This document shows, piece by piece, positions 1 to 64,000 of a stretch of 64,000 nucleotides of DNA. The DNA is from Ruminococcus champanellensis 18P13 = JCM 17042 (GTDB taxonomy: Bacteria; Bacillota; Clostridia; Oscillospirales; Ruminococcaceae), in the NCBI RefSeq assembly GCF_000210095.1, contig NC_021039.1:1046880-1110879 (forward strand). The letters are read 5' to 3'. Numbering within the stretch: the stretch's first letter is position 1; the number at the start of each line of letters is the position of its first letter. The notes below the pieces were generated by a model. It was given only the letters and a program-made list of their open reading frames with translations, was not told the origin of the DNA and did no database searches. Made by a program: the position numbers and the translations under genes.

Positions 1-24
1 CTTGTGACAGAAAACTAACCCAAG

Positions 25-54
25 CAAAAACCCCACCCCATTCCAGGGTGGGGT
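25..54 (-). terminator. Minus-oriented terminator-like hairpin
   Basis: Arms ACCCCACCC (30-38) and GGGTGGGGT (46-54) pair over a 7-base loop. The A-run at 26-30 becomes a T-run after the hairpin only on the minus strand, so it would stop minus-strand transcription. No minus-strand gene lies to its right, so what it terminates is unknown. The remainder of 55-197 shows no clear promoter. Confidence 0.5.
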
Positions 55-197
55 AGCCGCACAAAATCAAAGCCTCCACGTGGCGTGCGGCGGACAACGG
101 ATGATTGATCCGGCTAAGATTGATTGAATGGAATATGTATGCGTGAAAGCACTACAAATGCTTTGTGACGGCATACGTTTTTTGCGGGAGAATGATA

Positions 198-1706
198 ATG
201 ACGCGTAAAACAAAACTGATGCTGAATTCGGCATCGTCCTTAATATATCAGATGATCACAATCGTATGTGGATTTATACTTCCGCGGTTTTTTCTATCTT
301 TTTACGGGTCGGCAGTAAACGGTTTGATATCGTCAATCACGCAGTTCCTGGGATTCATTTCACTTGCTGAGTGCGGTGTCGGAGCGGTAGTGCAATCGGC
401 ACTGTATAAGCCTCTGGCAAACAATGATATGCAGGAAGTAAGCAAAATCATGAAATCTGCGGATCGTTTTTTCAAAAGAATTGCGTATATTCTCTTAGCA
501 TATATCGCAATTCTTATGGTATTTTATCCGCTGATTACATTGAAGTCATTTGACTATTTTTTTACACTGGTTCTTATATTTGTCATATCTATCAGCAGTT
601 TTGTTCAGTATTATCTGGGCATGACTTATCGGCTGCTTCTGAATGCGGATCAGCTGGGTTTTATTCAGTATAGCATTCATTCTGCAGCATTGATTTTGAA
701 TACGGTAAGCTGCATATTGCTTATGAAGGCAGGTACGTCAATTCAGATTGTCAAACTGACTACTTCGCTTATTTTTCTTATTCAGCCGTTGCTTCTTGCG
801 GCTATTGCAAAGAGAAAATATAAGATCGACCACAAAATACAGTATGCCGAAGAACCGATAAAGCAAAAATGGAATGGTCTTGCGCAACATATCGCAACAG
901 TTGTTCTCGGTAATACAGATACGGTCGTATTGACATTTCTGTCCACACTTGAAAATGTGTCGATCTATGCAGTGTATCACCTTGTTGTCAATGGGGTAAA
1001 GCAAATTGTTGTATCCATGACAAATGGGATGCAGGCAATGCTCGGAAACATGCTCGCAAAAAATGAAACGGACGAATTAAATCGTTCTTTTTCTCATATC
1101 GAATGGTTTCTGCATACTTTGGTTACCCTTGTCTTTTCGGTTGCGGCAGTTCTGATAGTGCCGTTTGTGCGTGTTTATACAACAAATATCTCAGATGCAA
1201 ACTATATCGTTCCCGCTTTTGCATACCTGATTACCATTGCGCAGGCCTCGTATTGTTTGCGGCTTCCTTATAATATCATGGTTCTTGCCGCCGGTCATTA
1301 TAAACAGACACAGTGGAGCGCAATTATTGAAGCGACTATTAATATTGTGGTCTCTGTGGTGCTCGTTTTCAATTTTGGATTGATCGGCGTGGCAATCGGT
1401 ACTTTGGCAGCGATGGCATACCGCACGATTTATCTGGCGTGGTATCTGTCACGCAGTATTCTTTATCGCCCTTTAAAACATTTTCTGAAGCATATTTTGA
1501 CTGATACTATTTGCGTGGTTCTGCTGTTTGGATTGGTGAAGCTGTTTTCGGCGTTTTTTACGATGGGGCAGATCAGCTATGCCGCATGGATCATCCTGGC
1601 TGTGAAAGTCGGATGTGCTGCATTGCTTTCAAACATTGCGGTTAATGCTTTTCTGTATAAGCGGGAAGTTTCTGATGCTGTCAAAAAGATGCGACACAAA
1701 ATTTAA
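198..1706 (+). CDS. Wzx-like polysaccharide flippase (MATE/PST superfamily)
   Basis: A 502-residue, almost wholly hydrophobic protein with about 12-14 predicted membrane segments and short polar loops, the layout of lipid-linked oligosaccharide flippases. Such proteins move undecaprenyl-PP-linked repeat units across the cytoplasmic membrane for capsule or exopolysaccharide assembly. The ATG at 198 is preferred because GGGAG at 186-190 sits 7 bases upstream. An in-frame ATG at 192 is too close to it, and a GTG at 165 has no ribosome-binding site. Downstream are nucleotide-sugar enzymes on the same strand, supporting a role in surface polysaccharide. Base composition is visibly AT-richer than the window right of 5.5 kb, consistent with an exchanged polysaccharide locus. 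The family is clear from composition; the transported glycan cannot be told. Confidence 0.85.
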   Translation: MTRKTKLMLNSASSLIYQMITIVCGFILPRFFLSFYGSAVNGLISSITQFLGFISLAECGVGAVVQSALYKPLANNDMQEVSKIMKSADRFFKRIAYILLAYIAILMVFYPLITLKSFDYFFTLVLIFVISISSFVQYYLGMTYRLLLNADQLGFIQYSIHSAALILNTVSCILLMKAGTSIQIVKLTTSLIFLIQPLLLAAIAKRKYKIDHKIQYAEEPIKQKWNGLAQHIATVVLGNTDTVVLTFLSTLENVSIYAVYHLVVNGVKQIVVSMTNGMQAMLGNMLAKNETDELNRSFSHIEWFLHTLVTLVFSVAAVLIVPFVRVYTTNISDANYIVPAFAYLITIAQASYCLRLPYNIMVLAAGHYKQTQWSAIIEATINIVVSVVLVFNFGLIGVAIGTLAAMAYRTIYLAWYLSRSILYRPLKHFLKHILTDTICVVLLFGLVKLFSAFFTMGQISYAAWIILAVKVGCAALLSNIAVNAFLYKREVSDAVKKMRHKI

Positions 1707-1756
1707 GGCAGCAGAAGGTTGCATATGCATACAAAAGAGGATAAGGGGATTACAAA

Positions 1757-2830
1757 ATGCTAACGCCGAATATAAATCTTGAAAGCAAAACGATTCTTGT
1801 TACAGGCGCTGCCGGTTTTATCGGTGCAAACCTTGTGACTGCGCTTTTGAATACTGTAAAAGACATAAAACTTGTCGGTCTTGACAATATAAACGACTAT
1901 TATGATGTTTCCATTAAGGAATACAGACTTTCGGAAATTCGTAAGCTTGCAGCTGCAAAGCCGGACTGCACATGGACTTTCATAAAAGGCAACCTCGCCG
2001 ACAAGGCACTCATTGAGAAGATCTTTACCGAATCTAAGCCGGAAATGGTCGTCAACCTGGCGGCACAAGCCGGTGTCCGGTACAGTATCACCAATCCGGA
2101 TGTATATGTCGAATCCAACCTTGTTGGCTTCTACAATATTTTGGAAGCCTGTCGCAATCATCCGGTGGAGCATCTTGTTTATGCATCGTCCTCCTCGGTT
2201 TACGGCTCGAATAAAAAAGTTCCGTATTCGACAGATGATAAAGTGGACAATCCGGTATCACTGTATGCTGCAACCAAGAAATCCAACGAACTCCTTGCCC
2301 ATGCCTATTCCAAGCTGTACAACATTCCATCCACGGGACTCAGATTTTTTACGGTCTATGGACCGGCCGGAAGACCGGATATGGCATATTTCAGTTTTAC
2401 GAACAAGCTCTTGAAGGGCGAAACCATACAGATATTCAACTTCGGCAATTGCAAACGCGATTTTACCTATGTGGATGATATCGTCGAGGGTATTAAGCGG
2501 GTTATGGAGCGTGCACCCGAGAAAAAGAACGGCGATGACGGGCTTCCGCTTCCTCCGTACCGCATATACAACATCGGCAACAGTACCCCGGAAAATCTGC
2601 TGGATTTCGTCACTGTCCTGCAGGAGGAACTCATACGTGCCGATGTCCTGCCGTCCGATTACGACTTTGAATCGCATAAGAAGCTTGTACCCATGCAGCC
2701 GGGTGATGTGCCCGTGACTTATGCGGATACGTCGGCACTTGAACAGGATACGGGATTCAAACCCAATACGCCGCTTCGCACCGGACTTTGTAAGTTTGCC
2801 GAATGGTATAAGAAATTCTACAACATTTAA
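1757..2830 (+). CDS. NAD-dependent nucleotide-sugar epimerase, UDP-glucuronate 4-epimerase type
   Basis: An extended short-chain dehydrogenase of 357 residues. The Rossmann motif TGAAGFIGANL lies at residues 16-26 and the catalytic Tyr170-x3-Lys174 in SLYAATKK, with Ser residues just before position 148 completing the triad. The motif RFFTVYGPAGRPDMAYFSF and the overall length match CapI / UDP-glucuronate 4-epimerases, which interconvert UDP-glucuronate and UDP-galacturonate in the cytosol. The next gene makes UDP-glucuronate, so the two would form a short route to UDP-galacturonate for polysaccharide assembly. The ATG at 1757 follows a purine-rich AAGGGG about 7 bases upstream. Other UDP-hexose epimerase activities cannot be excluded without comparison. 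Confidence 0.88.
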   Translation: MLTPNINLESKTILVTGAAGFIGANLVTALLNTVKDIKLVGLDNINDYYDVSIKEYRLSEIRKLAAAKPDCTWTFIKGNLADKALIEKIFTESKPEMVVNLAAQAGVRYSITNPDVYVESNLVGFYNILEACRNHPVEHLVYASSSSVYGSNKKVPYSTDDKVDNPVSLYAATKKSNELLAHAYSKLYNIPSTGLRFFTVYGPAGRPDMAYFSFTNKLLKGETIQIFNFGNCKRDFTYVDDIVEGIKRVMERAPEKKNGDDGLPLPPYRIYNIGNSTPENLLDFVTVLQEELIRADVLPSDYDFESHKKLVPMQPGDVPVTYADTSALEQDTGFKPNTPLRTGLCKFAEWYKKFYNI

Positions 2831-2902
2831 GACAACACCGCACAAAGCCTGCCTGACGGCTTTGCGCAACATCTGCCACACAAGCTCTGTGCAGTGTTGC
2901 CT
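2831..2902. repeat. Dispersed hairpin repeat, copy A
   Basis: Outer arms around CAACACCGCACAAAGC (2833-2848) and GCTCTGTGCAGTGTTG (2884-2899) are complementary apart from two positions. An inner hairpin uses CAAAGCC and GGCTTTG. The outer arm matches the copy at 26944-26979 when read in reverse. It sits between two polysaccharide genes. Confidence 0.55.
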
Positions 2903-3004
2903 TAAACAAACGGATCTTTTCGTACGTTACCACCGGGAAATACTCATTGGGACTATTTGAAAAAGCGATTCCCTTTTCAAAAAACAATAAAGGAGCAAGC
3001 GAAT

Positions 3005-4189
3005 ATGAAAATAGCAGTAGCAGGCACCGGCTATGTCGGCCTTTCCATGGCGATACTTTTGGCACAACACAATACTGTCAAGGCTGTCGATATCATTCCC
3101 GAAAAGGTGGAGATGATAAACAATAAGAAGTCACCTATTGTCGATAAGGAAATTGAGGAGTACCTGGAAAATAAGGACCTGGACCTTGAAGCAACTACAG
3201 ACGGTGACAGCGCCTACCGTGATGCAGACCTTGTGGTCATTTCAACGCCTACAAACTATGATCCCTCCAAAAACTATTTCGATACAAGCTCGGTCGAGAG
3301 CGTGATAAAACAGGTTATAAACGTCAATCCCGATGCGGTCATGATCGTGAAATCCACTGTTCCCGTTGGCTTTACCGAGGGGGCAAGGGAAGAATATTGC
3401 TGCGACAACATTCTGTTCAGTCCCGAATTTTTACGGGAGGGACGTGCACTGTACGATAACCTTTATCCCAGCCGTATCATTGTCGGCGTTCCGGTCAAGA
3501 ATGCAAGGCTGCACAAGGCCGCTGAGACCTTTGCCAATTGTCTGAAGGAGGGTGCGATCAAGGAAAACATCGAAGTGCGCTTCATGAACCCGACTGAGGC
3601 AGAGGCAGTCAAGCTCTTTGCCAACACATATCTTGCGTTACGGGTTTCGTATTTTAACGAACTCGATACCTATGCCCAGGTCAGAGGACTTGATACCAAA
3701 TCCATCATTGAGGGCGTCTGCCTTGATCCGCGCATCGGGAATCACTACAACAACCCGTCTTTCGGATACGGCGGTTATTGTCTGCCAAAGGACACCAAGC
3801 AGTTGCTTGCCAACTACAACCATGTACCGCAGAATATTATTTCAGCCATTGTTGCAGCGAATGGCACTCGAAAGGATTTCATTGCCGATCAGATTATTGC
3901 AAAGAATCCCAGGATTGTTGGTGTATACCGTCTTACCATGAAAGCCGGCAGCGATAACTTTCGCCAGTCCTCTATTCAGGGCGTTATGAAACGCATCAAA
4001 GCAAAAGGCATAGAGGTCGTCATCTACGAGCCGACCATGAAAGAGGACAGCTTCTTCAACAGCCGGGTTATCCGCAATCTTGACGAATTCAAAGAGATAA
4101 GCGATGTCATTCTTGCCAACCGATATAACGAAGATATTGCCGATGTACTTGACAAGGTCTATACAAGGGATTTGTATTTCAGAGATTAA
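3005..4189 (+). CDS. ugd: UDP-glucose 6-dehydrogenase
   Basis: A 394-residue UDP-glucose/GDP-mannose dehydrogenase, oxidising UDP-glucose to UDP-glucuronate with two NAD+. The N-terminal Rossmann motif GTGYVG is at residues 7-12. The catalytic cysteine is Cys259 in [10 protein letters not shown], and the [13 protein letters not shown] helix is the conserved central linker. The C-terminal UDP-binding domain runs from about residue 290 to the end. The start at 3005 is chosen because an AAAGGAGC site lies about 9 bases upstream and the sequence begins exactly at the beta-strand of the Rossmann fold; a longer in-frame extension upstream has no ribosome-binding site and overlaps repeat-like DNA. 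It feeds the epimerase encoded before it. Confidence 0.95.
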
Positions 4190-4289
4190 AATTGATTTGT
4201 CTGGTCAAGATACCTACGGATTAATCATTTCCCAAGCAGAAATTTATTTATATAATTTTTTTAAGTACAGTATATAAGGAGAACGACAC

Positions 4290-5489
4290 ATGAGGGTACT
4301 TATTACAGGCGCACGCGGCTTTGTCGGGCGGAATCTCACGGAGAACCTGAAAAATATCCGTGATGGCAAAAATCGCACACGTCCGCACATGCGTATAGAT
4401 GAAATTTATGAATACGATGTCGAAAACACCGCAGTGGAATTAAATGAATACTGCAAAAAAGCAGATTTTGTATTTAATCTTGCCGGTGTCAATCGCCCGA
4501 AAGATCCAGCCGAATTCAGGGCATGCAATTTTGGCTTTGCTTCGACATTGCTGGATATGCTGAAAAAACATCATAACCTCTGCCCAGTCATGCTCTCGTC
4601 CTCCATTCAGGCAACACTTGCCGGACGTTTCGGCACATCGGAATACGGACTTTCCAAGAGAGCCGGAGAAGATCTGTTCTTCACGTATGCTGAAGAAACG
4701 GGCGCAAAAGTGCTTGTTTATCGCTTTCCGAACCTTGTCGGTAAATGGGTAAAGCCCAACTACAACAGTGCGGTTGGCACATTCTGCAACAATATTGCCA
4801 ATGACCTGCCGATTACGGTCAATGACCCAAGCGTGGAGCTGGAAATGCTTTTCATCGACGACTTGTTGGAAGAAATGTTGGATGCTTTGGAGGGCAAAGA
4901 ACACCACTGCGAATTTGAGGGCGTGAACACCATTCTCACCGAAAGCGGCAGATATTGCGCTGCCCCGGTGACGCACAAGGCAACGCTCGGCTATATTGTC
5001 GAGTGTCTGCACCAGTTCCACGATCAACCGAAAACGCTTGTGATTCCCGAGATACCGGATGGCAGCTTTGAAAAGAAGCTGTATTCCATGTATCTTTCCT
5101 ATTTGCCGAAAGAAAAGGTATCGTTCCCTTTAAAAATGAATGTTGACGCACGCGGCAGCTTCACGGAACTGCTCAAAACCGAAAAATGTGGTCAGGTCAG
5201 TGTAAACATTTCAAAGCCCGGCATCACCAAAGGTCAACACTGGCACAATTCCAAGTGGGAATTCTTCATTGTCGTGTCTGGACATGGACTGATTGAGGAA
5301 CGCAAGATTGGCACGGACGAGGTGCTTCGCTTTGAAGTAAGCGGTGAAAAAATAGAAGCCGTGCATATGCTTCCCGGTTATACCCACAACATTATCAATC
5401 TCTCCGATACTGAGGATCTTGTCACCGTCATGTGGGCAAACGAACGGTTTGATCCTGACCATCCCGATACATTCGGAGAAATCGTATAG
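4290..5489 (+). CDS. capF: CapF-like bifunctional SDR reductase with C-terminal cupin
   Basis: A 399-residue protein with two parts. Residues 1 to about 245 are an SDR domain with GARGFVG at 7-13 and Tyr119-x3-Lys123 in EYGLSKRAGED. Residues about 270-395 are a cupin with a metal-ligand motif GQHWHNSKWE near 315-324. This pairing is typical of CapF/WbjC, which epimerises and reduces the CapE product on the route to UDP-N-acetyl-L-fucosamine. The partners CapE and CapG are not in the window and may lie to the left. A GGAG ribosome-binding site precedes the ATG. It is the last gene before a strong terminator. Assignment rests on domain order and motifs; the exact sugar is inferred. Confidence 0.88.
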   Translation: MRVLITGARGFVGRNLTENLKNIRDGKNRTRPHMRIDEIYEYDVENTAVELNEYCKKADFVFNLAGVNRPKDPAEFRACNFGFASTLLDMLKKHHNLCPVMLSSSIQATLAGRFGTSEYGLSKRAGEDLFFTYAEETGAKVLVYRFPNLVGKWVKPNYNSAVGTFCNNIANDLPITVNDPSVELEMLFIDDLLEEMLDALEGKEHHCEFEGVNTILTESGRYCAAPVTHKATLGYIVECLHQFHDQPKTLVIPEIPDGSFEKKLYSMYLSYLPKEKVSFPLKMNVDARGSFTELLKTEKCGQVSVNISKPGITKGQHWHNSKWEFFIVVSGHGLIEERKIGTDEVLRFEVSGEKIEAVHMLPGYTHNIINLSDTEDLVTVMWANERFDPDHPDTFGEIV

Positions 5490-5561
5490 GCAAAGTCATG
5501 GAAATCTCATCTGTGTAATGTTGTGTTTCATTCGCACCAGATTCTATACTTGGATTCACCC

Positions 5562-5593
5562 AACAGACGGTTCTTCGGAGCCGTCTGTTTTAT
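5562..5593 (+). terminator. Rho-independent terminator after capF
   Basis: Arms AACAGACGG (5562-5570) and CCGTCTGTT (5581-5589) form a 9-bp stem followed by TTATT. It closes the polysaccharide unit and separates it from the promoter of the secreted-protein gene. Confidence 0.85.
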
Positions 5594-5659
5594 TGTAGTC
5601 GGATGTTGCATTCTACACGTGGTATCGGCAAATACTCTTTGTACAATTTGTAAAAACAC

Positions 5660-5688
5660 TTGCATTTTAAGAACAAATGTGGTATAAT
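5660..5688 (+). promoter_or_regulatory. Promoter of the secreted repeat-protein gene
   Basis: TTGCAT (5660-5665), 17-base spacer, TATAAT (5683-5688), with an extended TGG just before the -10. It predicts a transcript start near 5695 and a 5' leader of about 120 bases. Confidence 0.85.
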
Positions 5689-5694
5689 TAGAGC

Positions 5695-5814
5695 GAAATC
5701 TAATCGTAGGTTTCTGGAAAGGGGATGGTGACAGCGAATAGTCCGTGAGGACTGCAGAGGGAGAAGCATTGTCTGCTGCTTTGCAGCTTACAAAATGAAC
5801 AGGAGGAATTTGAA
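5695..5814 (+). other. Structured 5' leader of the secreted repeat-protein mRNA
   Basis: The region between the capF terminator and the next start holds the promoter and a leader of about 120 bases. The leader contains a GNRA-capped hairpin, AGTCC-GTGA-GGACT at 5740-5753, and a second hairpin around GCTGC/GCAGC near 5773-5788. I could not match it to a known riboswitch class. It ends in AGGAGGAATTTGAA before the ATG. Confidence 0.35.
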
Positions 5815-8800
5815 ATGGCGAAAACACTGAAAAAATCATGTGCAGCTTTTTTGTCGCTGCTTATGATTCTATCCACGCTGCTGTATTTTCCCAGCGGCAC
5901 ATTTGCGGGGATGGACTTTGGGCTGACAGCCCAAGCCTATACGCCGGATACTACACCGTCCAAGCCACAGGCAGGGGATGGCTCTCAGGAAAGTCCCTAT
6001 GAGATCACCTCGGTGGGGGAGCTGTACTGGTTTGCAGGGCTGGTCAATGGCACTCTGGAGGACGGCACTGCCCAGAACATGTCCGCCAATGCGATCCTGA
6101 TGACGGATCTTGTGATCAATGAGAATCTGGGGGACACCAGCGGAAATCTGAACGAGGGGGAGCATGTGACCTGGACGCCCCTCAGTAATTTTAAGGGCTC
6201 CTTTAACGGCAACAAGCACAACATCTGGGGTCTTTATGTAAATGGTTCTTCTAATAATGTAGGATTTGTCGGAACTCTGGATCACGGCAGCATTACGAAT
6301 CTGGGTATTCACTATTCCTACTTCAAGGGGAACGATTATGTGGGGGCGATCTGCGGTCAGAGCGACCACGGCGTGGTCTCAAATTGCTTCAGCAATAACT
6401 ATGTTTGGGGTGCGAATAACGTAGGCGGTATCTGTGGCTATAGCTATGAAGGTAAAATATACAACTGCTGTAGTGTCGGCGATGTCAGCGGCAAAAAAAG
6501 CATCTGCGGAATGAGCGTAGCCGGAACCATAGCAAACTGCTATTACCAGGAAGGCTTGGCGGCAGATGGCAATGCAACCGCAAAAACAAGGGCGGAGTTT
6601 ATAAGCGGTGAGGTTGCCTTCCTGCTGCAAGGAGATCAGGACGACCAGGTCTGGGGTCAGAACCTGGAAGATAATCTTATGTATCCCTGTCCGGGTGATC
6701 CGAAGGTATACCAGAACAAGACCTATGCAGGCTGCAATAAGAACACAGAGGTCTTGTCCGTTTCTTACAGCAATACCGAGCAGGACGTATTCGGTGAACA
6801 TGTAGGTTACGAAAACGGCTTCTGCAGGGGCTGTGATGCATATCAGCCGGCACAGAAGGATGCTGACGGTGTGTATGAGATTTTCAACGCAGGTCAGCTG
6901 TACTGGTTCGCAGGACTGATCAGCGGCACCCTTACAGACGGCACGGCACAGGATTCTTATGCAAGTGCCATGCTGATAGCGGACATTGTGGTGAACCAGA
7001 ATGTGCTGAAGGCGGACGGTACTCTGAACGAAGGCACTTTCCGCAGCTGGACACCCATTGGTAAGGAGTCTGCCCGGTTCTACAGAACCTTTGACGGCAA
7101 CAATCATACCATCAGCGGCTTGTATTACGATAACCCTGACTCTACCGGGAAAATGATTGGTCTGTTTGGCTACATCAACGGGGGCACCGTCCAGAACGTA
7201 GGCGTGATCGATTCCTACATCAATGGGTTTGAATTCGTTGGCGGTATCAGCGGCTATATGTTGAAGGGCACCATTACCAATTGTTATTTCAAGGGTTCAA
7301 TCATTGCAAACGCATACATTGGCGGTATCTGCGGTCTGAACAGTGATACCATCTCCAATTGCTACAGCATGGCATCCATCCGGGGCGGCGAGTACCAGGG
7401 CGGCATTGCCGGGAGAGTGTATGACAAGGACAACGTAAACTGCTACTATCTGTCCGATACGGACGATGGTCAGGGCGGTAAAACCGCAGCCCAGTTTGCC
7501 AGTGGCGAGGTTGCATACCTGCTGGGAGATCCCTGGGGACAGACCATTGGTACGGATACTTCTCCGGTACCGGGCGGCAAGAAGGTATATCAGACCACCG
7601 GCTGCGTGACCTATAACAACGATGGAAAGATCGGCGAAAAGGTACATTACTATGTGGCAAACGATCAGGAGACCCACAAGTGTGCTGACTGCGGTGCGGA
7701 AGATGCACACGCCTTTACCGCAAAGCTGATCTCTGACGAAGCTCTGTATGCACCGGCAGACTGCACCCACCCGATACGGTATTACAAGAGCTGTGCCGTA
7801 TGCGGTACCCCCAGCACGAACGAAGCGGATCTGTTTGAAGTGGGTGCTTCTCCGGGACATAGCTTTACTGTAGAAACCGTTTCCGACGCAGCCCTGCATA
7901 CTCCTGCGGATTGCAACAATCCGGCAACGTACTATAAAAGCTGTTCCCGGTGCGATGCCATCAGCACCAGCGAGGATGACCTGTTTGAACACGGGGATGC
8001 GCTGGAACATGATTTCACCACAGAAACCGTTTCCGACGAAGCCCTGTATACCCCTGCGGACTGCACACACGCCGCAGAGTATTATAAGAGCTGTTCCGCA
8101 TGCGGTATCATCAGCACCAGCGAGGATGACCTGTTTACAAGCGGCGATCCTCTGGGGCATGATTTCTCCGAGAAAAACGTTTCCGACCCTGCATTTTATG
8201 CGCCGGCGGACTGCACACATGCCGCACGGTACTATAAGCGCTGTTCTCGTTGCTCAGCCATCAGCACGAACACAGCGGATCTGTTTGAAGACGGGGACCC
8301 TCTGGGACATGATTTCACTGTAGAAACCGTTTCGGATGCAACTCTGTATACCCCTGCGGACTGCACACACGCTGCACAATATCATAAGTCCTGCGCACGC
8401 TGTGATGCGATCAGCACCGATGAAGCGGATCTGTTTGCAAGCGGCGAGATGCTTGGTCACAGCTACAATGACAACGGCTTCTGTGAGCGGTGCGATGCGT
8501 ATGAGGCAGCGATACTGAATGCAGACGGAGCGTATGAGATTTCCAACGCCGGACAGCTGTACTGGTTTGCAGCTCTGGTCAATGGCACCCTTGCGGACGT
8601 GGATCAGAATATGGGTGCCAACGGCATTCTGACAGCGGACATTGTAGTCAATGAAACCGTTCTGGATGCTGATAGAAATCTCATCAGCGATCCCAGCAGC
8701 CTGAGGAAATGGGCACCCATCTCTGGGGACTCCTATTACACTGGCACCTTTGACGGACAGAACCACACCATCAGCGGCTTGTATTTTAATGATGCTCAAA

Positions 8801-10269
8801 CCAGCGTCGGACTGTTCGGAAAAATTGATAACACCACTATTCGCAATCTGGGCGTGATCGATTCCTTCTTCCAGGCAAAGGTTGAGGTGGCGGCTGTCTG
8901 CGGATACAGCCACTACGGTACCATTGAAAACTGCTACAGCACTGCTACCATCAACGGCACAGAAGAGTATGCCGGCGGTATTTGCGGCAGACAGTATTAC
9001 GGCAAGATCAGCAACTGTGCCAACAGAGGCTGGGTCGGCGGTGTCAAAAACGTTGCCGGTATCTGCGGCTTCGGATATGGGAGCATTGTAAACTGCTACA
9101 ACATGGGTACCGTAACTGGGCAAGCCATTTGCGCAGTGTCCTCTTACATTACCATTACAAACTGTTACGCTTTGGAGGATTCCGCTTCCACCTACTACCA
9201 GGCTAGTAAGCTGTCCGCAGGGGCATTTGCCAGCGGCGAAGCAGCTTATCGGTTGGGCGGTGTCTGGGGACAGGATCTGAGCAGCACAGTATCGGCGCAG
9301 TACCCGTCTGTGGGCGAACCGAAGGTTTACCAGTGCAATTATCACCTGTCCTGTGATGCATCCGATACCCCCACGCAGGTATACAGAAACGTCAATGAAG
9401 ATATTATACCGGCGCATTCCTATGTAAACGGCGTTTGCAAAAACTGCGGTTATTTCAGAAACAATGTGGGAACGCATCTGGCGGGTCATTCCCTGACGCT
9501 GAACGGCAGCATCGGCGTAAACTTCTATATGATGCTGGATCCCCGGATCGTTGCAGATGACAGTGCATACATGCAGTTTACTTTGCCCGACGGGACAACC
9601 AAGGTAATGTCTGTGCGGGGCGCTGCCCAGGACGAGGTAGACGGCGAGCAGTACTATGTATTCACCTGTCAGGTGTCCGCCAAGGAGATGACCTCCAAGA
9701 TCAAGGCGCAGATCATTACGGATACCGTAAAGAGCACGGTTTACAGCTTTACCGTGGAGGATTACGCAAACGAGATCCTGGACAACAGTGACGCATACAA
9801 CGGCTACACAGTCGGTCTGGTTCAGGCTTTGATGCAGTATGGCTCCTATGCGGATGCATACTTTGCGGGGGAGACCCTGGGCGCAACAGAGGAAATGAGC
9901 CGGGTGACAGCAGACACTCTGGCGAATGCAGTGCCTGTAGCGGACGGCGAATTGCCGGAGGGCATTTCCTACTACGGCTCCACGTTGCTGCTGGAGTCCG
10001 ACGTTGTACTCAGACATTATTTCAAAGTTGCAGAAGGCACGGATGTTTCCGCATACGGCTTTACCGGCAACAAGGGCAATTACTACTACATGGATCTTGC
10101 GGCGGGCTTCGGCGTGACCGTGGCAGACTGTGTGATCGGCGATTACACCCTGAAGTATCAGCCCGTATGCTATGTGCGTGCAGTGCTGGAAAGTGAAGCT
10201 GCTCCGGAGAATCTGAAGCAGCTTGTGACAGCGCTTTATTTGTACTATCGTATGTCGCAAATGTCCTAA
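5815..10269 (+). CDS. Large secreted GLUG-type repeat protein with five Cys-rich tandem repeats
   Basis: 1484 residues. A Sec signal peptide occupies about residues 1-31 (Lys-rich start, Leu-rich core). Three related modules begin with an LYWFAGL motif near residues 70, 362 and 912, each followed by GLUG-like beta-helix repeats of the form VGGICGYSYEGKIYNC. Between the second and third lie five 50-residue repeats (632-881), each with SD-x-A-x-Y-x-PADC, YYKSC and CxxC-like cysteines. Residues about 1210-1484 form a distinct C-terminal domain beginning HLAGHSLTLNGSIGVNFYM, a region I believe recurs in secreted clostridial proteins. No LPXTG, transmembrane anchor or dockerin is seen. It is probably an extracellular adhesin-like or surface protein; that role is inferred from architecture only. 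It has its own promoter and terminator. Confidence 0.85.
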   Translation: MAKTLKKSCAAFLSLLMILSTLLYFPSGTFAGMDFGLTAQAYTPDTTPSKPQAGDGSQESPYEITSVGELYWFAGLVNGTLEDGTAQNMSANAILMTDLVINENLGDTSGNLNEGEHVTWTPLSNFKGSFNGNKHNIWGLYVNGSSNNVGFVGTLDHGSITNLGIHYSYFKGNDYVGAICGQSDHGVVSNCFSNNYVWGANNVGGICGYSYEGKIYNCCSVGDVSGKKSICGMSVAGTIANCYYQEGLAADGNATAKTRAEFISGEVAFLLQGDQDDQVWGQNLEDNLMYPCPGDPKVYQNKTYAGCNKNTEVLSVSYSNTEQDVFGEHVGYENGFCRGCDAYQPAQKDADGVYEIFNAGQLYWFAGLISGTLTDGTAQDSYASAMLIADIVVNQNVLKADGTLNEGTFRSWTPIGKESARFYRTFDGNNHTISGLYYDNPDSTGKMIGLFGYINGGTVQNVGVIDSYINGFEFVGGISGYMLKGTITNCYFKGSIIANAYIGGICGLNSDTISNCYSMASIRGGEYQGGIAGRVYDKDNVNCYYLSDTDDGQGGKTAAQFASGEVAYLLGDPWGQTIGTDTSPVPGGKKVYQTTGCVTYNNDGKIGEKVHYYVANDQETHKCADCGAEDAHAFTAKLISDEALYAPADCTHPIRYYKSCAVCGTPSTNEADLFEVGASPGHSFTVETVSDAALHTPADCNNPATYYKSCSRCDAISTSEDDLFEHGDALEHDFTTETVSDEALYTPADCTHAAEYYKSCSACGIISTSEDDLFTSGDPLGHDFSEKNVSDPAFYAPADCTHAARYYKRCSRCSAISTNTADLFEDGDPLGHDFTVETVSDATLYTPADCTHAAQYHKSCARCDAISTDEADLFASGEMLGHSYNDNGFCERCDAYEAAILNADGAYEISNAGQLYWFAALVNGTLADVDQNMGANGILTADIVVNETVLDADRNLISDPSSLRKWAPISGDSYYTGTFDGQNHTISGLYFNDAQTSVGLFGKIDNTTIRNLGVIDSFFQAKVEVAAVCGYSHYGTIENCYSTATINGTEEYAGGICGRQYYGKISNCANRGWVGGVKNVAGICGFGYGSIVNCYNMGTVTGQAICAVSSYITITNCYALEDSASTYYQASKLSAGAFASGEAAYRLGGVWGQDLSSTVSAQYPSVGEPKVYQCNYHLSCDASDTPTQVYRNVNEDIIPAHSYVNGVCKNCGYFRNNVGTHLAGHSLTLNGSIGVNFYMMLDPRIVADDSAYMQFTLPDGTTKVMSVRGAAQDEVDGEQYYVFTCQVSAKEMTSKIKAQIITDTVKSTVYSFTVEDYANEILDNSDAYNGYTVGLVQALMQYGSYADAYFAGETLGATEEMSRVTADTLANAVPVADGELPEGISYYGSTLLLESDVVLRHYFKVAEGTDVSAYGFTGNKGNYYYMDLAAGFGVTVADCVIGDYTLKYQPVCYVRAVLESEAAPENLKQLVTALYLYYRMSQMS
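7708..8457 (+). repeat. Five tandem 150-bp coding repeats
   Basis: Units start at 7708, 7858, 8008, 8158 and 8308, each exactly 150 bp, with a His codon at each start. All five encode PADC at the same register and a following Tyr/His-Lys-x-Cys-x-x-Cys pattern, with the first unit reading YYKSCAVC. Divergence between units is moderate, so they are old or selected duplications rather than a recent slippage tract. Confidence 0.95.
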
Positions 10270-10275
10270 AACAGC

Positions 10276-10309
10276 AAAAAGGCGGTTCCTATGAACCGCC
10301 TTTTGTTTT
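10276..10309 (+). terminator. Bidirectional terminator between convergent genes
   Basis: AAAAAGGCGGTTC (10276-10288) pairs with GAACCGCCTTTT (10293-10304), followed by GTTTTG. A-rich and T-rich flanks on both sides allow it to stop the secreted-protein transcript and the convergent zinc-ribbon gene. Confidence 0.9.
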
Positions 10310-10335
10310 GTATGGAATGTGCAGGGAGGGGTTGC

Positions 10336-10671
10336 TTATGCAGAGGAAACAGTAAGCAACAGGGGAATCAACATCACCAGCAGACTCAGACCTACGTTCA
10401 CTGCCACGGAGATCAGTCCCCATTTCAGATAAGCCCTGGCGGCGATTGGCTTTGTGGACACGTTCACTGCGTAGAGCACTACGCCCACAATCCAGAAGAA
10501 AAAGCTCAGCACACACAGGGCGGTTTCTGGTTTGTCCTCCTGTACTGGCTGCTGATAGTAGTAGACACCGTTTGGCTGCTGGAAAGTACTGGTTTGCAGC
10601 GGTGCACCGCAAACAGGACAGAATCGGGTATGGTCGGCACATTGGTTGCCGCAGTTTTGACAATAAATCAT
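10336..10671 (-). CDS. Zinc-ribbon membrane protein of unknown function
   Basis: 111 residues: an N-terminal zinc ribbon (MIYCQNCGNQC...FCPVCGAPL, two CxxC knuckles), a polar glutamine/tyrosine-rich linker, then two hydrophobic segments (about residues 47-67 and 82-107). This double-CxxC plus membrane-helix layout is widespread in Gram-positive bacteria and has no settled function. The start at 10671 is fixed by GGAGG five bases upstream and by the promoter whose -10 box covers 10700-10705, which rules out longer starts. It is a single-gene transcript convergent with the secreted protein. Confidence 0.8.
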   Translation of the reverse strand: MIYCQNCGNQCADHTRFCPVCGAPLQTSTFQQPNGVYYYQQPVQEDKPETALCVLSFFFWIVGVVLYAVNVSTKPIAARAYLKWGLISVAVNVGLSLLVMLIPLLLTVSSA

Positions 10672-10699
10672 ATAAACCTCCATCTGTTTTAACGCTTTC

Positions 10700-10728
10700 A
10701 TTATAGCATGTTATGTCGTGAAAGTCAA
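10700..10728 (-). promoter_or_regulatory. Promoter of the zinc-ribbon gene
   Basis: On the minus strand TTGACT (10728-10723), 17-base spacer, TATAAT (10705-10700). The predicted start is about 20 bases before the chosen ATG. Confidence 0.88.
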
Positions 10729-10820
10729 GCGGGTGGAAACATGTTTTAGATTAGATGCAATTCACAAAATATCTTTGTTTTTTTTACATGATTTCACTGC
10801 TTTCCGTGTTCCACATCCGG

Positions 10821-10826
10821 TATAAT
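10821..10826 (+). promoter_or_regulatory. -10 element before the CPBP-like gene
   Basis: A TATAAT at 10821-10826 lies 45 bases before the ATG. The -35 region (around 10798) is a poor match, so activity could depend on an activator or be weak. Confidence 0.5.
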
Positions 10827-10870
10827 TAAATATAAATGCAGAATAAATACGCAGGGAGGGGGGAGAGAAG

Positions 10871-12016
10871 ATGCCGGAGGAAGAGACGCAGGGAGAAGAT
10901 ATTCTGGATGTTGTACGGGACTTCCGGTTTAACTCCTCCAGTGACCGATACAACCGGGATTATCAGGATTGGCGGCGGTTTTCCAAATCCCACTATGCAT
11001 TCCGGTTTATGAAGAACAAAAAAGAGCGGGTGTATGTGGAGGGTACCGGCTTCTTGAACAGCGGCGCCGCGGAGGCTACACGAACAGCGCTTCGCCGGGT
11101 GGGCAAGGTCATCGGCATTGCGTTGCTGGTGTATCTGCTGTGCGACCTGGGGGGCAGTGCCCTGCTGGTGTGGATCTTTCAGCGGCTGGGTTTTCATGTG
11201 TCCGGCAGTCTGTTTTCTACCCAGATGTATGGCAGCCAGTGGGGAATCGTATTTGTGAAAATGATCGATATTTTCCTCCGGTATGCTTTGACGGCACTGG
11301 TGCTGCAATGCTGCTTCCGGCTGCCCTTTTCCGTGTGTGCCTCCTATCGTCCTACCGCCTCCTCTGATGTGCTGCAAGGATCCGCTCTGGCGCTGTTGGT
11401 GGGCACGGTGGTATGTGTGCTGAGTGATCTGACGGGCACCTCCCAGCTGTCCCAACAGCTGTTGTATTCCTATACAAACGGCAAGGCGGTGCTGGTCTAC
11501 GTTATGTACGAGATCACCTTTGCCTCCATGCTGATCGAAATGCTGTACCGGGGCATGCTTTTGCCGGTATTGCGGCAGTTCGGGGATAAATTCGCAGTTT
11601 CCGTCATTGTGCTGATCGCCTTTTTGCAGCCCAATTCTTTGCCCTATCGGATCGGAGAAGCGCTGCTGGGATTGCTTTGCGGCTATTTTATGCTCCGAAC
11701 CGGTTCCTTATTTTGCTGTTATCTGATCCGGATCGCCTATGTGCTGACCACCTTCGGGCAGTTGGCGCTGGATTCCAACCAGGTGGATCGGCATACGATC
11801 CATCGGATCTATGTGCTGATAACCCTGGTGGCGCTGGTGTCCTTTGTGGTGATGACCTTGATCCGTAAGCAGCGGAAATCCAAGGCATATATATGCAATC
11901 AATGTCTGTACCTGTCCACCCAGGATAAATTGGCTGCGTTTTTTTCCAGTACTACCATGCTGCCCTGGGTGGCAGTGATGATCCTGTTGGGCATGCTTCA
12001 GATCTTTCAGGGGTAG
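10871..12016 (+). CDS. CPBP-like (CAAX protease / bacteriocin-processing family) membrane protein
   Basis: 381 residues with a polar N-terminus of about 70 residues, about eight membrane segments, and a basic C-terminal stretch. The segment EITFASMLIEMLYRGMLLPVL resembles the first CPBP motif (EExxxR), but here reads IEMLYR, so one of the two acidic residues is missing; the second motif (FxxxH) is also not clear. It may therefore be a non-catalytic member or a related membrane protein. The ATG at 10871 follows a long purine-rich AGGGAGGGGGG. tadA starts 10 bases after its stop codon, so the two are probably cotranscribed. Function is not assigned; the family call is moderate. Confidence 0.6.
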   Translation: MPEEETQGEDILDVVRDFRFNSSSDRYNRDYQDWRRFSKSHYAFRFMKNKKERVYVEGTGFLNSGAAEATRTALRRVGKVIGIALLVYLLCDLGGSALLVWIFQRLGFHVSGSLFSTQMYGSQWGIVFVKMIDIFLRYALTALVLQCCFRLPFSVCASYRPTASSDVLQGSALALLVGTVVCVLSDLTGTSQLSQQLLYSYTNGKAVLVYVMYEITFASMLIEMLYRGMLLPVLRQFGDKFAVSVIVLIAFLQPNSLPYRIGEALLGLLCGYFMLRTGSLFCCYLIRIAYVLTTFGQLALDSNQVDRHTIHRIYVLITLVALVSFVVMTLIRKQRKSKAYICNQCLYLSTQDKLAAFFSSTTMLPWVAVMILLGMLQIFQG

Positions 12017-12026
12017 GGGGGGATAT

Positions 12027-12482
12027 ATGGACGATTTTGCGTATATGCGCCAAGCCATGGAGCTGGCGGAGCAGGCTGCTGCACTGGGGGAAATCCCGGT
12101 GGGGGCGCTGGTGGTGCAGGATGCCACAGGGGAGGTCCTGGGCAGGGGATACAACCGTCGGGAGGTGGATCATGATCCCACTGCCCACGCAGAGGTGCTT
12201 GCCATCCGGCAGGCGGCTTTGGCGATCGGCAGCTGGCGGCTGTCCGGATGCACCCTGTATGTGACCCTGGAGCCGTGTCCCATGTGCTGTGGCACCATCA
12301 TCAACGCCCGGGTGCGCCGGGTGGTGTTTGGCGCCTATGACAGCAAGGCTGGTTCGGCGGACTCGGTGATCAACCTGTTTGCCCTGCCCTATAATCATAA
12401 GCCGGCAGTGACCGGTGGACTGCTGGAGGATGCCTGCAAGGAACAGCTTCAGAGGTTTTTCTCCGGACTGCGTGAAAAATAG
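12027..12482 (+). CDS. tadA: tRNA-specific adenosine deaminase TadA
   Basis: 151 residues, the normal length. It deaminates A34 to inosine in the anticodon of tRNA-Arg(ACG). The zinc site is visible as His54-Ala-Glu56 (HAEV) and Cys84/Cys87 in PCPMC, with Glu56 the proton shuttle. A GGGGG stretch precedes the ATG by about 7 bases. It follows the CPBP-like gene at 10 bases, and its TAG stop codon lies at the foot of the following terminator hairpin. High certainty. Confidence 0.96.
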   Translation: MDDFAYMRQAMELAEQAAALGEIPVGALVVQDATGEVLGRGYNRREVDHDPTAHAEVLAIRQAALAIGSWRLSGCTLYVTLEPCPMCCGTIINARVRRVVFGAYDSKAGSADSVINLFALPYNHKPAVTGGLLEDACKEQLQRFFSGLREK

Positions 12483-12508
12483 CCGTATGCTTAAAAGCAT
12501 ACGGCTTT
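12481..12508 (+). terminator. Terminator between tadA and the convergent ABC ATPase gene
   Basis: Arms AGCCGTATGCTT (12481-12492) and AAGCATACGGCT (12495-12506) form a perfect 12-bp stem with a 2-base loop, followed by TTGTTT. On the other strand the tail is ATTTTT, so it can work in both directions. Confidence 0.9.
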
Positions 12509-12510
12509 GT

Positions 12511-13209
12511 TTATGCTTCGCAGAAGGCATGTCCCACGTCAGATTGCAGATATTCCGCTGTGGTGCCGAAGAAACGCAGGGTGCTGTCCAGATGTAGGAT
12601 CCGGTTGGCTTGCTTGACGGCTGCCTGGATGTCGTGGGAGATCATGATGACCGCAATGTGGTCCTCCCGATTCAGCTTCCGGATCAGCGCATAGAAATCC
12701 GCCGTTGCCACCGGATCCAGGGCGGATACCGGTTCGTCCAGCAACAGCAGTTTTCCCGTTGCGCACAGGGCTCTTGCCAACAGCACACGCTGCTGCTGCC
12801 CGCCGGACAGGGCACGGAAGCTGCGGCGGCGCAACTCCGTAAGCTCCAGGCGTTCCATGATCCCATCCGCCCGTTTTCGTGCCGCTGCATTGTAAAAGGG
12901 GAGCATGCCGCACCGATTCAGCAATCCGGAGCGCACCACCTCCTCCACGCTGGTGGGGAATTCCCGCTGTACAGCGGTTTGCTGGGGCAGATAGCCGATC
13001 TCTTGCCGGCGGAGTCCATCCCCGAAAATTACGTTTCCCCCAGCCAGGGGTTTGAGTCCCAGAAGTCCCCGCATCAGAGTGCTTTTGCCGGAGCCATTTT
13101 CCCCGACAATGCAAAGGTAGTCCCCGGGATCCACAAAAAAGGAGATATCGTTGACGACATTCCTGCCGTCATACTGCATGGTGATATGCTCACAGCTGAG
13201 CAGGTGCAT
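12511..13209 (-). CDS. ZnuC/MntB-type metal ABC transporter ATPase
   Basis: 232 residues. Walker A is GENGSGKST (36-44), the signature is LSGGQQQR, and Walker B is LLLLDEP, followed by the H-loop (ISHD). Sequence style (MQYDG..VV.DISF, GYLPQQ, FPTSVEEVV.SGLL) matches ATPases of zinc/manganese importers. Such ATPases need a permease (ZnuB) and a binding protein (ZnuA), but neither is adjacent: the gene is alone between tadA and rplA. The promoter carries a Fur-family-like palindrome, which supports metal control. Start at 13209 follows GGAGG. Metal specificity cannot be told from the ATPase. Confidence 0.85.
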   Translation of the reverse strand: MHLLSCEHITMQYDGRNVVNDISFFVDPGDYLCIVGENGSGKSTLMRGLLGLKPLAGGNVIFGDGLRRQEIGYLPQQTAVQREFPTSVEEVVRSGLLNRCGMLPFYNAAARKRADGIMERLELTELRRRSFRALSGGQQQRVLLARALCATGKLLLLDEPVSALDPVATADFYALIRKLNREDHIAVIMISHDIQAAVKQANRILHLDSTLRFFGTTAEYLQSDVGHAFCEA

Positions 13210-13227
13210 GATAGGCTTCCTCCAAAC

Positions 13228-13242
13228 TGAAAATGATTTTCA
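13228..13242. promoter_or_regulatory. Fur/Zur/PerR-family 7-1-7 operator
   Basis: TGAAAAT-G-ATTTTCA is a perfect 7-1-7 inverted repeat. It lies just downstream of the -10 of the ABC ATPase promoter, over the predicted transcription start, where a repressor would block initiation. The format is that of Fur-superfamily boxes; which member binds is not shown. Confidence 0.7.
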
Positions 13243-13247
13243 TTTCT

Positions 13248-13276
13248 AGTATACACATATTTTGCAGGCTTGTCAA
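13248..13276 (-). promoter_or_regulatory. Promoter of the metal ABC ATPase gene
   Basis: Minus strand TTGACA (13276-13271), 17-base spacer, TATACT (13253-13248). Near consensus, so strong unless repressed through the adjacent palindrome. Confidence 0.88.
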
Positions 13277-13287
13277 GGGAGGGGCAA

Positions 13288-13318
13288 CAAAAAAGGAGCG
13301 GATGAAATATCCGCTCCT
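13288..13318 (-). terminator. Terminator after rplA
   Basis: AGGAGCGGAT and ATCCGCTCCT (13294-13303 / 13309-13318) pair over a 5-base loop. On the minus strand the hairpin is followed by TTTTTT. It ends the rpmG-secE-nusG-rplK-rplA transcript. Confidence 0.9.
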
Positions 13319-13335
13319 GGTGATATTTGCTTGAT

Positions 13336-14028
13336 TTAAGCGTACTTTGCAGTAGAAACCGGAACACCAACGCCCATGGTAGAGGACAGGGTGCAGGACT
13401 TTACGTAGGTACCCTTGGTTGCAGCCGGTTTAGCCTTTGCAATTGCGTCCATCAGAGTGTTGAAGTTCTCGTTGAGCTTATCAGCACCGAAGGAAGCCTT
13501 GCCGATGGGGCAGTGGATGATGTTGGTCTTGTCCAGACGGTACTCGATCTTACCAGCCTTTGCTTCGGTGATTGCCTTGGCAACGTCCGGTGTAACAGTA
13601 CCAGCCTTCGGGTTCGGCATCAGGCCACGGGGACCGAGCACCTTACCGAGACGGCCTACCAGACCCATCATGTCGGGAGAAGCGATGACAACATCGAAGT
13701 CCATCCAGTTTTCCTTGGTAATCTTGTCAACCAGATCCTGACCGCCAACGAATTCAGCGCCTGCTGCCTTTGCAGCCTCATACTTGTCTTCCTTGCAGAA
13801 TACGCATACACGTACCTTCTTACCGGTACCGTTGGGCAGAACAACTGCGCCACGAACCTGCTGATCAGCGTGACGGGAGTCTACGCCGAGACGTACATGG
13901 ATCTCGATGGTCTCATCAAACTTTGCCTTTGCGTTCGCACATACCAGAGCCAGTGCCTCAGCGGACTCGTACTGCTTGGATGTATCGATCGCCTTTTTGC
14001 TGTCGATATATTTCTTGCCGTGTTTCAT
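13336..14028 (-). CDS. rplA: 50S ribosomal protein L1
   Basis: 230 residues, normal length. L1 binds 23S rRNA at the L1 stalk and assists release of deacylated tRNA; in many bacteria it also represses its own operon by binding mRNA. The typical N-terminus [15 protein letters not shown] and the motif [21 protein letters not shown] near residue 125 identify it. Start at 14028 follows TTAGGAGG. It is the last gene of the minus-strand unit: the usual rplJ-rplL pair does not follow, and a terminator and an unrelated ABC gene come instead. Confidence 0.97.
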
Positions 14029-14155
14029 TCTATTTTCCTCCTAATAATAGTGGTGATACCGGATGCTTATAGCGTGTCCGGTTAGCGGAAAGATTTCCTC
14101 CCACCGTTCAGAAGTCAGGAATCAGCGCACGCAGCACTGCATCATGCCTCTGGTC
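14029..14155 (-). other. rplK-rplA intergenic segment with possible RNA structure
   Basis: 127 bases, long for a ribosomal operon gap. On the minus strand it contains a GGTGGGAGG-like stretch, a small GGAAA/TTTCC hairpin and ACCGGA/TCCGGT arms before the rplA ribosome-binding site. It could hold an L1-binding autoregulatory site, but I cannot identify the motif with certainty. Confidence 0.3.
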
Positions 14156-14581
14156 TTAGTCAACAACAACGATACCCATGGAACGAGCGGTGCCTGCGAT
14201 CATGCTCATAGCAGCCTCCAGGGAGCCTGCGTTCAGGTCAGCCATCTTGGTTTCAGCAATCTTCTGAATCTGTTCCTTGGTGATGTTTGCAACCTTTGTC
14301 TTGTTGGGAACGCCGGAAGCAGTTTCAATGCCGCATGCCTTCTTGATCAGAACAGCAGCCGGCGGAGTCTTTGTGATGAAGGAGAAAGAACGGTCTGCAT
14401 AAACGGTGATCACAACCGGGATGATCATGCCGATATCGTTCTTTGTACGCTCGTTGAATTCCTTGGTGAAGGACATAATGTTTACACCGTGCTGACCCAG
14501 AGCAGGACCAACCGGCGGAGCAGGTGTTGCCTTACCTGCGGGGATCTGCAATTTGATGTAGCCAGTAACCTTTTGTGCCAT
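14156..14581 (-). CDS. rplK: 50S ribosomal protein L11
   Basis: 141 residues, normal length. L11 with its rRNA partner forms the GTPase-associated centre of the large subunit. N-terminal [20 protein letters not shown] and FTKEFNERT are diagnostic; the C-terminal rRNA-binding domain ends with ARSMGIVV. Start at 14581 follows GGAGGTGC. It lies between nusG and rplA in the conserved order. Confidence 0.97.
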
Positions 14582-14682
14582 GCTTAACGCACCTCCATAA
14601 ATTGTGGTGAATGCGAGATGAGCTTGATTTCATCTCTCCCACTTTTGGCTTGTCGCCATTTGTTTCATCTTGTGAGCAATGC

Positions 14683-15210
14683 TCAGTCATCCAGCTTGAT
14701 TACCTGGTTGAGTGCCAGAGTAGCGGGGGTTTCCCGCCCGAACATGGAGATCATCACGTCTACAGTCTGATCCTCCAGGTTGATGCTCTGTACGATGCCT
14801 ACGAAGCCGTCCATTGCGGTGCCGGAGACCTTGACGCTGTCTCCTACAGCAAAGTTGACCTGTACGGTGGAGCCGGTCTCTACCCCAAGGGCAGCCACTT
14901 CCTTTTCCGTCAGGGGCGTAGGCTCGGATGCGGGGCCGACAAAGCCGGTCACGCCTCTGGTGTTGCGGACAACGTACCAGGAATCGTCTGTGTAAACCAT
15001 CTTCAGCAGAACGTAGCCCGGATAGGTCTTGCGCTCTACTTCCTTGGTTTTACCGTCGGTAATCTCAGTTACCTTTTCGGTCGGAACCTTCACCTCAAGG
15101 ATCAGATCATGCAGCTTTCTGTTTTCCACGACCTTTTCGATATCCTGTGCTACTTTGTTTTCATAGCCGGAGTAGGTGTGGATCACATACCACTTTGCAG
15201 CCTCTGCCAT
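14683..15210 (-). CDS. nusG: Transcription termination/antitermination protein NusG
   Basis: 175 residues, the usual size. The NGN domain (WYVIHTYSGYENKV at residues 8-21, KTYPGYVLLKM in the middle) binds RNA polymerase. The C-terminal KOW domain begins FAVGDSVKVSGTAMDGF and can contact Rho or ribosomal protein S10. Start at 15210 follows AAGGAGG. Gene order secE-nusG-rplK-rplA is the conserved bacterial arrangement. Confidence 0.97.
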   Translation of the reverse strand: MAEAAKWYVIHTYSGYENKVAQDIEKVVENRKLHDLILEVKVPTEKVTEITDGKTKEVERKTYPGYVLLKMVYTDDSWYVVRNTRGVTGFVGPASEPTPLTEKEVAALGVETGSTVQVNFAVGDSVKVSGTAMDGFVGIVQSINLEDQTVDVMISMFGRETPATLALNQVIKLDD

Positions 15211-15249
15211 TTTGCATCCTCCTTAAATTTCAGTTCCAGTTCAGTCGGG

Positions 15250-15492
15250 TCAGCCATGCAAAGCCAGTTCAAACAGCTTCAGCAGCCCTGCGTCCAGACC
15301 GCCCACGAACAGCGCCGTCAGAAGCATGGTCACGAGAACCACAACGGTGTTGTCGAATACGGTTTTCCGGGTGGGCCAGGAAACCTTTTTGAATTCGCTT
15401 TTCAGGTCACGGAACCACTTGGCAATGCCTTTAAAGAAGCGCTTGAACCGACCGTCGCCGGAGGCCTTCTTTTCCTTTTCTTCCTTTGCCAT
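15250..15492 (-). CDS. secE: Preprotein translocase subunit SecE
   Basis: 80 residues, a Gram-positive-type SecE with a Lys-rich cytosolic N-terminus, an amphipathic segment FRDLKSEFKKVSWPTRK (the conserved VxWP motif) and one membrane helix at about residues 50-70. It clamps SecY in the membrane. It lies 13 bases after rpmG and 39 bases before nusG; no tRNA-Trp gene separates rpmG and secE as in some relatives. Confidence 0.95.
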   Translation of the reverse strand: MAKEEKEKKASGDGRFKRFFKGIAKWFRDLKSEFKKVSWPTRKTVFDNTVVVLVTMLLTALFVGGLDAGLLKLFELALHG

Positions 15493-15505
15493 GCCGTACC
15501 CTCCG

Positions 15506-15655
15506 TTACTTTGTTTCTCTGTGCAAGGTATGCTTCTTGCAGAACTTGCAGTGTTTGTTCATCTCAATACGTTCCGGATCGTTCTTCTTGTTCTTCTTGG
15601 AAACGTAGTTGCGCTGCTTGCACTCGGTGCAAGCCAAAGTCACCTTAACTCTCAT
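15506..15655 (-). CDS. rpmG: 50S ribosomal protein L33, zinc-ribbon type
   Basis: 49 residues. The true start is the ATG at 15655 ([17 protein letters not shown]), preceded by TAGGAGGTG. Two knuckles, CTEC and CKFC, make it the Cys-containing, zinc-binding form rather than the zinc-free paralogue induced under zinc starvation. It is the first gene of the minus-strand transcription-translation operon. Confidence 0.95.
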
Positions 15656-15762
15656 ATCGGCACCTCCTATTATTACTGTCTTCCGTGGGGAAGACGTGTT
15701 TGCCTCCCTCAGTTCAGAGCGGCTGCCGGGCGGCGTGATCCGTTTCCGGGCACAAAAATAAA

Positions 15763-15813
15763 ACCTCTGAAAGAGGTAATACAAGTATACCATATTTCCT
15801 TGTCCAAAGTCAA
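15763..15813 (-). promoter_or_regulatory. Promoter of the rpmG-secE-nusG-rplKA operon with a 5'-terminal hairpin
   Basis: Minus strand TTGACT (15813-15808), 18-base spacer, TATACT (15789-15784). The transcript should begin near 15777 with a hairpin ACCTCT-TTC-AGAGGT (15777-15763) followed immediately by TTTTATTTTT. Within the gene-free 15656-16051 this is the minus-strand half; the plus-strand half serves ddl, and about 130 bases between the two promoters show nothing clear. Confidence 0.8.
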
Positions 15814-15947
15814 GGGTTTTTTGAAATTTCCCGGACAGGTTCTATTTTCTGCCGGGGAATACTATATATATTATAGGCACACTGAAGGCATGCTCCCATC
15901 CGGCAGAGGAACTTTGCGCTTTTTTCTGTGAAAATGCAAAAAAATAC

Positions 15948-15976
15948 TTGCGCTGTTTTGTGAAGTATGCTATAAT
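15948..15976 (+). promoter_or_regulatory. Promoter of ddl
   Basis: TTGCGC (15948-15953), 17-base spacer, TATAAT (15971-15976) with extended TGC. The leader of about 70 bases contains a bulged stem, GTCAA-GCCCG (16001-16010) with CGGGC-AGT-TTGAC (16022-16034), just before the ribosome-binding site. Confidence 0.85.
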
Positions 15977-16051
15977 ATTATGTCACATAAAATAAAAACT
16001 GTCAAGCCCGGCGAGACGGAGCGGGCAGTTTGACGAACAAAGGAGTAGGTT

Positions 16052-17125
16052 ATGTCTAAAATCAGAGTAGCAGTCGTTTTCGGCGGCGTGTCCAGCGAAC
16101 ATGATGTTTCACTGGTTTCGGCGACAAACGTCATTGAAAATATTCCACAGGATAAATACGAGGTTATGTGCATCGGCATCACCAAAAAGGGACGCTGGCT
16201 GTACTATCCCGGCGATACCGCCGCCATTGCCTCCGGCGAGTGGGAGCGGGATCCCGACTGTATTTCCGCAGTGCTCTCTCCGGATCCCCTTCACGGCGGT
16301 TTCCTGCTGATCGAAAACGGTGAGGCTACCGTCCGGAAGGTGGACGTGGTATTCCCGGTGCTGCACGGCAAGAACGGGGAGGACGGCACCATCCAGGGGC
16401 TGATGGATCTGGCACGGATCCCTTATGTGGGCTGCGGTTTGCTGGCGTCCGCCTCCTGTATGGATAAGGTGCACACCCACACGGTGCTGGATTACAACAA
16501 GATCCGGACTGCACGGTGGCGCATGATCGGGCAGCGTGACCTGAACCGGCTGGATGCCTGCTGTGCACAGATCGGAGAAGAACTGGGCTACCCTCTGTTC
16601 GTAAAGCCCGCCAACTGCGGCAGTTCCATCGGCATCAACAAGGCAACGGATGCGGAAACTCTGAAGGATGCGGTCAAGATCGCCTTCAGTCATGACAATA
16701 AGGTGGTCATCGAGGAGTTTATCCAGGGCAAGGAGCTGGAGGTTGCGGTATTCGGCTACGACAACCCCTTTGCATCCTTTGTGGGAGAGATCGAGCCCTG
16801 CAACGACTTTTACGATTATGAGGCAAAGTATATTCTGGGCACCTCCAAGCTGTACATTCCTGCCCGGATCGACGCAGACAGCGAAAAGGAGATCCGGGAA
16901 ACCGCAGTGGCTGCATACAAGGCGCTGGGCTGCAAGGGGCTGTCCCGGGTGGACTTCTTCCTCAAGCAGGACGGCACGGTGATCCTCAACGAGATCAACA
17001 CCATGCCGGGCTTTACACCCATCAGCATGTACCCCAAGCTGATGGAGAATCTGGGCATGAGCTACAGCTATCTGATCGACAAGCTGCTGGAGCAGGCCAT
17101 TGAGAATGCGGATCGTACCTATTGA
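16052..17125 (+). CDS. ddl: D-alanine--D-alanine ligase
   Basis: 357 residues, ATP-grasp fold. It joins two D-alanines for the peptidoglycan stem. Residues 1-25 carry VVFGGVSSEHDVSLVSA, the central ATP-grasp domain contains VKPANCGSSIGI, and the C-terminal metal/substrate site is NEINTMPGFTPISMYPKL. The loop KLYIPARI is the Tyr-containing form of ordinary Ddl, not that expected of D-Ala-D-Lac VanA-type ligases. AAAGGAG lies 7 bases before the ATG. It heads a unit with murI, so D-Glu and D-Ala-D-Ala supply are coupled. Confidence 0.96.
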   Translation: MSKIRVAVVFGGVSSEHDVSLVSATNVIENIPQDKYEVMCIGITKKGRWLYYPGDTAAIASGEWERDPDCISAVLSPDPLHGGFLLIENGEATVRKVDVVFPVLHGKNGEDGTIQGLMDLARIPYVGCGLLASASCMDKVHTHTVLDYNKIRTARWRMIGQRDLNRLDACCAQIGEELGYPLFVKPANCGSSIGINKATDAETLKDAVKIAFSHDNKVVIEEFIQGKELEVAVFGYDNPFASFVGEIEPCNDFYDYEAKYILGTSKLYIPARIDADSEKEIRETAVAAYKALGCKGLSRVDFFLKQDGTVILNEINTMPGFTPISMYPKLMENLGMSYSYLIDKLLEQAIENADRTY

Positions 17126-17189
17126 TCCCGTTCCATTAAATCTGGAAGGAGAGCGGCTGTGATCTGTGGATGCAGCCGGTGATTGGAAC

Positions 17190-18008
17190 ATGAACAACGA
17201 CGCAATCGGCGTATTCGACTCAGGCATCGGCGGTCTGACGGCTGTCAAAGCCCTGCGGGCACTGATGCCCAACGAGAACATTATCTATTTCGGCGACACT
17301 GCCCGGATCCCTTACGGCAGCCGGAGCCGGGAAACCGTATTGAAATACGCAAATGAGGATATTGCATTTTTGCGGAAATTCCCCATTAAGATGATCATTG
17401 CCGCCTGCGGCACGGTCAGCACCATTCTGGGCACCAAGTCTCCTGTGACGGATATGCCCTTTACCGGGGTGCTGCTGCCCTCGGTGCAGGCTGCCTGCGG
17501 CGCCACCCGGAACGGGCGCATCGGCGTCATCGGCACCCCTGCCACCATTCGCAGCGGCAGTTACGCCAAGGCCATCAAGACCATCAACCCCCATGCCTTT
17601 GTGGTGGGCAATGCCTGCCCCCTGTTTGTGCATCTGGTGGAAAACGGCTACACGGATCGGGATAACCCGGTGACCCGGATGGTGGCGGAGGAATATCTGA
17701 CCCCCATCAAGCAAGAAGGGGTGGATACTCTGATTCTGGGCTGTACCCATTATCCGGTGATCCGGGATCTGATTGCGGATATTATGGGGCCGGACGTGAC
17801 GCTGATCTCCTCCGGGGAGGAGGCTGCAAAGTTTGCAAATCTCTGCCTGTTGGAGCATGACCTGCTGACGGATCGGGAAACCCTCGGTACCTGCACCTTC
17901 TACGTCAGCGACAGCGTGGCATTGTTTGAGGAAAACGCAAAGCATTTTCTGAAGGAAGGCGTGGATGGCAAGGTGCTGTTTGCCTCCCTGGATGATACGC
18001 CGTCGTAA
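17190..18008 (+). CDS. murI: Glutamate racemase
   Basis: 272 residues from the ATG at 17190, converting L- to D-glutamate for peptidoglycan. N-terminal IGVFDSGIGGLTAVK and PYGSRS are typical, and the two catalytic cysteines are in AACGTVST (Cys73) and GCTHYP. The first motif has Gly after Cys73 where most MurI proteins have Asn (CNT), a deviation worth noting. A GTG at 17166 is an alternative start, 14 bases after AGGAG; the ATG gives the usual distance to the DSG motif but has only a weak site. It follows ddl closely. Confidence 0.92.
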   Translation: MNNDAIGVFDSGIGGLTAVKALRALMPNENIIYFGDTARIPYGSRSRETVLKYANEDIAFLRKFPIKMIIAACGTVSTILGTKSPVTDMPFTGVLLPSVQAACGATRNGRIGVIGTPATIRSGSYAKAIKTINPHAFVVGNACPLFVHLVENGYTDRDNPVTRMVAEEYLTPIKQEGVDTLILGCTHYPVIRDLIADIMGPDVTLISSGEEAAKFANLCLLEHDLLTDRETLGTCTFYVSDSVALFEENAKHFLKEGVDGKVLFASLDDTPS

Positions 18009-18032
18009 CGGCACAAAGATTGTGAGAAAACT

Positions 18033-18449
18033 ATGGATGTTATGATCGATATGACCAGCGTGCAGATCGTCAACGAGGATCGCACGGTGACAGAGCTTGT
18101 GACAGAGGGTGTCTACCGGATGGAGGGGGATACCGTCCACATCAGCTATGAGGATTCTGAAGCCACGGGCTTTGAGGGCTCCGTCACGGAGGTGGAGGTG
18201 CAAGGAGAGCGGCTTGCGTCCATCCGGCGCAGCGGCACTGCCACCTCCAATCTGGTCATTGAAACCAATAAAAAGCACTATTGTCACTATGCCATGCCAT
18301 TTGGGGAAATGGTGATCGGGGTATACACCCACGCAATCCGGAACCGGTTGACCCCGGAGGGGGGAGAGCTGTTCCTGCGGTATACCATTGATATGAACGG
18401 CAGTTACCTGTCGGACAATGAGATCAGGCTTTCCGTGCGGAAGGCATAA
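18033..18449 (+). CDS. DUF1934 (YwiB-type) beta-barrel protein
   Basis: 138 residues, predicted all-beta. The pattern (E-G-x-Y, ISYEDSEATGFEGSVTEVEV, lipocalin-like strands, final LRYTIDMNGSYLSDNEI) matches DUF1934, small cytosolic barrels usually encoded next to argS in Gram-positive bacteria. No catalytic function is established for the family. It lies between murI and argS; the ribosome-binding site is weak (GTGAGAAAA). Confidence 0.85.
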   Translation: MDVMIDMTSVQIVNEDRTVTELVTEGVYRMEGDTVHISYEDSEATGFEGSVTEVEVQGERLASIRRSGTATSNLVIETNKKHYCHYAMPFGEMVIGVYTHAIRNRLTPEGGELFLRYTIDMNGSYLSDNEIRLSVRKA

Positions 18450-18493
18450 GGCAGCGCCTGCGGGCTGTGGAAGATAAAAGGAGCGTTGAAACA

Positions 18494-20182
18494 ATGGCAA
18501 ATCTGATTAAACAGGCATCGGATCAGCTGCGGGAGATCCTGCTGGGATCCATGGGCAGACTGGTGGCATCCGGAGCGGTGCCTCCGGAGCCGGTAAGTGA
18601 CTTCAAGATCGAGATTCCGGCGGACAAGTCCCACGGGGATTTTGCGACCAATGCGGCGATGGTTTGCGCCAAGCCCTTCCGGATGGCGCCCCGTGCCATT
18701 GCGGAGAAGATCCTGGGAGAACTGGTGCTGGAGGGTACCTACTTCGACCGGGCGGAGATCGCTGGTCCCGGCTTCATCAACTTCTTTCTGAGCCCCCGGT
18801 GGTTTGCCCAGGTGGTGAACACGGTGCTGGAGGAAACCGGCACCTACGGCAGAACCGATACCGGAGAGGGCAAGCGGGTGCTGGTGGAGTTCGTTTCCGC
18901 AAACCCCACCGGTCCCATGCATGTGGGCAACGCAAGAGGCGGCGCCATCGGGGACTGCCTGGCAAGCCTGCTGGACTGGGCTGGCTATCAGGTAGAGCGG
19001 GAGTTCTACATCAACGACGCCGGCAATCAGATCGAAAAGTTTGCCACATCCCTGGAGGTGCGCTATTTGCAGCTGTACCGGGATGGGGTGGAGCTGCCGG
19101 AGGACGCTTATCAGGGCATGGACATTGTGGAGCATGCAAAGGCGTTTGCGGCGGAAAACGGCGACCGGTATGTGGATGCTGATGCCAAGACACGTCGGGA
19201 TGCCCTGGTGGCGTATGCCCTGCCTAAGAATATTGAAGGGCTGAAGCGGGATCTGGGCAAGTACCGGATCCAGTATGACACCTGGTTCCGGGAAAGCACT
19301 CTGCATGCAGACGGCAGCGTGATGGAGATTGTCCGGAAGCTGCGGGACAGCGGTTATACTTATGAGCAGGACGGAGCCACCTGGTTCAAGGCAACGGAAT
19401 TCGGGGCAGACAAGGACTTCGTGCTGGTGCGTTCCAACGGCATTCCTACTTATGTGGTTCCCGATATTGCCTACCACTACAACAAGCTGGTGACCCGGGG
19501 CTTCGACAAGGCCATTGACGTGCTGGGTGCGGATCATCACGGTTATGTGCCCCGTCTGAAGGCGGCGCTGACCGCCCTTGGGGTGGACGCTTCCAAGCTG
19601 GACGTGGTGCTGATGCAGATGGTATTCGTGATGCGGAACGGCCAGGTGGCAAAGCTGTCCAAGCGCAGCGGCAAGGCCATTACCCTGGTGACCTTGCTGG
19701 AGGAGATTCCCATTGATGCAGCCCGTTTCTTCTTCAATCTGCGGGAGGCGAATTCCCACTTTGAGTTTGATCTGGATCTGGCAGTGGAGAAATCCTCCCA
19801 GAACCCGGTTTATTATGTACAGTATGCCCACGCCCGGATTTGCAGTCTGCTGCGGAATCTGGCAGAGGAGGGGATTCAGCCGACAGAACTGACCGGGGAG
19901 CTGATGCAGCAGTTTACACAGCCCCAGGAGATCGAGCTGATCCGGTACATTGCCATGCTGCCCCAGGAGATCGACACGGCAGCAAAGCACTACGATCCTT
20001 CCAGGATCACCAAGTATACCGTGGAGCTGGCGACCCTGTTCCACAAGTTCTACGATGCATGCACCGTAAAGAATGCGGAGCCTCAGTTGCGGGCAGCACG
20101 GCTTGCCCTTTGTGCAGCTACCCGGCAGGCACTTGCCAATGCACTGACCATGCTGAAAATTACCTGCCCGGAGAAAATGTGA
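18494..20182 (+). CDS. argS: Arginyl-tRNA synthetase
   Basis: 562 residues, class I synthetase. The HIGH-equivalent is PTGPMHVGNARGGAIGD and the KMSKS-equivalent KLSKRSGKAI. The N-terminal ArgRS additional domain (about 1-110) and the C-terminal anticodon domain with the DALR-type ending are both present. The ATG at 18494 is chosen because AAAGGAG lies 10 bases upstream; a GTG 27 bases earlier precedes that site. A terminator follows at 20230. Confidence 0.97.
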   Translation: MANLIKQASDQLREILLGSMGRLVASGAVPPEPVSDFKIEIPADKSHGDFATNAAMVCAKPFRMAPRAIAEKILGELVLEGTYFDRAEIAGPGFINFFLSPRWFAQVVNTVLEETGTYGRTDTGEGKRVLVEFVSANPTGPMHVGNARGGAIGDCLASLLDWAGYQVEREFYINDAGNQIEKFATSLEVRYLQLYRDGVELPEDAYQGMDIVEHAKAFAAENGDRYVDADAKTRRDALVAYALPKNIEGLKRDLGKYRIQYDTWFRESTLHADGSVMEIVRKLRDSGYTYEQDGATWFKATEFGADKDFVLVRSNGIPTYVVPDIAYHYNKLVTRGFDKAIDVLGADHHGYVPRLKAALTALGVDASKLDVVLMQMVFVMRNGQVAKLSKRSGKAITLVTLLEEIPIDAARFFFNLREANSHFEFDLDLAVEKSSQNPVYYVQYAHARICSLLRNLAEEGIQPTELTGELMQQFTQPQEIELIRYIAMLPQEIDTAAKHYDPSRITKYTVELATLFHKFYDACTVKNAEPQLRAARLALCAATRQALANALTMLKITCPEKM

Positions 20183-20229
20183 CAGTTTGCAGTCAATTTA
20201 TTGCAGATTGGTTACAAAAAAGTATCAGG

Positions 20230-20266
20230 AAAAACGGGGAATTATGGCGAAAAAACGCCGTTTTTG
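20230..20266 (+). terminator. Terminator after argS
   Basis: AAAAACGG (20230-20237) and CCGTTTTT (20258-20265) enclose an inner GGCG/CGCC hairpin; the 3' arm itself ends in TTTTT. Confidence 0.75.
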
Positions 20267-20302
20267 AATGCGAATCGTAACATGTCAGCGGAAAGTTCAC
20301 AA

Positions 20303-20314
20303 TTTGTTAACAAA
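20303..20314. promoter_or_regulatory. Possible operator palindrome before the CdaR-like gene
   Basis: TTTGTTAACAAA is a perfect 12-bp palindrome about 90 bases before the regulator start. A TACAAT at 20333-20338 could be the -10, but no good -35 is visible at 17 bases, as expected if the promoter is regulated. Confidence 0.35.
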
Positions 20315-20406
20315 TACGGCTCGAAAATGTGTTACAATCTGTAATATATTCGAGTGAAGCAAACCGGCATGTGCGAAATTTATGAAAAAGAAAGGGTTTC
20401 AAAATT

Positions 20407-21492
20407 ATGTCGAACAGGTTATTTCAAGGGCTGGTTCACCAGATGCGCGATACCATTGACGCTGTGATTGGCGTTGTGGATGATACTGCAACCATCATCG
20501 CCTGCAGCGACCTGACGAAGATCGGCACCACAAATGAGTTTGTTTCGCTGGATTTGAGCGACTCCCACGAGATCTTCATCCGGGACGGCTACACCTACAA
20601 GCCCTTTGGCTCCCGGGTGACGCCGGATTACGCCGTATTCGTGGAGGGCGTGGACGAAAACGCTGCCAAGTATGCAAGCATCATGGCAATCACCCTTTCC
20701 AACATCAAGCAGTATTACGACGAAAAGTACGACCGGAACAACTTCATCAAGAACGTGGTGCTGGACAATGTGCTGCCGGGAGATATTGTGATCAAGGCAC
20801 GGGAGCTGCATTTCAATTCCGAGATCAGCCGGGTAGTGCTGTTGATCCGCATCGTTTCCGCCAATGACATTTCCGCTTATGATGTCATCCAGAATCTGTT
20901 TCCGGACAAGAGCAAGGACTTTGTATTCAACATTACCGAAACCGACATCGTGCTGGTCAAGGAAATCAAGAATACGGTGGACTCCAAGGATCTGGAAAAG
21001 CTCGCCCGTTCCATTGCGGATACCCTCAGCAGCGAGTTCTACACCCGTGTGAATGTGGGCATCGGTACCGTGGTTGTGGGCGTAAAGGATCTGGCTCGTT
21101 CCTTTAAGGAAGCCCAGATGGCGCTGGAAGTGGGCAAGGTATTTGACACGGACAGAGTCATTGTAAGCTACGACAATCTGGGCATTGCCCGTCTGATTTA
21201 TCATTTGCCCACCACTTTGTGCGAAACATTCCTGCACGAGGTGTTCAAGCGGGGCAGCATTGAATCTCTGGATCATGAGACACTGTTTACCATCCAGCGG
21301 TTCTTTGAAAACAATCTGAACGTGTCCGAAACCTCAAGAAAGCTGTTCGTACACCGGAATACCCTGGTGTACCGGCTGGAGAAGATCAAGAAACTGACAG
21401 GTCTGGATCTTCGTGAATTTGACCATGCGATCATCTTCAAGATCGCCCTGATGGTCAAGAAATATTTGTCGGCAAATCCCGTTAAATTCTAA
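20407..21492 (+). CDS. CdaR/PucR-family transcriptional regulator
   Basis: 361 residues. An N-terminal sensor region (about 1-120) is followed by a GGDEF-like CdaR central fold (VNVGIGTVVVGVKDLARSF near residue 215) and a C-terminal PucR helix-turn-helix (NNLNVSETSRKLFVHRNTLVYRLEKIKKLTGLD, about 300-335). The family senses small molecules such as sugar acids or purine products; the ligand is unknown here. Downstream lie ftsE-ftsX, separated by a terminator, so it need not control them. The ATG follows AAAGGG. Confidence 0.88.
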   Translation: MSNRLFQGLVHQMRDTIDAVIGVVDDTATIIACSDLTKIGTTNEFVSLDLSDSHEIFIRDGYTYKPFGSRVTPDYAVFVEGVDENAAKYASIMAITLSNIKQYYDEKYDRNNFIKNVVLDNVLPGDIVIKARELHFNSEISRVVLLIRIVSANDISAYDVIQNLFPDKSKDFVFNITETDIVLVKEIKNTVDSKDLEKLARSIADTLSSEFYTRVNVGIGTVVVGVKDLARSFKEAQMALEVGKVFDTDRVIVSYDNLGIARLIYHLPTTLCETFLHEVFKRGSIESLDHETLFTIQRFFENNLNVSETSRKLFVHRNTLVYRLEKIKKLTGLDLREFDHAIIFKIALMVKKYLSANPVKF

Positions 21493-21500
21493 AGCTCTAT

Positions 21501-21533
21501 TTGCCCGACGCATTCGTGTTGGGCAATTTTCTT
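21501..21533 (+). terminator. Terminator after the CdaR-like gene
   Basis: TTGCCCGAC (21501-21509) pairs with GTTGGGCAA (21518-21526), one G-U pair, followed by TTTTCTT. Confidence 0.85.
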
Positions 21534-21642
21534 AGGATAGCATCGCACAGAACCTGTGCAGGGCTGCTTGCAGGGATTCTTTGTTCTCCGCATCCTGCGG
21601 GAAGGACAAGCCGGCTGCCGAAAGAATAAGGAAGGTGTATTT

Positions 21643-22329
21643 GTGGTAGAGTTGAAGAATGTTTCCGTTACCTATCAAACGACAGGTATTCAGGCGCTCA
21701 ACAATATCAGTCTGAAGGTCAACGACGGCGAATTTGCGTTCGTGGTCGGTTCCTCCGGTGCCGGAAAAAGTACGCTCATCAAGCTGCTTCTGAAGGAGAT
21801 CAACGCCACAAGCGGCGTGGTCACCGTCAACGGCTATAATCTGACCAATCTCAAGCGCCGGCGTGTGCCGGAATTTCGCCGTACCATCGGGGTGGTATTC
21901 CAGGATTTCCGCCTCATTGAAACCATGACTGTGTATGAAAACATTGCCTTTGTGCTGCGGGTCATTGATGCCCCCAGAAAGTACATACGCAAGCGTGTAC
22001 CCTATGTGATCAGCCTGGTAGGACTTCAGGACAAGGCGTCCTCCTATCCCAGGGAGCTGTCCGGCGGCGAGCAGCAGCGTGTTGCACTTGCTCGGGCGCT
22101 GGTAAATGACCCGGCGCTTATTATTGCGGACGAGCCTACGGGCAACATTGATCCGGAACTGTCTTATGAAATGGTGGAGCTGCTGCAGGGGATCAACGAA
22201 TGCGGCACGACAGTTCTGATGGTCACCCACGCCCACGAGCTGGTGCGGCATTTCGGCGGCCGTATCATCAACATCAATTCCGGCTCCATCATCTTCGATG
22301 AGGTGGTAGGAGGCAATTATGAAGCTTAG
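21643..22329 (+). CDS. ftsE: Cell division ATP-binding protein FtsE
   Basis: 228 residues, the family's usual length when started at the GTG at 21643, which follows AAGGAAGG by 7 bases. Walker A is GSSGAGKST, the signature is LSGGEQQR, and Walker B is LIIADEPTG. FtsE with FtsX forms an ABC-type complex that does not transport but transmits ATP hydrolysis to peptidoglycan hydrolases outside the cell. The stop overlaps the ftsX start by 11 bases, implying translational coupling. Confidence 0.95.
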
Positions 22330-23224
22330 CGGCGTAAGATATCTGATCAAGCAGGGCGTGGACAACGTCTGGAAGAACCGGGTCATGGCGTTTGCTTCCT
22401 TTTGTGTGCTGCTGGTATCCCTGCTGCTGGTAGGCATCTCCTGCCTGTTCTTTTTGAATTTAAATTCCATTATCGGTGGAATTGAAGATAAAAACGAAGT
22501 GATCATTTACATCAAAGACAATACCTCCGATCAGCAGATCCAGGAGATGGGCAAGAAACTGGAACAGATGGACAATGTGTCCAGCGTGTCCTTCTACTCC
22601 AAGGAGGACGCCTATGCGGATCTGAAGTCGGATATGATGGAGTATGAAGTGCTGTTTGAATCTCTGGGAGATGACAACCCCCTGCCGGATGCTTACCGGA
22701 TCCGGGTGACGGATATTTCCCGGCTTTCCGATACCCTGAGCACCCTGAACAGCATGCAGGATGTGGATCGGATCCGTGCTCCCTATGACTTTGTCAATGT
22801 GCTGACCGGTCTGCGGCGGATCGTTTCCGTTGTGGCGCTTGCGGTTGTGGTAGCCCTGGTGATCGTGTCCATGGTCATCATCTCCAACACTACTCGTGCC
22901 AGCGTGTTTGCCCGCCGGCGGGAGATCAGCATTATGAAATACGTTGGCGCAACCAATGCCTTCATCCGGCTTCCCTTCTTTGTAGAGGGCATGCTCACCG
23001 GTCTGATGGCAGGGGCGGTGGCAACCATTATCACCTGGTTTTCATATGATTCCCTAGTGGATCTGCTGAAGGCAGATACGGATATTCTGAGCATCATTGG
23101 CGTAGGCAGCATCATCACCTACAACGACGTGGCATTGCCTGTGACCCTGGCATATCTGGGGGCTGGCGCACTGGTAGGCGCCATCGGCAGTGTAATTTCC
23201 ACAAGAAAACATCTGAAGGTATAA
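22319..23224 (+). CDS. ftsX: Cell division protein FtsX
   Basis: 301 residues with one N-terminal membrane helix (about 23-47), an extracytoplasmic domain of about 120 residues, and three C-terminal helices: the FtsX topology. It forms the membrane part of the FtsEX complex. The next gene encodes a coiled-coil M23 hydrolase, the expected extracellular partner (EnvC/PcsB-like logic). It overlaps ftsE. Confidence 0.95.
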   Translation: MKLSGVRYLIKQGVDNVWKNRVMAFASFCVLLVSLLLVGISCLFFLNLNSIIGGIEDKNEVIIYIKDNTSDQQIQEMGKKLEQMDNVSSVSFYSKEDAYADLKSDMMEYEVLFESLGDDNPLPDAYRIRVTDISRLSDTLSTLNSMQDVDRIRAPYDFVNVLTGLRRIVSVVALAVVVALVIVSMVIISNTTRASVFARRREISIMKYVGATNAFIRLPFFVEGMLTGLMAGAVATIITWFSYDSLVDLLKADTDILSIIGVGSIITYNDVALPVTLAYLGAGALVGAIGSVISTRKHLKV

Positions 23225-23231
23225 GGAGGGA

Positions 23232-24578
23232 ATGTCCGTTCGGGACACACATATGCAAAAGAGCAAGAAGAAGCATGATTGGGTCAAGCGGCTCAAGGCA
23301 CTGACCGTCTGCGGGGCGGTTGCATTTGGCGTATTGACCTGTACACAGCAGTTCGGGGATATGCCTGCAAGCGCAAAGACCATTTCCCAGCTGGAGCAGG
23401 AAATCAAGGAAAACAACCAGAAGATCCAGGAGCAGCAGCAAAAGCTGGATGCTCTGAAACAGGACATGAACAAGCAGCAGGAGGCTGAGGTTGCCCTCCA
23501 GGAGCAGATCCAGACCATCAACGAGAAGATCTCCCTGGTGGATGTGCAGCTGACTACCATCAATCAGCAGATCGAGGATACCCAGGGGGAGATCGACACC
23601 CTGGAGGAGGACATTGCCCAGCAGCAGATTGACATTGACCAGGGGCTGGACAGCTTCAAGAAGCGGCTGCGTGCCATGTATGTGACCGGCAATGACAGTC
23701 TGGCATCCGCATTGGTAGGATCCACGGACTTTTACGATATGCTGTCCAAGATGGATCTGATCGCCAGGGTGGCAGATCACGATGACAAGCTGGTAACAGG
23801 TCTGATGGACCAGATGGAGCAGCTGAAGAGCAGTAAGGAGCAGCTGGTTTCCAAGCAGAATGAGCAGGAGCTGCAGAAGGTGGAGCAGGAAAAGATCCGT
23901 GCGGATTACAGCGATTCCATCCAGGAGCTGAATACGAAGGTGCAGCAGACCAAGGCTGCACAGGCAGAATTACAGGAAGAAGCGGACGCTGCAAACAAGG
24001 ACATCAACGCCTATAAGGCTGAGAATGCTTCCAAGGAAAAGGAGCAGGATCAGATCATGGCGGAGATCAAGCGGCAGCAGGCTCTGGAGACCAAGCAGAA
24101 CAATTCCCAGACCACCACCGTGACCAAGCCGGACACCACCTATTCCGGTGGGCGCTTTGCATGGCCGGTGCCGGGACACTACTTTATCTCCAGTCCTTAT
24201 GGTAATCGTTGGGGGAAAATGCACCAGGGTATTGACATTGCCAGCGGCGGCTCCAGTATCAGCGGCGCTGCAACAGTGGCAGTAGCCAGCGGTACTGTGA
24301 CGCTGGTCAAAACTGGCTGTACCCATAACTACAAAAAGACCAGAAGCTGCGGCTGCAACGGTGGCTACGGCAACTATGTAGTAGTGACCCACGCAGACGG
24401 CTACTCCACCCTGTATGCACATCTGGCATCCGTCAGCGTATCCTACGGACAGACAGTTTCCACCGGCACTGTGCTGGGTACGGTGGGATCCACCGGCTGG
24501 TCCACCGGGTTCCACCTGCACTTCGGTGTGATGAAGAACGGTTCCTTTGTGAATCCGGCACCCTATCTCGGTATATAA
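23232..24578 (+). CDS. Secreted coiled-coil M23 peptidoglycan endopeptidase
   Basis: 448 residues. A signal peptide (basic start, hydrophobic core about 20-36, cleavage near ASA-K) leads into a long Gln/Glu/Lys coiled coil (about 50-290) with a short break, then a LytM/M23 domain (about 325-448). The metal ligands HxxxD (HQGIDIAS) and HxH (HLHFGV) and the catalytic histidine in YAHL are intact, so the enzyme should be active. The layout is that of FtsEX-controlled hydrolases. The chosen ATG lies only two bases after AGGAGG, so the ATG at 23253 is possible. It follows ftsX by 7 bases. Confidence 0.92.
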   Translation: MSVRDTHMQKSKKKHDWVKRLKALTVCGAVAFGVLTCTQQFGDMPASAKTISQLEQEIKENNQKIQEQQQKLDALKQDMNKQQEAEVALQEQIQTINEKISLVDVQLTTINQQIEDTQGEIDTLEEDIAQQQIDIDQGLDSFKKRLRAMYVTGNDSLASALVGSTDFYDMLSKMDLIARVADHDDKLVTGLMDQMEQLKSSKEQLVSKQNEQELQKVEQEKIRADYSDSIQELNTKVQQTKAAQAELQEEADAANKDINAYKAENASKEKEQDQIMAEIKRQQALETKQNNSQTTTVTKPDTTYSGGRFAWPVPGHYFISSPYGNRWGKMHQGIDIASGGSSISGAATVAVASGTVTLVKTGCTHNYKKTRSCGCNGGYGNYVVVTHADGYSTLYAHLASVSVSYGQTVSTGTVLGTVGSTGWSTGFHLHFGVMKNGSFVNPAPYLGI

Positions 24579-24584
24579 TCTATC

Positions 24585-24620
24585 TGCACGGGGCAATCTG
24601 TAACAGGGTTGTTCCGTGCA
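24585..24620 (+). terminator. Imperfect hairpin between the M23 gene and ctpA
   Basis: TGCACGG (24585-24591) pairs with CCGTGCA (24614-24620) with partial inner pairing and is followed by TTTAT. It may reduce rather than stop transcription into ctpA. Confidence 0.4.
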
Positions 24621-24669
24621 TTTATGCAATGTTTGGAAAGGAGCAGGATGCGGTGCATCCGACTATGCT

Positions 24670-25860
24670 ATGAACAAAAAGATCAGCCTGGGACTGACCA
24701 TCAGTCTGGTGGCGCTGGCCTGTGCATTGACCTTTATCCTGACCTCTGCCTATAATCTGCACCATTTTAACCAGAAGGTTTCCAGTGTGGAAAATATGGC
24801 GGATACCTATAACCGGCTCAGTGAGCTGGATGGTCTGGTGCGGGAGAACTACTACAAGGAGATCGATGAGGAGAGCTTGTCCGATGGCATTCTGAAGGGC
24901 TATGTCAGCGGTCTGAACGATCCCTACTCCCGGTACATGACCGCCAAGGAGCTGGAGACCTCTCAGGAAAATGACAAGGGTGTCCTGGTGGGCATCGGCG
25001 TTACCGTCACCAAGGACGAAAGCGGGTATATTTTCATCGATTCCGTCACGGCCGATACCCCGGCTGCCCAGTCGGAGCTTGCGGCCGGAGATATCATTGT
25101 TGCCATCAACGGCACGGATGTGCTGGAGCTTGGCTATGAGCAGGCAGTGGAGCAGATCAAGGGCAAGGAGGGTACCACCTTAAAGCTGACAGTGCGCCGG
25201 GGAGGCGTGGATCAGGATTATGAGCTGGTACGCAGAACCATCCAGGTCAAGACCGCCTACGGAGAGATGCTGGAGGGTAAGATCGGCTATATCCGTATTT
25301 CCGGCTTTAAGGAATCCACGGTGGAGCAGTTCAACGAGGCGCTGCAAAACCTGCTGAACGATGGGGCGGTTGCTCTGGCCTTTGACGTGCGGGGCAATCA
25401 CGGGGGATTGGTGACCTCCGTCGGAGAGTGCCTGGATCCCTTGTTACCGGAGGGAGATGTGGCATTTGCCACCTACCGGGACGGCAGGGAGGAAGTACTG
25501 ATCCGTTCAGATGCAAAGGAATTGAACCTACCCATGGCAGTGCTGGTGGACGGAGATACTGCCAGTGCGGCGGAGCTGTTCGCCTCTGCTTTGCGGGATT
25601 TTGAAAAGGCAAAGCTGTACGGGGTTACCACCTATGGCAAGGGGGTCATGCAGAACACCATTTCTCTGGACGATGGGGGCGGATTGACCATTACAGTGGC
25701 TACCTATCGGACTGCCCGTTCTGCATGCTACCAGGGGATCGGCCTGATTCCGGATGAAACCGTGGAGCTGCCGGAGGATGCACCTGCTCTGGATGAACGG
25801 AGCCATGATGCGGATCCTCAGCTGCAAAAGGCACTGACGGCGCTGCAGGGCGGTGCATAA
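24670..25860 (+). CDS. Carboxyl-terminal processing protease (S41) CtpA
   Basis: 396 residues: an N-terminal signal anchor (about 9-30), a PDZ domain (GIGVTVTKDESGYIFIDSV to about residue 185) and an S41 protease core. The catalytic Ser is in DTASAAELF and the Lys in TYGKGVMQ. CtpA proteases trim extracytoplasmic proteins, and genes for them often follow ftsEX and M23 genes in Gram-positive bacteria. The start is uncertain: AAAGGAG lies more than 20 bases upstream of the ATG at 24670, and no closer in-frame start is seen. The hydrophobic anchor begins a few residues after this ATG, so it is preferred. Confidence 0.93.
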   Translation: MNKKISLGLTISLVALACALTFILTSAYNLHHFNQKVSSVENMADTYNRLSELDGLVRENYYKEIDEESLSDGILKGYVSGLNDPYSRYMTAKELETSQENDKGVLVGIGVTVTKDESGYIFIDSVTADTPAAQSELAAGDIIVAINGTDVLELGYEQAVEQIKGKEGTTLKLTVRRGGVDQDYELVRRTIQVKTAYGEMLEGKIGYIRISGFKESTVEQFNEALQNLLNDGAVALAFDVRGNHGGLVTSVGECLDPLLPEGDVAFATYRDGREEVLIRSDAKELNLPMAVLVDGDTASAAELFASALRDFEKAKLYGVTTYGKGVMQNTISLDDGGGLTITVATYRTARSACYQGIGLIPDETVELPEDAPALDERSHDADPQLQKALTALQGGA

Positions 25861-25870
25861 GCATGATTTG

Positions 25871-25902
25871 ACGCAGGGTATTCCTGGTGGGATATCCTGC
25901 GT
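25871..25902. terminator. Hairpin between convergent ctpA and bofA
   Basis: ACGCAGGGTATTCC (25871-25884) and GGGATATCCTGCGT (25889-25902) pair along 14 positions with two G-U pairs over a TGGT loop. The T-tract is poor, but its place between convergent stops suits a bidirectional terminator. Confidence 0.6.
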
Positions 25903-25920
25903 TTGGCGTATCTGCCTGCC

Positions 25921-26178
25921 TTATATCAACAGCAGCACCGTCAGCAGCGTTACCCCCGGCACGCCCAGCAGCAGGGAGATGCCCCCCGTAAAGCAGTTCA
26001 AGGGCATCTCCACCCCGAAGCGTCCGCCGTACAGATGCATCAGAGTCAGGGCTGCCGCACCGGTGAGCATGCCCAGCAGGGCGGAGCGCAGGGGGCGCTT
26101 TCGGCTCAGATAGCACCGGAGCATCCCAAGTCCGGCGATGAGCCAGATGCCGCAGAAGATCCATTCCGTTTTCAACAT
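25921..26178 (-). CDS. BofA-family membrane protein
   Basis: 85 residues with three hydrophobic segments. The C-terminal half (LYGGRFGVEMPLNCFTGG, then LGVPGVTLLTVLLLI) matches the BofA pattern of G-x-x-(I/M)P-(I/L)N-x-x-T, then GxPGVxxL. In Bacillus BofA holds the SpoIVFB protease inactive before sigma-K processing. Whether this organism sporulates is unknown, so a different role is possible. AAGGAGAC precedes the ATG. It is the last gene of a four-gene minus-strand run. Confidence 0.78.
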   Translation of the reverse strand: MLKTEWIFCGIWLIAGLGMLRCYLSRKRPLRSALLGMLTGAAALTLMHLYGGRFGVEMPLNCFTGGISLLLGVPGVTLLTVLLLI

Positions 26179-26188
26179 AGTCGTCTCC

Positions 26189-26488
26189 TTACATCAATAC
26201 ATATCCCAGCGCCGCCAGCAGTTTGATGTCGGCGCCCTCTTTTGCTAGCAGGAACAGCAGTCCCAGGATCAGCGCCCGTTCCGGGTTCAGTGTTCCCAGC
26301 AGATCCTGTAAGGGCTGTATAGGGTTCTGTATGCTTTTTGCGGTTGGGGGAGGGGGTGCAGGCTTCGGAGGGGGTGGTGCTTGTACCCCGCCGGTTGTTG
26401 TCTGAGGTCCCTGCCGCCGCATTTCCTGTGCCCGGCGCATGGCATCCTGCCGCATCATATTGCGTTCTGTATTGCTGAGCCCTGCCAC
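26189..26488 (-). CDS. Small proline-rich membrane-associated protein, unknown
   Basis: 99 residues from a GTG start with AGGGGGA 7 bases upstream. Residues 1-25 are charged and amphipathic (NTERNMMRQDAMRRAQEMRR), residues 30-50 are a proline tract (PPPPKPAPPPP), and about 70-99 are hydrophobic and end in Met. It lies 10 bases before bofA and 47 bases after the 121-residue gene, so the group is probably one operon. I do not recognise a family. Confidence 0.65.
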   Translation of the reverse strand: MAGLSNTERNMMRQDAMRRAQEMRRQGPQTTTGGVQAPPPPKPAPPPPTAKSIQNPIQPLQDLLGTLNPERALILGLLFLLAKEGADIKLLAALGYVLM

Positions 26489-26535
26489 ATGTGCTTCCCC
26501 CTTTTATTTCATGGCCGCATTTCACAAGCGCTGCC

Positions 26536-26901
26536 TTAGATCAGATCCTGGAGCAGTCCGCTTTCCTTCAGAATGCTCCACATGGTATACAGCCGCAGCA
26601 GCTTGACTGCCCGGTCGATGCGCTGTTGTCGCTCCTGGCTCACATGGGGCCGCAGCGCCAGCAGCAGGGCGGCGTTTTTGTCCTCCTGCTGACTGCTGAA
26701 CAGACCCTGCAATTGCAGCAGCTTGCTAAAGTCAAAGCCGGCTGCTTCCTGCCCATCCTCTGCCGGAGGAGGACTGTCCCCGGGGGTATGCTCGGGTGCC
26801 CCGTTCATTTCACTGCGGAACATGGCGGCAAGCTCGTTGAGCTGCTGCATGCTTTGCTCGTCGGAGAGTACCTCCTGCATTTTTTTCATCAGATCATCCA
26901 T
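26536..26901 (-). CDS. Small acidic helical protein, unknown
   Basis: 121 residues. The N-terminal 35 residues are helical and acidic (MDDLMKKMQEVLSDEQSMQQL), then an acidic proline-rich linker, then a helical C-terminal part (ALRPHVSQERQQRIDRAVKL) ending LLQDLI. GGAGG precedes the ATG. The C-terminal helix style resembles small proteins I have seen in clostridial genomes but no function is known to me. It sits in the same minus-strand run as bofA. Confidence 0.7.
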   Translation of the reverse strand: MDDLMKKMQEVLSDEQSMQQLNELAAMFRSEMNGAPEHTPGDSPPPAEDGQEAAGFDFSKLLQLQGLFSSQQEDKNAALLLALRPHVSQERQQRIDRAVKLLRLYTMWSILKESGLLQDLI

Positions 26902-26943
26902 GGCGTCCCTCCGTACAGAGCCTCCTTTTTGACAGCATCCAAG

Positions 26944-26979
26944 GGCAATGCCCCACAGGCTTTGTGGGGTGTTGTCTTA
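26944..26979. repeat. Dispersed hairpin repeat, copy B
   Basis: GCAATGCCCCACA and TTGTGGGGTGTTG flank AGGCT. The 3' part, AGGCTTTGTGGGGTGTTG, matches the reverse of copy A at all but one position. It covers the stop region of the 84-residue gene and the gap after it. Confidence 0.5.
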
Positions 26980-27231
26980 TTTTCCGCCGGTCAGTTTTTT
27001 ATACAGTGCCTGCGCCTGGGCAGAGGACATGAGCTTTTCGATCAGCTTCGGGTTCTGCATGGCCTGCTGGAATTTGGCAGCCTCGCCCGGATTCATGCGC
27101 TGAATGGCACTGTCAAATTTCCCTGCCTCCAGCTGTGCCCGCAGCTCCTCCGGGGGGATCCCCAGCTTGCTGCTGACTGCTTTGAGCAGAGGCTCTGCAT
27201 TGGAGGACTGGAGTTTATCCTTGATATCCAT
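26977..27231 (-). CDS. Small helical protein, unknown
   Basis: 84 residues, all predicted helix: MDIKDKLQSSNAEPLLKAVSSKL... then GIPPEELRAQLEAGKFDSAI and KLIEKLMSSAQAQALYKKL. The ATG at 27231 follows AGGAAG by 7 bases; a GTG two codons earlier overlaps that spacing. It is the first gene of the minus-strand run (84-residue, 121-residue, 99-residue, bofA) and starts from a promoter that faces the phosphodiesterase gene. No family recognised. Confidence 0.7.
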   Translation of the reverse strand: MDIKDKLQSSNAEPLLKAVSSKLGIPPEELRAQLEAGKFDSAIQRMNPGEAAKFQQAMQNPKLIEKLMSSAQAQALYKKLTGGK

Positions 27232-27276
27232 GTACACGCTTCCTTTCTTCCAACCAAGTGGATTTGCCGGAATTAC

Positions 27277-27310
27277 TTGTATTTATAGCATAGATATGCT
27301 ATAATCGAAA
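27277..27310. promoter_or_regulatory. Symmetric divergent promoter pair
   Basis: Plus strand: TTGTAT (27277-27282), 17-base spacer, TATAAT (27300-27305) with extended TGC. Minus strand: TATAAA (27287-27282), also with TGC before it, and a weak -35 near 27310. The two -10 boxes lie at the ends of an inverted repeat with arms TATAGCATA (27284-27292) and TATGCTATA (27295-27303). Confidence 0.75.
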
Positions 27311-27334
27311 CAAATAGAAGTGGGAGGTTCCATC

Positions 27335-27832
27335 ATGCGCTTGATTGTACTGTCGGATTCACACCGGAACTATGATGCCCTGCGTCGGGTTTTTTGCCGC
27401 CATATGGATGCAGATCTGTTCATCCACCTGGGGGATGGGGAGGAGGAACTGGATCTGCTGCTGACCCAGTTCCCGGATCTGTCCGCCCGAACCTGGCATG
27501 TAAAAGGGAACTGCGATTACGACAGCATGAGCCTGCCGGTGCTGACCCTGGGGCTGGAGCACAGCCATCGGCTGGTAGCCACCCACGGGCACAATTACGG
27601 CGTCAACAGCTCCCTGGAGCATCTCAAGGCACTGGCACGTCAGAACGATGCGGATCTGGCACTGTTCGGACATACGCATGTCCGCTGCGCCCGGTATGAG
27701 GATGGGTTGTATCTGCTCAATCCCGGCAGCGTCAGCTGTCCCCGGGACGGCATGCCCCCCTCCTATGGCATCGTGGACGTGACCGAACAGGGGATTCTCA
27801 CCAACATTGTGCCGGTAACCCCTCGCCCCTAG
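27335..27832 (+). CDS. YfcE/MJ0936-type metallophosphoesterase
   Basis: 165 residues. The binuclear metal ligands are visible as DSH (residue 7 region), HLGDGEEEL, KGNCD, THGHNY and GHTH, the order of the YfcE phosphodiesterase family, acting on small phosphodiesters in the cytosol. The ATG at 27335 follows GGGAGG by 7 bases. Single-gene unit under the symmetric promoter. Confidence 0.93.
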   Translation: MRLIVLSDSHRNYDALRRVFCRHMDADLFIHLGDGEEELDLLLTQFPDLSARTWHVKGNCDYDSMSLPVLTLGLEHSHRLVATHGHNYGVNSSLEHLKALARQNDADLALFGHTHVRCARYEDGLYLLNPGSVSCPRDGMPPSYGIVDVTEQGILTNIVPVTPRP

Positions 27833-27940
27833 TGCATCCTATGCGGCAAAGGGGCGCCGGGTGCTGCGTCCGATCAAACTTTATGCGAAATCACCAAAAA
27901 TATTTTGGAATTGGCTCTTCCATTATGAGGCAATTCGTGG

Positions 27941-27946
27941 TATAAT
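27941..27946 (+). promoter_or_regulatory. Extended -10 promoter of the YfhO gene
   Basis: TGG-TATAAT at 27938-27946 with a poor -35 (TTCCAT at 27918). It is 17 bases before the start codon, giving a very short leader. Confidence 0.6.
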
Positions 27947-27963
27947 CATCATTGGAGGAACTT

Positions 27964-30474
27964 ATGGTCAAAAAGAACCTGCTTCTGATCCAGGAGGACG
28001 GCAAACGACAGTATCTGCGGATGTTTCTGCTGGGCTTTTTCACCTTGCTTGTGGTACTGCTGCCCATTGTGATCTTCAACAAGGGGTATTTCATCTACTA
28101 CGGGGATTTCAATTCCCAGCAGATCCCGTTTTATCACCTCGCCCATGACGCAGTGCGCAGCGGTCAGCTGGGCTGGAACTGGCAGACGGATCTGGGGGCA
28201 AACTTTATCGGCTCCTACTCCTTCTACCTGCTGGGCAGTCCCTTCTTCTGGCTGACCATACCCTTCCCCAGCGGCGCAGTACCCTATCTGATACCCTGGC
28301 TGCTCTGCCTCAAGCACGGCATGGCGACTATGACCGGGTATGCCTATATCCGCCGCTTTGTGCGCAGTCCCCGTGCCGCCGCCATCGGTGCCATGCTCTA
28401 CGCCTTTTCCGGCTTCCAGGCATACAACATTTTCTTCAACCACTTCCAGGATGTGACCGCTTTTTTCCCGTTGCTGCTGATTGCCCTGGAGGAACGGGTG
28501 AACAACAACCGCCGGGGGGTATTTGCTCTTGCGGTGGCACTGATGGCAATGCTCAATTACTTCTTCTTTGCCGGCCAGGTCGTATTCGTGCTGGTCTACT
28601 TTCTGTTTCGCTGCACCTGTAAGGATTTTCACATCACCCGGCGAAAGTTCTTCAGCATCGCCCTGGAGTCTATCATTGGCGTGTTGCTGTCGGCAGTGCT
28701 GCTGCTGCCCTCCTGTCTGACCATTCTGGAGAATAACCGGGTGACAGAGCGGCTGTACGGCATGAACATGGTGGCATACTCCGACCGTACCCGGATCATC
28801 CGGATTATCCAGAGCTTCTTTATGATCCCGGATGTACCGGCACGACCCAATCTGTTCAGCACGGACAGCGCCAAGTGGGCGTCCATTGGCGGCTATCTGC
28901 CCCTGTTCGGCATGACCGGCGTCATCGGCTTTCTGGGTACCCGGAAAAAGCACTGGGCTACCCGGATCACTCTGTTCTGCACGTTCTGCGCCTTCATTCC
29001 CATTTTCAATTCCGCCTTCTATGCCTTTAATGGCTCCTACTATGCAAGATGGTTCTATATGCCCATCCTGATCATGGCAATGATGACTGCCATTGCCCTG
29101 GACGATGTACAGATTTCTCTGAAGCAGGGCATCTGGATCAGCGGCGGCGTGCTGCTGTTCTGCCTGGCGGCATGTTTTATCCCCATCAAGGACGGGGAGG
29201 ACATTAAATGGTTTGACTTTGCAAATTACCCCATCTACTTTGTGCTGATCCTGGCGCTGTGTGTGCTGAATCTGTGCGGGGTGGTCTGGCTTGCGGTATG
29301 CCGGAGGCGGGGAGAGCCGGTGCTGCGCCGGGCTATGGCGCTGACCATCGGGGCGTGCGTGCTCTGCACCGCCTCCGTGGTGTACTTCGGGGTTTCCTTA
29401 GGTCCCATCCCCCGTACCTACGCCCGGATCGGCATCGAGGGCGGCGAGAAGATTTCTCTGCCGGATCCCCGGGAGCAGTTTTACCGGATCGACATTTCGG
29501 AGGATTACGACAACTACCCCATGTTCTGGGGCTGTTCCAATATGCGTGCCTTTCAGAGCGTAGTGCCGGTTTCTATTATGGAATTTTACGACCAGGTCGG
29601 GGTCACCCGGGATGTGGCATCCCGTGCCTCCATTGAGCACTACACCCTTCGGGGGCTGTTCTCCGTCCGGTATTACTTTGACAAGGTGAATAACTCCAAG
29701 AAGGATGAATATTCCTTCGACTGCGGCCTGCCCGGGTTTGAATATGTGGGGATACAGAACGAATTCTATGTATACGAGAATCAGTACCACATCCCCATGG
29801 GCTTTACCTATGACAGCTATGTGTCCCAGGAGGATGTGGAGGGCAGATCCGGCATGAGCTGTGAAAAGGTGCTGATCAACTCCATTGTGCTGAACCAGGA
29901 GCAGATTCAAAAGTACGGCAGCCTGATGAAGCCAGTGCTTCAGAACAATGCCTATGGGTTGACGGAGGAACGATATCTGGAAGCCTGCCGGGAACGGGCG
30001 GAGCATGCCTGCGACAGCTTTCGGTATGATTCCAGCGGCTTTACCGGCACCATCACCATGGAGCAGCCCAATCTGGTGTTCTTCAGCGTGCCCTATGAGG
30101 CAGGATGGAGCGCCACGGTCAACGGGCAGCCGGTGGATGTGGAACGGGTCAGCTACGGCTTTATGGCAGTGGAAGCCCAGGCGGGGGACAATGTGATTGT
30201 CTTTACCTATGAGACACCGGGTCTGCGGATCGGCGCATGGCTTACCGGGGCTGGGGCATTGCTGCTGGTGCTGTATCTGCTGCTGACCAGGAAGTGCCGG
30301 AAGCAGGAGGCAAAGCAGGAGTGCTTCCACACCTGCTGGTATGGATATGACTTGCAGCAGGATGTGCCTGCCGCTATGCAGTATGCGGCATATTTGTCCC
30401 GGTACGCCGGGAGATGGAACGAGGAAGGGGAGAAGTCAGAAGATGCATCTGAACGAAGAGACAATCAAAAGTGA
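27964..30474 (+). CDS. YfhO-family multi-pass membrane protein
   Basis: 836 residues with about a dozen membrane segments in the first 520, then a large extracytoplasmic part and a final helix near 785. The N-terminal part (FNSQQIPFYH, then YSFYLLGSPFFWL) is typical of YfhO proteins, GT-C-like enzymes implicated in glycosylation of lipoteichoic acid or other envelope polymers. The acceptor here is unknown. The ATG at 27964 follows GGAGG by 5 bases. Its last 32 bases overlap the NudF gene, suggesting coupled translation. Confidence 0.88.
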   Translation: MVKKNLLLIQEDGKRQYLRMFLLGFFTLLVVLLPIVIFNKGYFIYYGDFNSQQIPFYHLAHDAVRSGQLGWNWQTDLGANFIGSYSFYLLGSPFFWLTIPFPSGAVPYLIPWLLCLKHGMATMTGYAYIRRFVRSPRAAAIGAMLYAFSGFQAYNIFFNHFQDVTAFFPLLLIALEERVNNNRRGVFALAVALMAMLNYFFFAGQVVFVLVYFLFRCTCKDFHITRRKFFSIALESIIGVLLSAVLLLPSCLTILENNRVTERLYGMNMVAYSDRTRIIRIIQSFFMIPDVPARPNLFSTDSAKWASIGGYLPLFGMTGVIGFLGTRKKHWATRITLFCTFCAFIPIFNSAFYAFNGSYYARWFYMPILIMAMMTAIALDDVQISLKQGIWISGGVLLFCLAACFIPIKDGEDIKWFDFANYPIYFVLILALCVLNLCGVVWLAVCRRRGEPVLRRAMALTIGACVLCTASVVYFGVSLGPIPRTYARIGIEGGEKISLPDPREQFYRIDISEDYDNYPMFWGCSNMRAFQSVVPVSIMEFYDQVGVTRDVASRASIEHYTLRGLFSVRYYFDKVNNSKKDEYSFDCGLPGFEYVGIQNEFYVYENQYHIPMGFTYDSYVSQEDVEGRSGMSCEKVLINSIVLNQEQIQKYGSLMKPVLQNNAYGLTEERYLEACRERAEHACDSFRYDSSGFTGTITMEQPNLVFFSVPYEAGWSATVNGQPVDVERVSYGFMAVEAQAGDNVIVFTYETPGLRIGAWLTGAGALLLVLYLLLTRKCRKQEAKQECFHTCWYGYDLQQDVPAAMQYAAYLSRYAGRWNEEGEKSEDASERRDNQK

Positions 30475-30997
30475 AACCGTATTTGAGGGGAAGATCCTCT
30501 ATGTGACCCGGGACGTGGCAAAGCTGGAAAATGGCAGAGAAGCCATCCGGGATGTGATCCACCACAACGGGGGCGTATGCGTGGTGCCCCTGACGGAGCA
30601 GGGGCAGGTGCTGATGGTGCGGCAGTTCCGCTATCCGCACCACTGTGTGACCCTGGAGGTGCCCGCAGGAAAGCTGGAGCAGGGGGAGGAGCCTCTGACC
30701 TGCGGCATCCGGGAGCTATGGGAGGAAACCGGTACCAGGGCGGAATCTATGGAATATCTGGGTTCCCTGTTTCCCACGCCTGCATATGACACGGAAGTGA
30801 TTCATATGTATCTTGCAAAGGGCTTGCAGGTGGGAGGCAGCCAGAAGCTGGATCCGGACGAGTTCGTGGACGTGGAGCGGATCGATCTGCGTGAGGCGGT
30901 AAATATGGTTTTGCGGAACGAGATCCAGGACGCCAAGACCCAGATCGCATTGATGAAGACCTATCTGCTGGAGCAACAAAAAAAGCAGGGAATGTAA
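30443..30997 (+). CDS. ADP-ribose pyrophosphatase (NUDIX)
   Basis: 184 residues. A full NUDIX box is present: G-x5-E-x7-REL-x-EE-x-G (GKLEQGEEPLTCGIRELWEE at its core). The N-terminal strands and VPLTEQGQVLMVRQFRYP fit ADP-ribose pyrophosphatases of the NudF group, which hydrolyse ADP-ribose to AMP and ribose 5-phosphate. The ATG at 30443 lies within the YfhO gene, 10 bases after GGGGAG; longer in-frame starts lie deeper inside that gene and are unlikely. Confidence 0.93.
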   Translation: MHLNEETIKSETVFEGKILYVTRDVAKLENGREAIRDVIHHNGGVCVVPLTEQGQVLMVRQFRYPHHCVTLEVPAGKLEQGEEPLTCGIRELWEETGTRAESMEYLGSLFPTPAYDTEVIHMYLAKGLQVGGSQKLDPDEFVDVERIDLREAVNMVLRNEIQDAKTQIALMKTYLLEQQKKQGM

Positions 30998-31009
30998 ACA
31001 TTCCCTGCT
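30977..31009 (-). terminator. Terminator after spoVG
   Basis: Arms AGCAGGGAATGT (30984-30995) and ACATTCCCTGCT (30998-31009) form a perfect 12-bp stem. On the minus strand it is followed by TTTTTTT. The NudF stop codon lies in the loop, so it may also stop the plus strand less well. Confidence 0.9.
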
Positions 31010-31024
31010 GAAATTCAGAATGGA

Positions 31025-31321
31025 TTATACAAGGGCATCGTGGGCGGATTCTTCTGCTTCAAGCAGTGCTAGATGCTGGGAGTAAGCCTCCAGAATCTGC
31101 TGCTCAAACATCTGTCGGGCGGCAGGGGAAATGGGATGTACAATATCCCGGAACACGCCGCTTTCGTCCTTTCTGCTGGGCATGGCGACGAACAATCGCT
31201 CATCCCCCTGGACGACCTTGATGTCGTGTACGGCAAGCATGTTGTCCAGCGTAACGGATACTACCGCACGCAGCCTGCCTTCTGTAATGATCTTTCGGAT
31301 TTTGATGTCTGTAATTTCCAT
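31025..31321 (-). CDS. spoVG: Septation / RNA-binding regulator SpoVG
   Basis: 98 residues. MEITDIKIRKI, VSVTLDNMLAVHDIKVV, FVAMPSRKDESG and FRDIVHPI are the conserved SpoVG sequence. SpoVG is a small DNA/RNA-binding regulator involved in sporulation, cell division and envelope control in Gram-positive bacteria, also in non-sporeformers. AAGGAGGTAG precedes the ATG at 31321. It is divergent from murC. Confidence 0.96.
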   Translation of the reverse strand: MEITDIKIRKIITEGRLRAVVSVTLDNMLAVHDIKVVQGDERLFVAMPSRKDESGVFRDIVHPISPAARQMFEQQILEAYSQHLALLEAEESAHDALV

Positions 31322-31404
31322 GTGTGCTACCTCCTTATGTTGTACGGATATGTCTAGCATGGTGTTACAATGTGGTGTGTATACGATGCTCCCTTGTATT
31401 CTGT

Positions 31405-31433
31405 ATTATACACCATTTTTATGAACAATCAAA
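31405..31433 (-). promoter_or_regulatory. Promoter of spoVG
   Basis: Minus strand TTTGAT (31433-31428), 17-base spacer, TATAAT (31410-31405). This is a housekeeping-type promoter with an 80-base leader, not the sigma-H type known for Bacillus spoVG. Confidence 0.75.
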
Positions 31434-31467
31434 GCATCGCTTTGTGAATAAACTACAAAGGAACGAG

Positions 31468-32892
31468 ATGGTTATTATGAATCTGAATATTTTAAATGGG
31501 AAAAAACATATTCACTTTATTGGGATCGGGGGCTCCGGTATGTATCCCCTGGCGCAGATTCTCCACAGCTGGGGCTATTATCTCACCGGGTCGGACAACA
31601 ACGAAACCGAGACCCTGGAGGCTGTCCGGAAGCTGGGGATCCCGGTGATGCTTGGACAGCGGGCAGAGAATATTGCGGGGGCGGATCTGATCGTCCACAC
31701 CGCAGCCATTATGGCGGACAATCCGGAGTTGATCGCTGCCAAAGCCAGCGGCGTACCGGTGCTGGAGCGCAGCGAACTGCTGGGCATCGTCACCTCCAAG
31801 TATGACAATGCCATCTGCATCTGCGGCACCCACGGAAAGACTACCACCACCTCCATGGCGGCGCAGATTCTGTTTACCGCCGGGGTGGATCTGTCCGCCT
31901 TCATCGGAGGCAAGCTGCCCTGTATCGGGGGCAGCGGCAGAGCCGGCAAAAGTGATATCATGGTATGTGAGTCCTGTGAATTTGTGGACACCTTTCTGAA
32001 GCTGTATCCGGACGTGGCAGTGATCCTGAACGTGGATGCGGACCATCTGGACTACTTCGGCACTCTGGAGAATGTGATCAAGTCCTTCCATAAGTTTGCC
32101 GAAAAGGCAAGCCGGACAGTGATCTACAACGGCAATGACTCCAACACCCGGAAGGCAGTGGAGGGCATCTCCGGCAAGGAGATGATTACCTTCGGCAATA
32201 CGCCGGACTGCGATTACTATGCGGCACAGGTGCAGCATGTCAGCGGCATGGAGACGCACTTCATCGCTATGCATCATGACAAGCCCATGGGAGAGATCGT
32301 GCTGCATGTAGCAGGGATTCACAACGTACTGAACGCCATGGCAGCCATTGCGGCGGCGGATCACGCAGGGGTTCCCTTTGATGCAATTCAGAAGGGGCTG
32401 TGTGAATTCCGGGGCGCAGGCAGACGCTTTGAAAAGGTTGCCCAGGTTGGGGGCATTACGGTGGTGGACGATTATGCACACCATCCGGCGGAGCTGACGG
32501 TGACGCTGAATGCGGCAAAGGAAATGGGCTACCGCCATGTGTGGGCGGTGTTCCAGCCCTTTACCTTCTCCCGGACAGCTATGCTGCTGGATGACTTTGC
32601 AAAGGCTCTGTCCATTGCGGATACGGCGGTGCTGACGGATATTATGGGTTCCCGTGAGAAGAATACCTACCACATTTTCACGCGGAATCTGGCGGAGAAG
32701 ATTCCGGGCTGCGTCTGGTTCCCCCAGGATGAAACCGAGGAGCCGAACGATACCCGGAAGTACCACAATTTTGACCAGGTTTGCGACTATATCTGCAAGC
32801 ACGCACAGCCGGGGGATCTGGTGATTACCCTGGGCTGCGGAGATGTATACAAGATCTCCCGGCGGCTTGCAAAGGAACTGCCACAGGGCTGA
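31468..32892 (+). CDS. murC: UDP-N-acetylmuramate--L-alanine ligase
   Basis: 474 residues, the first Mur ligase. The N-terminal HFIGIGGSGMYPLAQIL binds UDP, the ATP loop is CGTHGKTTTTSMAA, and the C-terminal domain contains VVDDYAHHPAEL. It adds L-Ala to UDP-MurNAc. The ATG at 31468 lies 5 bases after AAAGGA; the ATG at 31477 is an alternative. About 50 bases separate it from the LexA-like regulator gene. Confidence 0.96.
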   Translation: MVIMNLNILNGKKHIHFIGIGGSGMYPLAQILHSWGYYLTGSDNNETETLEAVRKLGIPVMLGQRAENIAGADLIVHTAAIMADNPELIAAKASGVPVLERSELLGIVTSKYDNAICICGTHGKTTTTSMAAQILFTAGVDLSAFIGGKLPCIGGSGRAGKSDIMVCESCEFVDTFLKLYPDVAVILNVDADHLDYFGTLENVIKSFHKFAEKASRTVIYNGNDSNTRKAVEGISGKEMITFGNTPDCDYYAAQVQHVSGMETHFIAMHHDKPMGEIVLHVAGIHNVLNAMAAIAAADHAGVPFDAIQKGLCEFRGAGRRFEKVAQVGGITVVDDYAHHPAELTVTLNAAKEMGYRHVWAVFQPFTFSRTAMLLDDFAKALSIADTAVLTDIMGSREKNTYHIFTRNLAEKIPGCVWFPQDETEEPNDTRKYHNFDQVCDYICKHAQPGDLVITLGCGDVYKISRRLAKELPQG

Positions 32893-32909
32893 TAACGAGG
32901 AGAGGAGCG

Positions 32910-32934
32910 GATTTTCCTGCATATGCGGAAAATC
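32910..32934. promoter_or_regulatory. Palindromic operator candidate before the LexA-like gene
   Basis: Perfect arms GATTTTCC (32910-32917) and GGAAAATC (32927-32934) flank a near-symmetric TGCATATGC. The 25-bp element ends 11 bases before the start codon, a position suited to autoregulation. Confidence 0.55.
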
Positions 32935-32945
32935 AGTGATGAATC

Positions 32946-33497
32946 ATGCTGAACGATCAGGCACGTGCAGTCTATGACTATATCAGACTGCGTACCGAAA
33001 CAGACATTCCGCCGTCCGTGCGGGAGATCTGCGCCGCACTTGGGATGAAATCCACTTCCACCGCACACCGTTACATCAATTTGTTGGTGGCGGATGGATA
33101 CCTGGAGAAATCAGGGAATCAAAACCGGGGAATCCGGCTCGCCGGAGGTCGGCCTTTGCGGATCCCGGTGGTATCCCGGCTGGATGGTACCCCGGAGCAG
33201 GCAGAAAGCTATGTTGCCTTTTATCCGCTGCCCCAGGGTGACACCCGATATGTGGCATGGCGGATGCCGGATGAGACCGGCTTGGCATACGGCATACAGC
33301 CAGGGGATCTGCTGGTGATCGGTCTGGGGACACCTCCGGCGCCGGACATGCTCTTGGTGTGTGCGGCAGAGGGAGAACCGGTGCTGACACGGGACACCAC
33401 AGGGGACTGTGTGGGCTTTGTGGCGGCAGTATGGCGCAGTATGCTTCCGGCACAAAATTTTTTTTCAGAACCCCTTGACAAAGCCGAGAGAACGTGA
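32946..33497 (+). CDS. LexA-like regulator lacking the self-cleavage residues
   Basis: 183 residues. The N-terminal winged helix (residues 1-66, QARAVYDYIRLRTETD, then PPSVREICAALGMKSTSTAHRY) is clearly LexA-like. The C-terminal part has the S24 fold signature GIQPGDLLVIG, but the catalytic Ser of the usual GDSM is not there (MPDETG at that place) and the catalytic Lys position reads PVLTR instead of a xVKR motif; the usual Ala-Gly scissile pair is also not seen. It should therefore not self-cleave and so should not respond to RecA as true LexA does. It is short of a good ribosome-binding site. Its 3' end carries the promoter of the T-box transcript. Confidence 0.82.
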   Translation: MLNDQARAVYDYIRLRTETDIPPSVREICAALGMKSTSTAHRYINLLVADGYLEKSGNQNRGIRLAGGRPLRIPVVSRLDGTPEQAESYVAFYPLPQGDTRYVAWRMPDETGLAYGIQPGDLLVIGLGTPPAPDMLLVCAAEGEPVLTRDTTGDCVGFVAAVWRSMLPAQNFFSEPLDKAERT

Positions 33498-33503
33498 TAT
33501 ACT
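33475..33503 (+). promoter_or_regulatory. Promoter of the T-box transcript
   Basis: TTGACA (33475-33480), 17-base spacer, TATACT (33498-33503) with extended TGA. The -35 lies inside the end of the LexA-like gene. Transcription should begin near 33510. Confidence 0.92.
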
Positions 33504-33509
33504 CATGTC

Positions 33510-33768
33510 AATGGCGATGACGAAGACTGCATCGGATATCATTTTGCGCAGAGAGCCGGCGGCTGGTGTAAGCCGGTGAAAATATACCGATTGCTGATCC
33601 CTTCCGAGCTGAAACCTGAACGGTGTAAACCAAGTAGGCGTTTCCGTTTTTGCTGCGTGAAGGCAATAGGCTTGTTGGAGCCGATGAGGGGCGCAATGCG
33701 CAATTTGAGTGGTACCGCGGGAACATATCTCGTCTCAAAGAACATGATCTTTGAGACGAGTTTTTTAT
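33510..33768 (+). promoter_or_regulatory. T-box leader, predicted isoleucine specifier
   Basis: All class I T-box parts are present: Stem I with the AG motif AGAGAGCCGG (33550-33559) and distal CTGGTG loop, the T-box sequence TGGTACCGCGGG (33710-33721), and a terminator of 12-bp arms (33729-33740 / 33749-33760) with six Ts. Stem I arms AUCGG (33531-33535) and CCGAU (33587-33591) pair, as do GAAG (33522-33525) and CUUC (33601-33604). The 9-base loop between them, 33592-33600, aligns position for position with the glyQS specifier loop and puts AUC (33597-33599, Ile) at the specifier. The UGGU in the T-box pairs with an ACCA tRNA end, fitting tRNA-Ile (A73). T-box presence is certain; the codon is inferred. 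Confidence 0.95.
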
Positions 33769-33814
33769 TTGTCTCAAAGGTGAACAATCAAATGCATAGA
33801 AAGGATGAAACGCA

Positions 33815-36127
33815 ATGGGAGCAAACATGGATCACGCAATCAAAGAGGTTGCAGAGCGTATTCGGGCTGTGCGGGAGGACGTGGGGCTTTCCGTAGAGGA
33901 AATGGCGAAGCGCACGGATGTATCCGTTGAGGAGTACAAGGCGCTGGAGGCAGGACAGAGTGACTTCAGCTTTACGTTTATTTACAAATGCGCCAAGGCA
34001 TGCGGCGTGGAGATCACGGATGTGATGGAAGGCGAAAGCCCCAAGGTAACCAGCTACACTGTGACAAGAGCCGGCAAGGGGCTGCCCATCGTGCGGCGTG
34101 AGGGCTTTGCCTATTACCGTCTGGCACCCCAGTTCCGTCACAAAATCAGTGAGCCCTTCTTTGTAAAGATCCCCTATTCCGAAGAAGCAATGGACAAGCC
34201 TTTGCATATGGCATCCCACGAGGGACAGGAATTTGATATCGTGGTCAAGGGCTGCATGAAGATCTATATCGGCGACCACAGCGAGATTCTCCACCCCGGC
34301 GACAGCATCTACTACGACAGCTCCACGCCCCACGATGAGGTTGCCATCGGCGGTGAGGACTGCGAGATCTACGCCATCGTTATGAACCCCAACGGTCAGG
34401 GAGGCGTGCCGGAGTATAAGGAGCATGTGCAGACCCGTGTGCTCACCAACGTGGACAAGGCTGGGCTGGTGCATCCGGTTGCAGAAAAGTTTGTGTCCAC
34501 CACTACGGATGAATTCGGGCATCTGACCGGTATTGAATACCACAACACCGACACCTTCAACTTTGGCTTTGACATCGTGGACAAGGTTGCGGAAAAGACT
34601 CCGGACAAGCTGGCAATGCTCCATGTGTCCAATGACTTTACAGAGCGCCGCTTTACCTTTGCGGATATGAAGCACTATTCCAATATGACCGCCAACTACT
34701 TCCGCTCCCTGGGCATCAAGAAGGGCGACCGGGTGATGCTGGTACTCAAGCGGCACTATCAGTTCTGGTTCTCTATCGTAGCTCTGCACAAGCTGGGTGC
34801 TATCGCAATCCCGGCAACCAACCAGCTGCTGGAGCACGATTATGTATATCGGTTTGATGCAGCAGGCGTCAGCGCCATTGTCTGCACCGGTGACGGGGAT
34901 GTAACCACCCACGTTGAGGGCGCTGTCAAGCAGTGCAAGTCCGTTAAGACCCTGATCTGCACCGGCGGACCTCGTCCGGGCTGGCATGATTTCGACGGAG
35001 AGCTTCCTGCATACAGCGACAAGTTCGAGCGGACGGAGGATACCTCCTGTGGTGATGACCCGATTCTGATGTTCTTCACTTCCGGCACCACCGGCTACCC
35101 GAAGATTGCAACCCACAGCCACAAGTATGGTCTGGGGCACTTCCTGACTGCAAAGTACTGGCAGAATGTAGATCCCAATGGTCTCCACTTCACCATTTCC
35201 GACACCGGTTGGGGCAAGGCACTCTGGGGTAAGCTGTACGGTCAGTGGATGAATGAAGCACCGGTATTCACCTATGACTTTGACCGGTTCGACGCAAACA
35301 AGATCCTGCCCATGTTCGCAAAATACCACATCACCACCTTCTGCGCACCGCCCACCATGTTCCGTTTCTTCATCAAGGAGGATCTGTCCAAGTTTGATCT
35401 GTCTTCTCTGAAGTATGCGGTGGTTGCCGGTGAGGCACTGAACCCGGAGGTATACAACCGGTTCCTGGAGGCTACGGGCATCAAGCTGATGGAGGGCTTT
35501 GGTCAGACTGAAACCACCCTGTCCATTGCCAACTTCGTAGGGGATTCCAATAAGGTCGGCTCCATGGGCAGACCCAGCCCCCTGTACGACATCGATATCG
35601 TGCTGCCGGACGGCACACCTGCAAAGCCCGGTGAGACTGGTGAGATCGTGATCCGCACCGACAAGAAGGTTCCCTGCGGCTTGTATCTGGGCTATTACAA
35701 CAACGAGGAAAAGACCAAGGAAGCATGGCACGATGGTGCTTATCACACCGGCGATACTGCATGGCGGGATGAGGACGGCTACTTCTGGTATGTGGGTCGT
35801 GTAGACGATCTGATCAAATCCTCCGGCTACCGGATCGGACCCTTCGAGATCGAAAGCGTTATCATGGAACTGCCCTATGTGCTGGAGTGTGCCATCACTG
35901 CTGCGCCGGACGAGATCCGTGGCCAGGTGGTAAAGGCGTCCATCGTTCTGACCAAGGGTACGGAGGCTTCTGAGGCTTTGAAGAAGGAGATCCAGAACTA
36001 CGTCAAGGAGCATACCGCTCCCTACAAGTATCCGAGAATCGTAGAATTTATGGAGGAGCTGCCCAAGACCATCAGCGGCAAGATCCGCCGTGTAGCACTG
36101 CGGGAAAGCAGCGAAAAGCAGAAATAA
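33815..36127 (+). CDS. XRE-cupin-acyl-CoA synthetase fusion protein
   Basis: 770 residues in three parts. Residues about 8-75 are an XRE helix-turn-helix (AERIRAVREDVGLSVEEMA). Residues about 115-195 are a cupin (GQEFDIVVKGCMKIYIGD, HPGDSIYYDSSTPHDEV). Residues about 220-765 are an AMP-forming acyl-CoA synthetase: P-loop FFTSGTTGYPK, GFGQTET, TGDTAW, GRVDDLIKSSGYRIGPFE, and the C-terminal acceptor Lys in SGKIRR. It should activate a carboxylic acid to acyl-CoA, with an attached regulator or ligand sensor. The ATG follows AAAGGA by 9 bases. Control by the T-box just upstream links it to an amino acid. The substrate is not visible from motifs; medium-chain, branched-chain or aryl acids are open. 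Confidence 0.92.
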   Translation: MGANMDHAIKEVAERIRAVREDVGLSVEEMAKRTDVSVEEYKALEAGQSDFSFTFIYKCAKACGVEITDVMEGESPKVTSYTVTRAGKGLPIVRREGFAYYRLAPQFRHKISEPFFVKIPYSEEAMDKPLHMASHEGQEFDIVVKGCMKIYIGDHSEILHPGDSIYYDSSTPHDEVAIGGEDCEIYAIVMNPNGQGGVPEYKEHVQTRVLTNVDKAGLVHPVAEKFVSTTTDEFGHLTGIEYHNTDTFNFGFDIVDKVAEKTPDKLAMLHVSNDFTERRFTFADMKHYSNMTANYFRSLGIKKGDRVMLVLKRHYQFWFSIVALHKLGAIAIPATNQLLEHDYVYRFDAAGVSAIVCTGDGDVTTHVEGAVKQCKSVKTLICTGGPRPGWHDFDGELPAYSDKFERTEDTSCGDDPILMFFTSGTTGYPKIATHSHKYGLGHFLTAKYWQNVDPNGLHFTISDTGWGKALWGKLYGQWMNEAPVFTYDFDRFDANKILPMFAKYHITTFCAPPTMFRFFIKEDLSKFDLSSLKYAVVAGEALNPEVYNRFLEATGIKLMEGFGQTETTLSIANFVGDSNKVGSMGRPSPLYDIDIVLPDGTPAKPGETGEIVIRTDKKVPCGLYLGYYNNEEKTKEAWHDGAYHTGDTAWRDEDGYFWYVGRVDDLIKSSGYRIGPFEIESVIMELPYVLECAITAAPDEIRGQVVKASIVLTKGTEASEALKKEIQNYVKEHTAPYKYPRIVEFMEELPKTISGKIRRVALRESSEKQK

Positions 36128-36140
36128 TACGGGTAATAAG

Positions 36141-36170
36141 AAAGCGGAGCATGTGCTCCGCTTTTTTTAT
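36141..36170 (+). terminator. Terminator after the acyl-CoA synthetase gene
   Basis: AAAGCGGAGCA (36141-36151) pairs with TGCTCCGCTTT (36154-36164), followed by TTTTAT. Confidence 0.92.
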
Positions 36171-37139
36171 TCAGGGCAAAGCCACCTGGCATGCATTGTG
36201 CAGTGCTGCCCCAAGGGCTTTGCCCTGCCAGCTGTCTGCCTGTGCCTGCGCCTTGTCGATGGCGGACAGTACCGCAATTTTCCGCATGCTCCACAGTGGG
36301 GCGATCAGCTTATTCCGATCACCGTCCCCGGTAATACGTTCGATGACGGTCTCCGGGGGCAGCACCTCCAGCTGCCGGAGGATCACGGACACATACTCCG
36401 CCTGGGACATGACGGAAAACCTGCCGGCATTATACCAGTCCGCCAGAGCCGTGCCCCGGATCACATGCAGCAGTTGTAGCTTTACTGCATCCGGATGCAG
36501 CAGCCCCACCTGCCGGGCGGATTCTACCATCTGCACAGGAGTTTCCCCCGGCAGTCCGTTAATGAGATGCACACAGGTGCGGATCCGCCGTTGGTGCAAC
36601 TGCTCCATGGCATTCGCAAAGATGGAAAAGGGGTAGCCCCGGTTGATGCGCCGGGCGGTATCGTCCATACAGGTCTGCAAGCCCAGTTCCACCGTCAGAT
36701 TTGTCCGGTGGGACAGCTCCTCCAGGTACGCCAGAACATCTGTGGGCAGGCAGTCGGGACGGGTGCCGATGGCCAATCCCATCACTGCCGGATGGGAAAG
36801 GGCAGGTTCGTACACCTGCCGGAGCCGTTCCACCGGGGCGTAGGTATTGGTATGCACCTGGAAATAGGCAATGACCCGTGGATCCGGATCCCTTTTCCGG
36901 ATCCGGGCAAGCTCCGCTTCCAGTTGCTCCGGGATAGGCATGGCGGCAGCATGGGTGAAATAGCCGCTGCCGCCGTCGCAGAATACGCAGCCACCTGTGC
37001 CGCAGGTGCCGTCCAGATTCGGGCAGGAAAAGCCCCCGTCCAGCACAGCTTTCCAGATGCGTCTGCCGTAGGTGTGTCGGTTGTGATGGGCAAGGGTGTG
37101 ATAGCGCTTATTGTCGTCAGAATAGGGGAAGGGGTTCAT
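36171..37139 (-). CDS. TIGR01212-family radical SAM protein (YtqA-like)
   Basis: 322 residues. The radical SAM cluster motif is within CPNLDGTCGTGGCVFC (about residues 34-49), the arrangement of TIGR01212 proteins, and YFQVHTNTYAP and VELGLQTCMDDTARRINRG follow. The biochemical role is not firmly known to me; related proteins have been linked to tRNA modification. The ATG at 37139 follows AAAGGAGC. The last 18 or so residues (QGKALGAALHNACQVALP) are encoded by a dispersed hairpin repeat, so the natural C-terminus may have been altered. A leader rich in inverted repeats precedes it. Confidence 0.9.
   Translation of the reverse strand: MNPFPYSDDNKRYHTLAHHNRHTYGRRIWKAVLDGGFSCPNLDGTCGTGGCVFCDGGSGYFTHAAAMPIPEQLEAELARIRKRDPDPRVIAYFQVHTNTYAPVERLRQVYEPALSHPAVMGLAIGTRPDCLPTDVLAYLEELSHRTNLTVELGLQTCMDDTARRINRGYPFSIFANAMEQLHQRRIRTCVHLINGLPGETPVQMVESARQVGLLHPDAVKLQLLHVIRGTALADWYNAGRFSVMSQAEYVSVILRQLEVLPPETVIERITGDGDRNKLIAPLWSMRKIAVLSAIDKAQAQADSWQGKALGAALHNACQVALP
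36174..36225. repeat. Dispersed hairpin repeat, copy C, inside a coding end
   Basis: Outer arms GGGCAAAGCC (36174-36183) and GGCTTTGCCC (36216-36225) are perfectly complementary over 10 bp. Inside is TTGTGCAGTGCTGCC, which resembles CTGTGCAGTGTTGCC of copy A. The element lies within the 3' end of the radical SAM gene. Confidence 0.5.
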
Positions 37140-37289
37140 GGCTTGCTCCTTTGACATCAAAATGCCGTCCGCAGAGAGGGTGGACTGCGGACGGCTGGAA
37201 CATTGCATATGCAATGGGGTTGTTAGTCTGTTCCGTACCGGCGTATCCGCTCCGGAACAGTGAAGGTTAGAAAGAAGTAGAGCACTTCG

Positions 37290-37336
37290 GCATACCGTGT
37301 AAAACTCGCCTGGCGGCTTTGCACGGCACAGATTGC
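37290..37336. repeat. Dispersed hairpin repeat, copy D
   Basis: Contains CGCCTGGCGGCTTTGC (37307-37322), identical to copy E at 56462-56477. Flanking CCGTG and CACGG pair to extend an imperfect hairpin. Confidence 0.6.
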
Positions 37337-37443
37337 GGAAACCGCTTTGCCTTGATTTCATGCTCTTAGTATACCGGCAGTTTGTGAAAGCTGTGCGAAA
37401 GCCCCATAAAAGCAGGATGAAAATCCGGCGATGCAGGACATGA

Positions 37444-37475
37444 AAAAGCGCCGCAGCATTCCACTGCGGCGCTTT
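37444..37475 (-). terminator. Terminator after fba
   Basis: AAAGCGCCGCAG (37445-37456) and CTGCGGCGCTTT (37464-37475) pair over 12 bp; on the minus strand the hairpin ends in CTTTTTC. Confidence 0.9.
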
Positions 37476-37490
37476 GGATGCAAAACCGGA

Positions 37491-38354
37491 TTAAGCCTTG
37501 CCGATGGAACCGAACAGCTCCATCTTTTCCTTTACGGTTGCCTTGATTGCTTCAAAGCCGGGAGCCAGCAGCTTTCTCGGGTCAAAGCCCTTGCCCTGCA
37601 GATCCTTGCCAGCTTCGATGTACTCTCTGGTAGCAGCCTGGAATGCCAGCTGGCACTCGGTGTTTACGTTGATCTTTGCAACGCCCAGGGAGATTGCCTT
37701 CTTGATCATGTCAGCCGGAATGCCGGTGCCGCCGTGGAGTACCAGAGGCATGTCGCCAACCTTTTCCTTTACAGCAGCCAGGGTCTCAAAGCTCAGACCA
37801 GGCCAGTTTGCAGGGTACTTGCCGTGGATATTGCCGATGCCGGCAGCCAGCATGGTAACGCCCAGGTCAGCGATTGCCTTGCACTCATCCGGATCTGCGC
37901 ACTCGCCGGCGCCGATGACGCCGTCCTCTTCGCCGCCGATGGAGCCAACCTCAGCTTCCAGGGACAGACCCAGTACGTCGCAGGTGTGAACCAGCTGTGT
38001 GGTCTTTTCAATGTTCTCAGCGATGGGGTAGTGAGAACCATCGAACATGATGGAGGAGAAGCCTGCGTTGATGCAAGCCTTTGCGCCCTCAAAAGAGCCG
38101 TGATCCAGGTGCAGCGCAACCGGAACGGTGATGTTCAGTTCCTTGAGCATGCCGTTTACCATGCCTACAACGGTACGGTAGCCGCACATATACTTACCTG
38201 CGCCCTCGGATACACCAAGGATGACAGGGGAATTTTGCTCCTGAGCGGTGAGCAGGATTGCCTTTGTCCACTCCAGATTATTGATGTTGAACTGACCGAC
38301 AGCGTACTTGCCGTCTCTTGCCTTGTTGAGCATTTCCTTTGCTGAAACCAACAT
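37491..38354 (-). CDS. fba: Class II fructose-bisphosphate aldolase
   Basis: 287 residues, the zinc-dependent form that splits fructose 1,6-bisphosphate in glycolysis. The motifs HLDHG, FDGSHYP, AEVGSIGGEEDG, IHGKY and VLHGGTGIP are all present, giving the zinc histidines and the substrate-binding loops. The ATG at 38354 follows GGAGG by 8 bases; seven codons earlier an in-frame ATG overlaps that site. Monocistronic, with its own promoter and terminator. Confidence 0.96.
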   Translation of the reverse strand: MLVSAKEMLNKARDGKYAVGQFNINNLEWTKAILLTAQEQNSPVILGVSEGAGKYMCGYRTVVGMVNGMLKELNITVPVALHLDHGSFEGAKACINAGFSSIMFDGSHYPIAENIEKTTQLVHTCDVLGLSLEAEVGSIGGEEDGVIGAGECADPDECKAIADLGVTMLAAGIGNIHGKYPANWPGLSFETLAAVKEKVGDMPLVLHGGTGIPADMIKKAISLGVAKINVNTECQLAFQAATREYIEAGKDLQGKGFDPRKLLAPGFEAIKATVKEKMELFGSIGKA

Positions 38355-38419
38355 ATTTGTGACCTCCAAATTCATTTTCGGCTCTGTGCAGACAGAGCTG
38401 TGAAATCTTTGCTCCTTCT

Positions 38420-38448
38420 ATTATAAACGATTCTGCGAAAAAATGCAA
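38420..38448 (-). promoter_or_regulatory. Promoter of fba
   Basis: Minus strand TTGCAT (38448-38443), 17-base spacer, TATAAT (38425-38420). A leader of about 60 bases follows with a small GCTCTGT/ACAGAGC hairpin. Confidence 0.88.
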
Positions 38449-38466
38449 GTCTTTTGTTTGCATATG

Positions 38467-39420
38467 CTACCGCTCCAGGGTTTCCGCCTCGCTGAAGAAT
38501 TTTTTCGCTGCCGCAGCTGCCCCATCCCGGCGCTCCATATCGATCCGATCCAGCATGGCACCGATGGTGGTGCCGCCAATGCTGCTTCGCATTTTGCCGC
38601 CCAGGCTTACATACATCATTTCCCCCTGGGTGTCCAGCATCAGCAGGATCCCGTCCGTTTCCGTTCCGTACAGCTTTTCAAACAGGGCGTCCGCAGCCTC
38701 CTGGCTGGCGTCCTCGCTGGTGCATACCACAGCGGTCAGCTTCTTGCTGGTGTACAACTGCTTTGCGGTATCCTCCAGATCGGCGATATCCGCCGGATCC
38801 ATGGCACCTGCCTGGTCGAATACATGGGCAGGGCATACTTCGGCAATGGTATCCAGCACAGTCTGCACCGCCTGTTGATAATCCGACACAGCCAGCATGG
38901 GGGAGATCCGGATCAGCAGCTCCGTGCGGACAGAATCTGTCAGAAATCTGCCGCAATCTCCGGACACATACAGGTAATCCTCTCCTGTGTCGTTGTTGAT
39001 GAGAAACAGCACGCCGCTGCTGTCCGCCGGGTACAGGGCTTCATAGTCTGCCTGGGCGTAGGCGGCAGGCTTCTGATCCCCCAGCTTCTGCACAATGTCA
39101 ATGGTCAGATTCAGATGATACTGCCTTGCGATCTTGGCGGCAGACTGGTTCAGACTGGTGCGCAGGGCTGTATCCAGTACCTTGTCCGGATCCAGGATAT
39201 GCTCCGTTTCCGGATCTACCTGTCCTAAGTCATGGGTCTGTACCGGCTCCTGGGTGGCCTCCTCCGTGGGAGGCTGCGTTTCTGCGCCGGCGGTGTCCTG
39301 CTGGGGCGCATCCTGGGATGCGGCAGGGGCACTGCTTTCTTCGTTTTCCACCTTCCGGCAGCCCTGCAATCCAGCCAGCAGCATGGCGCAGAGAATGCAT
39401 ACAATGGCAAATCGTTTCAT
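38467..39420 (-). CDS. Lipoprotein with two TPM-like domains
   Basis: 317 residues. A lipoprotein signal (hydrophobic core, LQGC lipobox with Cys21) is followed by an acidic, Thr/Gln/Pro-rich linker to about residue 70. Two regions resemble TPM (YgcG/Psb32) domains: about 80-190 (KIARQYHLNLTIDIVQKLG, GVLFLINNDTGEDYLYVSGD) and about 210-305 (YTSKKLTAVVCTSEDASQEA, GILLMLDTQGEMMYVSLGGK). Some TPM domains are phosphatases or assist membrane-complex repair; this protein's role is unknown. AAAGGAACC precedes the ATG at 39420. Confidence 0.8.
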   Translation of the reverse strand: MKRFAIVCILCAMLLAGLQGCRKVENEESSAPAASQDAPQQDTAGAETQPPTEEATQEPVQTHDLGQVDPETEHILDPDKVLDTALRTSLNQSAAKIARQYHLNLTIDIVQKLGDQKPAAYAQADYEALYPADSSGVLFLINNDTGEDYLYVSGDCGRFLTDSVRTELLIRISPMLAVSDYQQAVQTVLDTIAEVCPAHVFDQAGAMDPADIADLEDTAKQLYTSKKLTAVVCTSEDASQEAADALFEKLYGTETDGILLMLDTQGEMMYVSLGGKMRSSIGGTTIGAMLDRIDMERRDGAAAAAKKFFSEAETLER

Positions 39421-39478
39421 GTACAAGGTTCCTTTCTGTTCCGGCAGTCCGTATGGGCAACCGTGTTGTTCTGCTTCC

Positions 39479-39507
39479 ATTATAGCACGCCGGCGGTGGG
39501 ATTTCAA
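39479..39507 (-). promoter_or_regulatory. Promoter of the TPM lipoprotein gene
   Basis: Minus strand TTGAAA (39507-39502), 17-base spacer, TATAAT (39484-39479). Confidence 0.85.
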
Positions 39508-39534
39508 CCGGAAAAAGGGCACAGGCATAAGGAA

Positions 39535-39562
39535 GCCCGCAGCATCCGTAGACACTGCGGGC
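39535..39562 (-). terminator. Hairpin after the ABC operon
   Basis: GCCCGCAG (39535-39542) pairs with CTGCGGGC (39555-39562). On the minus strand the tail is TTCCTTAT, poor in Ts, so termination may be weak. Confidence 0.55.
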
Positions 39563-39580
39563 AAGGAGGAAAGCAATTGG

Positions 39581-39694
39581 TTATGGATGGACAATGCCCC
39601 AGAGCATCAGCGCTTCTTTGATCTCGTCCGGGGTCAGATGGCTGCCTTCGCTGCGAAGGTATGCATCCAAAGGTGTCAGATTACAGCATGGCAC
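39581..39694 (-). CDS. Possible small ORF or frameshifted tail of the ABC permease
   Basis: 37 codons from a GTG at 39694, in a different frame from the permease whose stop is at 39681-39683. It encodes LTPLDAYLRSEGSHLTPDEI, then KEALMLWGIVHP, which looks protein-like (helical, charged, no low-complexity bias). There is no ribosome-binding site. It might be the original C-terminus of the permease left out of frame by a small indel near CTGTAATCTG, or chance. Confidence 0.25.
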   Translation of the reverse strand: MPCCNLTPLDAYLRSEGSHLTPDEIKEALMLWGIVHP

Positions 39695-41744
39695 CCGTAT
39701 CAATCTTTGGCGTATCCGGGCTTTTCGGCGGCTCGCCGATCAATTGATCCATCAGGAACGGGCAGTCCGGGGACAGAAAATAGTATTCCCCGTTATAGCG
39801 CAGTACATAGTCCCCGGTGGTGCTGCCGTAGTTGGACGCATAGGGCAGCAGAAAACCGGCGGAGGGGATCTCTTCAGAGGTTTCGGCATCCGTGATCGGA
39901 AAGTTGATGTACACCCGGTCGTGCTCCGTGCCCAGATAATAAAGGATTCCGCTGGAATCGGCGGCTTCCGTGTCGGAATCCGGAGCTGGCGGTGTGCATT
40001 TGTATGTCTTGAGCATTTCCATGGTGTTGGTAAAGCTGCTGCGTACCGGGATGCCGTTGGCATACAAATAGATCTCCTTTGGCTCCAGGAATTCCTGGTC
40101 GGACATATTCATCCAGTCCTGCATGTAGGCGATCTTGAACTCCCGGATAAACTGCTGATAGGAGTCGGGAGCAAAGTAAGTGGCGTTTGTTTGGTTGCTG
40201 TCCTCCACCCGAAGCTCCGGTCCGAAATTGTCAAGCCGTTCGTCCAGGGTCGCCTGCATCCACGCATTGCTGCGCATAACCGGCTCCACCAGGTCAGCCC
40301 ACTGCTCCGCTGTAATGGTGTACCGGCGGGTGAACTGTGCTCCCAGCTTCAGGTGGTAGGTAATGCGGATCTGGGTTGGACTGCTTCCATAGTGGTCATT
40401 GTCTCTCGCATCATAGGCGTTCAGCAGCCGCTTGTGCAGCCCATACACTGCTTCAATCTGTTCCGGCTCTGTCAGCTCCACCTTGGGTTGGGCCTCCATG
40501 CCGCTGTCCCAGTAAATGGAGTTGTAGTTTTCGTTGCAGGAGAAGGTGATGCTGCTGATGTTGGATTCCTCCGGCAGACGCTGCACGACACCGAAGTAGT
40601 CGGTGGCATCCAGCAGGGCGGTGAATCCGGCAATGACCGCCATGGTCACAGCAAACCGGATCAGGGACTTGTAGAATTTCTTAAAGCCCCGGTTGGTGAT
40701 GATCTCTGCGATCAGATACACCACCGCCGAGAAGATCAGCACCGGGATCAGGGTATCCGCATCGCTGACAGCAATGGCATACAGACAGGTCATCAGAGCG
40801 CCCATGGTGAAGTAGTACATGAACCGGTATACATAGGGCTTGGAGGTGTCCTCCGCCTTTCTGTGCCGATACAGCAGGTAGGTTACGCCTACCAGCACCA
40901 GGATCTCTGCCAGATAGGCCGCTGCCCAACTGCCGACGGGGTATTGGGTTTCATTTTCCAGAAAGGAGAAGAATACGGATCCGGCACCAACCGGCCCGGT
41001 ATACTCCAACAGCTTCAGCAGAGTGGATTCAATGTCGATGCCGTACATGCCGCCCTGGAGATAGACCAGACCGAATACCACAACGGTAATGGGCACCAGG
41101 AACAGGACGCATATTGTGGCGATGAGGGATTCAGCCTGGGTGCCGCAGCAGGTCATGGCAAAGACGGTGCAGGCGTACAGGAACAGCATGCCCAGTGCCA
41201 CGATGATGATGCATTTGAGGGCGGCAAGCTCCAGAGAAAAGGGTATTTCGCCCAACATTTCCCGCAGACCGTCCTGGAGGATGCATCCGGTTTCAAAGAT
41301 GGCGTAGCACAGACCGCAGGCTGCCAGGAAGGGGAGCAGATACATGGCAGCACCGGTGAGAAAATCGCTGAAGAACCGCTGCCGGGTGTTGATCGGCAGG
41401 GCGTAGGTCATATCCACCTTTGCCTTCCGGAACAGATAGTCAAAGGAGCCCACGGCAAACAGGAAGCCCAGCAGCAGGGAGACGCAGAAAAAGATCATGC
41501 CCAAGCCTGCGTACATGCTTCCGTACCGCACCCAGTAGGGCTCCTCTACGGGATTGCCATCCAAGTTGTAGGGGACATAGTGAAGGAGTGCACTGCTTGT
41601 CAGCACTGTGGACAGCACGATCAGGGGCAGTCCCAGCAGCTGCAGGACACCGTAGACGATTAGCGGCTTCCGGTTGGCAATGAGCTTTGTGCGGGCATTG
41701 AGCCAGAACGGCCGCAGCTTACTCTGTGATGGCGTTGCTGTCAT
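39681..41744 (-). CDS. ABC-2-type transporter permease with extracytoplasmic part
   Basis: 687 residues. N-terminal six or so membrane segments (about 25-360) are followed by a soluble C-terminal region of about 300 residues. It follows the ATPase gene at the overlap 41719-41744, the usual permease position in GntR/ATPase/permease operons. The ATG at 41744 follows GGAGG by 9 bases; a TTG two codons earlier is too close to it. Substrate unknown; such operons often respond to cell-envelope stress or antimicrobial peptides in Gram-positive bacteria. Confidence 0.82.
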   Translation of the reverse strand: MTATPSQSKLRPFWLNARTKLIANRKPLIVYGVLQLLGLPLIVLSTVLTSSALLHYVPYNLDGNPVEEPYWVRYGSMYAGLGMIFFCVSLLLGFLFAVGSFDYLFRKAKVDMTYALPINTRQRFFSDFLTGAAMYLLPFLAACGLCYAIFETGCILQDGLREMLGEIPFSLELAALKCIIIVALGMLFLYACTVFAMTCCGTQAESLIATICVLFLVPITVVVFGLVYLQGGMYGIDIESTLLKLLEYTGPVGAGSVFFSFLENETQYPVGSWAAAYLAEILVLVGVTYLLYRHRKAEDTSKPYVYRFMYYFTMGALMTCLYAIAVSDADTLIPVLIFSAVVYLIAEIITNRGFKKFYKSLIRFAVTMAVIAGFTALLDATDYFGVVQRLPEESNISSITFSCNENYNSIYWDSGMEAQPKVELTEPEQIEAVYGLHKRLLNAYDARDNDHYGSSPTQIRITYHLKLGAQFTRRYTITAEQWADLVEPVMRSNAWMQATLDERLDNFGPELRVEDSNQTNATYFAPDSYQQFIREFKIAYMQDWMNMSDQEFLEPKEIYLYANGIPVRSSFTNTMEMLKTYKCTPPAPDSDTEAADSSGILYYLGTEHDRVYINFPITDAETSEEIPSAGFLLPYASNYGSTTGDYVLRYNGEYYFLSPDCPFLMDQLIGEPPKSPDTPKIDTGAML

Positions 41745-42630
41745 AGCCAAGCACCTCCAGTTCGTAAATAAAGATTTCTTCCAGTGTCAGAGGGATCACG
41801 TCCAGTACAACGGGGTCAAGGGGCGCCAGACACTGCCGGAGCTCCTCCTCTGTGCCCTTGGCGATGATGTAGCAGACGCTGGAGGACTGCTCGAAATGCA
41901 TGACCTCCACCCCAAGCGCCTTTGCCCGTTCTGCGTCCAGTTGCTGTCCGGCACCTGGCACCACCTGCAGCTTGTGGATGCTGCTTTTCACGCTGTCCAG
42001 TTCCCGGGAAAAGACGATCTTTCCCTGGTGGAGCAGCGCCACCGTGTCGCAGACCTCATTGATCTCCTTCAGATTGTGGGAGGAGATGATGGTGGTCAGA
42101 TTCCGGTCCAGCATAGCGTCCACGATCATGCGCTTGACGATGATCCGCATGGTGGGATCCAGTCCGTCAAAGGCTTCGTCCAGCAGCAGGTAATCCGTGC
42201 GGCATGCCAGGGCAATGATGACGATAGCCTGCCGCTTCATGCCCTTGGAAAAGGTGCTGAGCTTTTTCTTCAGGGGCAGCTTGATGTTTGCCCGGAGCTT
42301 TTCAAAGGCTTCCTCGGAAAAGTTCGGGTAATAGGGCTTGTAGAAGTTTTTCAGCTCCTCCAGGGTGTAGCTGGTGAACTGGACGGTTTCATCGTTGATG
42401 AAAAAGATCCGCTGCTTGGTCAGCACATTGTCATAGGCAGGCTGACCGTCCACCAGCAGCTCGCCTCCCTCCGGTCGGTAGATGCCGGAGATCAGCCGCA
42501 GGATGGTGGATTTTCCGGCGCCGTTGGAACCCAGCAGTCCGAATGCGGTGCCGGTGGGAATGGTCAGATCCACCCCATCCAACACCGGGGTGGTGTCGAA
42601 TTTCTTTACCAGTTGATTGAGTTCTATCAT
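41719..42630 (-). CDS. ABC transporter ATPase (YtrB/BcrA type)
   Basis: 303 residues. Walker A GSNGAGKST near residue 35, a degenerate signature FSKGMKRQ, Walker B LLLDEAFDGLD and an H-loop ISSHNL. The degenerate signature and the GntR partner fit YtrB-like ATPases of ABC-2 exporters. It overlaps the permease by about 26 bases. Start at 42630 has a GAGGGT site. Confidence 0.9.
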   Translation of the reverse strand: MIELNQLVKKFDTTPVLDGVDLTIPTGTAFGLLGSNGAGKSTILRLISGIYRPEGGELLVDGQPAYDNVLTKQRIFFINDETVQFTSYTLEELKNFYKPYYPNFSEEAFEKLRANIKLPLKKKLSTFSKGMKRQAIVIIALACRTDYLLLDEAFDGLDPTMRIIVKRMIVDAMLDRNLTTIISSHNLKEINEVCDTVALLHQGKIVFSRELDSVKSSIHKLQVVPGAGQQLDAERAKALGVEVMHFEQSSSVCYIIAKGTEEELRQCLAPLDPVVLDVIPLTLEEIFIYELEVLGYDSNAITE

Positions 42631-42650
42631 GGTTCCGTACCCTCGCTCTG

Positions 42651-43022
42651 TTACGGAGCGCTCCTTTCTTTCTCTGTCACTGCATCGATCCGGTTTTTCA
42701 GCTCATCCGGGGTCACGCCCGCCTTCAGAGCCTCCCGGACAGATTCGTCAAAATCGATCAGCGCATACTCCTTGATTTCCATATCGCTGATGCGGGATAT
42801 AAAGCTGCCTCGTCCGGAAAGGGAGTAAATGACCTTGCTGCGCTCCAATTCCTGATATGCTTTGGCAACGGTGTTGGGATTTACGCCAAGCTCCTTTGCA
42901 AGGGCACGCACACTGGGCAGTTGGTCATTTTCCGACAGCACGCCCTTGATGATCAGCTCGATTGTCTTTTTGTAAAGCTGTTCGTAGATGGGCACACGGC
43001 TTTGCAGGTCAATATCAAACAT
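42651..43022 (-). CDS. GntR-family regulator, YtrA subfamily
   Basis: 123 residues: an N-terminal winged helix (about 10-75, LPSVRALAKELGVNPNTVAKAYQ) and a short C-terminal tail, the YtrA subfamily size, without a large ligand domain. Such repressors control the ABC genes downstream in the same operon. AGGAGGTGC precedes the ATG. The promoter is strong. Confidence 0.93.
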   Translation of the reverse strand: MFDIDLQSRVPIYEQLYKKTIELIIKGVLSENDQLPSVRALAKELGVNPNTVAKAYQELERSKVIYSLSGRGSFISRISDMEIKEYALIDFDESVREALKAGVTPDELKNRIDAVTEKERSAP

Positions 43023-43064
43023 CAGGCACCTCCTGTTCCGTGGCGTATTAGCTGTACCACTATT

Positions 43065-43081
43065 GATATTACACTTAATAC
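43065..43081. promoter_or_regulatory. Possible GntR operator
   Basis: GATATTA-CACT-TAATAC(T) overlaps the -10 region of the GntR promoter; the arms match at five of seven positions. Its place suits autorepression, but the symmetry is imperfect. Confidence 0.3.
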
Positions 43082-43108
43082 TTTAGCACAGGTTTTCGGC
43101 TTTGTCAA
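43080..43108 (-). promoter_or_regulatory. Promoter of the GntR-ABC operon
   Basis: Minus strand TTGACA (43108-43103), 17-base spacer, TAAAGT (43085-43080). Confidence 0.75.
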
Positions 43109-43125
43109 GAGGTTTTCTGCAAAAA

Positions 43126-43152
43126 TGAAAAAGCACAGGAAATGCTCCTGTG
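43126..43152 (-). terminator. Minus-oriented hairpin before the GntR promoter
   Basis: GCACAGGA (43133-43140) and TCCTGTGC (43145-43152) form an 8-bp stem; the minus-strand tail is TTTTTCATTTTTG. No minus-strand gene lies between it and 44307, so it may only block read-through into the GntR promoter. Confidence 0.6.
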
Positions 43153-43162
43153 CAAATACCCG

Positions 43163-43191
43163 TTGACGGAACGGGAGTGCTGTGCTATACT
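43163..43191 (+). promoter_or_regulatory. Promoter of the CE2-like esterase gene
   Basis: TTGACG (43163-43168), 17-base spacer, TATACT (43186-43191) with extended TGC. Confidence 0.88.
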
Positions 43192-43245
43192 ATGTATAAA
43201 ATAAGGGTATCCTGCGCAGAACACCTGTGGAGGACCGCCGCAGAT

Positions 43246-44322
43246 ATGGAGATAGGATTGCGTATGGGTACATGGATTTCACCGGCGGACCCGGCTTTGC
43301 AGTACATGGGCAGGATCGACCGGTCACAGGGGGCGTCTCCTGCTTTTTACTATGCCGGATCCCAGGTGCGTCTGGGTTTTACCGGAGACCGGCTTGCGGT
43401 CAGGGTGCAGAACACCCGGTTCTACAACCGGATCCAGCTTGGCTACTGGTTGGACGGAGCGGAGGGGGTGCTGGATCTGTCCGACACGCCGGAGCCACAA
43501 CTGCTGGAGATTCCGGTGACCCGGTGCCGCCCTCTGCATCGTCTGATCCTGTTCAAGCGGCAGGATGCCACCCACTATTTTCGGCTATTGGGGTTTGAAC
43601 TGGCAGAGGGGGGATGTGCCTGCAAGCTCCCCCCCTTGCCCCAGCGGCGGATCGAATGCTACGGAGACAGCGTCAGTGCCGGAGCAGTCTGCGAGGCTTA
43701 TGAGGCAGTGGGACAGACGGATCCTCCCGCAAAATGTGATGGTACAGCGGACAACGCCTGGTATGCGTTTCCCATGCAGACTGCCAGGCTTCTGGGAGCA
43801 CAGATCCACAACATTGCCCAGGGTGGCATTGCCCTGCTGGATCATACGGGGTATTATCATGGCGGACAGATCGGTATGGAATCCGTATACAATAAGCTGT
43901 GTTACATTCCCGAAACGGATACCGGGGTGACGGACTGGGACTTTGCAGCATACACACCCCAGGTGGTGATTTTGGCGTTCGGTCAGAACGATCATCACAT
44001 CGGGCAGCAGGACAATATCCTTCTGACCGGTCAGCGGCGCATTGCCTGGAAAAACCGGTACCTGGAGCTGCTGGGGGATCTGATGGACAAATACCCCCGG
44101 GCAGTGTTTATCCTGACTCTGACAGTGCTGCAGCACGATGCGGATTTTGAGCGGGTGCTGGATGAGATACAGGAAACGGCGGGCAGTGACCGGGTGCTGC
44201 GGTATCGGTTCCGCCGCACGGGAACGGGCACTCCGGGGCATCCCCGGGTGCCGGAGCAGTCGGAAATGGCAAGCGAGCTGACCCAGTTTATTTTGAGCCT
44301 GGGGGATCAGATCTGGGTGTGA
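43246..44322 (+). CDS. SGNH/GDSL esterase, carbohydrate esterase family 2-like
   Basis: 358 residues with no signal peptide. An N-terminal beta-sandwich (about 1-120) precedes an SGNH domain: ECYGDSVSAG gives the nucleophile Ser, the oxyanion Gly and Asn regions follow, GQND is block III, and GHPRVPEQSEMASEL carries the catalytic His. The two-domain layout and the HP ending resemble CE2 deacetylases acting on acetylated plant polysaccharides. Because it lacks a signal it may act on imported oligosaccharides. The ATG at 43246 is 12 bases after GGAGG; the ATG at 43264 is nearly as good. The promoter excludes starts before 43198. Confidence 0.8.
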   Translation: MEIGLRMGTWISPADPALQYMGRIDRSQGASPAFYYAGSQVRLGFTGDRLAVRVQNTRFYNRIQLGYWLDGAEGVLDLSDTPEPQLLEIPVTRCRPLHRLILFKRQDATHYFRLLGFELAEGGCACKLPPLPQRRIECYGDSVSAGAVCEAYEAVGQTDPPAKCDGTADNAWYAFPMQTARLLGAQIHNIAQGGIALLDHTGYYHGGQIGMESVYNKLCYIPETDTGVTDWDFAAYTPQVVILAFGQNDHHIGQQDNILLTGQRRIAWKNRYLELLGDLMDKYPRAVFILTLTVLQHDADFERVLDEIQETAGSDRVLRYRFRRTGTGTPGHPRVPEQSEMASELTQFILSLGDQIWV

Positions 44323-44696
44323 AGCCGCCGCTGTACCAGCCGACAGATGCCGCAGGCAGGGATACTCAGGAAAAACCACAGTATGGAAAAAGGCAGGCAG
44401 ATCTGCCCCAGCAGATTCAGCGGTACGGTGGTATAATCCCATACGCCCCAACGGAGCACCAGATTGTCGATGACGCCTACGGTAAATTCCATGGCGGTGA
44501 TAAACAGCGCCCCCAGCAGGCAGCGCTGCCACAGGGGTGCCTGCAGCCGCAGGTTCACATCATATAGGAACACCAGTACGGTGCCTCCCACTACTGCCAT
44601 GGTCCAGTGGGTATAGCCCCGTGCAAGAATCTCGATCAGGCTGTATATAAAATAACCGAGCAGAAACATAAGCATGCGTTCGCCGAGCGGTTTCAT
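44307..44696 (-). CDS. CmpB-like putative ABC transporter permease (PF06541 type)
   Basis: 129 residues, four membrane helices. ARGYTHWTMAVVGG and NLVLRWGVWDYTTVPLNLLG match the short CmpB-like family of putative transporter permeases. No ATPase gene is adjacent. The start at 44696 has AAGGAGGTG 6 bases upstream; the same frame is open further upstream, but that would be non-coding sequence. Its 3' end overlaps the esterase's 3' end by 16 bases. Role unknown. Confidence 0.8.
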   Translation of the reverse strand: MKPLGERMLMFLLGYFIYSLIEILARGYTHWTMAVVGGTVLVFLYDVNLRLQAPLWQRCLLGALFITAMEFTVGVIDNLVLRWGVWDYTTVPLNLLGQICLPFSILWFFLSIPACGICRLVQRRLHTQI

Positions 44697-44810
44697 ACTG
44701 CACCTCCTTACGATGTTGCATAAAGCAAGTATCTGCGTCCGGCGGCGCAATATACATGAAAGCAGGGCGGCACTGCACAAAGATTGTGCGTATTGCCCGG
44801 ATAGGGGAAG

Positions 44811-45458
44811 ATGATGAAATCTTTTTTGATTATTGGATTGGGGCGCTTTGGCAGGCATATGGCGAAAACTTTGGTGGAGCAGAAAAACGAGGTGCTTGCC
44901 ATTGACATTGATGAGCACCGGGTCAACGATTCCATGCAGTATGTGTCCAACGTACAGATCGGCAACGCCACCAACGAGCGGTTTGTTTCCTCCCTTGGGG
45001 TGGGGAATTTTGATGTGTGCGTGGTTGCCATCGGGGATAATTTTCAGGCATCCCTGGAGGCGACCTCTCTGCTGAAGGAATGCGGTGCCCGGTATGTGCT
45101 GGCGCGGGCAAGCCGGGATGTACACAAGAAATTTCTGCTGCGCAACGGGGCGGACGAGGTAGTCTATGCGGAGCGGGAACTGGCGGAGCGGCTTGCCATC
45201 AAGCATGGCTCCAATCATGTGTTCGATTATATGAAGCTGGCGGACGATTATGCCATTTATGAGATCTCTGTGCCGGAATCCTGGGTGGGGAAGACCATCG
45301 TAGGCAAGGCGATCCGGCAGAAGTATCAGATCAGCATCCTTGCCACAAAGGAAAACGGACATATTTACCCGCTGCCCTCTCCGGATCATGTGTTCAAGCA
45401 GAATGAGACGCTGATGATCATGGGACACCAGAAGGATGTCCAGGCGATCACGAAGTAG
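44811..45458 (+). CDS. KtrA/TrkA-type potassium channel regulator
   Basis: 215 residues. An N-terminal RCK domain with GLGRFGRHMA (residues 9-18) and ADEVVYAE binds NAD(H)/ATP; the C-terminal TrkA_C domain (about 135-215) often binds c-di-AMP. It gates a potassium-transport membrane subunit (KtrB), which is not in this window. AGGGGAAG precedes two adjacent ATGs. Confidence 0.92.
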   Translation: MMKSFLIIGLGRFGRHMAKTLVEQKNEVLAIDIDEHRVNDSMQYVSNVQIGNATNERFVSSLGVGNFDVCVVAIGDNFQASLEATSLLKECGARYVLARASRDVHKKFLLRNGADEVVYAERELAERLAIKHGSNHVFDYMKLADDYAIYEISVPESWVGKTIVGKAIRQKYQISILATKENGHIYPLPSPDHVFKQNETLMIMGHQKDVQAITK

Positions 45459-45469
45459 GGGGCTGTGCC

Positions 45470-45895
45470 ATGGGAATGAATCTATTTCATCTGACGAACG
45501 AAGCCATGGAGCAGGCATTGGCAAAAGCCATGATGCCCGGGGATCGGTTTTCCTGCCCGGTGTATGTCAGCTTCGGCAGGCCGTCTGTGTTTAGCTCGTC
45601 CCTGTCCAATCAGTATGGCTATGCGGCGGTCACAGAAAGCAATTGCCTGGTGGTGGTGCGGTACAATATGCTGGGTATGAAATTGTCCAGCCAGTATTAT
45701 GCCTTGCAGGATCTCCAGTCCCTGTCCGTTGGCAGAGGGATCGGCTCTCTGACCTCCATCAAGCTGACCTTTGCCGCCGGCACCGGCACGGAGCAGCTGC
45801 ATCTGCGTGTCAGTCCAAAGGTGTATATGTCCGGGCTGACCGGTCAGGCGCAGAATCTGGAGGGACTGATCGATGCTCTGGAACGGTGGAAGTAA
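45470..45895 (+). CDS. Hypothetical protein, PH-like fold possible
   Basis: 141 residues, no signal or membrane segment. Beta-strand-rich centre (YGYAAVTESNCLVVVRYNML, LQDLQSLSVGRGIGSLTSIKL) followed by a C-terminal helix (GQAQNLEGLIDALERWK) resembles the strand-then-helix order of PH-like domains, but I cannot confirm it. It follows the KtrA gene by 11 bases, so they are probably cotranscribed. Confidence 0.7.
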   Translation: MGMNLFHLTNEAMEQALAKAMMPGDRFSCPVYVSFGRPSVFSSSLSNQYGYAAVTESNCLVVVRYNMLGMKLSSQYYALQDLQSLSVGRGIGSLTSIKLTFAAGTGTEQLHLRVSPKVYMSGLTGQAQNLEGLIDALERWK

Positions 45896-45911
45896 AACTG
45901 CATCGAAAAGG

Positions 45912-45936
45912 CCTGCACCATGGTGCAGGTCTTTTT
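45912..45936. terminator. Bidirectional terminator
   Basis: CCTGCACC (45912-45919) and GGTGCAGG (45922-45929) form an 8-bp stem with CTTTTT on the right and, on the minus strand, CCTTTTC on the left. It serves the convergent unknown gene and the flippase gene. Confidence 0.85.
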
Positions 45937-47602
45937 ATGTCCGTCCCCGAAGGGCGGCGAGGCGGATGCCCATGAGCCACATGGCAAACAGATACACGCA
46001 GCCTCCCATACAGATGGCGGCAGGCAGCGCCAGATTGTTTCCCAGTCTGCCCAGCAGCAGGCTATAGCTGAAGGCGGCTGCGGCGGCACAGAGCATGCCC
46101 CCGTAGGCAGGCTTGAGAAACAGCATGATTCCCAGCTTGACACCGGTTTTTTTCTGATAGGTGTACAGCGCCAGCAGGAAGGTCACCAGATAACAAAGGG
46201 TGGTGGACAGGGCGGCACCGGCAATGTGGATCCGGGGCAGGGGAATCAGCAGCAGATTGCCTGCCAGCTTGCAGCATACCCCAACGCCCATGATCCGGAC
46301 TGTTGTGGGGGCATGCCCCACAGCCTGGAGCATGCTGAACAGGGGGAAGGTCAGCGCCAGGAAGATCACCCCGGGCCCCAGGCACTGGAGTGATGGAGCT
46401 GCTGCCAGGATCTCGGCAGCCCGCTGGGGATACAGCAACTGCAAAATGGGCTGTGCCAGCACGGAAATCCCCAATCCGGCGGGGAATGCCAGAAAGCCGG
46501 TGGCAAGCATGGCGGCGGCGGAATCCTGCTGCATGGCACTCCGGTTCTGTTCTGCATGGGCGGCGGCAATGGCAGGAATGGCACCTTTGCCGAACATGTT
46601 GGTCAGAGAGGGCACCAGGTTGAAGATGGTCACTGCCAGCCCGGAAAAGGAGCCGAAAATGAAATTTGCCAGAGCAGCCGGATCCGGGGCGGAGTCATCG
46701 GCAAATCGGGCGGCAAAGCTGACAGGTGCCTTGCGGATCGCTGTGTTCAGACAGTGCATACCGGTGGCAAGGTCGATCAGATTGGTCAGATTGGTGATGA
46801 GGGATCCGGCAGCTACCGGGATCAGCACTGCAAACAGCGCCCGGTACAGGGCACGGTCAGAGACAGGGGAGGGCTTTTGCCGGGGCAACGCCGGGATTCC
46901 GTCCCCGATGCATACATGCCGCAGGATCAGAAACAGAGTGCCGGCAGCGCAGGACAGGGTCACGCCCAGCACGGCGGCGGCAGAGGCGGCTGCCAGGGGT
47001 GTGGTGCCCGGCGGCAGGTACCGGAGCACCACTGCCGGATGGGTCAGCGCATACCGACATAACCCCAGACCGCATACCAGCTTCGTCAGGGCTTCTGCCA
47101 GTTGGGACAGACCGGTTGGATACATGGTGCGCAGTCCCTCATAATAGCCACGGAATACGGCACTGACGCAGCCCAGCAGGATCGCCGGTGCCAGCACCAG
47201 TACGGACAGGTAGGCGTCCGGATTTTCCGCAACATAGCGGCAGAAGGGCTTTGCCAGCAGCAGGATAGCCCCCGTTCCCAGCAGCCCCATGAGAGTGAAG
47301 CTCCACAGAGACAGCTTCAGGATCCGGCGGAGGGCGGCATGATCCTCCAGCGCAGCACGTTCCGCAGTCAGCTTTGCCACTGCCGTGGTCAGCCCGGTAA
47401 TGGATAGGGCATACACCGGCAGGAACAGCCCGTAGGCACAGCTGAAGTAGCCCATACCGCCGCCCCCCAGCAGATTGGTCAGAGGCAGCTTGAACAGGGC
47501 GCCGATGATCTTGGTCACCAGTGCCGAAGCCAGCAGAACGCAGGATCCCCCCAGAAAGCTTTGTTTTTTCGTGCGATCACCTCCGAAAACCCCATTTGTC
47601 AA
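45935..47602 (-). CDS. SpoVB/MurJ-family lipid flippase
   Basis: 555 residues from the first TTG, or 545 from the likely real start. About 14 membrane segments; KKQSFLGGSCVLLASALVTK, then GALFKLPLTNLLGGGGMGYF is the conserved beginning of SpoVB-like flippases of the MOP superfamily, which move lipid-linked cell-wall intermediates. The start is odd: a full GGAGGTGATC site (47584-47575) precedes an ACG at 47572-47570, 7 bases away, exactly where homologues begin, and no ATG is in frame. The TTG at 47602 precedes the ribosome-binding site. Probably ACG or a changed ATG. Confidence 0.88.
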   Translation of the reverse strand: MTNGVFGGDRTKKQSFLGGSCVLLASALVTKIIGALFKLPLTNLLGGGGMGYFSCAYGLFLPVYALSITGLTTAVAKLTAERAALEDHAALRRILKLSLWSFTLMGLLGTGAILLLAKPFCRYVAENPDAYLSVLVLAPAILLGCVSAVFRGYYEGLRTMYPTGLSQLAEALTKLVCGLGLCRYALTHPAVVLRYLPPGTTPLAAASAAAVLGVTLSCAAGTLFLILRHVCIGDGIPALPRQKPSPVSDRALYRALFAVLIPVAAGSLITNLTNLIDLATGMHCLNTAIRKAPVSFAARFADDSAPDPAALANFIFGSFSGLAVTIFNLVPSLTNMFGKGAIPAIAAAHAEQNRSAMQQDSAAAMLATGFLAFPAGLGISVLAQPILQLLYPQRAAEILAAAPSLQCLGPGVIFLALTFPLFSMLQAVGHAPTTVRIMGVGVCCKLAGNLLLIPLPRIHIAGAALSTTLCYLVTFLLALYTYQKKTGVKLGIMLFLKPAYGGMLCAAAAAFSYSLLLGRLGNNLALPAAICMGGCVYLFAMWLMGIRLAALRGRT

Positions 47603-47687
47603 GGGCGGATTGTATAGAATTTGACGGTCAAAGCTGTGCGATTTGCAAAAAAATCGCCCTTGACCCGGACTTTCTGTACATTTTATG

Positions 47688-47716
47688 TTGCCGTCTTGGA
47701 AATTATGTGATATACT
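47688..47716 (+). promoter_or_regulatory. Promoter of the aminotransferase gene
   Basis: TTGCCG (47688-47693), 17-base spacer, TATACT (47711-47716) with extended TGA. Confidence 0.7.
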
Positions 47717-47773
47717 TGATATGATATCGCTTTGAGCGGTGTCCTATGAAAACTGACTGAACGAGGGATAGAT

Positions 47774-48970
47774 ATGAATTATGTTTTCTCTGATAAGGTA
47801 AGCGGCTTACAGGCTTCCGCCATCCGTGAGATCCTGAAGTTCTGTGCGTTCCCGGACGTGATCTCCTTTGCGGCAGGAAACCCTGCCCCGGAGGCATTCC
47901 CCACCAAGGTGCTGGCGGAGCTGTCCGACAGTGTGATGCAGACCGATCCGATCCTGGCACTCCAGTACAACATCACCGAGGGGTACACCCCTCTGCGGGA
48001 TGCGCTGAAAAGCTGGATGGGCTCCCGGCACTGCTTTGAGGCTGGTGCCGATGATCTGATCATCACCTCTGGTGCCCAGCAGGCCAACGAGCTTGCCTGC
48101 AAGGTGCTGTGCAACGAAGGGGACACGCTGATCTGTGAATCTCCCAGCTTTATCGGCTCTCTGAATGCGTTCCGTTCCTATCATGTCAATCTGGTGGGCG
48201 TGGAAATGGAGGAGGACGGCATCCGGCTGGATCTGCTGGAGCAGGCGCTGAAGGATGCGAAAAAGGCAAAGCTCATTTACCTGATTCCCAACTTCCAGAA
48301 TCCCACCGGCAGAACCATGTCCTGGGAGAAACGGAAGGCGGTATACGCCCTGGCACAGAAGTACAACGCCGTGATCCTGGAGGACAACCCTTACGGGGAT
48401 CTGCGGTTTGCCGGAGAGGATATTCCCGCCATCAAGACCCTGGATACGGACGGGAGAGTCATCTACACCGGCACCTTCTCCAAGATCCTGGCGCCGGGTC
48501 TCCGGGTGGGCTATGTGTCTGCGGCAGAGCCTATTATCCAGAAGATCATCGTCTGCAAGCAGGTTGCCGATGTGCATACCAACATCTGGGCACAGGTGCT
48601 GTGCGAGCGGTTCCTGGCGACCCAGAATATTGAACAGCATCTGGCAGGGCTTCAGAAGATCTACCGGCACAAGTGTAATCTGATGCTGGAGGGCATGGAG
48701 CAGCACTTCTCCAGGAAGATCACCTGGACAAAGCCGGAGGGCGGTTTGTTTATCTGGGCGACCCTGCCCCAGGGCAGCGACATGATGGGCTTTTGCAAGC
48801 GTGCCGTGTCCGAATACAAGATCGCTGTGGTGCCCGGTACCGCATTCTCCATTCGGGAGAACGATCCCAGCGACAGCTTCCGGCTGAATTTCTCCACCCC
48901 CACCGACGAGCAGATCGTCCGGGGCATTGAGATCCTGGGGAACATGACAAGAGAACTGCTGGATAAGTAA
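47774..48970 (+). CDS. Class I/II PLP-dependent aminotransferase (PatA/LysN-like)
   Basis: 398 residues. The PLP Lys lies in TGTFSKILAPGLRVGY, with NPTGR and EDNPYGDLRF earlier. The sequence style (VISFAAGNPAPEAFP) fits the MocR-associated / 2-aminoadipate aminotransferase group, of broad amino-acid range. It could supply amino groups in amino-acid synthesis. GAGGGAT precedes the ATG. It begins a plus-strand run with the unknown gene and trpS. Confidence 0.9.
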   Translation: MNYVFSDKVSGLQASAIREILKFCAFPDVISFAAGNPAPEAFPTKVLAELSDSVMQTDPILALQYNITEGYTPLRDALKSWMGSRHCFEAGADDLIITSGAQQANELACKVLCNEGDTLICESPSFIGSLNAFRSYHVNLVGVEMEEDGIRLDLLEQALKDAKKAKLIYLIPNFQNPTGRTMSWEKRKAVYALAQKYNAVILEDNPYGDLRFAGEDIPAIKTLDTDGRVIYTGTFSKILAPGLRVGYVSAAEPIIQKIIVCKQVADVHTNIWAQVLCERFLATQNIEQHLAGLQKIYRHKCNLMLEGMEQHFSRKITWTKPEGGLFIWATLPQGSDMMGFCKRAVSEYKIAVVPGTAFSIRENDPSDSFRLNFSTPTDEQIVRGIEILGNMTRELLDK

Positions 48971-48989
48971 ATTTGAAAGGATGAATGAA

Positions 48990-49514
48990 ATGGCAATTCA
49001 GAGAAGAATCGTGCTGGACCGTTATCCAGTCTGCAAGGAATATATCATGACCCGGGGCAAGGCGCTGACCTTCCCGGCAGAGCATTTCGGCAAGGATCTG
49101 AAGGATGACACCGTATACGGGGCAGTCATTGATATGCCCATGGGGCCTCAACTGCTGACCACCATGGTATGCTACATCAACGGTGCAGCAAACCTGTATT
49201 TCAATCTGGGCGGAGATTACTCCGGTGCGGCACAGCGGCATCCCGGCGTGGTGCAGGCTGCCCGTTCCTTTATCCTGAACGCAGGACAGTACCTGGAGGA
49301 TGCGGAAAAGGCAACCCAGTTTGACCTGCCCCGGGGCAGAACCCATTTCGTATATCTGCTGACCAAGGGCGGCATCTACAAGCTGGCATATGAGCCGGCA
49401 GGCGTACCCATGGGGGATAAGCGCCGGGTACTGATGGCAATGTACCAGCGTGTGATGAACGAGCTGCGTAACGCACAGCTGAAGGACCAGGCTGCACAGA
49501 AGGGCAGTAAGTAA
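48990..49514 (+). CDS. Hypothetical protein
   Basis: 174 residues, no signal or membrane segment. It contains KGGIYKLAYEPAGVPMGDKR, YLEDAEKATQFDLPRGRTHF and a basic C-terminus (KDQAAQKGSK). The ATG at 48990 is 8 bases after AAAGGA; an ATG three codons earlier overlaps that site. It sits 19 bases after the aminotransferase and 16 bases before trpS. I do not recognise the family. Confidence 0.7.
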   Translation: MAIQRRIVLDRYPVCKEYIMTRGKALTFPAEHFGKDLKDDTVYGAVIDMPMGPQLLTTMVCYINGAANLYFNLGGDYSGAAQRHPGVVQAARSFILNAGQYLEDAEKATQFDLPRGRTHFVYLLTKGGIYKLAYEPAGVPMGDKRRVLMAMYQRVMNELRNAQLKDQAAQKGSK

Positions 49515-49530
49515 TTAGGGGGCATTTTTC

Positions 49531-50532
49531 GTGGCAGAAGAAAAAAAGCTGATATTCAGCGGCATTCAGCCTACGGGTACCTTTACCCTGGGCAACTATA
49601 TCGGCGCCATCCGCAACTGGGCGCCCTTGCAGGATCAGTATCGCTGCGTATACTGCGTGGTGGATATGCACGCCATTACCGTGCGGCAGGATCCGGTGAA
49701 GCTGCGGCAGCATACTCTGGAGGCATACGCCCTGCTGCTGGCATGCGGCATTGATCTGGAAAAGTCCATTCTGTTTATCCAGAGCCATGTGCGTACCCAT
49801 GCGGAGCTGAACTGGCTGCTTTGCTGCAATACCCAGTTCGGCGAGCTGTCCCGCATGACCCAGTTCAAGGACAAGAGCGCCCGGCATGCGGACGATGTGA
49901 ACGCAGGTCTGTTCACCTACCCGTCCCTGATGGCGGCGGATATTCTGGCGTACAATGCAGATCTGGTGCCGGTGGGCGCAGATCAGAAGCAGCACCTGGA
50001 GCTGGCACGGAACGTGGCACAGCGCTTCAATCAGCGCTACGGGGAGCTGTTCACCCTGCCGGAGCCATACATTCCGGATGTGGGGGCAAGAGTTATGTCT
50101 TTACAGGATCCCACCAAGAAAATGTCCAAGTCTGACGACAATCCCAACGCATGCATTCTGATCCTGGACGATAAGGACGCCATCATCCGCAAGTTCAAGC
50201 GGGCAGTGACGGATTCGGATTCTGAGGTGTGCTACCGGGAGGGCAAGGACGGCATCAACAATCTGATGTCCATTTACGCCAGCGTTACCGGCAAGAGCTA
50301 CGACCAGATCACAGCGGAATTTGCCGGTCACGGCTATGGGGACTTCAAGGTTGCCGTCGGCGAGGCGGTTGCGGATCACCTACAGCCCATCCGGGACAAT
50401 TTTGCCCGGATCATTGCAGACAAGGCATATCTGAAGGAGTGCTACACCGCCAGTGCGGAAAAGGCGCTGCGGTATTCACAGCGGATCGTTTCCAAGGCGT
50501 ACCATAAGGTGGGCTTTGTAGACAAGGGCTGA
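49531..50532 (+). CDS. trpS: Tryptophanyl-tRNA synthetase
   Basis: 333 residues, class I. The HIGH-equivalent TGTFTLGNYIGA and the KMSKS motif KKMSKSDDN are present, with the length of bacterial TrpRS. A GTG start follows AGGGGG by 9 bases. Second copy elsewhere cannot be ruled out. Confidence 0.97.
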   Translation: MAEEKKLIFSGIQPTGTFTLGNYIGAIRNWAPLQDQYRCVYCVVDMHAITVRQDPVKLRQHTLEAYALLLACGIDLEKSILFIQSHVRTHAELNWLLCCNTQFGELSRMTQFKDKSARHADDVNAGLFTYPSLMAADILAYNADLVPVGADQKQHLELARNVAQRFNQRYGELFTLPEPYIPDVGARVMSLQDPTKKMSKSDDNPNACILILDDKDAIIRKFKRAVTDSDSEVCYREGKDGINNLMSIYASVTGKSYDQITAEFAGHGYGDFKVAVGEAVADHLQPIRDNFARIIADKAYLKECYTASAEKALRYSQRIVSKAYHKVGFVDKG

Positions 50533-50618
50533 TTTTTGGCGAATCCTCGGCGTTCTGCCTAGAATGCGGGTCAAATGCAGGGCTTGTCTGCATAATTTGC
50601 TGAATTTTGCAGAAGGGC

Positions 50619-50647
50619 TTGCAATTTTAACTGATTTAGGGTAGTAT
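50619..50647 (+). promoter_or_regulatory. Possible promoter of the mazG-hup-rqcP run
   Basis: TTGCAA (50619-50624), 17-base spacer, TAGTAT (50642-50647). The -10 is imperfect, so this is tentative. Confidence 0.4.
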
Positions 50648-50691
50648 ATACCGTGGGTATCGCGTGATTTGGGATACAAAGGAGCAGATAC

Positions 50692-51489
50692 ATGGTTTCG
50701 TTTACCCGGAAGGATTGTTACCGGATCGAAGATCTGATGGAGATCCTGCGGCTTTTGCGGGGCGAGGGCGGCTGTCCCTGGGACAGGGAGCAGACCCATC
50801 AGTCCATCCGCATGGAGTTCATTGAGGAAACCTATGAAGCGGTGGAAGCCATCGATACAAACGACATTCCCCTGATGCGGGAGGAGCTTGGAGATGTATT
50901 GCTCCAGGTTGCGTTTCACTGCCAGATCGAACGGGAGCAGGGCAGCTTTACCTTTGACGATGTATGCGATGAGGTATGCAAAAAGCTCATCGAGCGGCAC
51001 CCCCATGTGTTCGGGGAGTTGAATCTGTCGGATACGGAGGCTGTGCTCAAGAACTGGGACAAGATCAAGCAGGAAAAGAAGCAGCAGTCCAATACGGACA
51101 CGCTGACCGCCGTATCCAAGGCGCTGCCGGCGCTGATGCGTGCCCAGAAGGTGGGCAAGCGAGCGATGCGGGCAGGCATGGATTTTGACAATGTGCAGGA
51201 TGCATTTACCTGTATCAGCCAGGAAACGGCGGAGCTGCAGGAAGCCATGCAAAGCGGCACCCAGGAACAGGTTGAGGAAGAACTGGGAGATCTGCTGTTC
51301 TCCTGCGTCAATACAGCACGGCATCTGCATGTGGATGCAGAGGAGGCTCTGACCCGGGCAACGGAAAAGTTTATCCGGCGTTTTCAGAAAACGGAGGAGC
51401 TGCTGAAGCAGGAAGGGATCGAAATGAATTCCCTGGGCATAGATGCGCTGGACGTTTATTGGCGTCGGGCGAAAGAAGCGATACGTTAG
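50692..51489 (+). CDS. mazG: Nucleoside triphosphate pyrophosphohydrolase MazG
   Basis: 265 residues with two MazG domains: GEGGCPWDREQTHQSI and EELGDVLLQVAFH in the first, EEELGDLLFSCVNTAR in the second, each with the ExxE metal-binding pattern. It hydrolyses NTPs to NMP and PPi, limiting damaged or excess nucleotides. The common YabN methyltransferase fusion is absent. AAAGGAG precedes the ATG. Confidence 0.95.
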   Translation: MVSFTRKDCYRIEDLMEILRLLRGEGGCPWDREQTHQSIRMEFIEETYEAVEAIDTNDIPLMREELGDVLLQVAFHCQIEREQGSFTFDDVCDEVCKKLIERHPHVFGELNLSDTEAVLKNWDKIKQEKKQQSNTDTLTAVSKALPALMRAQKVGKRAMRAGMDFDNVQDAFTCISQETAELQEAMQSGTQEQVEEELGDLLFSCVNTARHLHVDAEEALTRATEKFIRRFQKTEELLKQEGIEMNSLGIDALDVYWRRAKEAIR

Positions 51490-51524
51490 CAATTTCATAA
51501 TTACATGATTTGGAGGATATGAAC

Positions 51525-51800
51525 ATGACAAAGGCAGATTTGGTAAAGGCAGTTTCCGAAAAGGCAAATTGTCCGAAGAAGGACGCAGAAATGGCGATCA
51601 ACACCGTGATCGACTGCATCACTGACGCAGTTGCACAGGGCGAAAAGGTTCAGATCGTTGGCTTCGGCACCTTCGAGGTTCGCGAGAGAGGCGAAAAGAA
51701 GTGCAAGAACCCCCGCACCGGCGAGGAAATGATCACACCGGCAAAGAAGGCTCCCGTATTCAAAGCTGGCAAGGCTCTGAAGGACGCAGTCAACAAGTAA
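51525..51800 (+). CDS. hup: DNA-binding protein HU
   Basis: 91 residues, typical HU/IHF family: N-terminal helices (MTKADLVKAVSEKANCPKKD), the beta-arm with NPRTGEEM, and a C-terminal helix. It bends and compacts DNA as a homodimer. GGAGG lies 8 bases before the ATG at 51525. Gene order mazG-hup-rqcP is conserved in many Gram-positive genomes. Confidence 0.96.
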   Translation: MTKADLVKAVSEKANCPKKDAEMAINTVIDCITDAVAQGEKVQIVGFGTFEVRERGEKKCKNPRTGEEMITPAKKAPVFKAGKALKDAVNK

Positions 51801-51864
51801 GCCACAGTGCATGTGGGCAGGGGCGCAGCTGCGTCGCTGCCCTTTTTTCGTTAGGAGAGTCAGT

Positions 51865-52110
51865 ATGAGATTGGATAAATATCTGAAGGTCACCCGGCTC
51901 ATCAAGCGCCGTACCGTTGCCAATGAGGCGTGCGATGCAGGCAGAATCCTGGTAAACGGCAAGGTTGCCCGGGCATCCTACGATGTGAAGGTAGGGGACG
52001 AGATCGAGCTTGCCATGGGGCAGCGCCCTCTGAAGGTACGGGTAGTGCAGGTTTCCGAATATGCCACCAAGGAAACCGCTGCGGATCAGTACCAGATCAT
52101 CGAAGGATAG
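51865..52110 (+). CDS. rqcP: Ribosome-associated quality control S4-domain protein RqcP
   Basis: 81 residues, a single S4 RNA-binding domain (MRLDKYLKVTRLIKRRTVAN, then GRILVNGKVARASYDVK). RqcP works with RqcH in bacterial ribosome rescue by alanine tailing of stalled nascent chains. AGGAG precedes the ATG. It ends at a strong bidirectional terminator. Confidence 0.93.
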   Translation: MRLDKYLKVTRLIKRRTVANEACDAGRILVNGKVARASYDVKVGDEIELAMGQRPLKVRVVQVSEYATKETAADQYQIIEG

Positions 52111-52126
52111 TGAATGGACAAAAACA

Positions 52127-52158
52127 GCCGCCGCTGCATCATGCAGCGGCGGCTTTGC
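52127..52158. terminator. Bidirectional terminator between rqcP and the glucosidase gene
   Basis: GCCGCCGCTGCA (52127-52138) and TGCAGCGGCGGC (52142-52153) form a perfect 12-bp stem over a 3-base loop. On the minus strand it is followed by TGTTTTT. Confidence 0.92.
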
Positions 52159-52170
52159 ATTGTCTTACAA

Positions 52171-53505
52171 TCAGAGATTTTCGCCATTTTCCGCAATGAC
52201 GGATGCGTACCAGTAGGCGGAATCCTTCAGAGTACGCTTCTGGGTACCGTAATCCACATGGATGAGGCCGAATCGCTGGTCATAGCCCCGCGCCCACTCA
52301 AAGTTGTCCATAATGGACCAGTGCATATAGCCGATCAGGGGCAGCCCTTCCTCCACTGCACGCTTGCAGCTACGCAGATACCGGGTCAGATAGTCGATCC
52401 GATCCGGGTCATGCACCTTGCCGTCCAATGCCACCCAGTCGTGACCAGCCATGCCGTTTTCGGTAATCATCAGCGGCAGCTGGTAGCGCTCATGCAGGAA
52501 CCGGATGGACCAGTACATCACATCCGGCGTCAGAGGCCATGCCAGATTGCTTTTCGGGCAGCCGGTGAGGGTGGTGCCCAGTTCGCCCCCCTGCATGCTC
52601 CAGTAGATGTTTGCACCGTAGAAATCCAGTTTCTGGGAGATCAGAGCCATTTCCTCCGGATTCTCCTTTGGCATCAGATCCCCGAACAATTCATATGCCC
52701 TGGGGCTGTAGTGCCCCAGCACAATGGGGTCTCCCCACCAGGCATTGCTGGAGGTGTAGTTGTTCCTGTTGAAATCAAAGGATGCCGCCCGTGCCCGTTC
52801 TATATCCTCCGGCGCATTGCTTGCAGGAACCACGCAGGGACCGGTGGGTGCAAAGCCTACGATGGGCGTGCGCTTTGCATGTGCCCGGATGGTGCGGACA
52901 GCCTTGCCGTGTGCCAGCAGCACATTGTGGGTCATCCGGATCAGATCCCCGTCCGGATGCTTCATAAAGGGCGCAAAATTTCCGTTCTTGTAGCCGTCTG
53001 TGATGAATACCTGGGGCTCGTTGATGGTCATCCAGTACCGTACCCGGTCGGAGAAGCTGTCTACCAGCACCCTGGTGTATGCTTCAAACCAGTCAGAGGA
53101 TGCAGGATTGAGCCAGCCGCCCCGGCAGTGGAGGGCATAGGGGTAGTCCCAGTGGAAGATGGTCACCAATGGCTCGATGCCTGCTGCCAGCAGCTCATCG
53201 ATCAGTGCGTTGTAGAAGGCGATACCGGCGGGATTTACCTCTCCGGTGCCGTTGGGGATCACCCGTGTCCAGCTGATGGACAGTCGGTATGCCTTCAGAC
53301 CGATCTGCTTCATCAGCGCCACATCCTCCTTGAACCGGTGATAGTGGTCGCATGCCACATCCCCGTTCTCGTTGAACGCCACATGCCCCGGCTCCCGGGT
53401 GTATACGTCCCAGATATTCAACCCCTTGCCGTCCTCCTGGTATGCACCTTCTACCTGATAAGAGGCAGCTGCAGCGCCCCATAAAAAGTCCTTCTGAAAA
53501 CTCAT
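52171..53505 (-). CDS. Glycoside hydrolase family 1 beta-glucosidase
   Basis: 444 residues, a full GH1 barrel without a signal peptide, so cytosolic. The acid/base Glu lies in TINEPQ (about residue 165) and the nucleophile Glu in ITENGM. HYHRFKEDVALM and FHWDYP are typical. It would cleave cellobiose or other beta-glucosides after uptake, fitting a cellulolytic organism. It lacks phospho-glucosidase context genes. AAAGGAG lies 7 bases before the ATG at 53505. Promoter with an inverted repeat at the -35. Confidence 0.95.
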   Translation of the reverse strand: MSFQKDFLWGAAAASYQVEGAYQEDGKGLNIWDVYTREPGHVAFNENGDVACDHYHRFKEDVALMKQIGLKAYRLSISWTRVIPNGTGEVNPAGIAFYNALIDELLAAGIEPLVTIFHWDYPYALHCRGGWLNPASSDWFEAYTRVLVDSFSDRVRYWMTINEPQVFITDGYKNGNFAPFMKHPDGDLIRMTHNVLLAHGKAVRTIRAHAKRTPIVGFAPTGPCVVPASNAPEDIERARAASFDFNRNNYTSSNAWWGDPIVLGHYSPRAYELFGDLMPKENPEEMALISQKLDFYGANIYWSMQGGELGTTLTGCPKSNLAWPLTPDVMYWSIRFLHERYQLPLMITENGMAGHDWVALDGKVHDPDRIDYLTRYLRSCKRAVEEGLPLIGYMHWSIMDNFEWARGYDQRFGLIHVDYGTQKRTLKDSAYWYASVIAENGENL

Positions 53506-53535
53506 ATGTTTGCTCCTTTCGCAAATGATGGGTGC

Positions 53536-53565
53536 ATTATAACACGCCCATTGCACGAATGCAAT
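53536..53565 (-). promoter_or_regulatory. Glucosidase promoter with inverted repeat
   Basis: Minus strand TTGCAT (53564-53559), 17-base spacer, TATAAT (53541-53536). The inverted repeat ATTGCA-CGAA-TGCAAT (53550-53565) covers the -35 and part of the spacer, a possible operator for a sugar-responsive repressor. Confidence 0.8.
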
Positions 53566-53597
53566 GAACAAATTGTGAATTCGTCGGCTTGGAAATA

Positions 53598-56420
53598 TTA
53601 TTTCAGATATGGTTTCAGATACCGTCCGGTATAAGATTCCGGATGGACGGCAATTTCCTCCGGCGTGCCTGCTGCCACCAGGGTTCCGCCCCCGTCGCCC
53701 CCTTCGGGGCCCAGATCAATGATATGATCCGCCACCTTGATTACGTCCAGGTTGTGCTCAATGACCAGCACCGTGTTGCCTGTGTCCACCAGCTTGCTGA
53801 GTACCTCAATGAGCTTGTGTACGTCCGCCGTATGCAGACCGGTGGTGGGCTCGTCCAGGATATAGATGGTCTTGCCGGTGGGGCGCTTGGACAGCTCCGT
53901 GGACAGCTTTACCCGTTGGGCTTCTCCGCCGGACAGGGTGGTGGCAGGCTGTCCGATCTTCACATACCCAAGCCCCACCTCCTGGAGGGTTTTCAGCTTC
54001 CGGGCGATCTTGGGAATGGCTTCAAAGAATTCTACTCCTTCGTCCACCGTCATTTCCAGCACATCGTAAATGGATTTGCCCTTGTAGTGTACCTCCAAGG
54101 TCTCCCGGTTGTACCGCCGTCCCTTGCATACCTCGCAGGGCACATATACATCCGGCAGAAAATGCATCTCGATTTTCAGAATGCCGTCTCCCTCGCATGC
54201 TTCGCATCGTCCCCCCTTGATGTTGAAGGAGAATCTGCCTGCATCATAGCCACGAGTCTTGGCGTCCTCCGTTCTGGCGAACAGCTCCCGGATGTCCGTG
54301 AATACCCCGGTGTAGGTGGCAGGATTGGAACGGGGAGTTCTGCCGATGGGGGACTGGTCAATGTTGATGACCTTGTCCAGATGCTCCAGTCCGGTGCATG
54401 TCCGGAAAGCGCCCGGCTTCAGCTTTGCCCGGTTCAGCTTGGCTGCCAGATGCCGGTAGATGATGGAATTGACCAGAGAGGATTTCCCGGAGCCGGATAC
54501 GCCGGTGACGCATACAAACTTGCCCAGGGGGATCTCCACGTCAATGTCTCGCAGGTTATGCTCTGCCGCCCCGTAAAAACACAGGGATTTCCCGTTGCCC
54601 GGCCGTCGGCTTTCCGGCAGGGGGATCCGCTTTGCGCCGCTGAGGTACTGCCCGGTGACGGAGTTCTTGCATGCCACAATGTCCTGGTAGGTACCGGCAC
54701 AGACGATCTGTCCACCGTTGACCCCGGCACCGGGACCGATGTCCACAATGTAATCCGCCGCCCGCATGGTGTCCTCGTCATGCTCCACCACGATCACCGT
54801 ATTTCCCAGATCCCGCAGCCGTTTCAGGGTGGCAATCAGCTTGTCATTGTCCCGCTGGTGCAGACCGATGCTGGGCTCGTCCAGAATATACAGCACCCCC
54901 ATCAGGGAGGAGCCGATCTGGGTGGCAAGCCGGATCCGCTGGCTTTCGCCGCCGGACAATGTGCCTGCTGCCCGGGACAGGGTCAGATAGGACAGTCCCA
55001 CGCTGCTGAGGAATCCCAGCCGGGAATTGATCTCTTTGATGACCAGCCGGGCGATCATCTGCTCCCGATCCGTAAGCTGCAAGTGCTTGAAAAAGTCAAT
55101 GGCCTGGGTCACGGAGTAATCGCATAGCTGGCTGATGTTGATGCCCCCGACGGTGACTGCAAGGGATTCCGGCTTGAGCCGTCTGCCGTGGCAATCCGGA
55201 CAGCTGACCTCGGACATGAGTTCCTCCGTGCTTTCCCGGGACGCCTCGCTGCCGGATTCCCGGTACCGGCGTTCCAGGTTGTGGATGACCCCTTCAAAGG
55301 GTGCGTCATAGCTGCCGCTGCCGTAGGCGGTGGTGCGCTCCAGATGCAGCACATGCCTGCCGGTGCCATACAGGAACAGGTTTAGCTGCTTGTCCGTCAG
55401 CTCCTTTACCGGTACGTCCAGGGAGATGCCGTATTCCTTGGAAATGGCACTGTAGTACATCATACTGATGGAGCCGCTGTCCAGGGAGTTCCAGCCCATG
55501 GCCTTGATCGCCCCCTGCCGGATGCTCAGATCCCGGTTGGGCACGACCAGCGCCGGATCGATCCGGCGATATGCACCCAGACCGCCGCAGGTGTCGCAGG
55601 CACCGAAGGGATTGTTGAAGGAGAACATCCGGGGGGTCAGCTCCCCGATGCTGATATCATGCTCCGGGCAGGCGTAATTGAGGGAATACAGCTTTTCCTC
55701 GCCGCCGATCACGTCAATGAGGATCAACCCCTCCGTCAGGGATACCACGGTTTCCAGACTGTCCGTCAGCCGGGAACGGATCCCCTCCTTCACCACCAGA
55801 CGATCCACCACGATCTCGATGTTGTGTTTTTTATTCTTGTCCATGGGAATTTTTTCGCTCAGCTCATACATGCTGCCGTCCACCCGGACCCGTACATAGC
55901 CGGAGCGCCGTGCTCCCTCCAGTTCCTTGGCGTACTCGCCCTTTCTACCCCGGACGATGGGTGCCAGCAGCTGGAACCGGGTACCCTCCGGCAGCTTCAG
56001 CACCTGATCCACGATCTGATCCACCGTCTGCTGCTGGATTTCTCTGCCGCAGACGGGACAGTGCGGGATACCAATCCGGGCATACAGCAAACGCAGATAA
56101 TCGTAAATCTCCGTAACGGTGCCCACCGTGGAGCGGGGGTTCTTGGAGGTGGTTTTCTGGTCGATGGAAATGGCAGGGGACAGACCATCGATGCTGTCCA
56201 CGTCCGGTTTTTCCATCTGCCCTAAAAACTGTCGGGCGTAGGAGGACAGGCTCTCCATATACCGGCGCTGTCCGTCCGCATAGATCGTATCAAACGCCAG
56301 GGAGGACTTGCCGGAGCCGGACAGCCCTGTCATGACGATCAGCTGATCCCGGGGGATCTCCAGATCCACATTTTTCAGGTTGTGCTCTCTGGCACCACGG
56401 ATGATGATTTTATCCTGCAT
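53598..56420 (-). CDS. uvrA: Excinuclease ABC subunit A
   Basis: 940 residues, normal length. Two ABC modules: Walker [14 protein letters not shown] near residue 30 and [11 protein letters not shown] near 635, signatures LSGGESQR and LSGGEAQR, and two zinc modules (CPVC..., CEAC/CEVC). UvrA recognises bulky DNA lesions with UvrB and starts nucleotide excision repair. It ends the radC-uvrB-uvrA minus-strand unit. Confidence 0.98.
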
Positions 56421-56441
56421 AATCTATAGTATCCTTTCTGA

Positions 56442-56490
56442 AAGCATCACCGGACAAAATCCGCCTGGCGGCTTTGCGGGGTGCTGCCTT
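56442..56490. repeat. Dispersed hairpin repeat, copy E
   Basis: Contains CGCCTGGCGGCTTTGC (56462-56477), identical to copy D. GCATCACC (56444-56451) and GGTGCTGC (56480-56487) extend the imperfect stem. It occupies most of the uvrB-uvrA gap. Confidence 0.6.
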
Positions 56491-56493
56491 GGT

Positions 56494-58464
56494 TCAGTCC
56501 TCTGCCTGCAATTGGGCAATTTTGTCCCGGAGGTATGCGGCGTGCTCGAATTCCAGCATTTTTGCAGACTGCTTCATCTGATCCGTCAGAGTGGCGATCA
56601 GCTTCTGCCGCTCCTTCTTGGACATCTTGGGGGCATGGGTCTCCTGCTCTACGGTTTCCTTGGAGGAAATCTCCAGAACCTCCCGCACGTCCTTGTGAAT
56701 GGTTTTCGGAATGATGCCGTGGGCTTCGTTGTACGCCATCTGGATGCTCCGGCGCCGCTCTGTTTCCGTAATGGCACGCTCCATGGAGCCGGTGACGCAG
56801 TCGGCGTACATGATGACCTCACCCTGAGCATTCCGGGCGGCTCTGCCGATGGTCTGGATCAGAGAGGTTTCCGACCGGAGGAAGCCCTCCTTGTCCGCAT
56901 CCAGAATGGCAACCAGGGAAACCTCCGGAATGTCCAGACCCTCCCGAAGCAGGTTGATGCCCACCAACACGTCGAATTCTCCCATCCGCAGATCCCGGAT
57001 GATCTCCATACGCTTGATGGTGTCGATGTCGTGGTGCAGATACCGGACCCGGACACCCATGCCCTCCAGGTAATCCGTCAGATCCTCCGCCATCCGCTTG
57101 GTCAGCGTGGTGACCAGTACACGCTCCTGCCGGTCGGTGCGCTTGTGGATCTCCGACAGCAGATCCTCCATTTGCCCCTGGATGGGCTTGACCGTGACCA
57201 GAGGATCCAGCAGACCGGTGGGACGGATCACCTGTTCCACGATCCTGCCGGAGCGTTCCTTTTCCAGGGGGCCAGGCGTAGCGCTGACGTAGATGGCCTG
57301 CCCGATGTGCTCGTTGAACTCGGCAAAGTTCAGTGGCCGGTTGTCATAGGCACTGGGCAGCCGGAAGCCATAGTCGATCAGAGTCTTCTTCCGGGCGTGA
57401 TCCCCCGCCTGCATGGCACGCACCTGGGGCAGGGTCACATGGCTCTCGTCCACGATCAGCAGAAAATCCTTGGGGAAGTGATCCAGCAGGGTATAGGGCA
57501 CGCTGCCCGGGGGACGCCGGGAAAGTACCCGTGAGTAGTTTTCGATGCCGCTGCAAAAGCCGATCTCCCGGAGCATTTCGATATCATACCGGGTGCGCTG
57601 GGCAATGCGCTGGGCTTCAATCAACTGGTGGTTGGCTTCAAAGAATGCCACCCGTTCCTGCATTTCCGCTTCAATGTCCGCAATGGCATCCTCCAGCTTG
57701 TCCCTGCCCACAATGTAGTGGCTTGCCGGGAAGATGGCGGCATGCTGCAGGGTGGCAAGGATCTCCCCGGTGACCATGTTGATCTCGGTGATCCGGTCGA
57801 TCTCATCCCCGAAAAACTCGATTCGCAGGGCATGATCCGCCGTGCCGGAGGTGCAGATCTCCAGCACATCCCCCCGCACCCGGAACTTATTCCGCTCCAG
57901 ACTGATATCGTTCCGCTCATACTGGATCCGCACCAGCTCCGACATGAGCTGCTCCCGGGATTTCTCCATGCCCTGCCGGACGGATACCACCATGGAGCGG
58001 TACTCCTCCGGGCTGCCCAGGGAGTAGATGCAGGATACACTTGCCACGATGATCACATCCCGGCGTTCCGCCAGGGCGGTGGTGGCGGAATGACGCAGCC
58101 GGTCGATCTCGTCGTTGATGGCGCAGTCCTTTTCAATGAAGCTGTCGGTGCTGGGAATGTATGCCTCCGGCTGGTAGTAATCGTAGTAGGATACGAAATA
58201 CTCCACTGCATTGTCCGGGAAAAACTCCTTGAATTCGGAGCAAAGCTGCGCCGCCAGGATCTTATTGTGGGCAAGCACCAGGGTAGGGCGGTTCACCTGC
58301 GCAATGACGTTCGCCATGGTGAAGGTCTTGCCGGAGCCGGTGACTCCCAGCAGCACCTGTCCCTTTTCCCCCTGGTTCAGACCCTCCACCAGTTGTTGAA
58401 TGGCTTCCGGCTGATCCCCGGCAGGCTGATAATCCGATTTGAGATGAAAGCATGCCTGTTCCAT
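56494..58464 (-). CDS. uvrB: Excinuclease ABC subunit B
   Basis: 656 residues. Walker [13 protein letters not shown] is near residue 40, the beta-hairpin with [12 protein letters not shown] follows at about 95, the DExx-type box is VDESH, and a C-terminal UVR domain binds UvrC. A UvrA/UvrB pair is encoded together; uvrC is not in the window. It lies 11 bases after radC. Confidence 0.98.
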
Positions 58465-58475
58465 AGGTTCTCCTT

Positions 58476-59177
58476 TTAATCCAATAATGAAAATGCCCCG
58501 TATTCCTTTAAGGATACTGCCTGCTCTCCGGCAACGATGATGTGATCCACCAGCCGGATGCCCACGCTCTTGAGCACATTGAAGATCTTCTGTGTGGCGG
58601 CAATGTCCTCCGGAGAAGGCATCGCCGTGCCGTTGGGATGGTTGTGCGCCAGCACCACCAGCTCGCTTTTCTGCTGCAATGCATACTCCACCAGCCGGCG
58701 CATGTGTACCGGCACACTGCTGGGGGCGCCTTCGGACACCACCCCACAGGACATGAGCCGGAGCCGGTCATCCAGACACGCCAGCCGCAGCTGCTCCTCC
58801 GGTTCTCCCAGGTAAATATCCTTGAAGTAGGCACAGGTGGCGTCAAAGGTGTTCAGGGTCAGATCCTTCCGGGCGCTGAGCCGGTACTGCCGGGACAACT
58901 GGGCGATGAGAGTCAGCAGCATGGCACTGCTTTCCCCCATACCCTTTACATCCCGCAGGGCGTGATAGTCTGCATTCAGCACATCTGCCAGAGAGCCGAA
59001 CCGCTGCAAAAGCCGATGCGCAACCTCGTTGGTATTTACCCGGGGCAGGGCGTAGAACAGGGTCAGCTCCAGCATTTCATGCTCCTGGAAGCCCTCCAGT
59101 CCCTGCTGCAAAAATTTAGCCCGCATCCGATCCCGGTGTCCGCTGTGCAGGCTCTGTTCCGCCGGTTCCTTGCCCAT
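58476..59177 (-). CDS. radC: RadC-family JAB/MPN protein
   Basis: 233 residues. An N-terminal helix-hairpin-helix-like part (about 20-85, [12 protein letters not shown]) is followed by a JAMM domain with the metal motif [14 protein letters not shown] (His-x-His...Asp). The old link to DNA repair is disputed; the family is a putative metalloprotease/nuclease. GGGGGAAC precedes the ATG. It leads the uvrB-uvrA unit. Confidence 0.93.
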
Positions 59178-59209
59178 ATCCGTTCCCCCTTCTGTATCCG
59201 TATGCTTCT

Positions 59210-59238
59210 ATTATACCGCATTTCGCTTTCATGTGAAA
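59210..59238 (-). promoter_or_regulatory. Promoter of radC-uvrB-uvrA
   Basis: Minus strand TTTCAC (59238-59233), 17-base spacer, TATAAT (59215-59210). No LexA-type GAAC-N4-GTTC box is seen nearby. Confidence 0.65.
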
Positions 59239-59298
59239 GATGTTTTTATAAAAAAGTGTACAGAGGATTTGCCACAGGAAAAAATGCATGCAAATTGA

Positions 59299-59327
59299 TT
59301 GACAATAAATAAGATAAGTGGTATACT
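59299..59327 (+). promoter_or_regulatory. Promoter of the kinase-phosphatase unit
   Basis: TTGACA (59299-59304), 17-base spacer, TATACT (59322-59327), with extended TGG. Strong; leader of about 60 bases with a CGCC/GGCG hairpin. Confidence 0.9.
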
Positions 59328-59396
59328 TTAATCTGATAGTGTGTCGCCTGGGGAACCATTGGCGGTGCGGCAGAATAAGCAAGGATGGAAGAATGC

Positions 59397-60896
59397 ATGA
59401 AAAAAGAATACACAATCAAAGATCTGGTTTATCTGATGCTGGGACGCATTTGGTGGATCATCGGTGCCGCTCTGATCTGCGGGCTGGGGGCGTTTCTGAT
59501 TTCAGATTTTGCGATTCCCAGAAAATATCAGTCCAACGTATCCATGTATGTGCGCAACAAGGAGGATCAGAAACAGGACATCAACAACAGTGACCTGTCC
59601 GTGTCCAAATCCCTGGTCAGCACCTACATTGTCATTCTCAACAATGATGCAGTGATGGAGCAGGTGGGGGAGCAGCTGCTGAAGCAGCATACCCCGGAGG
59701 AGCTGTCCGGCAATTTTACCATAAAAAATGGCAAGATCACCAACGAAAGCCTGAAAAGCGCATTCACCATGGCGGCAGTGAACAATACAGAGGTGTTGAA
59801 GATCACCGCCACCACCAAGAACGCCGCCCTGTCCGCAGAGCTTTGCAACATTATGGCAGATGTGGCACCGGAGGTTCTGATCCGGGTGGTAGGTGCCGGC
59901 TCGGTGGAAAAGATCGGGGATGCCAAGATCTATGAGGCGGCAGTATCCCCCAGTGTCACCAAGAACACTGCCATCGGCTTTGCCGGAGGTGCTTTGCTGG
60001 CAATCCTGGTCATTCTGTTGATTGACTTTTTCGACAATACAGTCCGGGGTACGGAAGAACTCCGGGAGCATTTCAGCAAGCCCATCATTGCGGAGATCCA
60101 GTCCATCGGGGGCAAGGCAAAGAAAAAGAACCGGGGTACGGATGCAGATCGGAAGACCCGGCTGCTGTTCGGCAATGAGAACATTCCCTTTTCCACGGTG
60201 GAGGCATACAAAAGCTTCCGCACCGCCCTGTCCTTCGTCATTTCCACCTGCGACAGCAGGATCGTTGCCATGACCAGTGCGAACCCCAGCGAGGGGAAAT
60301 CCGTTACCGTTGCCAATCTTGCAGTGGCGGTGGCACAGACCGACAAGAAGGTTCTTCTGATCGATGCGGATATGCGCAAGCCCGTGCAGCATAAGTGCTT
60401 CAGGCTGTCCAATAAGGTCGGACTGTCCGATGTGATTACCGGGGACAAGCCTCTGGACAAGGCGCTGAACCGGAACGTGACCGGTAGCCTGGATGTGCTG
60501 ACCTCCGGCACCATTCCCCCCAACCCCTCTGAGCTGCTGGCATCCAGACAGATGAAGGAACTGCTGGAGACGCTGAAGGAGCGGTATGACATGATTCTCA
60601 TCGACTGCGCCCCCATCAACGTAGTGTCCGATGTGGCTGGTCTGTCCCAGGAAATCGCCGGGGTGGTTATGGTGGTGCATTACGGTTTTACCACTTATCC
60701 GGAACTGGACGATGCTGTGAACCGGCTGGCGCTTGCCAACTGCAACGTGCTGGGCTTTGCGGTCAACGAAGTGTCCAGCAAGCACGGGAGCGGCTACTAC
60801 TCCAATTATAAATACAAGTACAAGTATAAATACGACTATCAGTACGGCTCTGCAAAGCAGGCAGAAGAAAAGGAAAAGGCAGGATCCGCATGCTGA
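59397..60896 (+). CDS. Fused Wzz/BY-kinase: polysaccharide chain-length regulator and tyrosine autokinase
   Basis: 499 residues. Membrane helices near 18-38 and 180-200 flank a Wzz extracytoplasmic domain. The kinase has Walker A in SANPSEGKS (about 293-301), A' VLLIDADMRKP and Walker B ILIDCAP. The C-terminal tail is Tyr-rich (YYSNYKYKYKYKYDYQYG). Both domains in one chain resemble the Gram-negative Wzc form; many Gram-positive systems split them. It controls capsule or exopolysaccharide length. The ATG at 59397 follows AAGGATGG; an ATG 12 bases earlier overlaps it. It overlaps the phosphatase gene by 7 bases. Confidence 0.93.
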   Translation: MKKEYTIKDLVYLMLGRIWWIIGAALICGLGAFLISDFAIPRKYQSNVSMYVRNKEDQKQDINNSDLSVSKSLVSTYIVILNNDAVMEQVGEQLLKQHTPEELSGNFTIKNGKITNESLKSAFTMAAVNNTEVLKITATTKNAALSAELCNIMADVAPEVLIRVVGAGSVEKIGDAKIYEAAVSPSVTKNTAIGFAGGALLAILVILLIDFFDNTVRGTEELREHFSKPIIAEIQSIGGKAKKKNRGTDADRKTRLLFGNENIPFSTVEAYKSFRTALSFVISTCDSRIVAMTSANPSEGKSVTVANLAVAVAQTDKKVLLIDADMRKPVQHKCFRLSNKVGLSDVITGDKPLDKALNRNVTGSLDVLTSGTIPPNPSELLASRQMKELLETLKERYDMILIDCAPINVVSDVAGLSQEIAGVVMVVHYGFTTYPELDDAVNRLALANCNVLGFAVNEVSSKHGSGYYSNYKYKYKYKYDYQYGSAKQAEEKEKAGSAC

Positions 60897-61588
60897 CGGA
60901 TGTACACACGCATGTTCTCCCCAATATGGATGACGGCAGTCAGAGCCTGGATATGTCCCTGGAGATGCTGACCCGGCTTCATGCCCAGGGGGTGGAGCGG
61001 GTGGTGGCGACCCCTCATTTTTACCTGCACCGGGAGCCGGATCCGGCAGCGTATCTGACAAAGCGGCAGATGCGCTTTGATGCCCTTGTGGAACAGCAGT
61101 TGCCCATGGAGCTGCGGCTTGGAGCGGAGGTTGCCATTGAGCAGGGTATCAGCGATTTGCCACAGATCAGGGCGTTGGCCATAACCGGAACGGATCTCAT
61201 CCTGCTGGAGCTGCCCTATGTGCCCTATCAGAGCTGGATGGAGCAGGAGGTGCATGCCATTGCCGTGCAGCAGGGTCTGACCCCGGTGATCGCCCATGTG
61301 CATCGGTATCTGATGTGGTATTCCCAGGAGGATCTGGAAACGGTGCTCGGGTGGGACGCCATTTTTCAGATCAATGCAGAGGCATTTGAAAGCTTCCGGC
61401 AGAAGCGGATCGTCAAGGAGCTTTTGAAACGGGGACTGCCGGTGCTCTTTGGCTCGGATTGTCACAATCTGTCTGATCGGCGGCCCAATTTTGATTCCTT
61501 ACTGCGCAAGGCAAAGCCGGAGCTTCTACAGCAGGCGGATCGTCTGTTTGCACAGCATATTCTATCATACAGCACCGCACAGGCATAG
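60890..61588 (+). CDS. CpsB/YwqE-type tyrosine-protein phosphatase
   Basis: 232 residues, PHP metal-dependent phosphatase: DVHTHVLPNMDDG at residues 4-16, ATPHF, HVHRY and GSDCHN supply the metal ligands. It removes phosphate from the C-terminal tyrosines of the kinase encoded just before, with overlapping ATGCTGA start/stop. Plus-strand terminator follows. Confidence 0.95.
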   Translation: MLTDVHTHVLPNMDDGSQSLDMSLEMLTRLHAQGVERVVATPHFYLHREPDPAAYLTKRQMRFDALVEQQLPMELRLGAEVAIEQGISDLPQIRALAITGTDLILLELPYVPYQSWMEQEVHAIAVQQGLTPVIAHVHRYLMWYSQEDLETVLGWDAIFQINAEAFESFRQKRIVKELLKRGLPVLFGSDCHNLSDRRPNFDSLLRKAKPELLQQADRLFAQHILSYSTAQA

Positions 61589-61604
61589 CTTGTGCGGTTT
61601 TTTC
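61574..61604 (+). terminator. Terminator after the phosphatase gene
   Basis: ACCGCACA (61574-61581) pairs with TGTGCGGT (61591-61598), followed by a run of six Ts. The TAG stop lies in the loop. Confidence 0.9.
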
Positions 61605-61624
61605 ATGGATCTGTGCTGTCGAGA

Positions 61625-61653
61625 TTGACATTTTCTCAATTTATATGTATACT
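61625..61653 (+). promoter_or_regulatory. Promoter of the M6 protease gene
   Basis: TTGACA (61625-61630), 17-base spacer, TATACT (61648-61653). Confidence 0.92.
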
Positions 61654-61700
61654 ATTCTTGTGCAAATTGCACGCATTTTTAAAAAGAAAGAAGGAGTGTT

Positions 61701-64000
61701 ATGAAACCAAGAGGATTCCGGCTCTTGACCGCTGCTGTATGCACGGTGTTTCTGCTGCTGGGGGGATATGCCCCTGGGACGGAGCATGCGGACGCTGCTG
61801 TGCAGACTGTGCACAACCTGGTGTTGTTTGCCCAGTTCCAGGGAGAGGATGGCTATAACTTTATGGAGGCGCATACGGCGGAAATGCTGGATTACTGCCG
61901 GAAGGAAAACACCTTCCGCTCCCTGGCAGGGTACATCAACGAAATCTCCTACGGGCAGATGCAGGTGGACTTCGTTTTTCCCCAGCTGGAGGGGGACACC
62001 ATCCTGCCCTACACCATGTCCGGAGAACTGGACAGCTATCACAATCTGGAAACTATGGCTGCAGAAGTGATCTCCCATGTGCCAGTGCCCCGGGATTCCC
62101 GGCTGGATGGAAACGGTGATGGCCTTGTGGATAATATTATCCTAGTAATGGATGCGGACACTGAAACCGCAGAGTCCCTGTTCTGGCCCCGGGCGTTTGC
62201 ACTGCCAGGTATTGGAATCAATGATGTGCAGAGTGGCATGGTGAACATACAGAACAGCGCCACGTTGTTTGGCAGTTCCATCATGGGTGGCGTAGGCGTG
62301 CTGGGGCATGAGTTCCTGCACTCGGTGGGTTACCCGGATCTGTACCGGAACGATGACCGTACTGGAATTCCTGTCGGGATGTGGGACATTATGGCTTCAA
62401 ATTCGATATTTGTGCAGTATCCTCTGGCGTATATGCGGTATAGTGTATCTGGCTGGCTGGATGCGAAAACCGTTACCCAGGACGGAACCTATACTCTGGA
62501 ACCAGCCTCCGCCCGATCCGGCAACCGGTTGTATCTGCTGAAAACGCCTCTGTCGGATACGGAATTTTTCGCTGTGGAATTCCGACAGAAGGGCACACCC
62601 TATTCAGAGGAAATGGACGTGAAGATCTACGGCACCGGCATGGTGGTGTACCGGGTGAACACGGAGATTCACGGCAACCACGGTGCATCCGGAGATCAGA
62701 TCTATGTGTTCCGGCCGGAGGAAACCGGTCTGGACGCCGGGGAAGGGAACCCCTATCTGTCCGCCTACGGGGGAGAGGGTGCGCCGGACAGCATTGGCTC
62801 TTTGGATCCTACAGCTACCATTACGGATGGGGCACTGGTGTATTCGGATGGCACCAACAGCGGCATCCGGCTTTCGGATATCCGGATCGACGGGGATCAG
62901 CTGCACTTTACCGCCCGGTTTCAGGATACTACGGATCGGGATCTTTGGCGAAGCATGCCGGAGGCGGACTGGATGACCGGAGCCTCTGCGCTGGATCTGC
63001 AGGCATCGGACAGCGGTGTGCTGTATATGCTGACGGGTGGAACCGATGGTGCGATCCTCAGCCGGTTGCAGGACAACACCTGGGAACAGGTTAGCAGACT
63101 GCCGGAGCAGGCATATGATCCGAAGCTGTGCATGCGAGGCGAGATTCCCTATGTGCTGTACCAGGACGGCAAGAATTTTTCCTATGTGATCCAATCCTAT
63201 CAGGATGGGACATGGCAGCAACTGACCCGGGGCAGTGAACTGTCTCAGTACCAGGATTTCACTATATGGGGGGATCGACTGTATCTTGCTTACACCACAG
63301 GCTCCTTCCCATATGGGCTTCATGTGTCTGCCTATGATCTGAATACCGGGGAGAAAACCGATTATGAGGATGGCGCCGGGGATGTGTGCAATCTGTCCAT
63401 CGGGGCGGATGATACCAGTGTTGCGGTGGCATACCGGGGGGCGGTGAATAGCACGGCTCCGGCGGTGGATGTGTGGGATGCGCAGGGACACAGAACCATT
63501 TCCCTGTCCGATCAGAGCGCCGGCAGGACGGATCTGATCCGGGGACAGGAGGGGTATTATATTTCTGCCACAGAGCAGGCGGCGGGGCTGTATGCTTTGC
63601 AGAACGGAGAAACGGAACATGCCCTGCTGGGGAATGCCGTCAGCGGCAACTGCTATTACACGGAACTGACCCGGACAGCAGACGGGTTGTATCTCACCGT
63701 CAGCACCCAGAATCCCAGTGACCTGGCGGTGTATCAGTACCGGGACGGTGGATTTGCGAAGCTTGGCAACAGCATTGCCGGTGAAACGGTGGGAGCCGCT
63801 GCAACCGCTGCCGCCGGGGATATGCTGTATGTGGCATACTGCTCGGAGCAGGGCAATGTCCGGATCAAAACATATCGGCTGCGGCAGGATTCCGTTACCG
63901 GAGACGTGAACGGAGACGGAGCGTGTACCGTGGCGGATGCAGTGCTGCTGGGCAGATGGCTGCGCCGGGAGCAGGTATCCCTGGCAAACTGGCGGGCAGG
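61701..64000 (+). CDS. Secreted M6-family metalloprotease with dockerin (partial at right edge)
   Basis: Open from the ATG at 61701 to the window end without a stop. A signal peptide (MKPRGFRLLTAAVCTVFLLL, cleavage near HADA) leads to the protease domain: zinc motif HEFLHSVGYPD from residue 203 and the Met-turn MWDIMA near 226, both typical of immune-inhibitor-A-like M6 proteases. After a beta-rich region of about 350 residues without a recognised fold, residues 734 onward begin GDVNGDGACTVADAVLLG, the first calcium-binding repeat of a type I dockerin. The protein would be secreted and fixed to a scaffoldin. AAGGAG is 4 bases before the ATG. The second dockerin repeat is beyond the window. 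Confidence 0.9.
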   Translation, partial: MKPRGFRLLTAAVCTVFLLLGGYAPGTEHADAAVQTVHNLVLFAQFQGEDGYNFMEAHTAEMLDYCRKENTFRSLAGYINEISYGQMQVDFVFPQLEGDTILPYTMSGELDSYHNLETMAAEVISHVPVPRDSRLDGNGDGLVDNIILVMDADTETAESLFWPRAFALPGIGINDVQSGMVNIQNSATLFGSSIMGGVGVLGHEFLHSVGYPDLYRNDDRTGIPVGMWDIMASNSIFVQYPLAYMRYSVSGWLDAKTVTQDGTYTLEPASARSGNRLYLLKTPLSDTEFFAVEFRQKGTPYSEEMDVKIYGTGMVVYRVNTEIHGNHGASGDQIYVFRPEETGLDAGEGNPYLSAYGGEGAPDSIGSLDPTATITDGALVYSDGTNSGIRLSDIRIDGDQLHFTARFQDTTDRDLWRSMPEADWMTGASALDLQASDSGVLYMLTGGTDGAILSRLQDNTWEQVSRLPEQAYDPKLCMRGEIPYVLYQDGKNFSYVIQSYQDGTWQQLTRGSELSQYQDFTIWGDRLYLAYTTGSFPYGLHVSAYDLNTGEKTDYEDGAGDVCNLSIGADDTSVAVAYRGAVNSTAPAVDVWDAQGHRTISLSDQSAGRTDLIRGQEGYYISATEQAAGLYALQNGETEHALLGNAVSGNCYYTELTRTADGLYLTVSTQNPSDLAVYQYRDGGFAKLGNSIAGETVGAAATAAAGDMLYVAYCSEQGNVRIKTYRLRQDSVTGDVNGDGACTVADAVLLGRWLRREQVSLANWRA

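Follow-up and report, generated by a model that had tools for sequence, protein, structure and literature searches.

The only LexA protein encoded by the complete genome of Ruminococcus champanellensis 18P13 = JCM 17042 has lost both its cleavage site and its catalytic dyad, and probably works as a repressor that is insensitive to DNA damage. In general, autocleavage of LexA is regarded as what triggers the SOS response. We consider it likely that the gene described here is a lexA orthologue devoid of RecA-triggered autocleavage, which would nevertheless still repress a small residual regulon. The loss seems to be recurrent in the bacterial family. The gene lies in a stretch of 64,000 nucleotides that was analyzed as a whole, hereafter the window (NC_021039.1, positions 1,046,880 to 1,110,879). 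Three species of the genus with a degenerate LexA were sampled, designated G000 (the window's own genome), G001 (its sister) and G002, and alignments were built from a first set of 29 and then from 121 homologues, all belonging to the same family.

An open reading frame with a LexA-like N-terminal domain had been reported at this place in a first-pass annotation of the DNA, and its coordinates are exact (Table 1). The first 62 residues match the Pfam family PF01726 (LexA_DNA_bind) at 32.5 bits, above the cut-off of 23.7, and column statistics across homologues show that the nearly invariant columns of the recognition helix are retained in the 183-residue protein. Its top matches in the PDB are LexA repressors, and the similarity lies mainly in the N-terminal half. 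TIGR00498, the equivalog model for lexA, aligns with residues 4 to 90 only, at 41 bits for a cut-off of 110.95; we therefore class the protein as an orthologue of derived type rather than as a functional equivalog. As for the C-terminal half, PF00717 (Peptidase_S24) gives no match in Pfam even at an E-value of 10; in a canonical relative, the corresponding half scores 117.7 bits against this family. Profile comparison by hhalign with the C-terminal domains of canonical LexAs yields a probability of 95.5% (E 1.6e-8, 100 columns), which disfavors a wholly unrelated domain. A profile search of the PDB with the degenerate domain returned matches at chance level only (UmuD at E 1.5), and an AlphaFold model computed from a two-sequence alignment was discarded (pLDDT 36). 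We therefore assign the domain only tentatively to the S24 fold, a kinship recognizable by profile comparison alone.

Table 1. Features of lexA and its surroundings in the window
Feature	Position	Strand	Basis
murC (UDP-N-acetylmuramate-L-alanine ligase), upstream neighbor of lexA	31477..32892	+	Pfam Mur_ligase domains, order in relatives
Inverted repeat GATTTTCC-N9-GGAAAATC, between Shine-Dalgarno-like GGAGAGGAG and ATG	32910..32934	+	Sequence; once in genome
Degenerate lexA orthologue, 183 aa	32946..33497	+	ORF, PF01726, TIGR00498, single LexA-type gene in genome
Residues 1-68, LexA winged-helix DNA-binding domain with nearly invariant S-T-S-T recognition-helix stretch	32946..33149	+	PF01726, dN/dS, column statistics
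Residues 69-165, degenerate putative S24 domain lacking the cleavage site and the Lys, deletion of about 22 aa just after the Lys position	33150..33440	+	Alignments, hhalign, dN/dS
Thr111 codon, catalytic Ser position (Ser in sister G001)	33276..33278	+	Alignments
Thr148 codon, catalytic Lys position (Leu in G001)	33387..33389	+	Alignments
Residues 166-183, C-terminal tail overlapping downstream promoter	33441..33494	+	Alignment, dN/dS, promoter
Promoter TTGACA-17-TATACT (11/12), over lexA 3' end and stop codon	33475..33503	+	Pattern; conserved in L007

In the family alignments, the canonical motif G[ED]SMINAGI aligns with PDETGLAYGI, which puts Thr111 in the column of the catalytic Ser, and the canonical EATVKR (ATVKRF) aligns with EPVLTR, which puts Thr148 in that of the Lys. 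The first-pass annotation had read an MPDETG segment in place of GDSM and PVLTR at the Lys position, and both readings agree with the alignments, save that the sister species G001 still carries a Ser in the first column, with a Leu in the second. Loss of the Ser is therefore not genus-wide, whereas neither the Lys nor the cleavage site survives anywhere in the genus. Indeed, the cleavage motif VTAG(-P) of canonical proteins has no counterpart in the 183-residue protein in these alignments, in keeping with the earlier remark that an Ala-Gly cleavage pair was missing. An Ala-Gly is found at residues 66-67, in the linker; this is not the pair that is cut, since canonical relatives often carry AG here as well as at their true cleavage site. 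Moreover, all three species of the genus have lost about 22 residues after the Lys position, where relatives read FYKENGHFRLQPENDxMEPI. A C-terminal tail of 18 residues, absent from G002 and from canonical LexAs, has been added; the first-pass annotation had mentioned neither this tail nor the deletion. The last strand of the domain, GFVAAVWRS, is kept, and we take it to be the strand of the LexA dimer interface. The degenerate state is common to three species, and purifying selection constrains the DNA-binding domain strongly, which argues against a chance pattern. Judged by its sequence (no Lys, no Ala-Gly and a truncated catalytic domain), the protein should not be a RecA-inducible SOS repressor, in agreement with what the first-pass annotation had proposed.

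The two halves of the protein have evolved under different constraints. Relative to the orthologue of a Ruminococcus sp. MAG (L007, 77% identity), dN/dS is 0.068 for residues 1-68, close to the value of the neighboring murC (0.052). It reaches 0.31 for the core of the C-terminal domain (residues 85-165, 74% identity between the two species) and 1.28 for the 18-residue tail, where dS is low (0.195). Identity to canonical homologues follows the same partition. Among canonical proteins the C-terminal domain is the better conserved half, with a median identity of 0.59 versus 0.44 for the N-terminal domain, whereas the order is reversed when the window's protein is compared with them (0.21 versus 0.48). 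Together, the dN/dS values and this contrast indicate that selection has continued to act on DNA binding and has weakened, without disappearing, elsewhere. They strongly support a functional DNA-binding domain, degeneration being, to judge from these comparisons, confined to the C-terminal domain.

The gene follows murC on the same strand after a gap of 53 bases, and murC lies directly upstream of lexA in most of the family genomes inspected. Further upstream, on the opposite strand, is a SpoVG gene (31025-31360, minus strand). A search of the complete 2.57-Mb genome with TIGR00498 detected the 183-residue gene and one CI-like XRE-S24 protein, and nothing else, from which it follows that the genome has no second, canonical LexA. 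The first-pass annotation had described the protein as a LexA paralogue and advised looking for a canonical lexA elsewhere; the search yields none besides the CI-like protein, and the conserved murC-lexA order and the status of sole LexA in a complete genome identify the gene instead as the lexA orthologue. The CI-like protein has intact catalytic residues and is encoded beside a double-XRE protein (L002, 1480-2118 and 830-1480, respectively), a pair that is possibly part of a mobile element. The genome also has a recA gene, in the arrangement prmC-recA-recX-like (names of the flanking genes were read from the ORFs).

Candidate operators were assessed by pattern search and in selected genome stretches, using the LexA box consensus of Bacillus subtilis, GAACN4GTTC (PMC4234289). 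The clearest site is a perfect box, the identical 12-mer GAACATATGTTC, present in G000, G001 and G002 at the same position of the promoter of a gene encoding a sigma-70 region-4-like protein. It lies within about 12 nucleotides after the -10 element (promoters TTGACA-17-TATACT, with TATACT or TACACT across the three species) and has been kept while most of the other sequence around this promoter changed. In each species it covers the position at which transcription is predicted to start. The gene itself (98 aa; L181 4496, L186 4292, L271 2031) is divergent from a CIRCE-type htpG promoter, and an Orn/Lys-decarboxylase-like gene lies downstream of it. In relatives with a canonical LexA, the box GAACRTAYGTTC stands just after the -10 element of promoters of Y-family polymerase genes (L278 of G035, L292 of G110); this shared box and position make it credibly the LexA operator of the family. 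One conserved promoter thus supports the retention of a LexA-box target in the degenerate genus, although the box could belong to some other regulator that binds palindromes.

No LexA box is found upstream of the Y-family polymerase genes of the three degenerate species. Upstream of recA, the box is absent in nearly all relatives, canonical or degenerate, so its absence in the degenerate genus says nothing, and recA was not used further to gauge the loss of SOS control. Neither the lexA promoter region nor any other part of the window contains a box, even with one mismatch; lexA is therefore probably not autoregulated through GAACN4GTTC. In relatives with a canonical LexA, lexA genes with their own promoters often bear AACRTAYGTT-like sites, in keeping with the Gram-positive consensus. 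Genome-wide, GAACN4GTTC is not enriched in G000 (49 occurrences versus 62 in a reversed control). The stricter form RAACRTAYGTTY shows modest enrichment in G000 but none in G001 (observed versus control: 11 versus 3 in G000, 5 versus 5 in G001 and 5 versus 1 in G002), several of the sites falling inside ORFs. G037, another genome with a degenerate LexA, has 27 such boxes (L245-L270) for 2 in the control, the highest number among 198 genomes; most of them are inside ORFs, and they were not retained as evidence of a regulon. Finally, five copies of GAACN4GTTC are crowded into 106 bases of the gap that separates two type IV pilin genes of G000 (L060 4129-4234; G000:C1:398628-398733), some 120 to 215 bases before the promoter of the second pilin, for a chance expectation of about 2e-11; no such cluster was listed for G001.

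These observations fit best with the following scheme. The LexA winged helix, intact and constrained, would let the protein bind GAACN4GTTC as a dimer that is presumably held together by the remnant of the C-terminal domain. It would thereby repress a small residual regulon, of which the 98-residue sigma-70-region-4-like gene is the clearest candidate target. Activated RecA should be unable to remove this repressor, because the dyad and the scissile bond are missing. Uncleavable LexA mutants are known, and we infer an absence of RecA-triggered cleavage from the lack of these residues together with the precedents of such mutants and of the LexA of Synechocystis. Derepression, if there is any, might come from changes in the level of LexA (for example if it is cotranscribed with murC), from degradation by other proteases, or from a modification or a new signal.

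Other accounts of the same gene have to be weighed against a repressor of a residual regulon that has escaped RecA. In line with a suggestion of the first-pass annotation, the C-terminal domain could have been repurposed as a sensor, in which a ligand, a redox state, phosphorylation or a partner protein governs dimerization and hence DNA binding. The constraint still acting on the core of the domain and the retained dimer-interface strand are compatible with this, and phosphorylation has been proposed to tune the non-cleavable LexA of Synechocystis (PMC7567884); but no pocket, conserved charged cluster, partner gene or fold match was identified for the domain, and dimerization alone could account for its constraint, so we regard a sensor as rather unlikely. 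A bolder extension holds that LexA was repeatedly converted, in gut Ruminococcaceae, from an SOS repressor released by damage into a permanently DNA-competent regulator whose C-terminal domain is a new sensory or dimerization module controlling the sigma-like gene and here, possibly, type IV pili through the five-box array; this we find speculative and unlikely.

The gene might conversely be decaying toward a pseudogene that does little, as the long branch of the C-terminal domain, the 22-residue deletion, the run-on tail overlapping the next promoter and the SOS polymerase genes without a box would suggest. Such decay is hard to reconcile with a reading frame that is open in three species, with an N-terminal domain constrained nearly as strictly as murC, and with an operator retained at one orthologous promoter in all three, and it appears very unlikely. 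Even less probable is an SOS-type switch that persists by another route, with a housekeeping protease, say, or a distinct peptidase activated by damage to remove the repressor. Removal by a separate peptidase has a precedent in Deinococcus, where IrrE/PprI cleaves DdrO (PMC10904395), but no IrrE-like gene was noticed beside lexA, and recA and the Y-family polymerase genes have no box.

Loss of catalytic features extends beyond this genus. Ala-Gly, Ser and Lys are all intact in 106 of 122 homologues of the family; five others have Cys-Gly, a substitution reported to permit cleavage (PMC3789691), and one is a fragment. The remaining ten, distributed over six genera, lack at least one catalytic feature: three come from the window's genus and the others from five further genera (G179 and G092, G030 and G140, G037, G100, and G137), the sole change in G137 being Lys to Arg. 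The degenerate LexAs of these five genera (L012, L169, L090, L123, L171, L173 and L096) are each the only LexA match of their genome. Two of the genera with a degenerate protein also hold a second species with an intact one (G144, G023). Parsimony counts four changes on the all-column tree and five on the tree of the N-terminal domain, of which well-supported branches force only one and two, respectively. The full-length tree groups seven of the ten degenerate sequences, in a part that is prone to long-branch attraction; this weakness and the coexistence of both states in two genera led us to disfavor a single origin. Several independent losses are thus likely, though not proven.

Non-cleavable LexA is already known from Synechocystis sp. 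PCC 6803, whose protein lacks the Ala-Gly bond and the catalytic Ser, keeps its DNA-binding function, and is held to be no longer an SOS regulator (PMC3091678, PMC7567884). In that protein the bond is replaced by Gly-Gly and the Ser by Asp, and it controls other pathways through other sites. The present protein has instead a catalytic domain that is degraded throughout, with no Lys and with a deletion, and it apparently keeps the classical Gram-positive box. The novelty lies in how far the decay has gone, in its likely recurrence within a single gut family, and in a promoter at which the classical box was retained. We found no description of a non-cleavable LexA in Ruminococcaceae in the open-access literature. 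Canonical LexAs of Bacillota (B. subtilis DinR/LexA; L011, L016 and L030) are orthologous to the protein and share its winged helix and, apparently, its GAACN4GTTC-type box, with the murC-lexA order in relatives of the family, but the protein differs from them by the missing cleavage site and Lys, the Thr in place of Ser, the shortened S24 domain and a predicted lack of induction by the known mechanism. A LexA-homologous DNA-binding domain also works without the protease switch in gp6 of phage GIL01 (PMC6182141). That protein, however, is a truncated phage product acting as a transcriptional activator in a host that has a normal LexA, unlike the present sole chromosomal LexA, which retains a C-terminal domain in degenerate form. 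The LexA-like protein IrvR of Streptococcus mutans (PMC7101444) is likewise freed from RecA control; it is, however, of CI-like origin and keeps the Ser-Lys dyad, absent here, for constitutive self-cleavage. With its apparently repeated losses, the family offers a natural series for asking what is gained by dropping damage induction while keeping the repressor. For such species, annotation by the name LexA can mislead, and SOS-dependence can be wrongly predicted for the prophages and the resistance of gut bacteria.

The sequences that border lexA have features of their own. The arms of the inverted repeat upstream of the start codon are identical in G001, and the fold of the region is not unusually stable (z -1.0). 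This palindrome was rejected as an operator, since a core that occurs once in the genome cannot be the site of a regulon; it is likely an RNA hairpin, which may bring a distant ribosome site near the start codon. At the other end, the 18 extra residues look like a by-product of promoter overlap (33441-33503), and the low synonymous divergence of the tail is explained by conservation of the DNA of the strong promoter. A T-box leader follows (33508-33760, plus strand; RF00230 at 90.7 bits for a gathering threshold of 93, E 1.4e-20), with a terminator at 33729-33760, and precedes an ORF for a 770-residue XRE-cupin-AMP-binding ligase (33815-36127). Its specifier, read off the alignment, is AUC (Ile) and is conserved in L007. 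An isoleucine T-box ahead of an acyl-CoA ligase is an unexpected pairing, which a 2-methylbutyrate-activating enzyme feeding isoleucine synthesis would explain.
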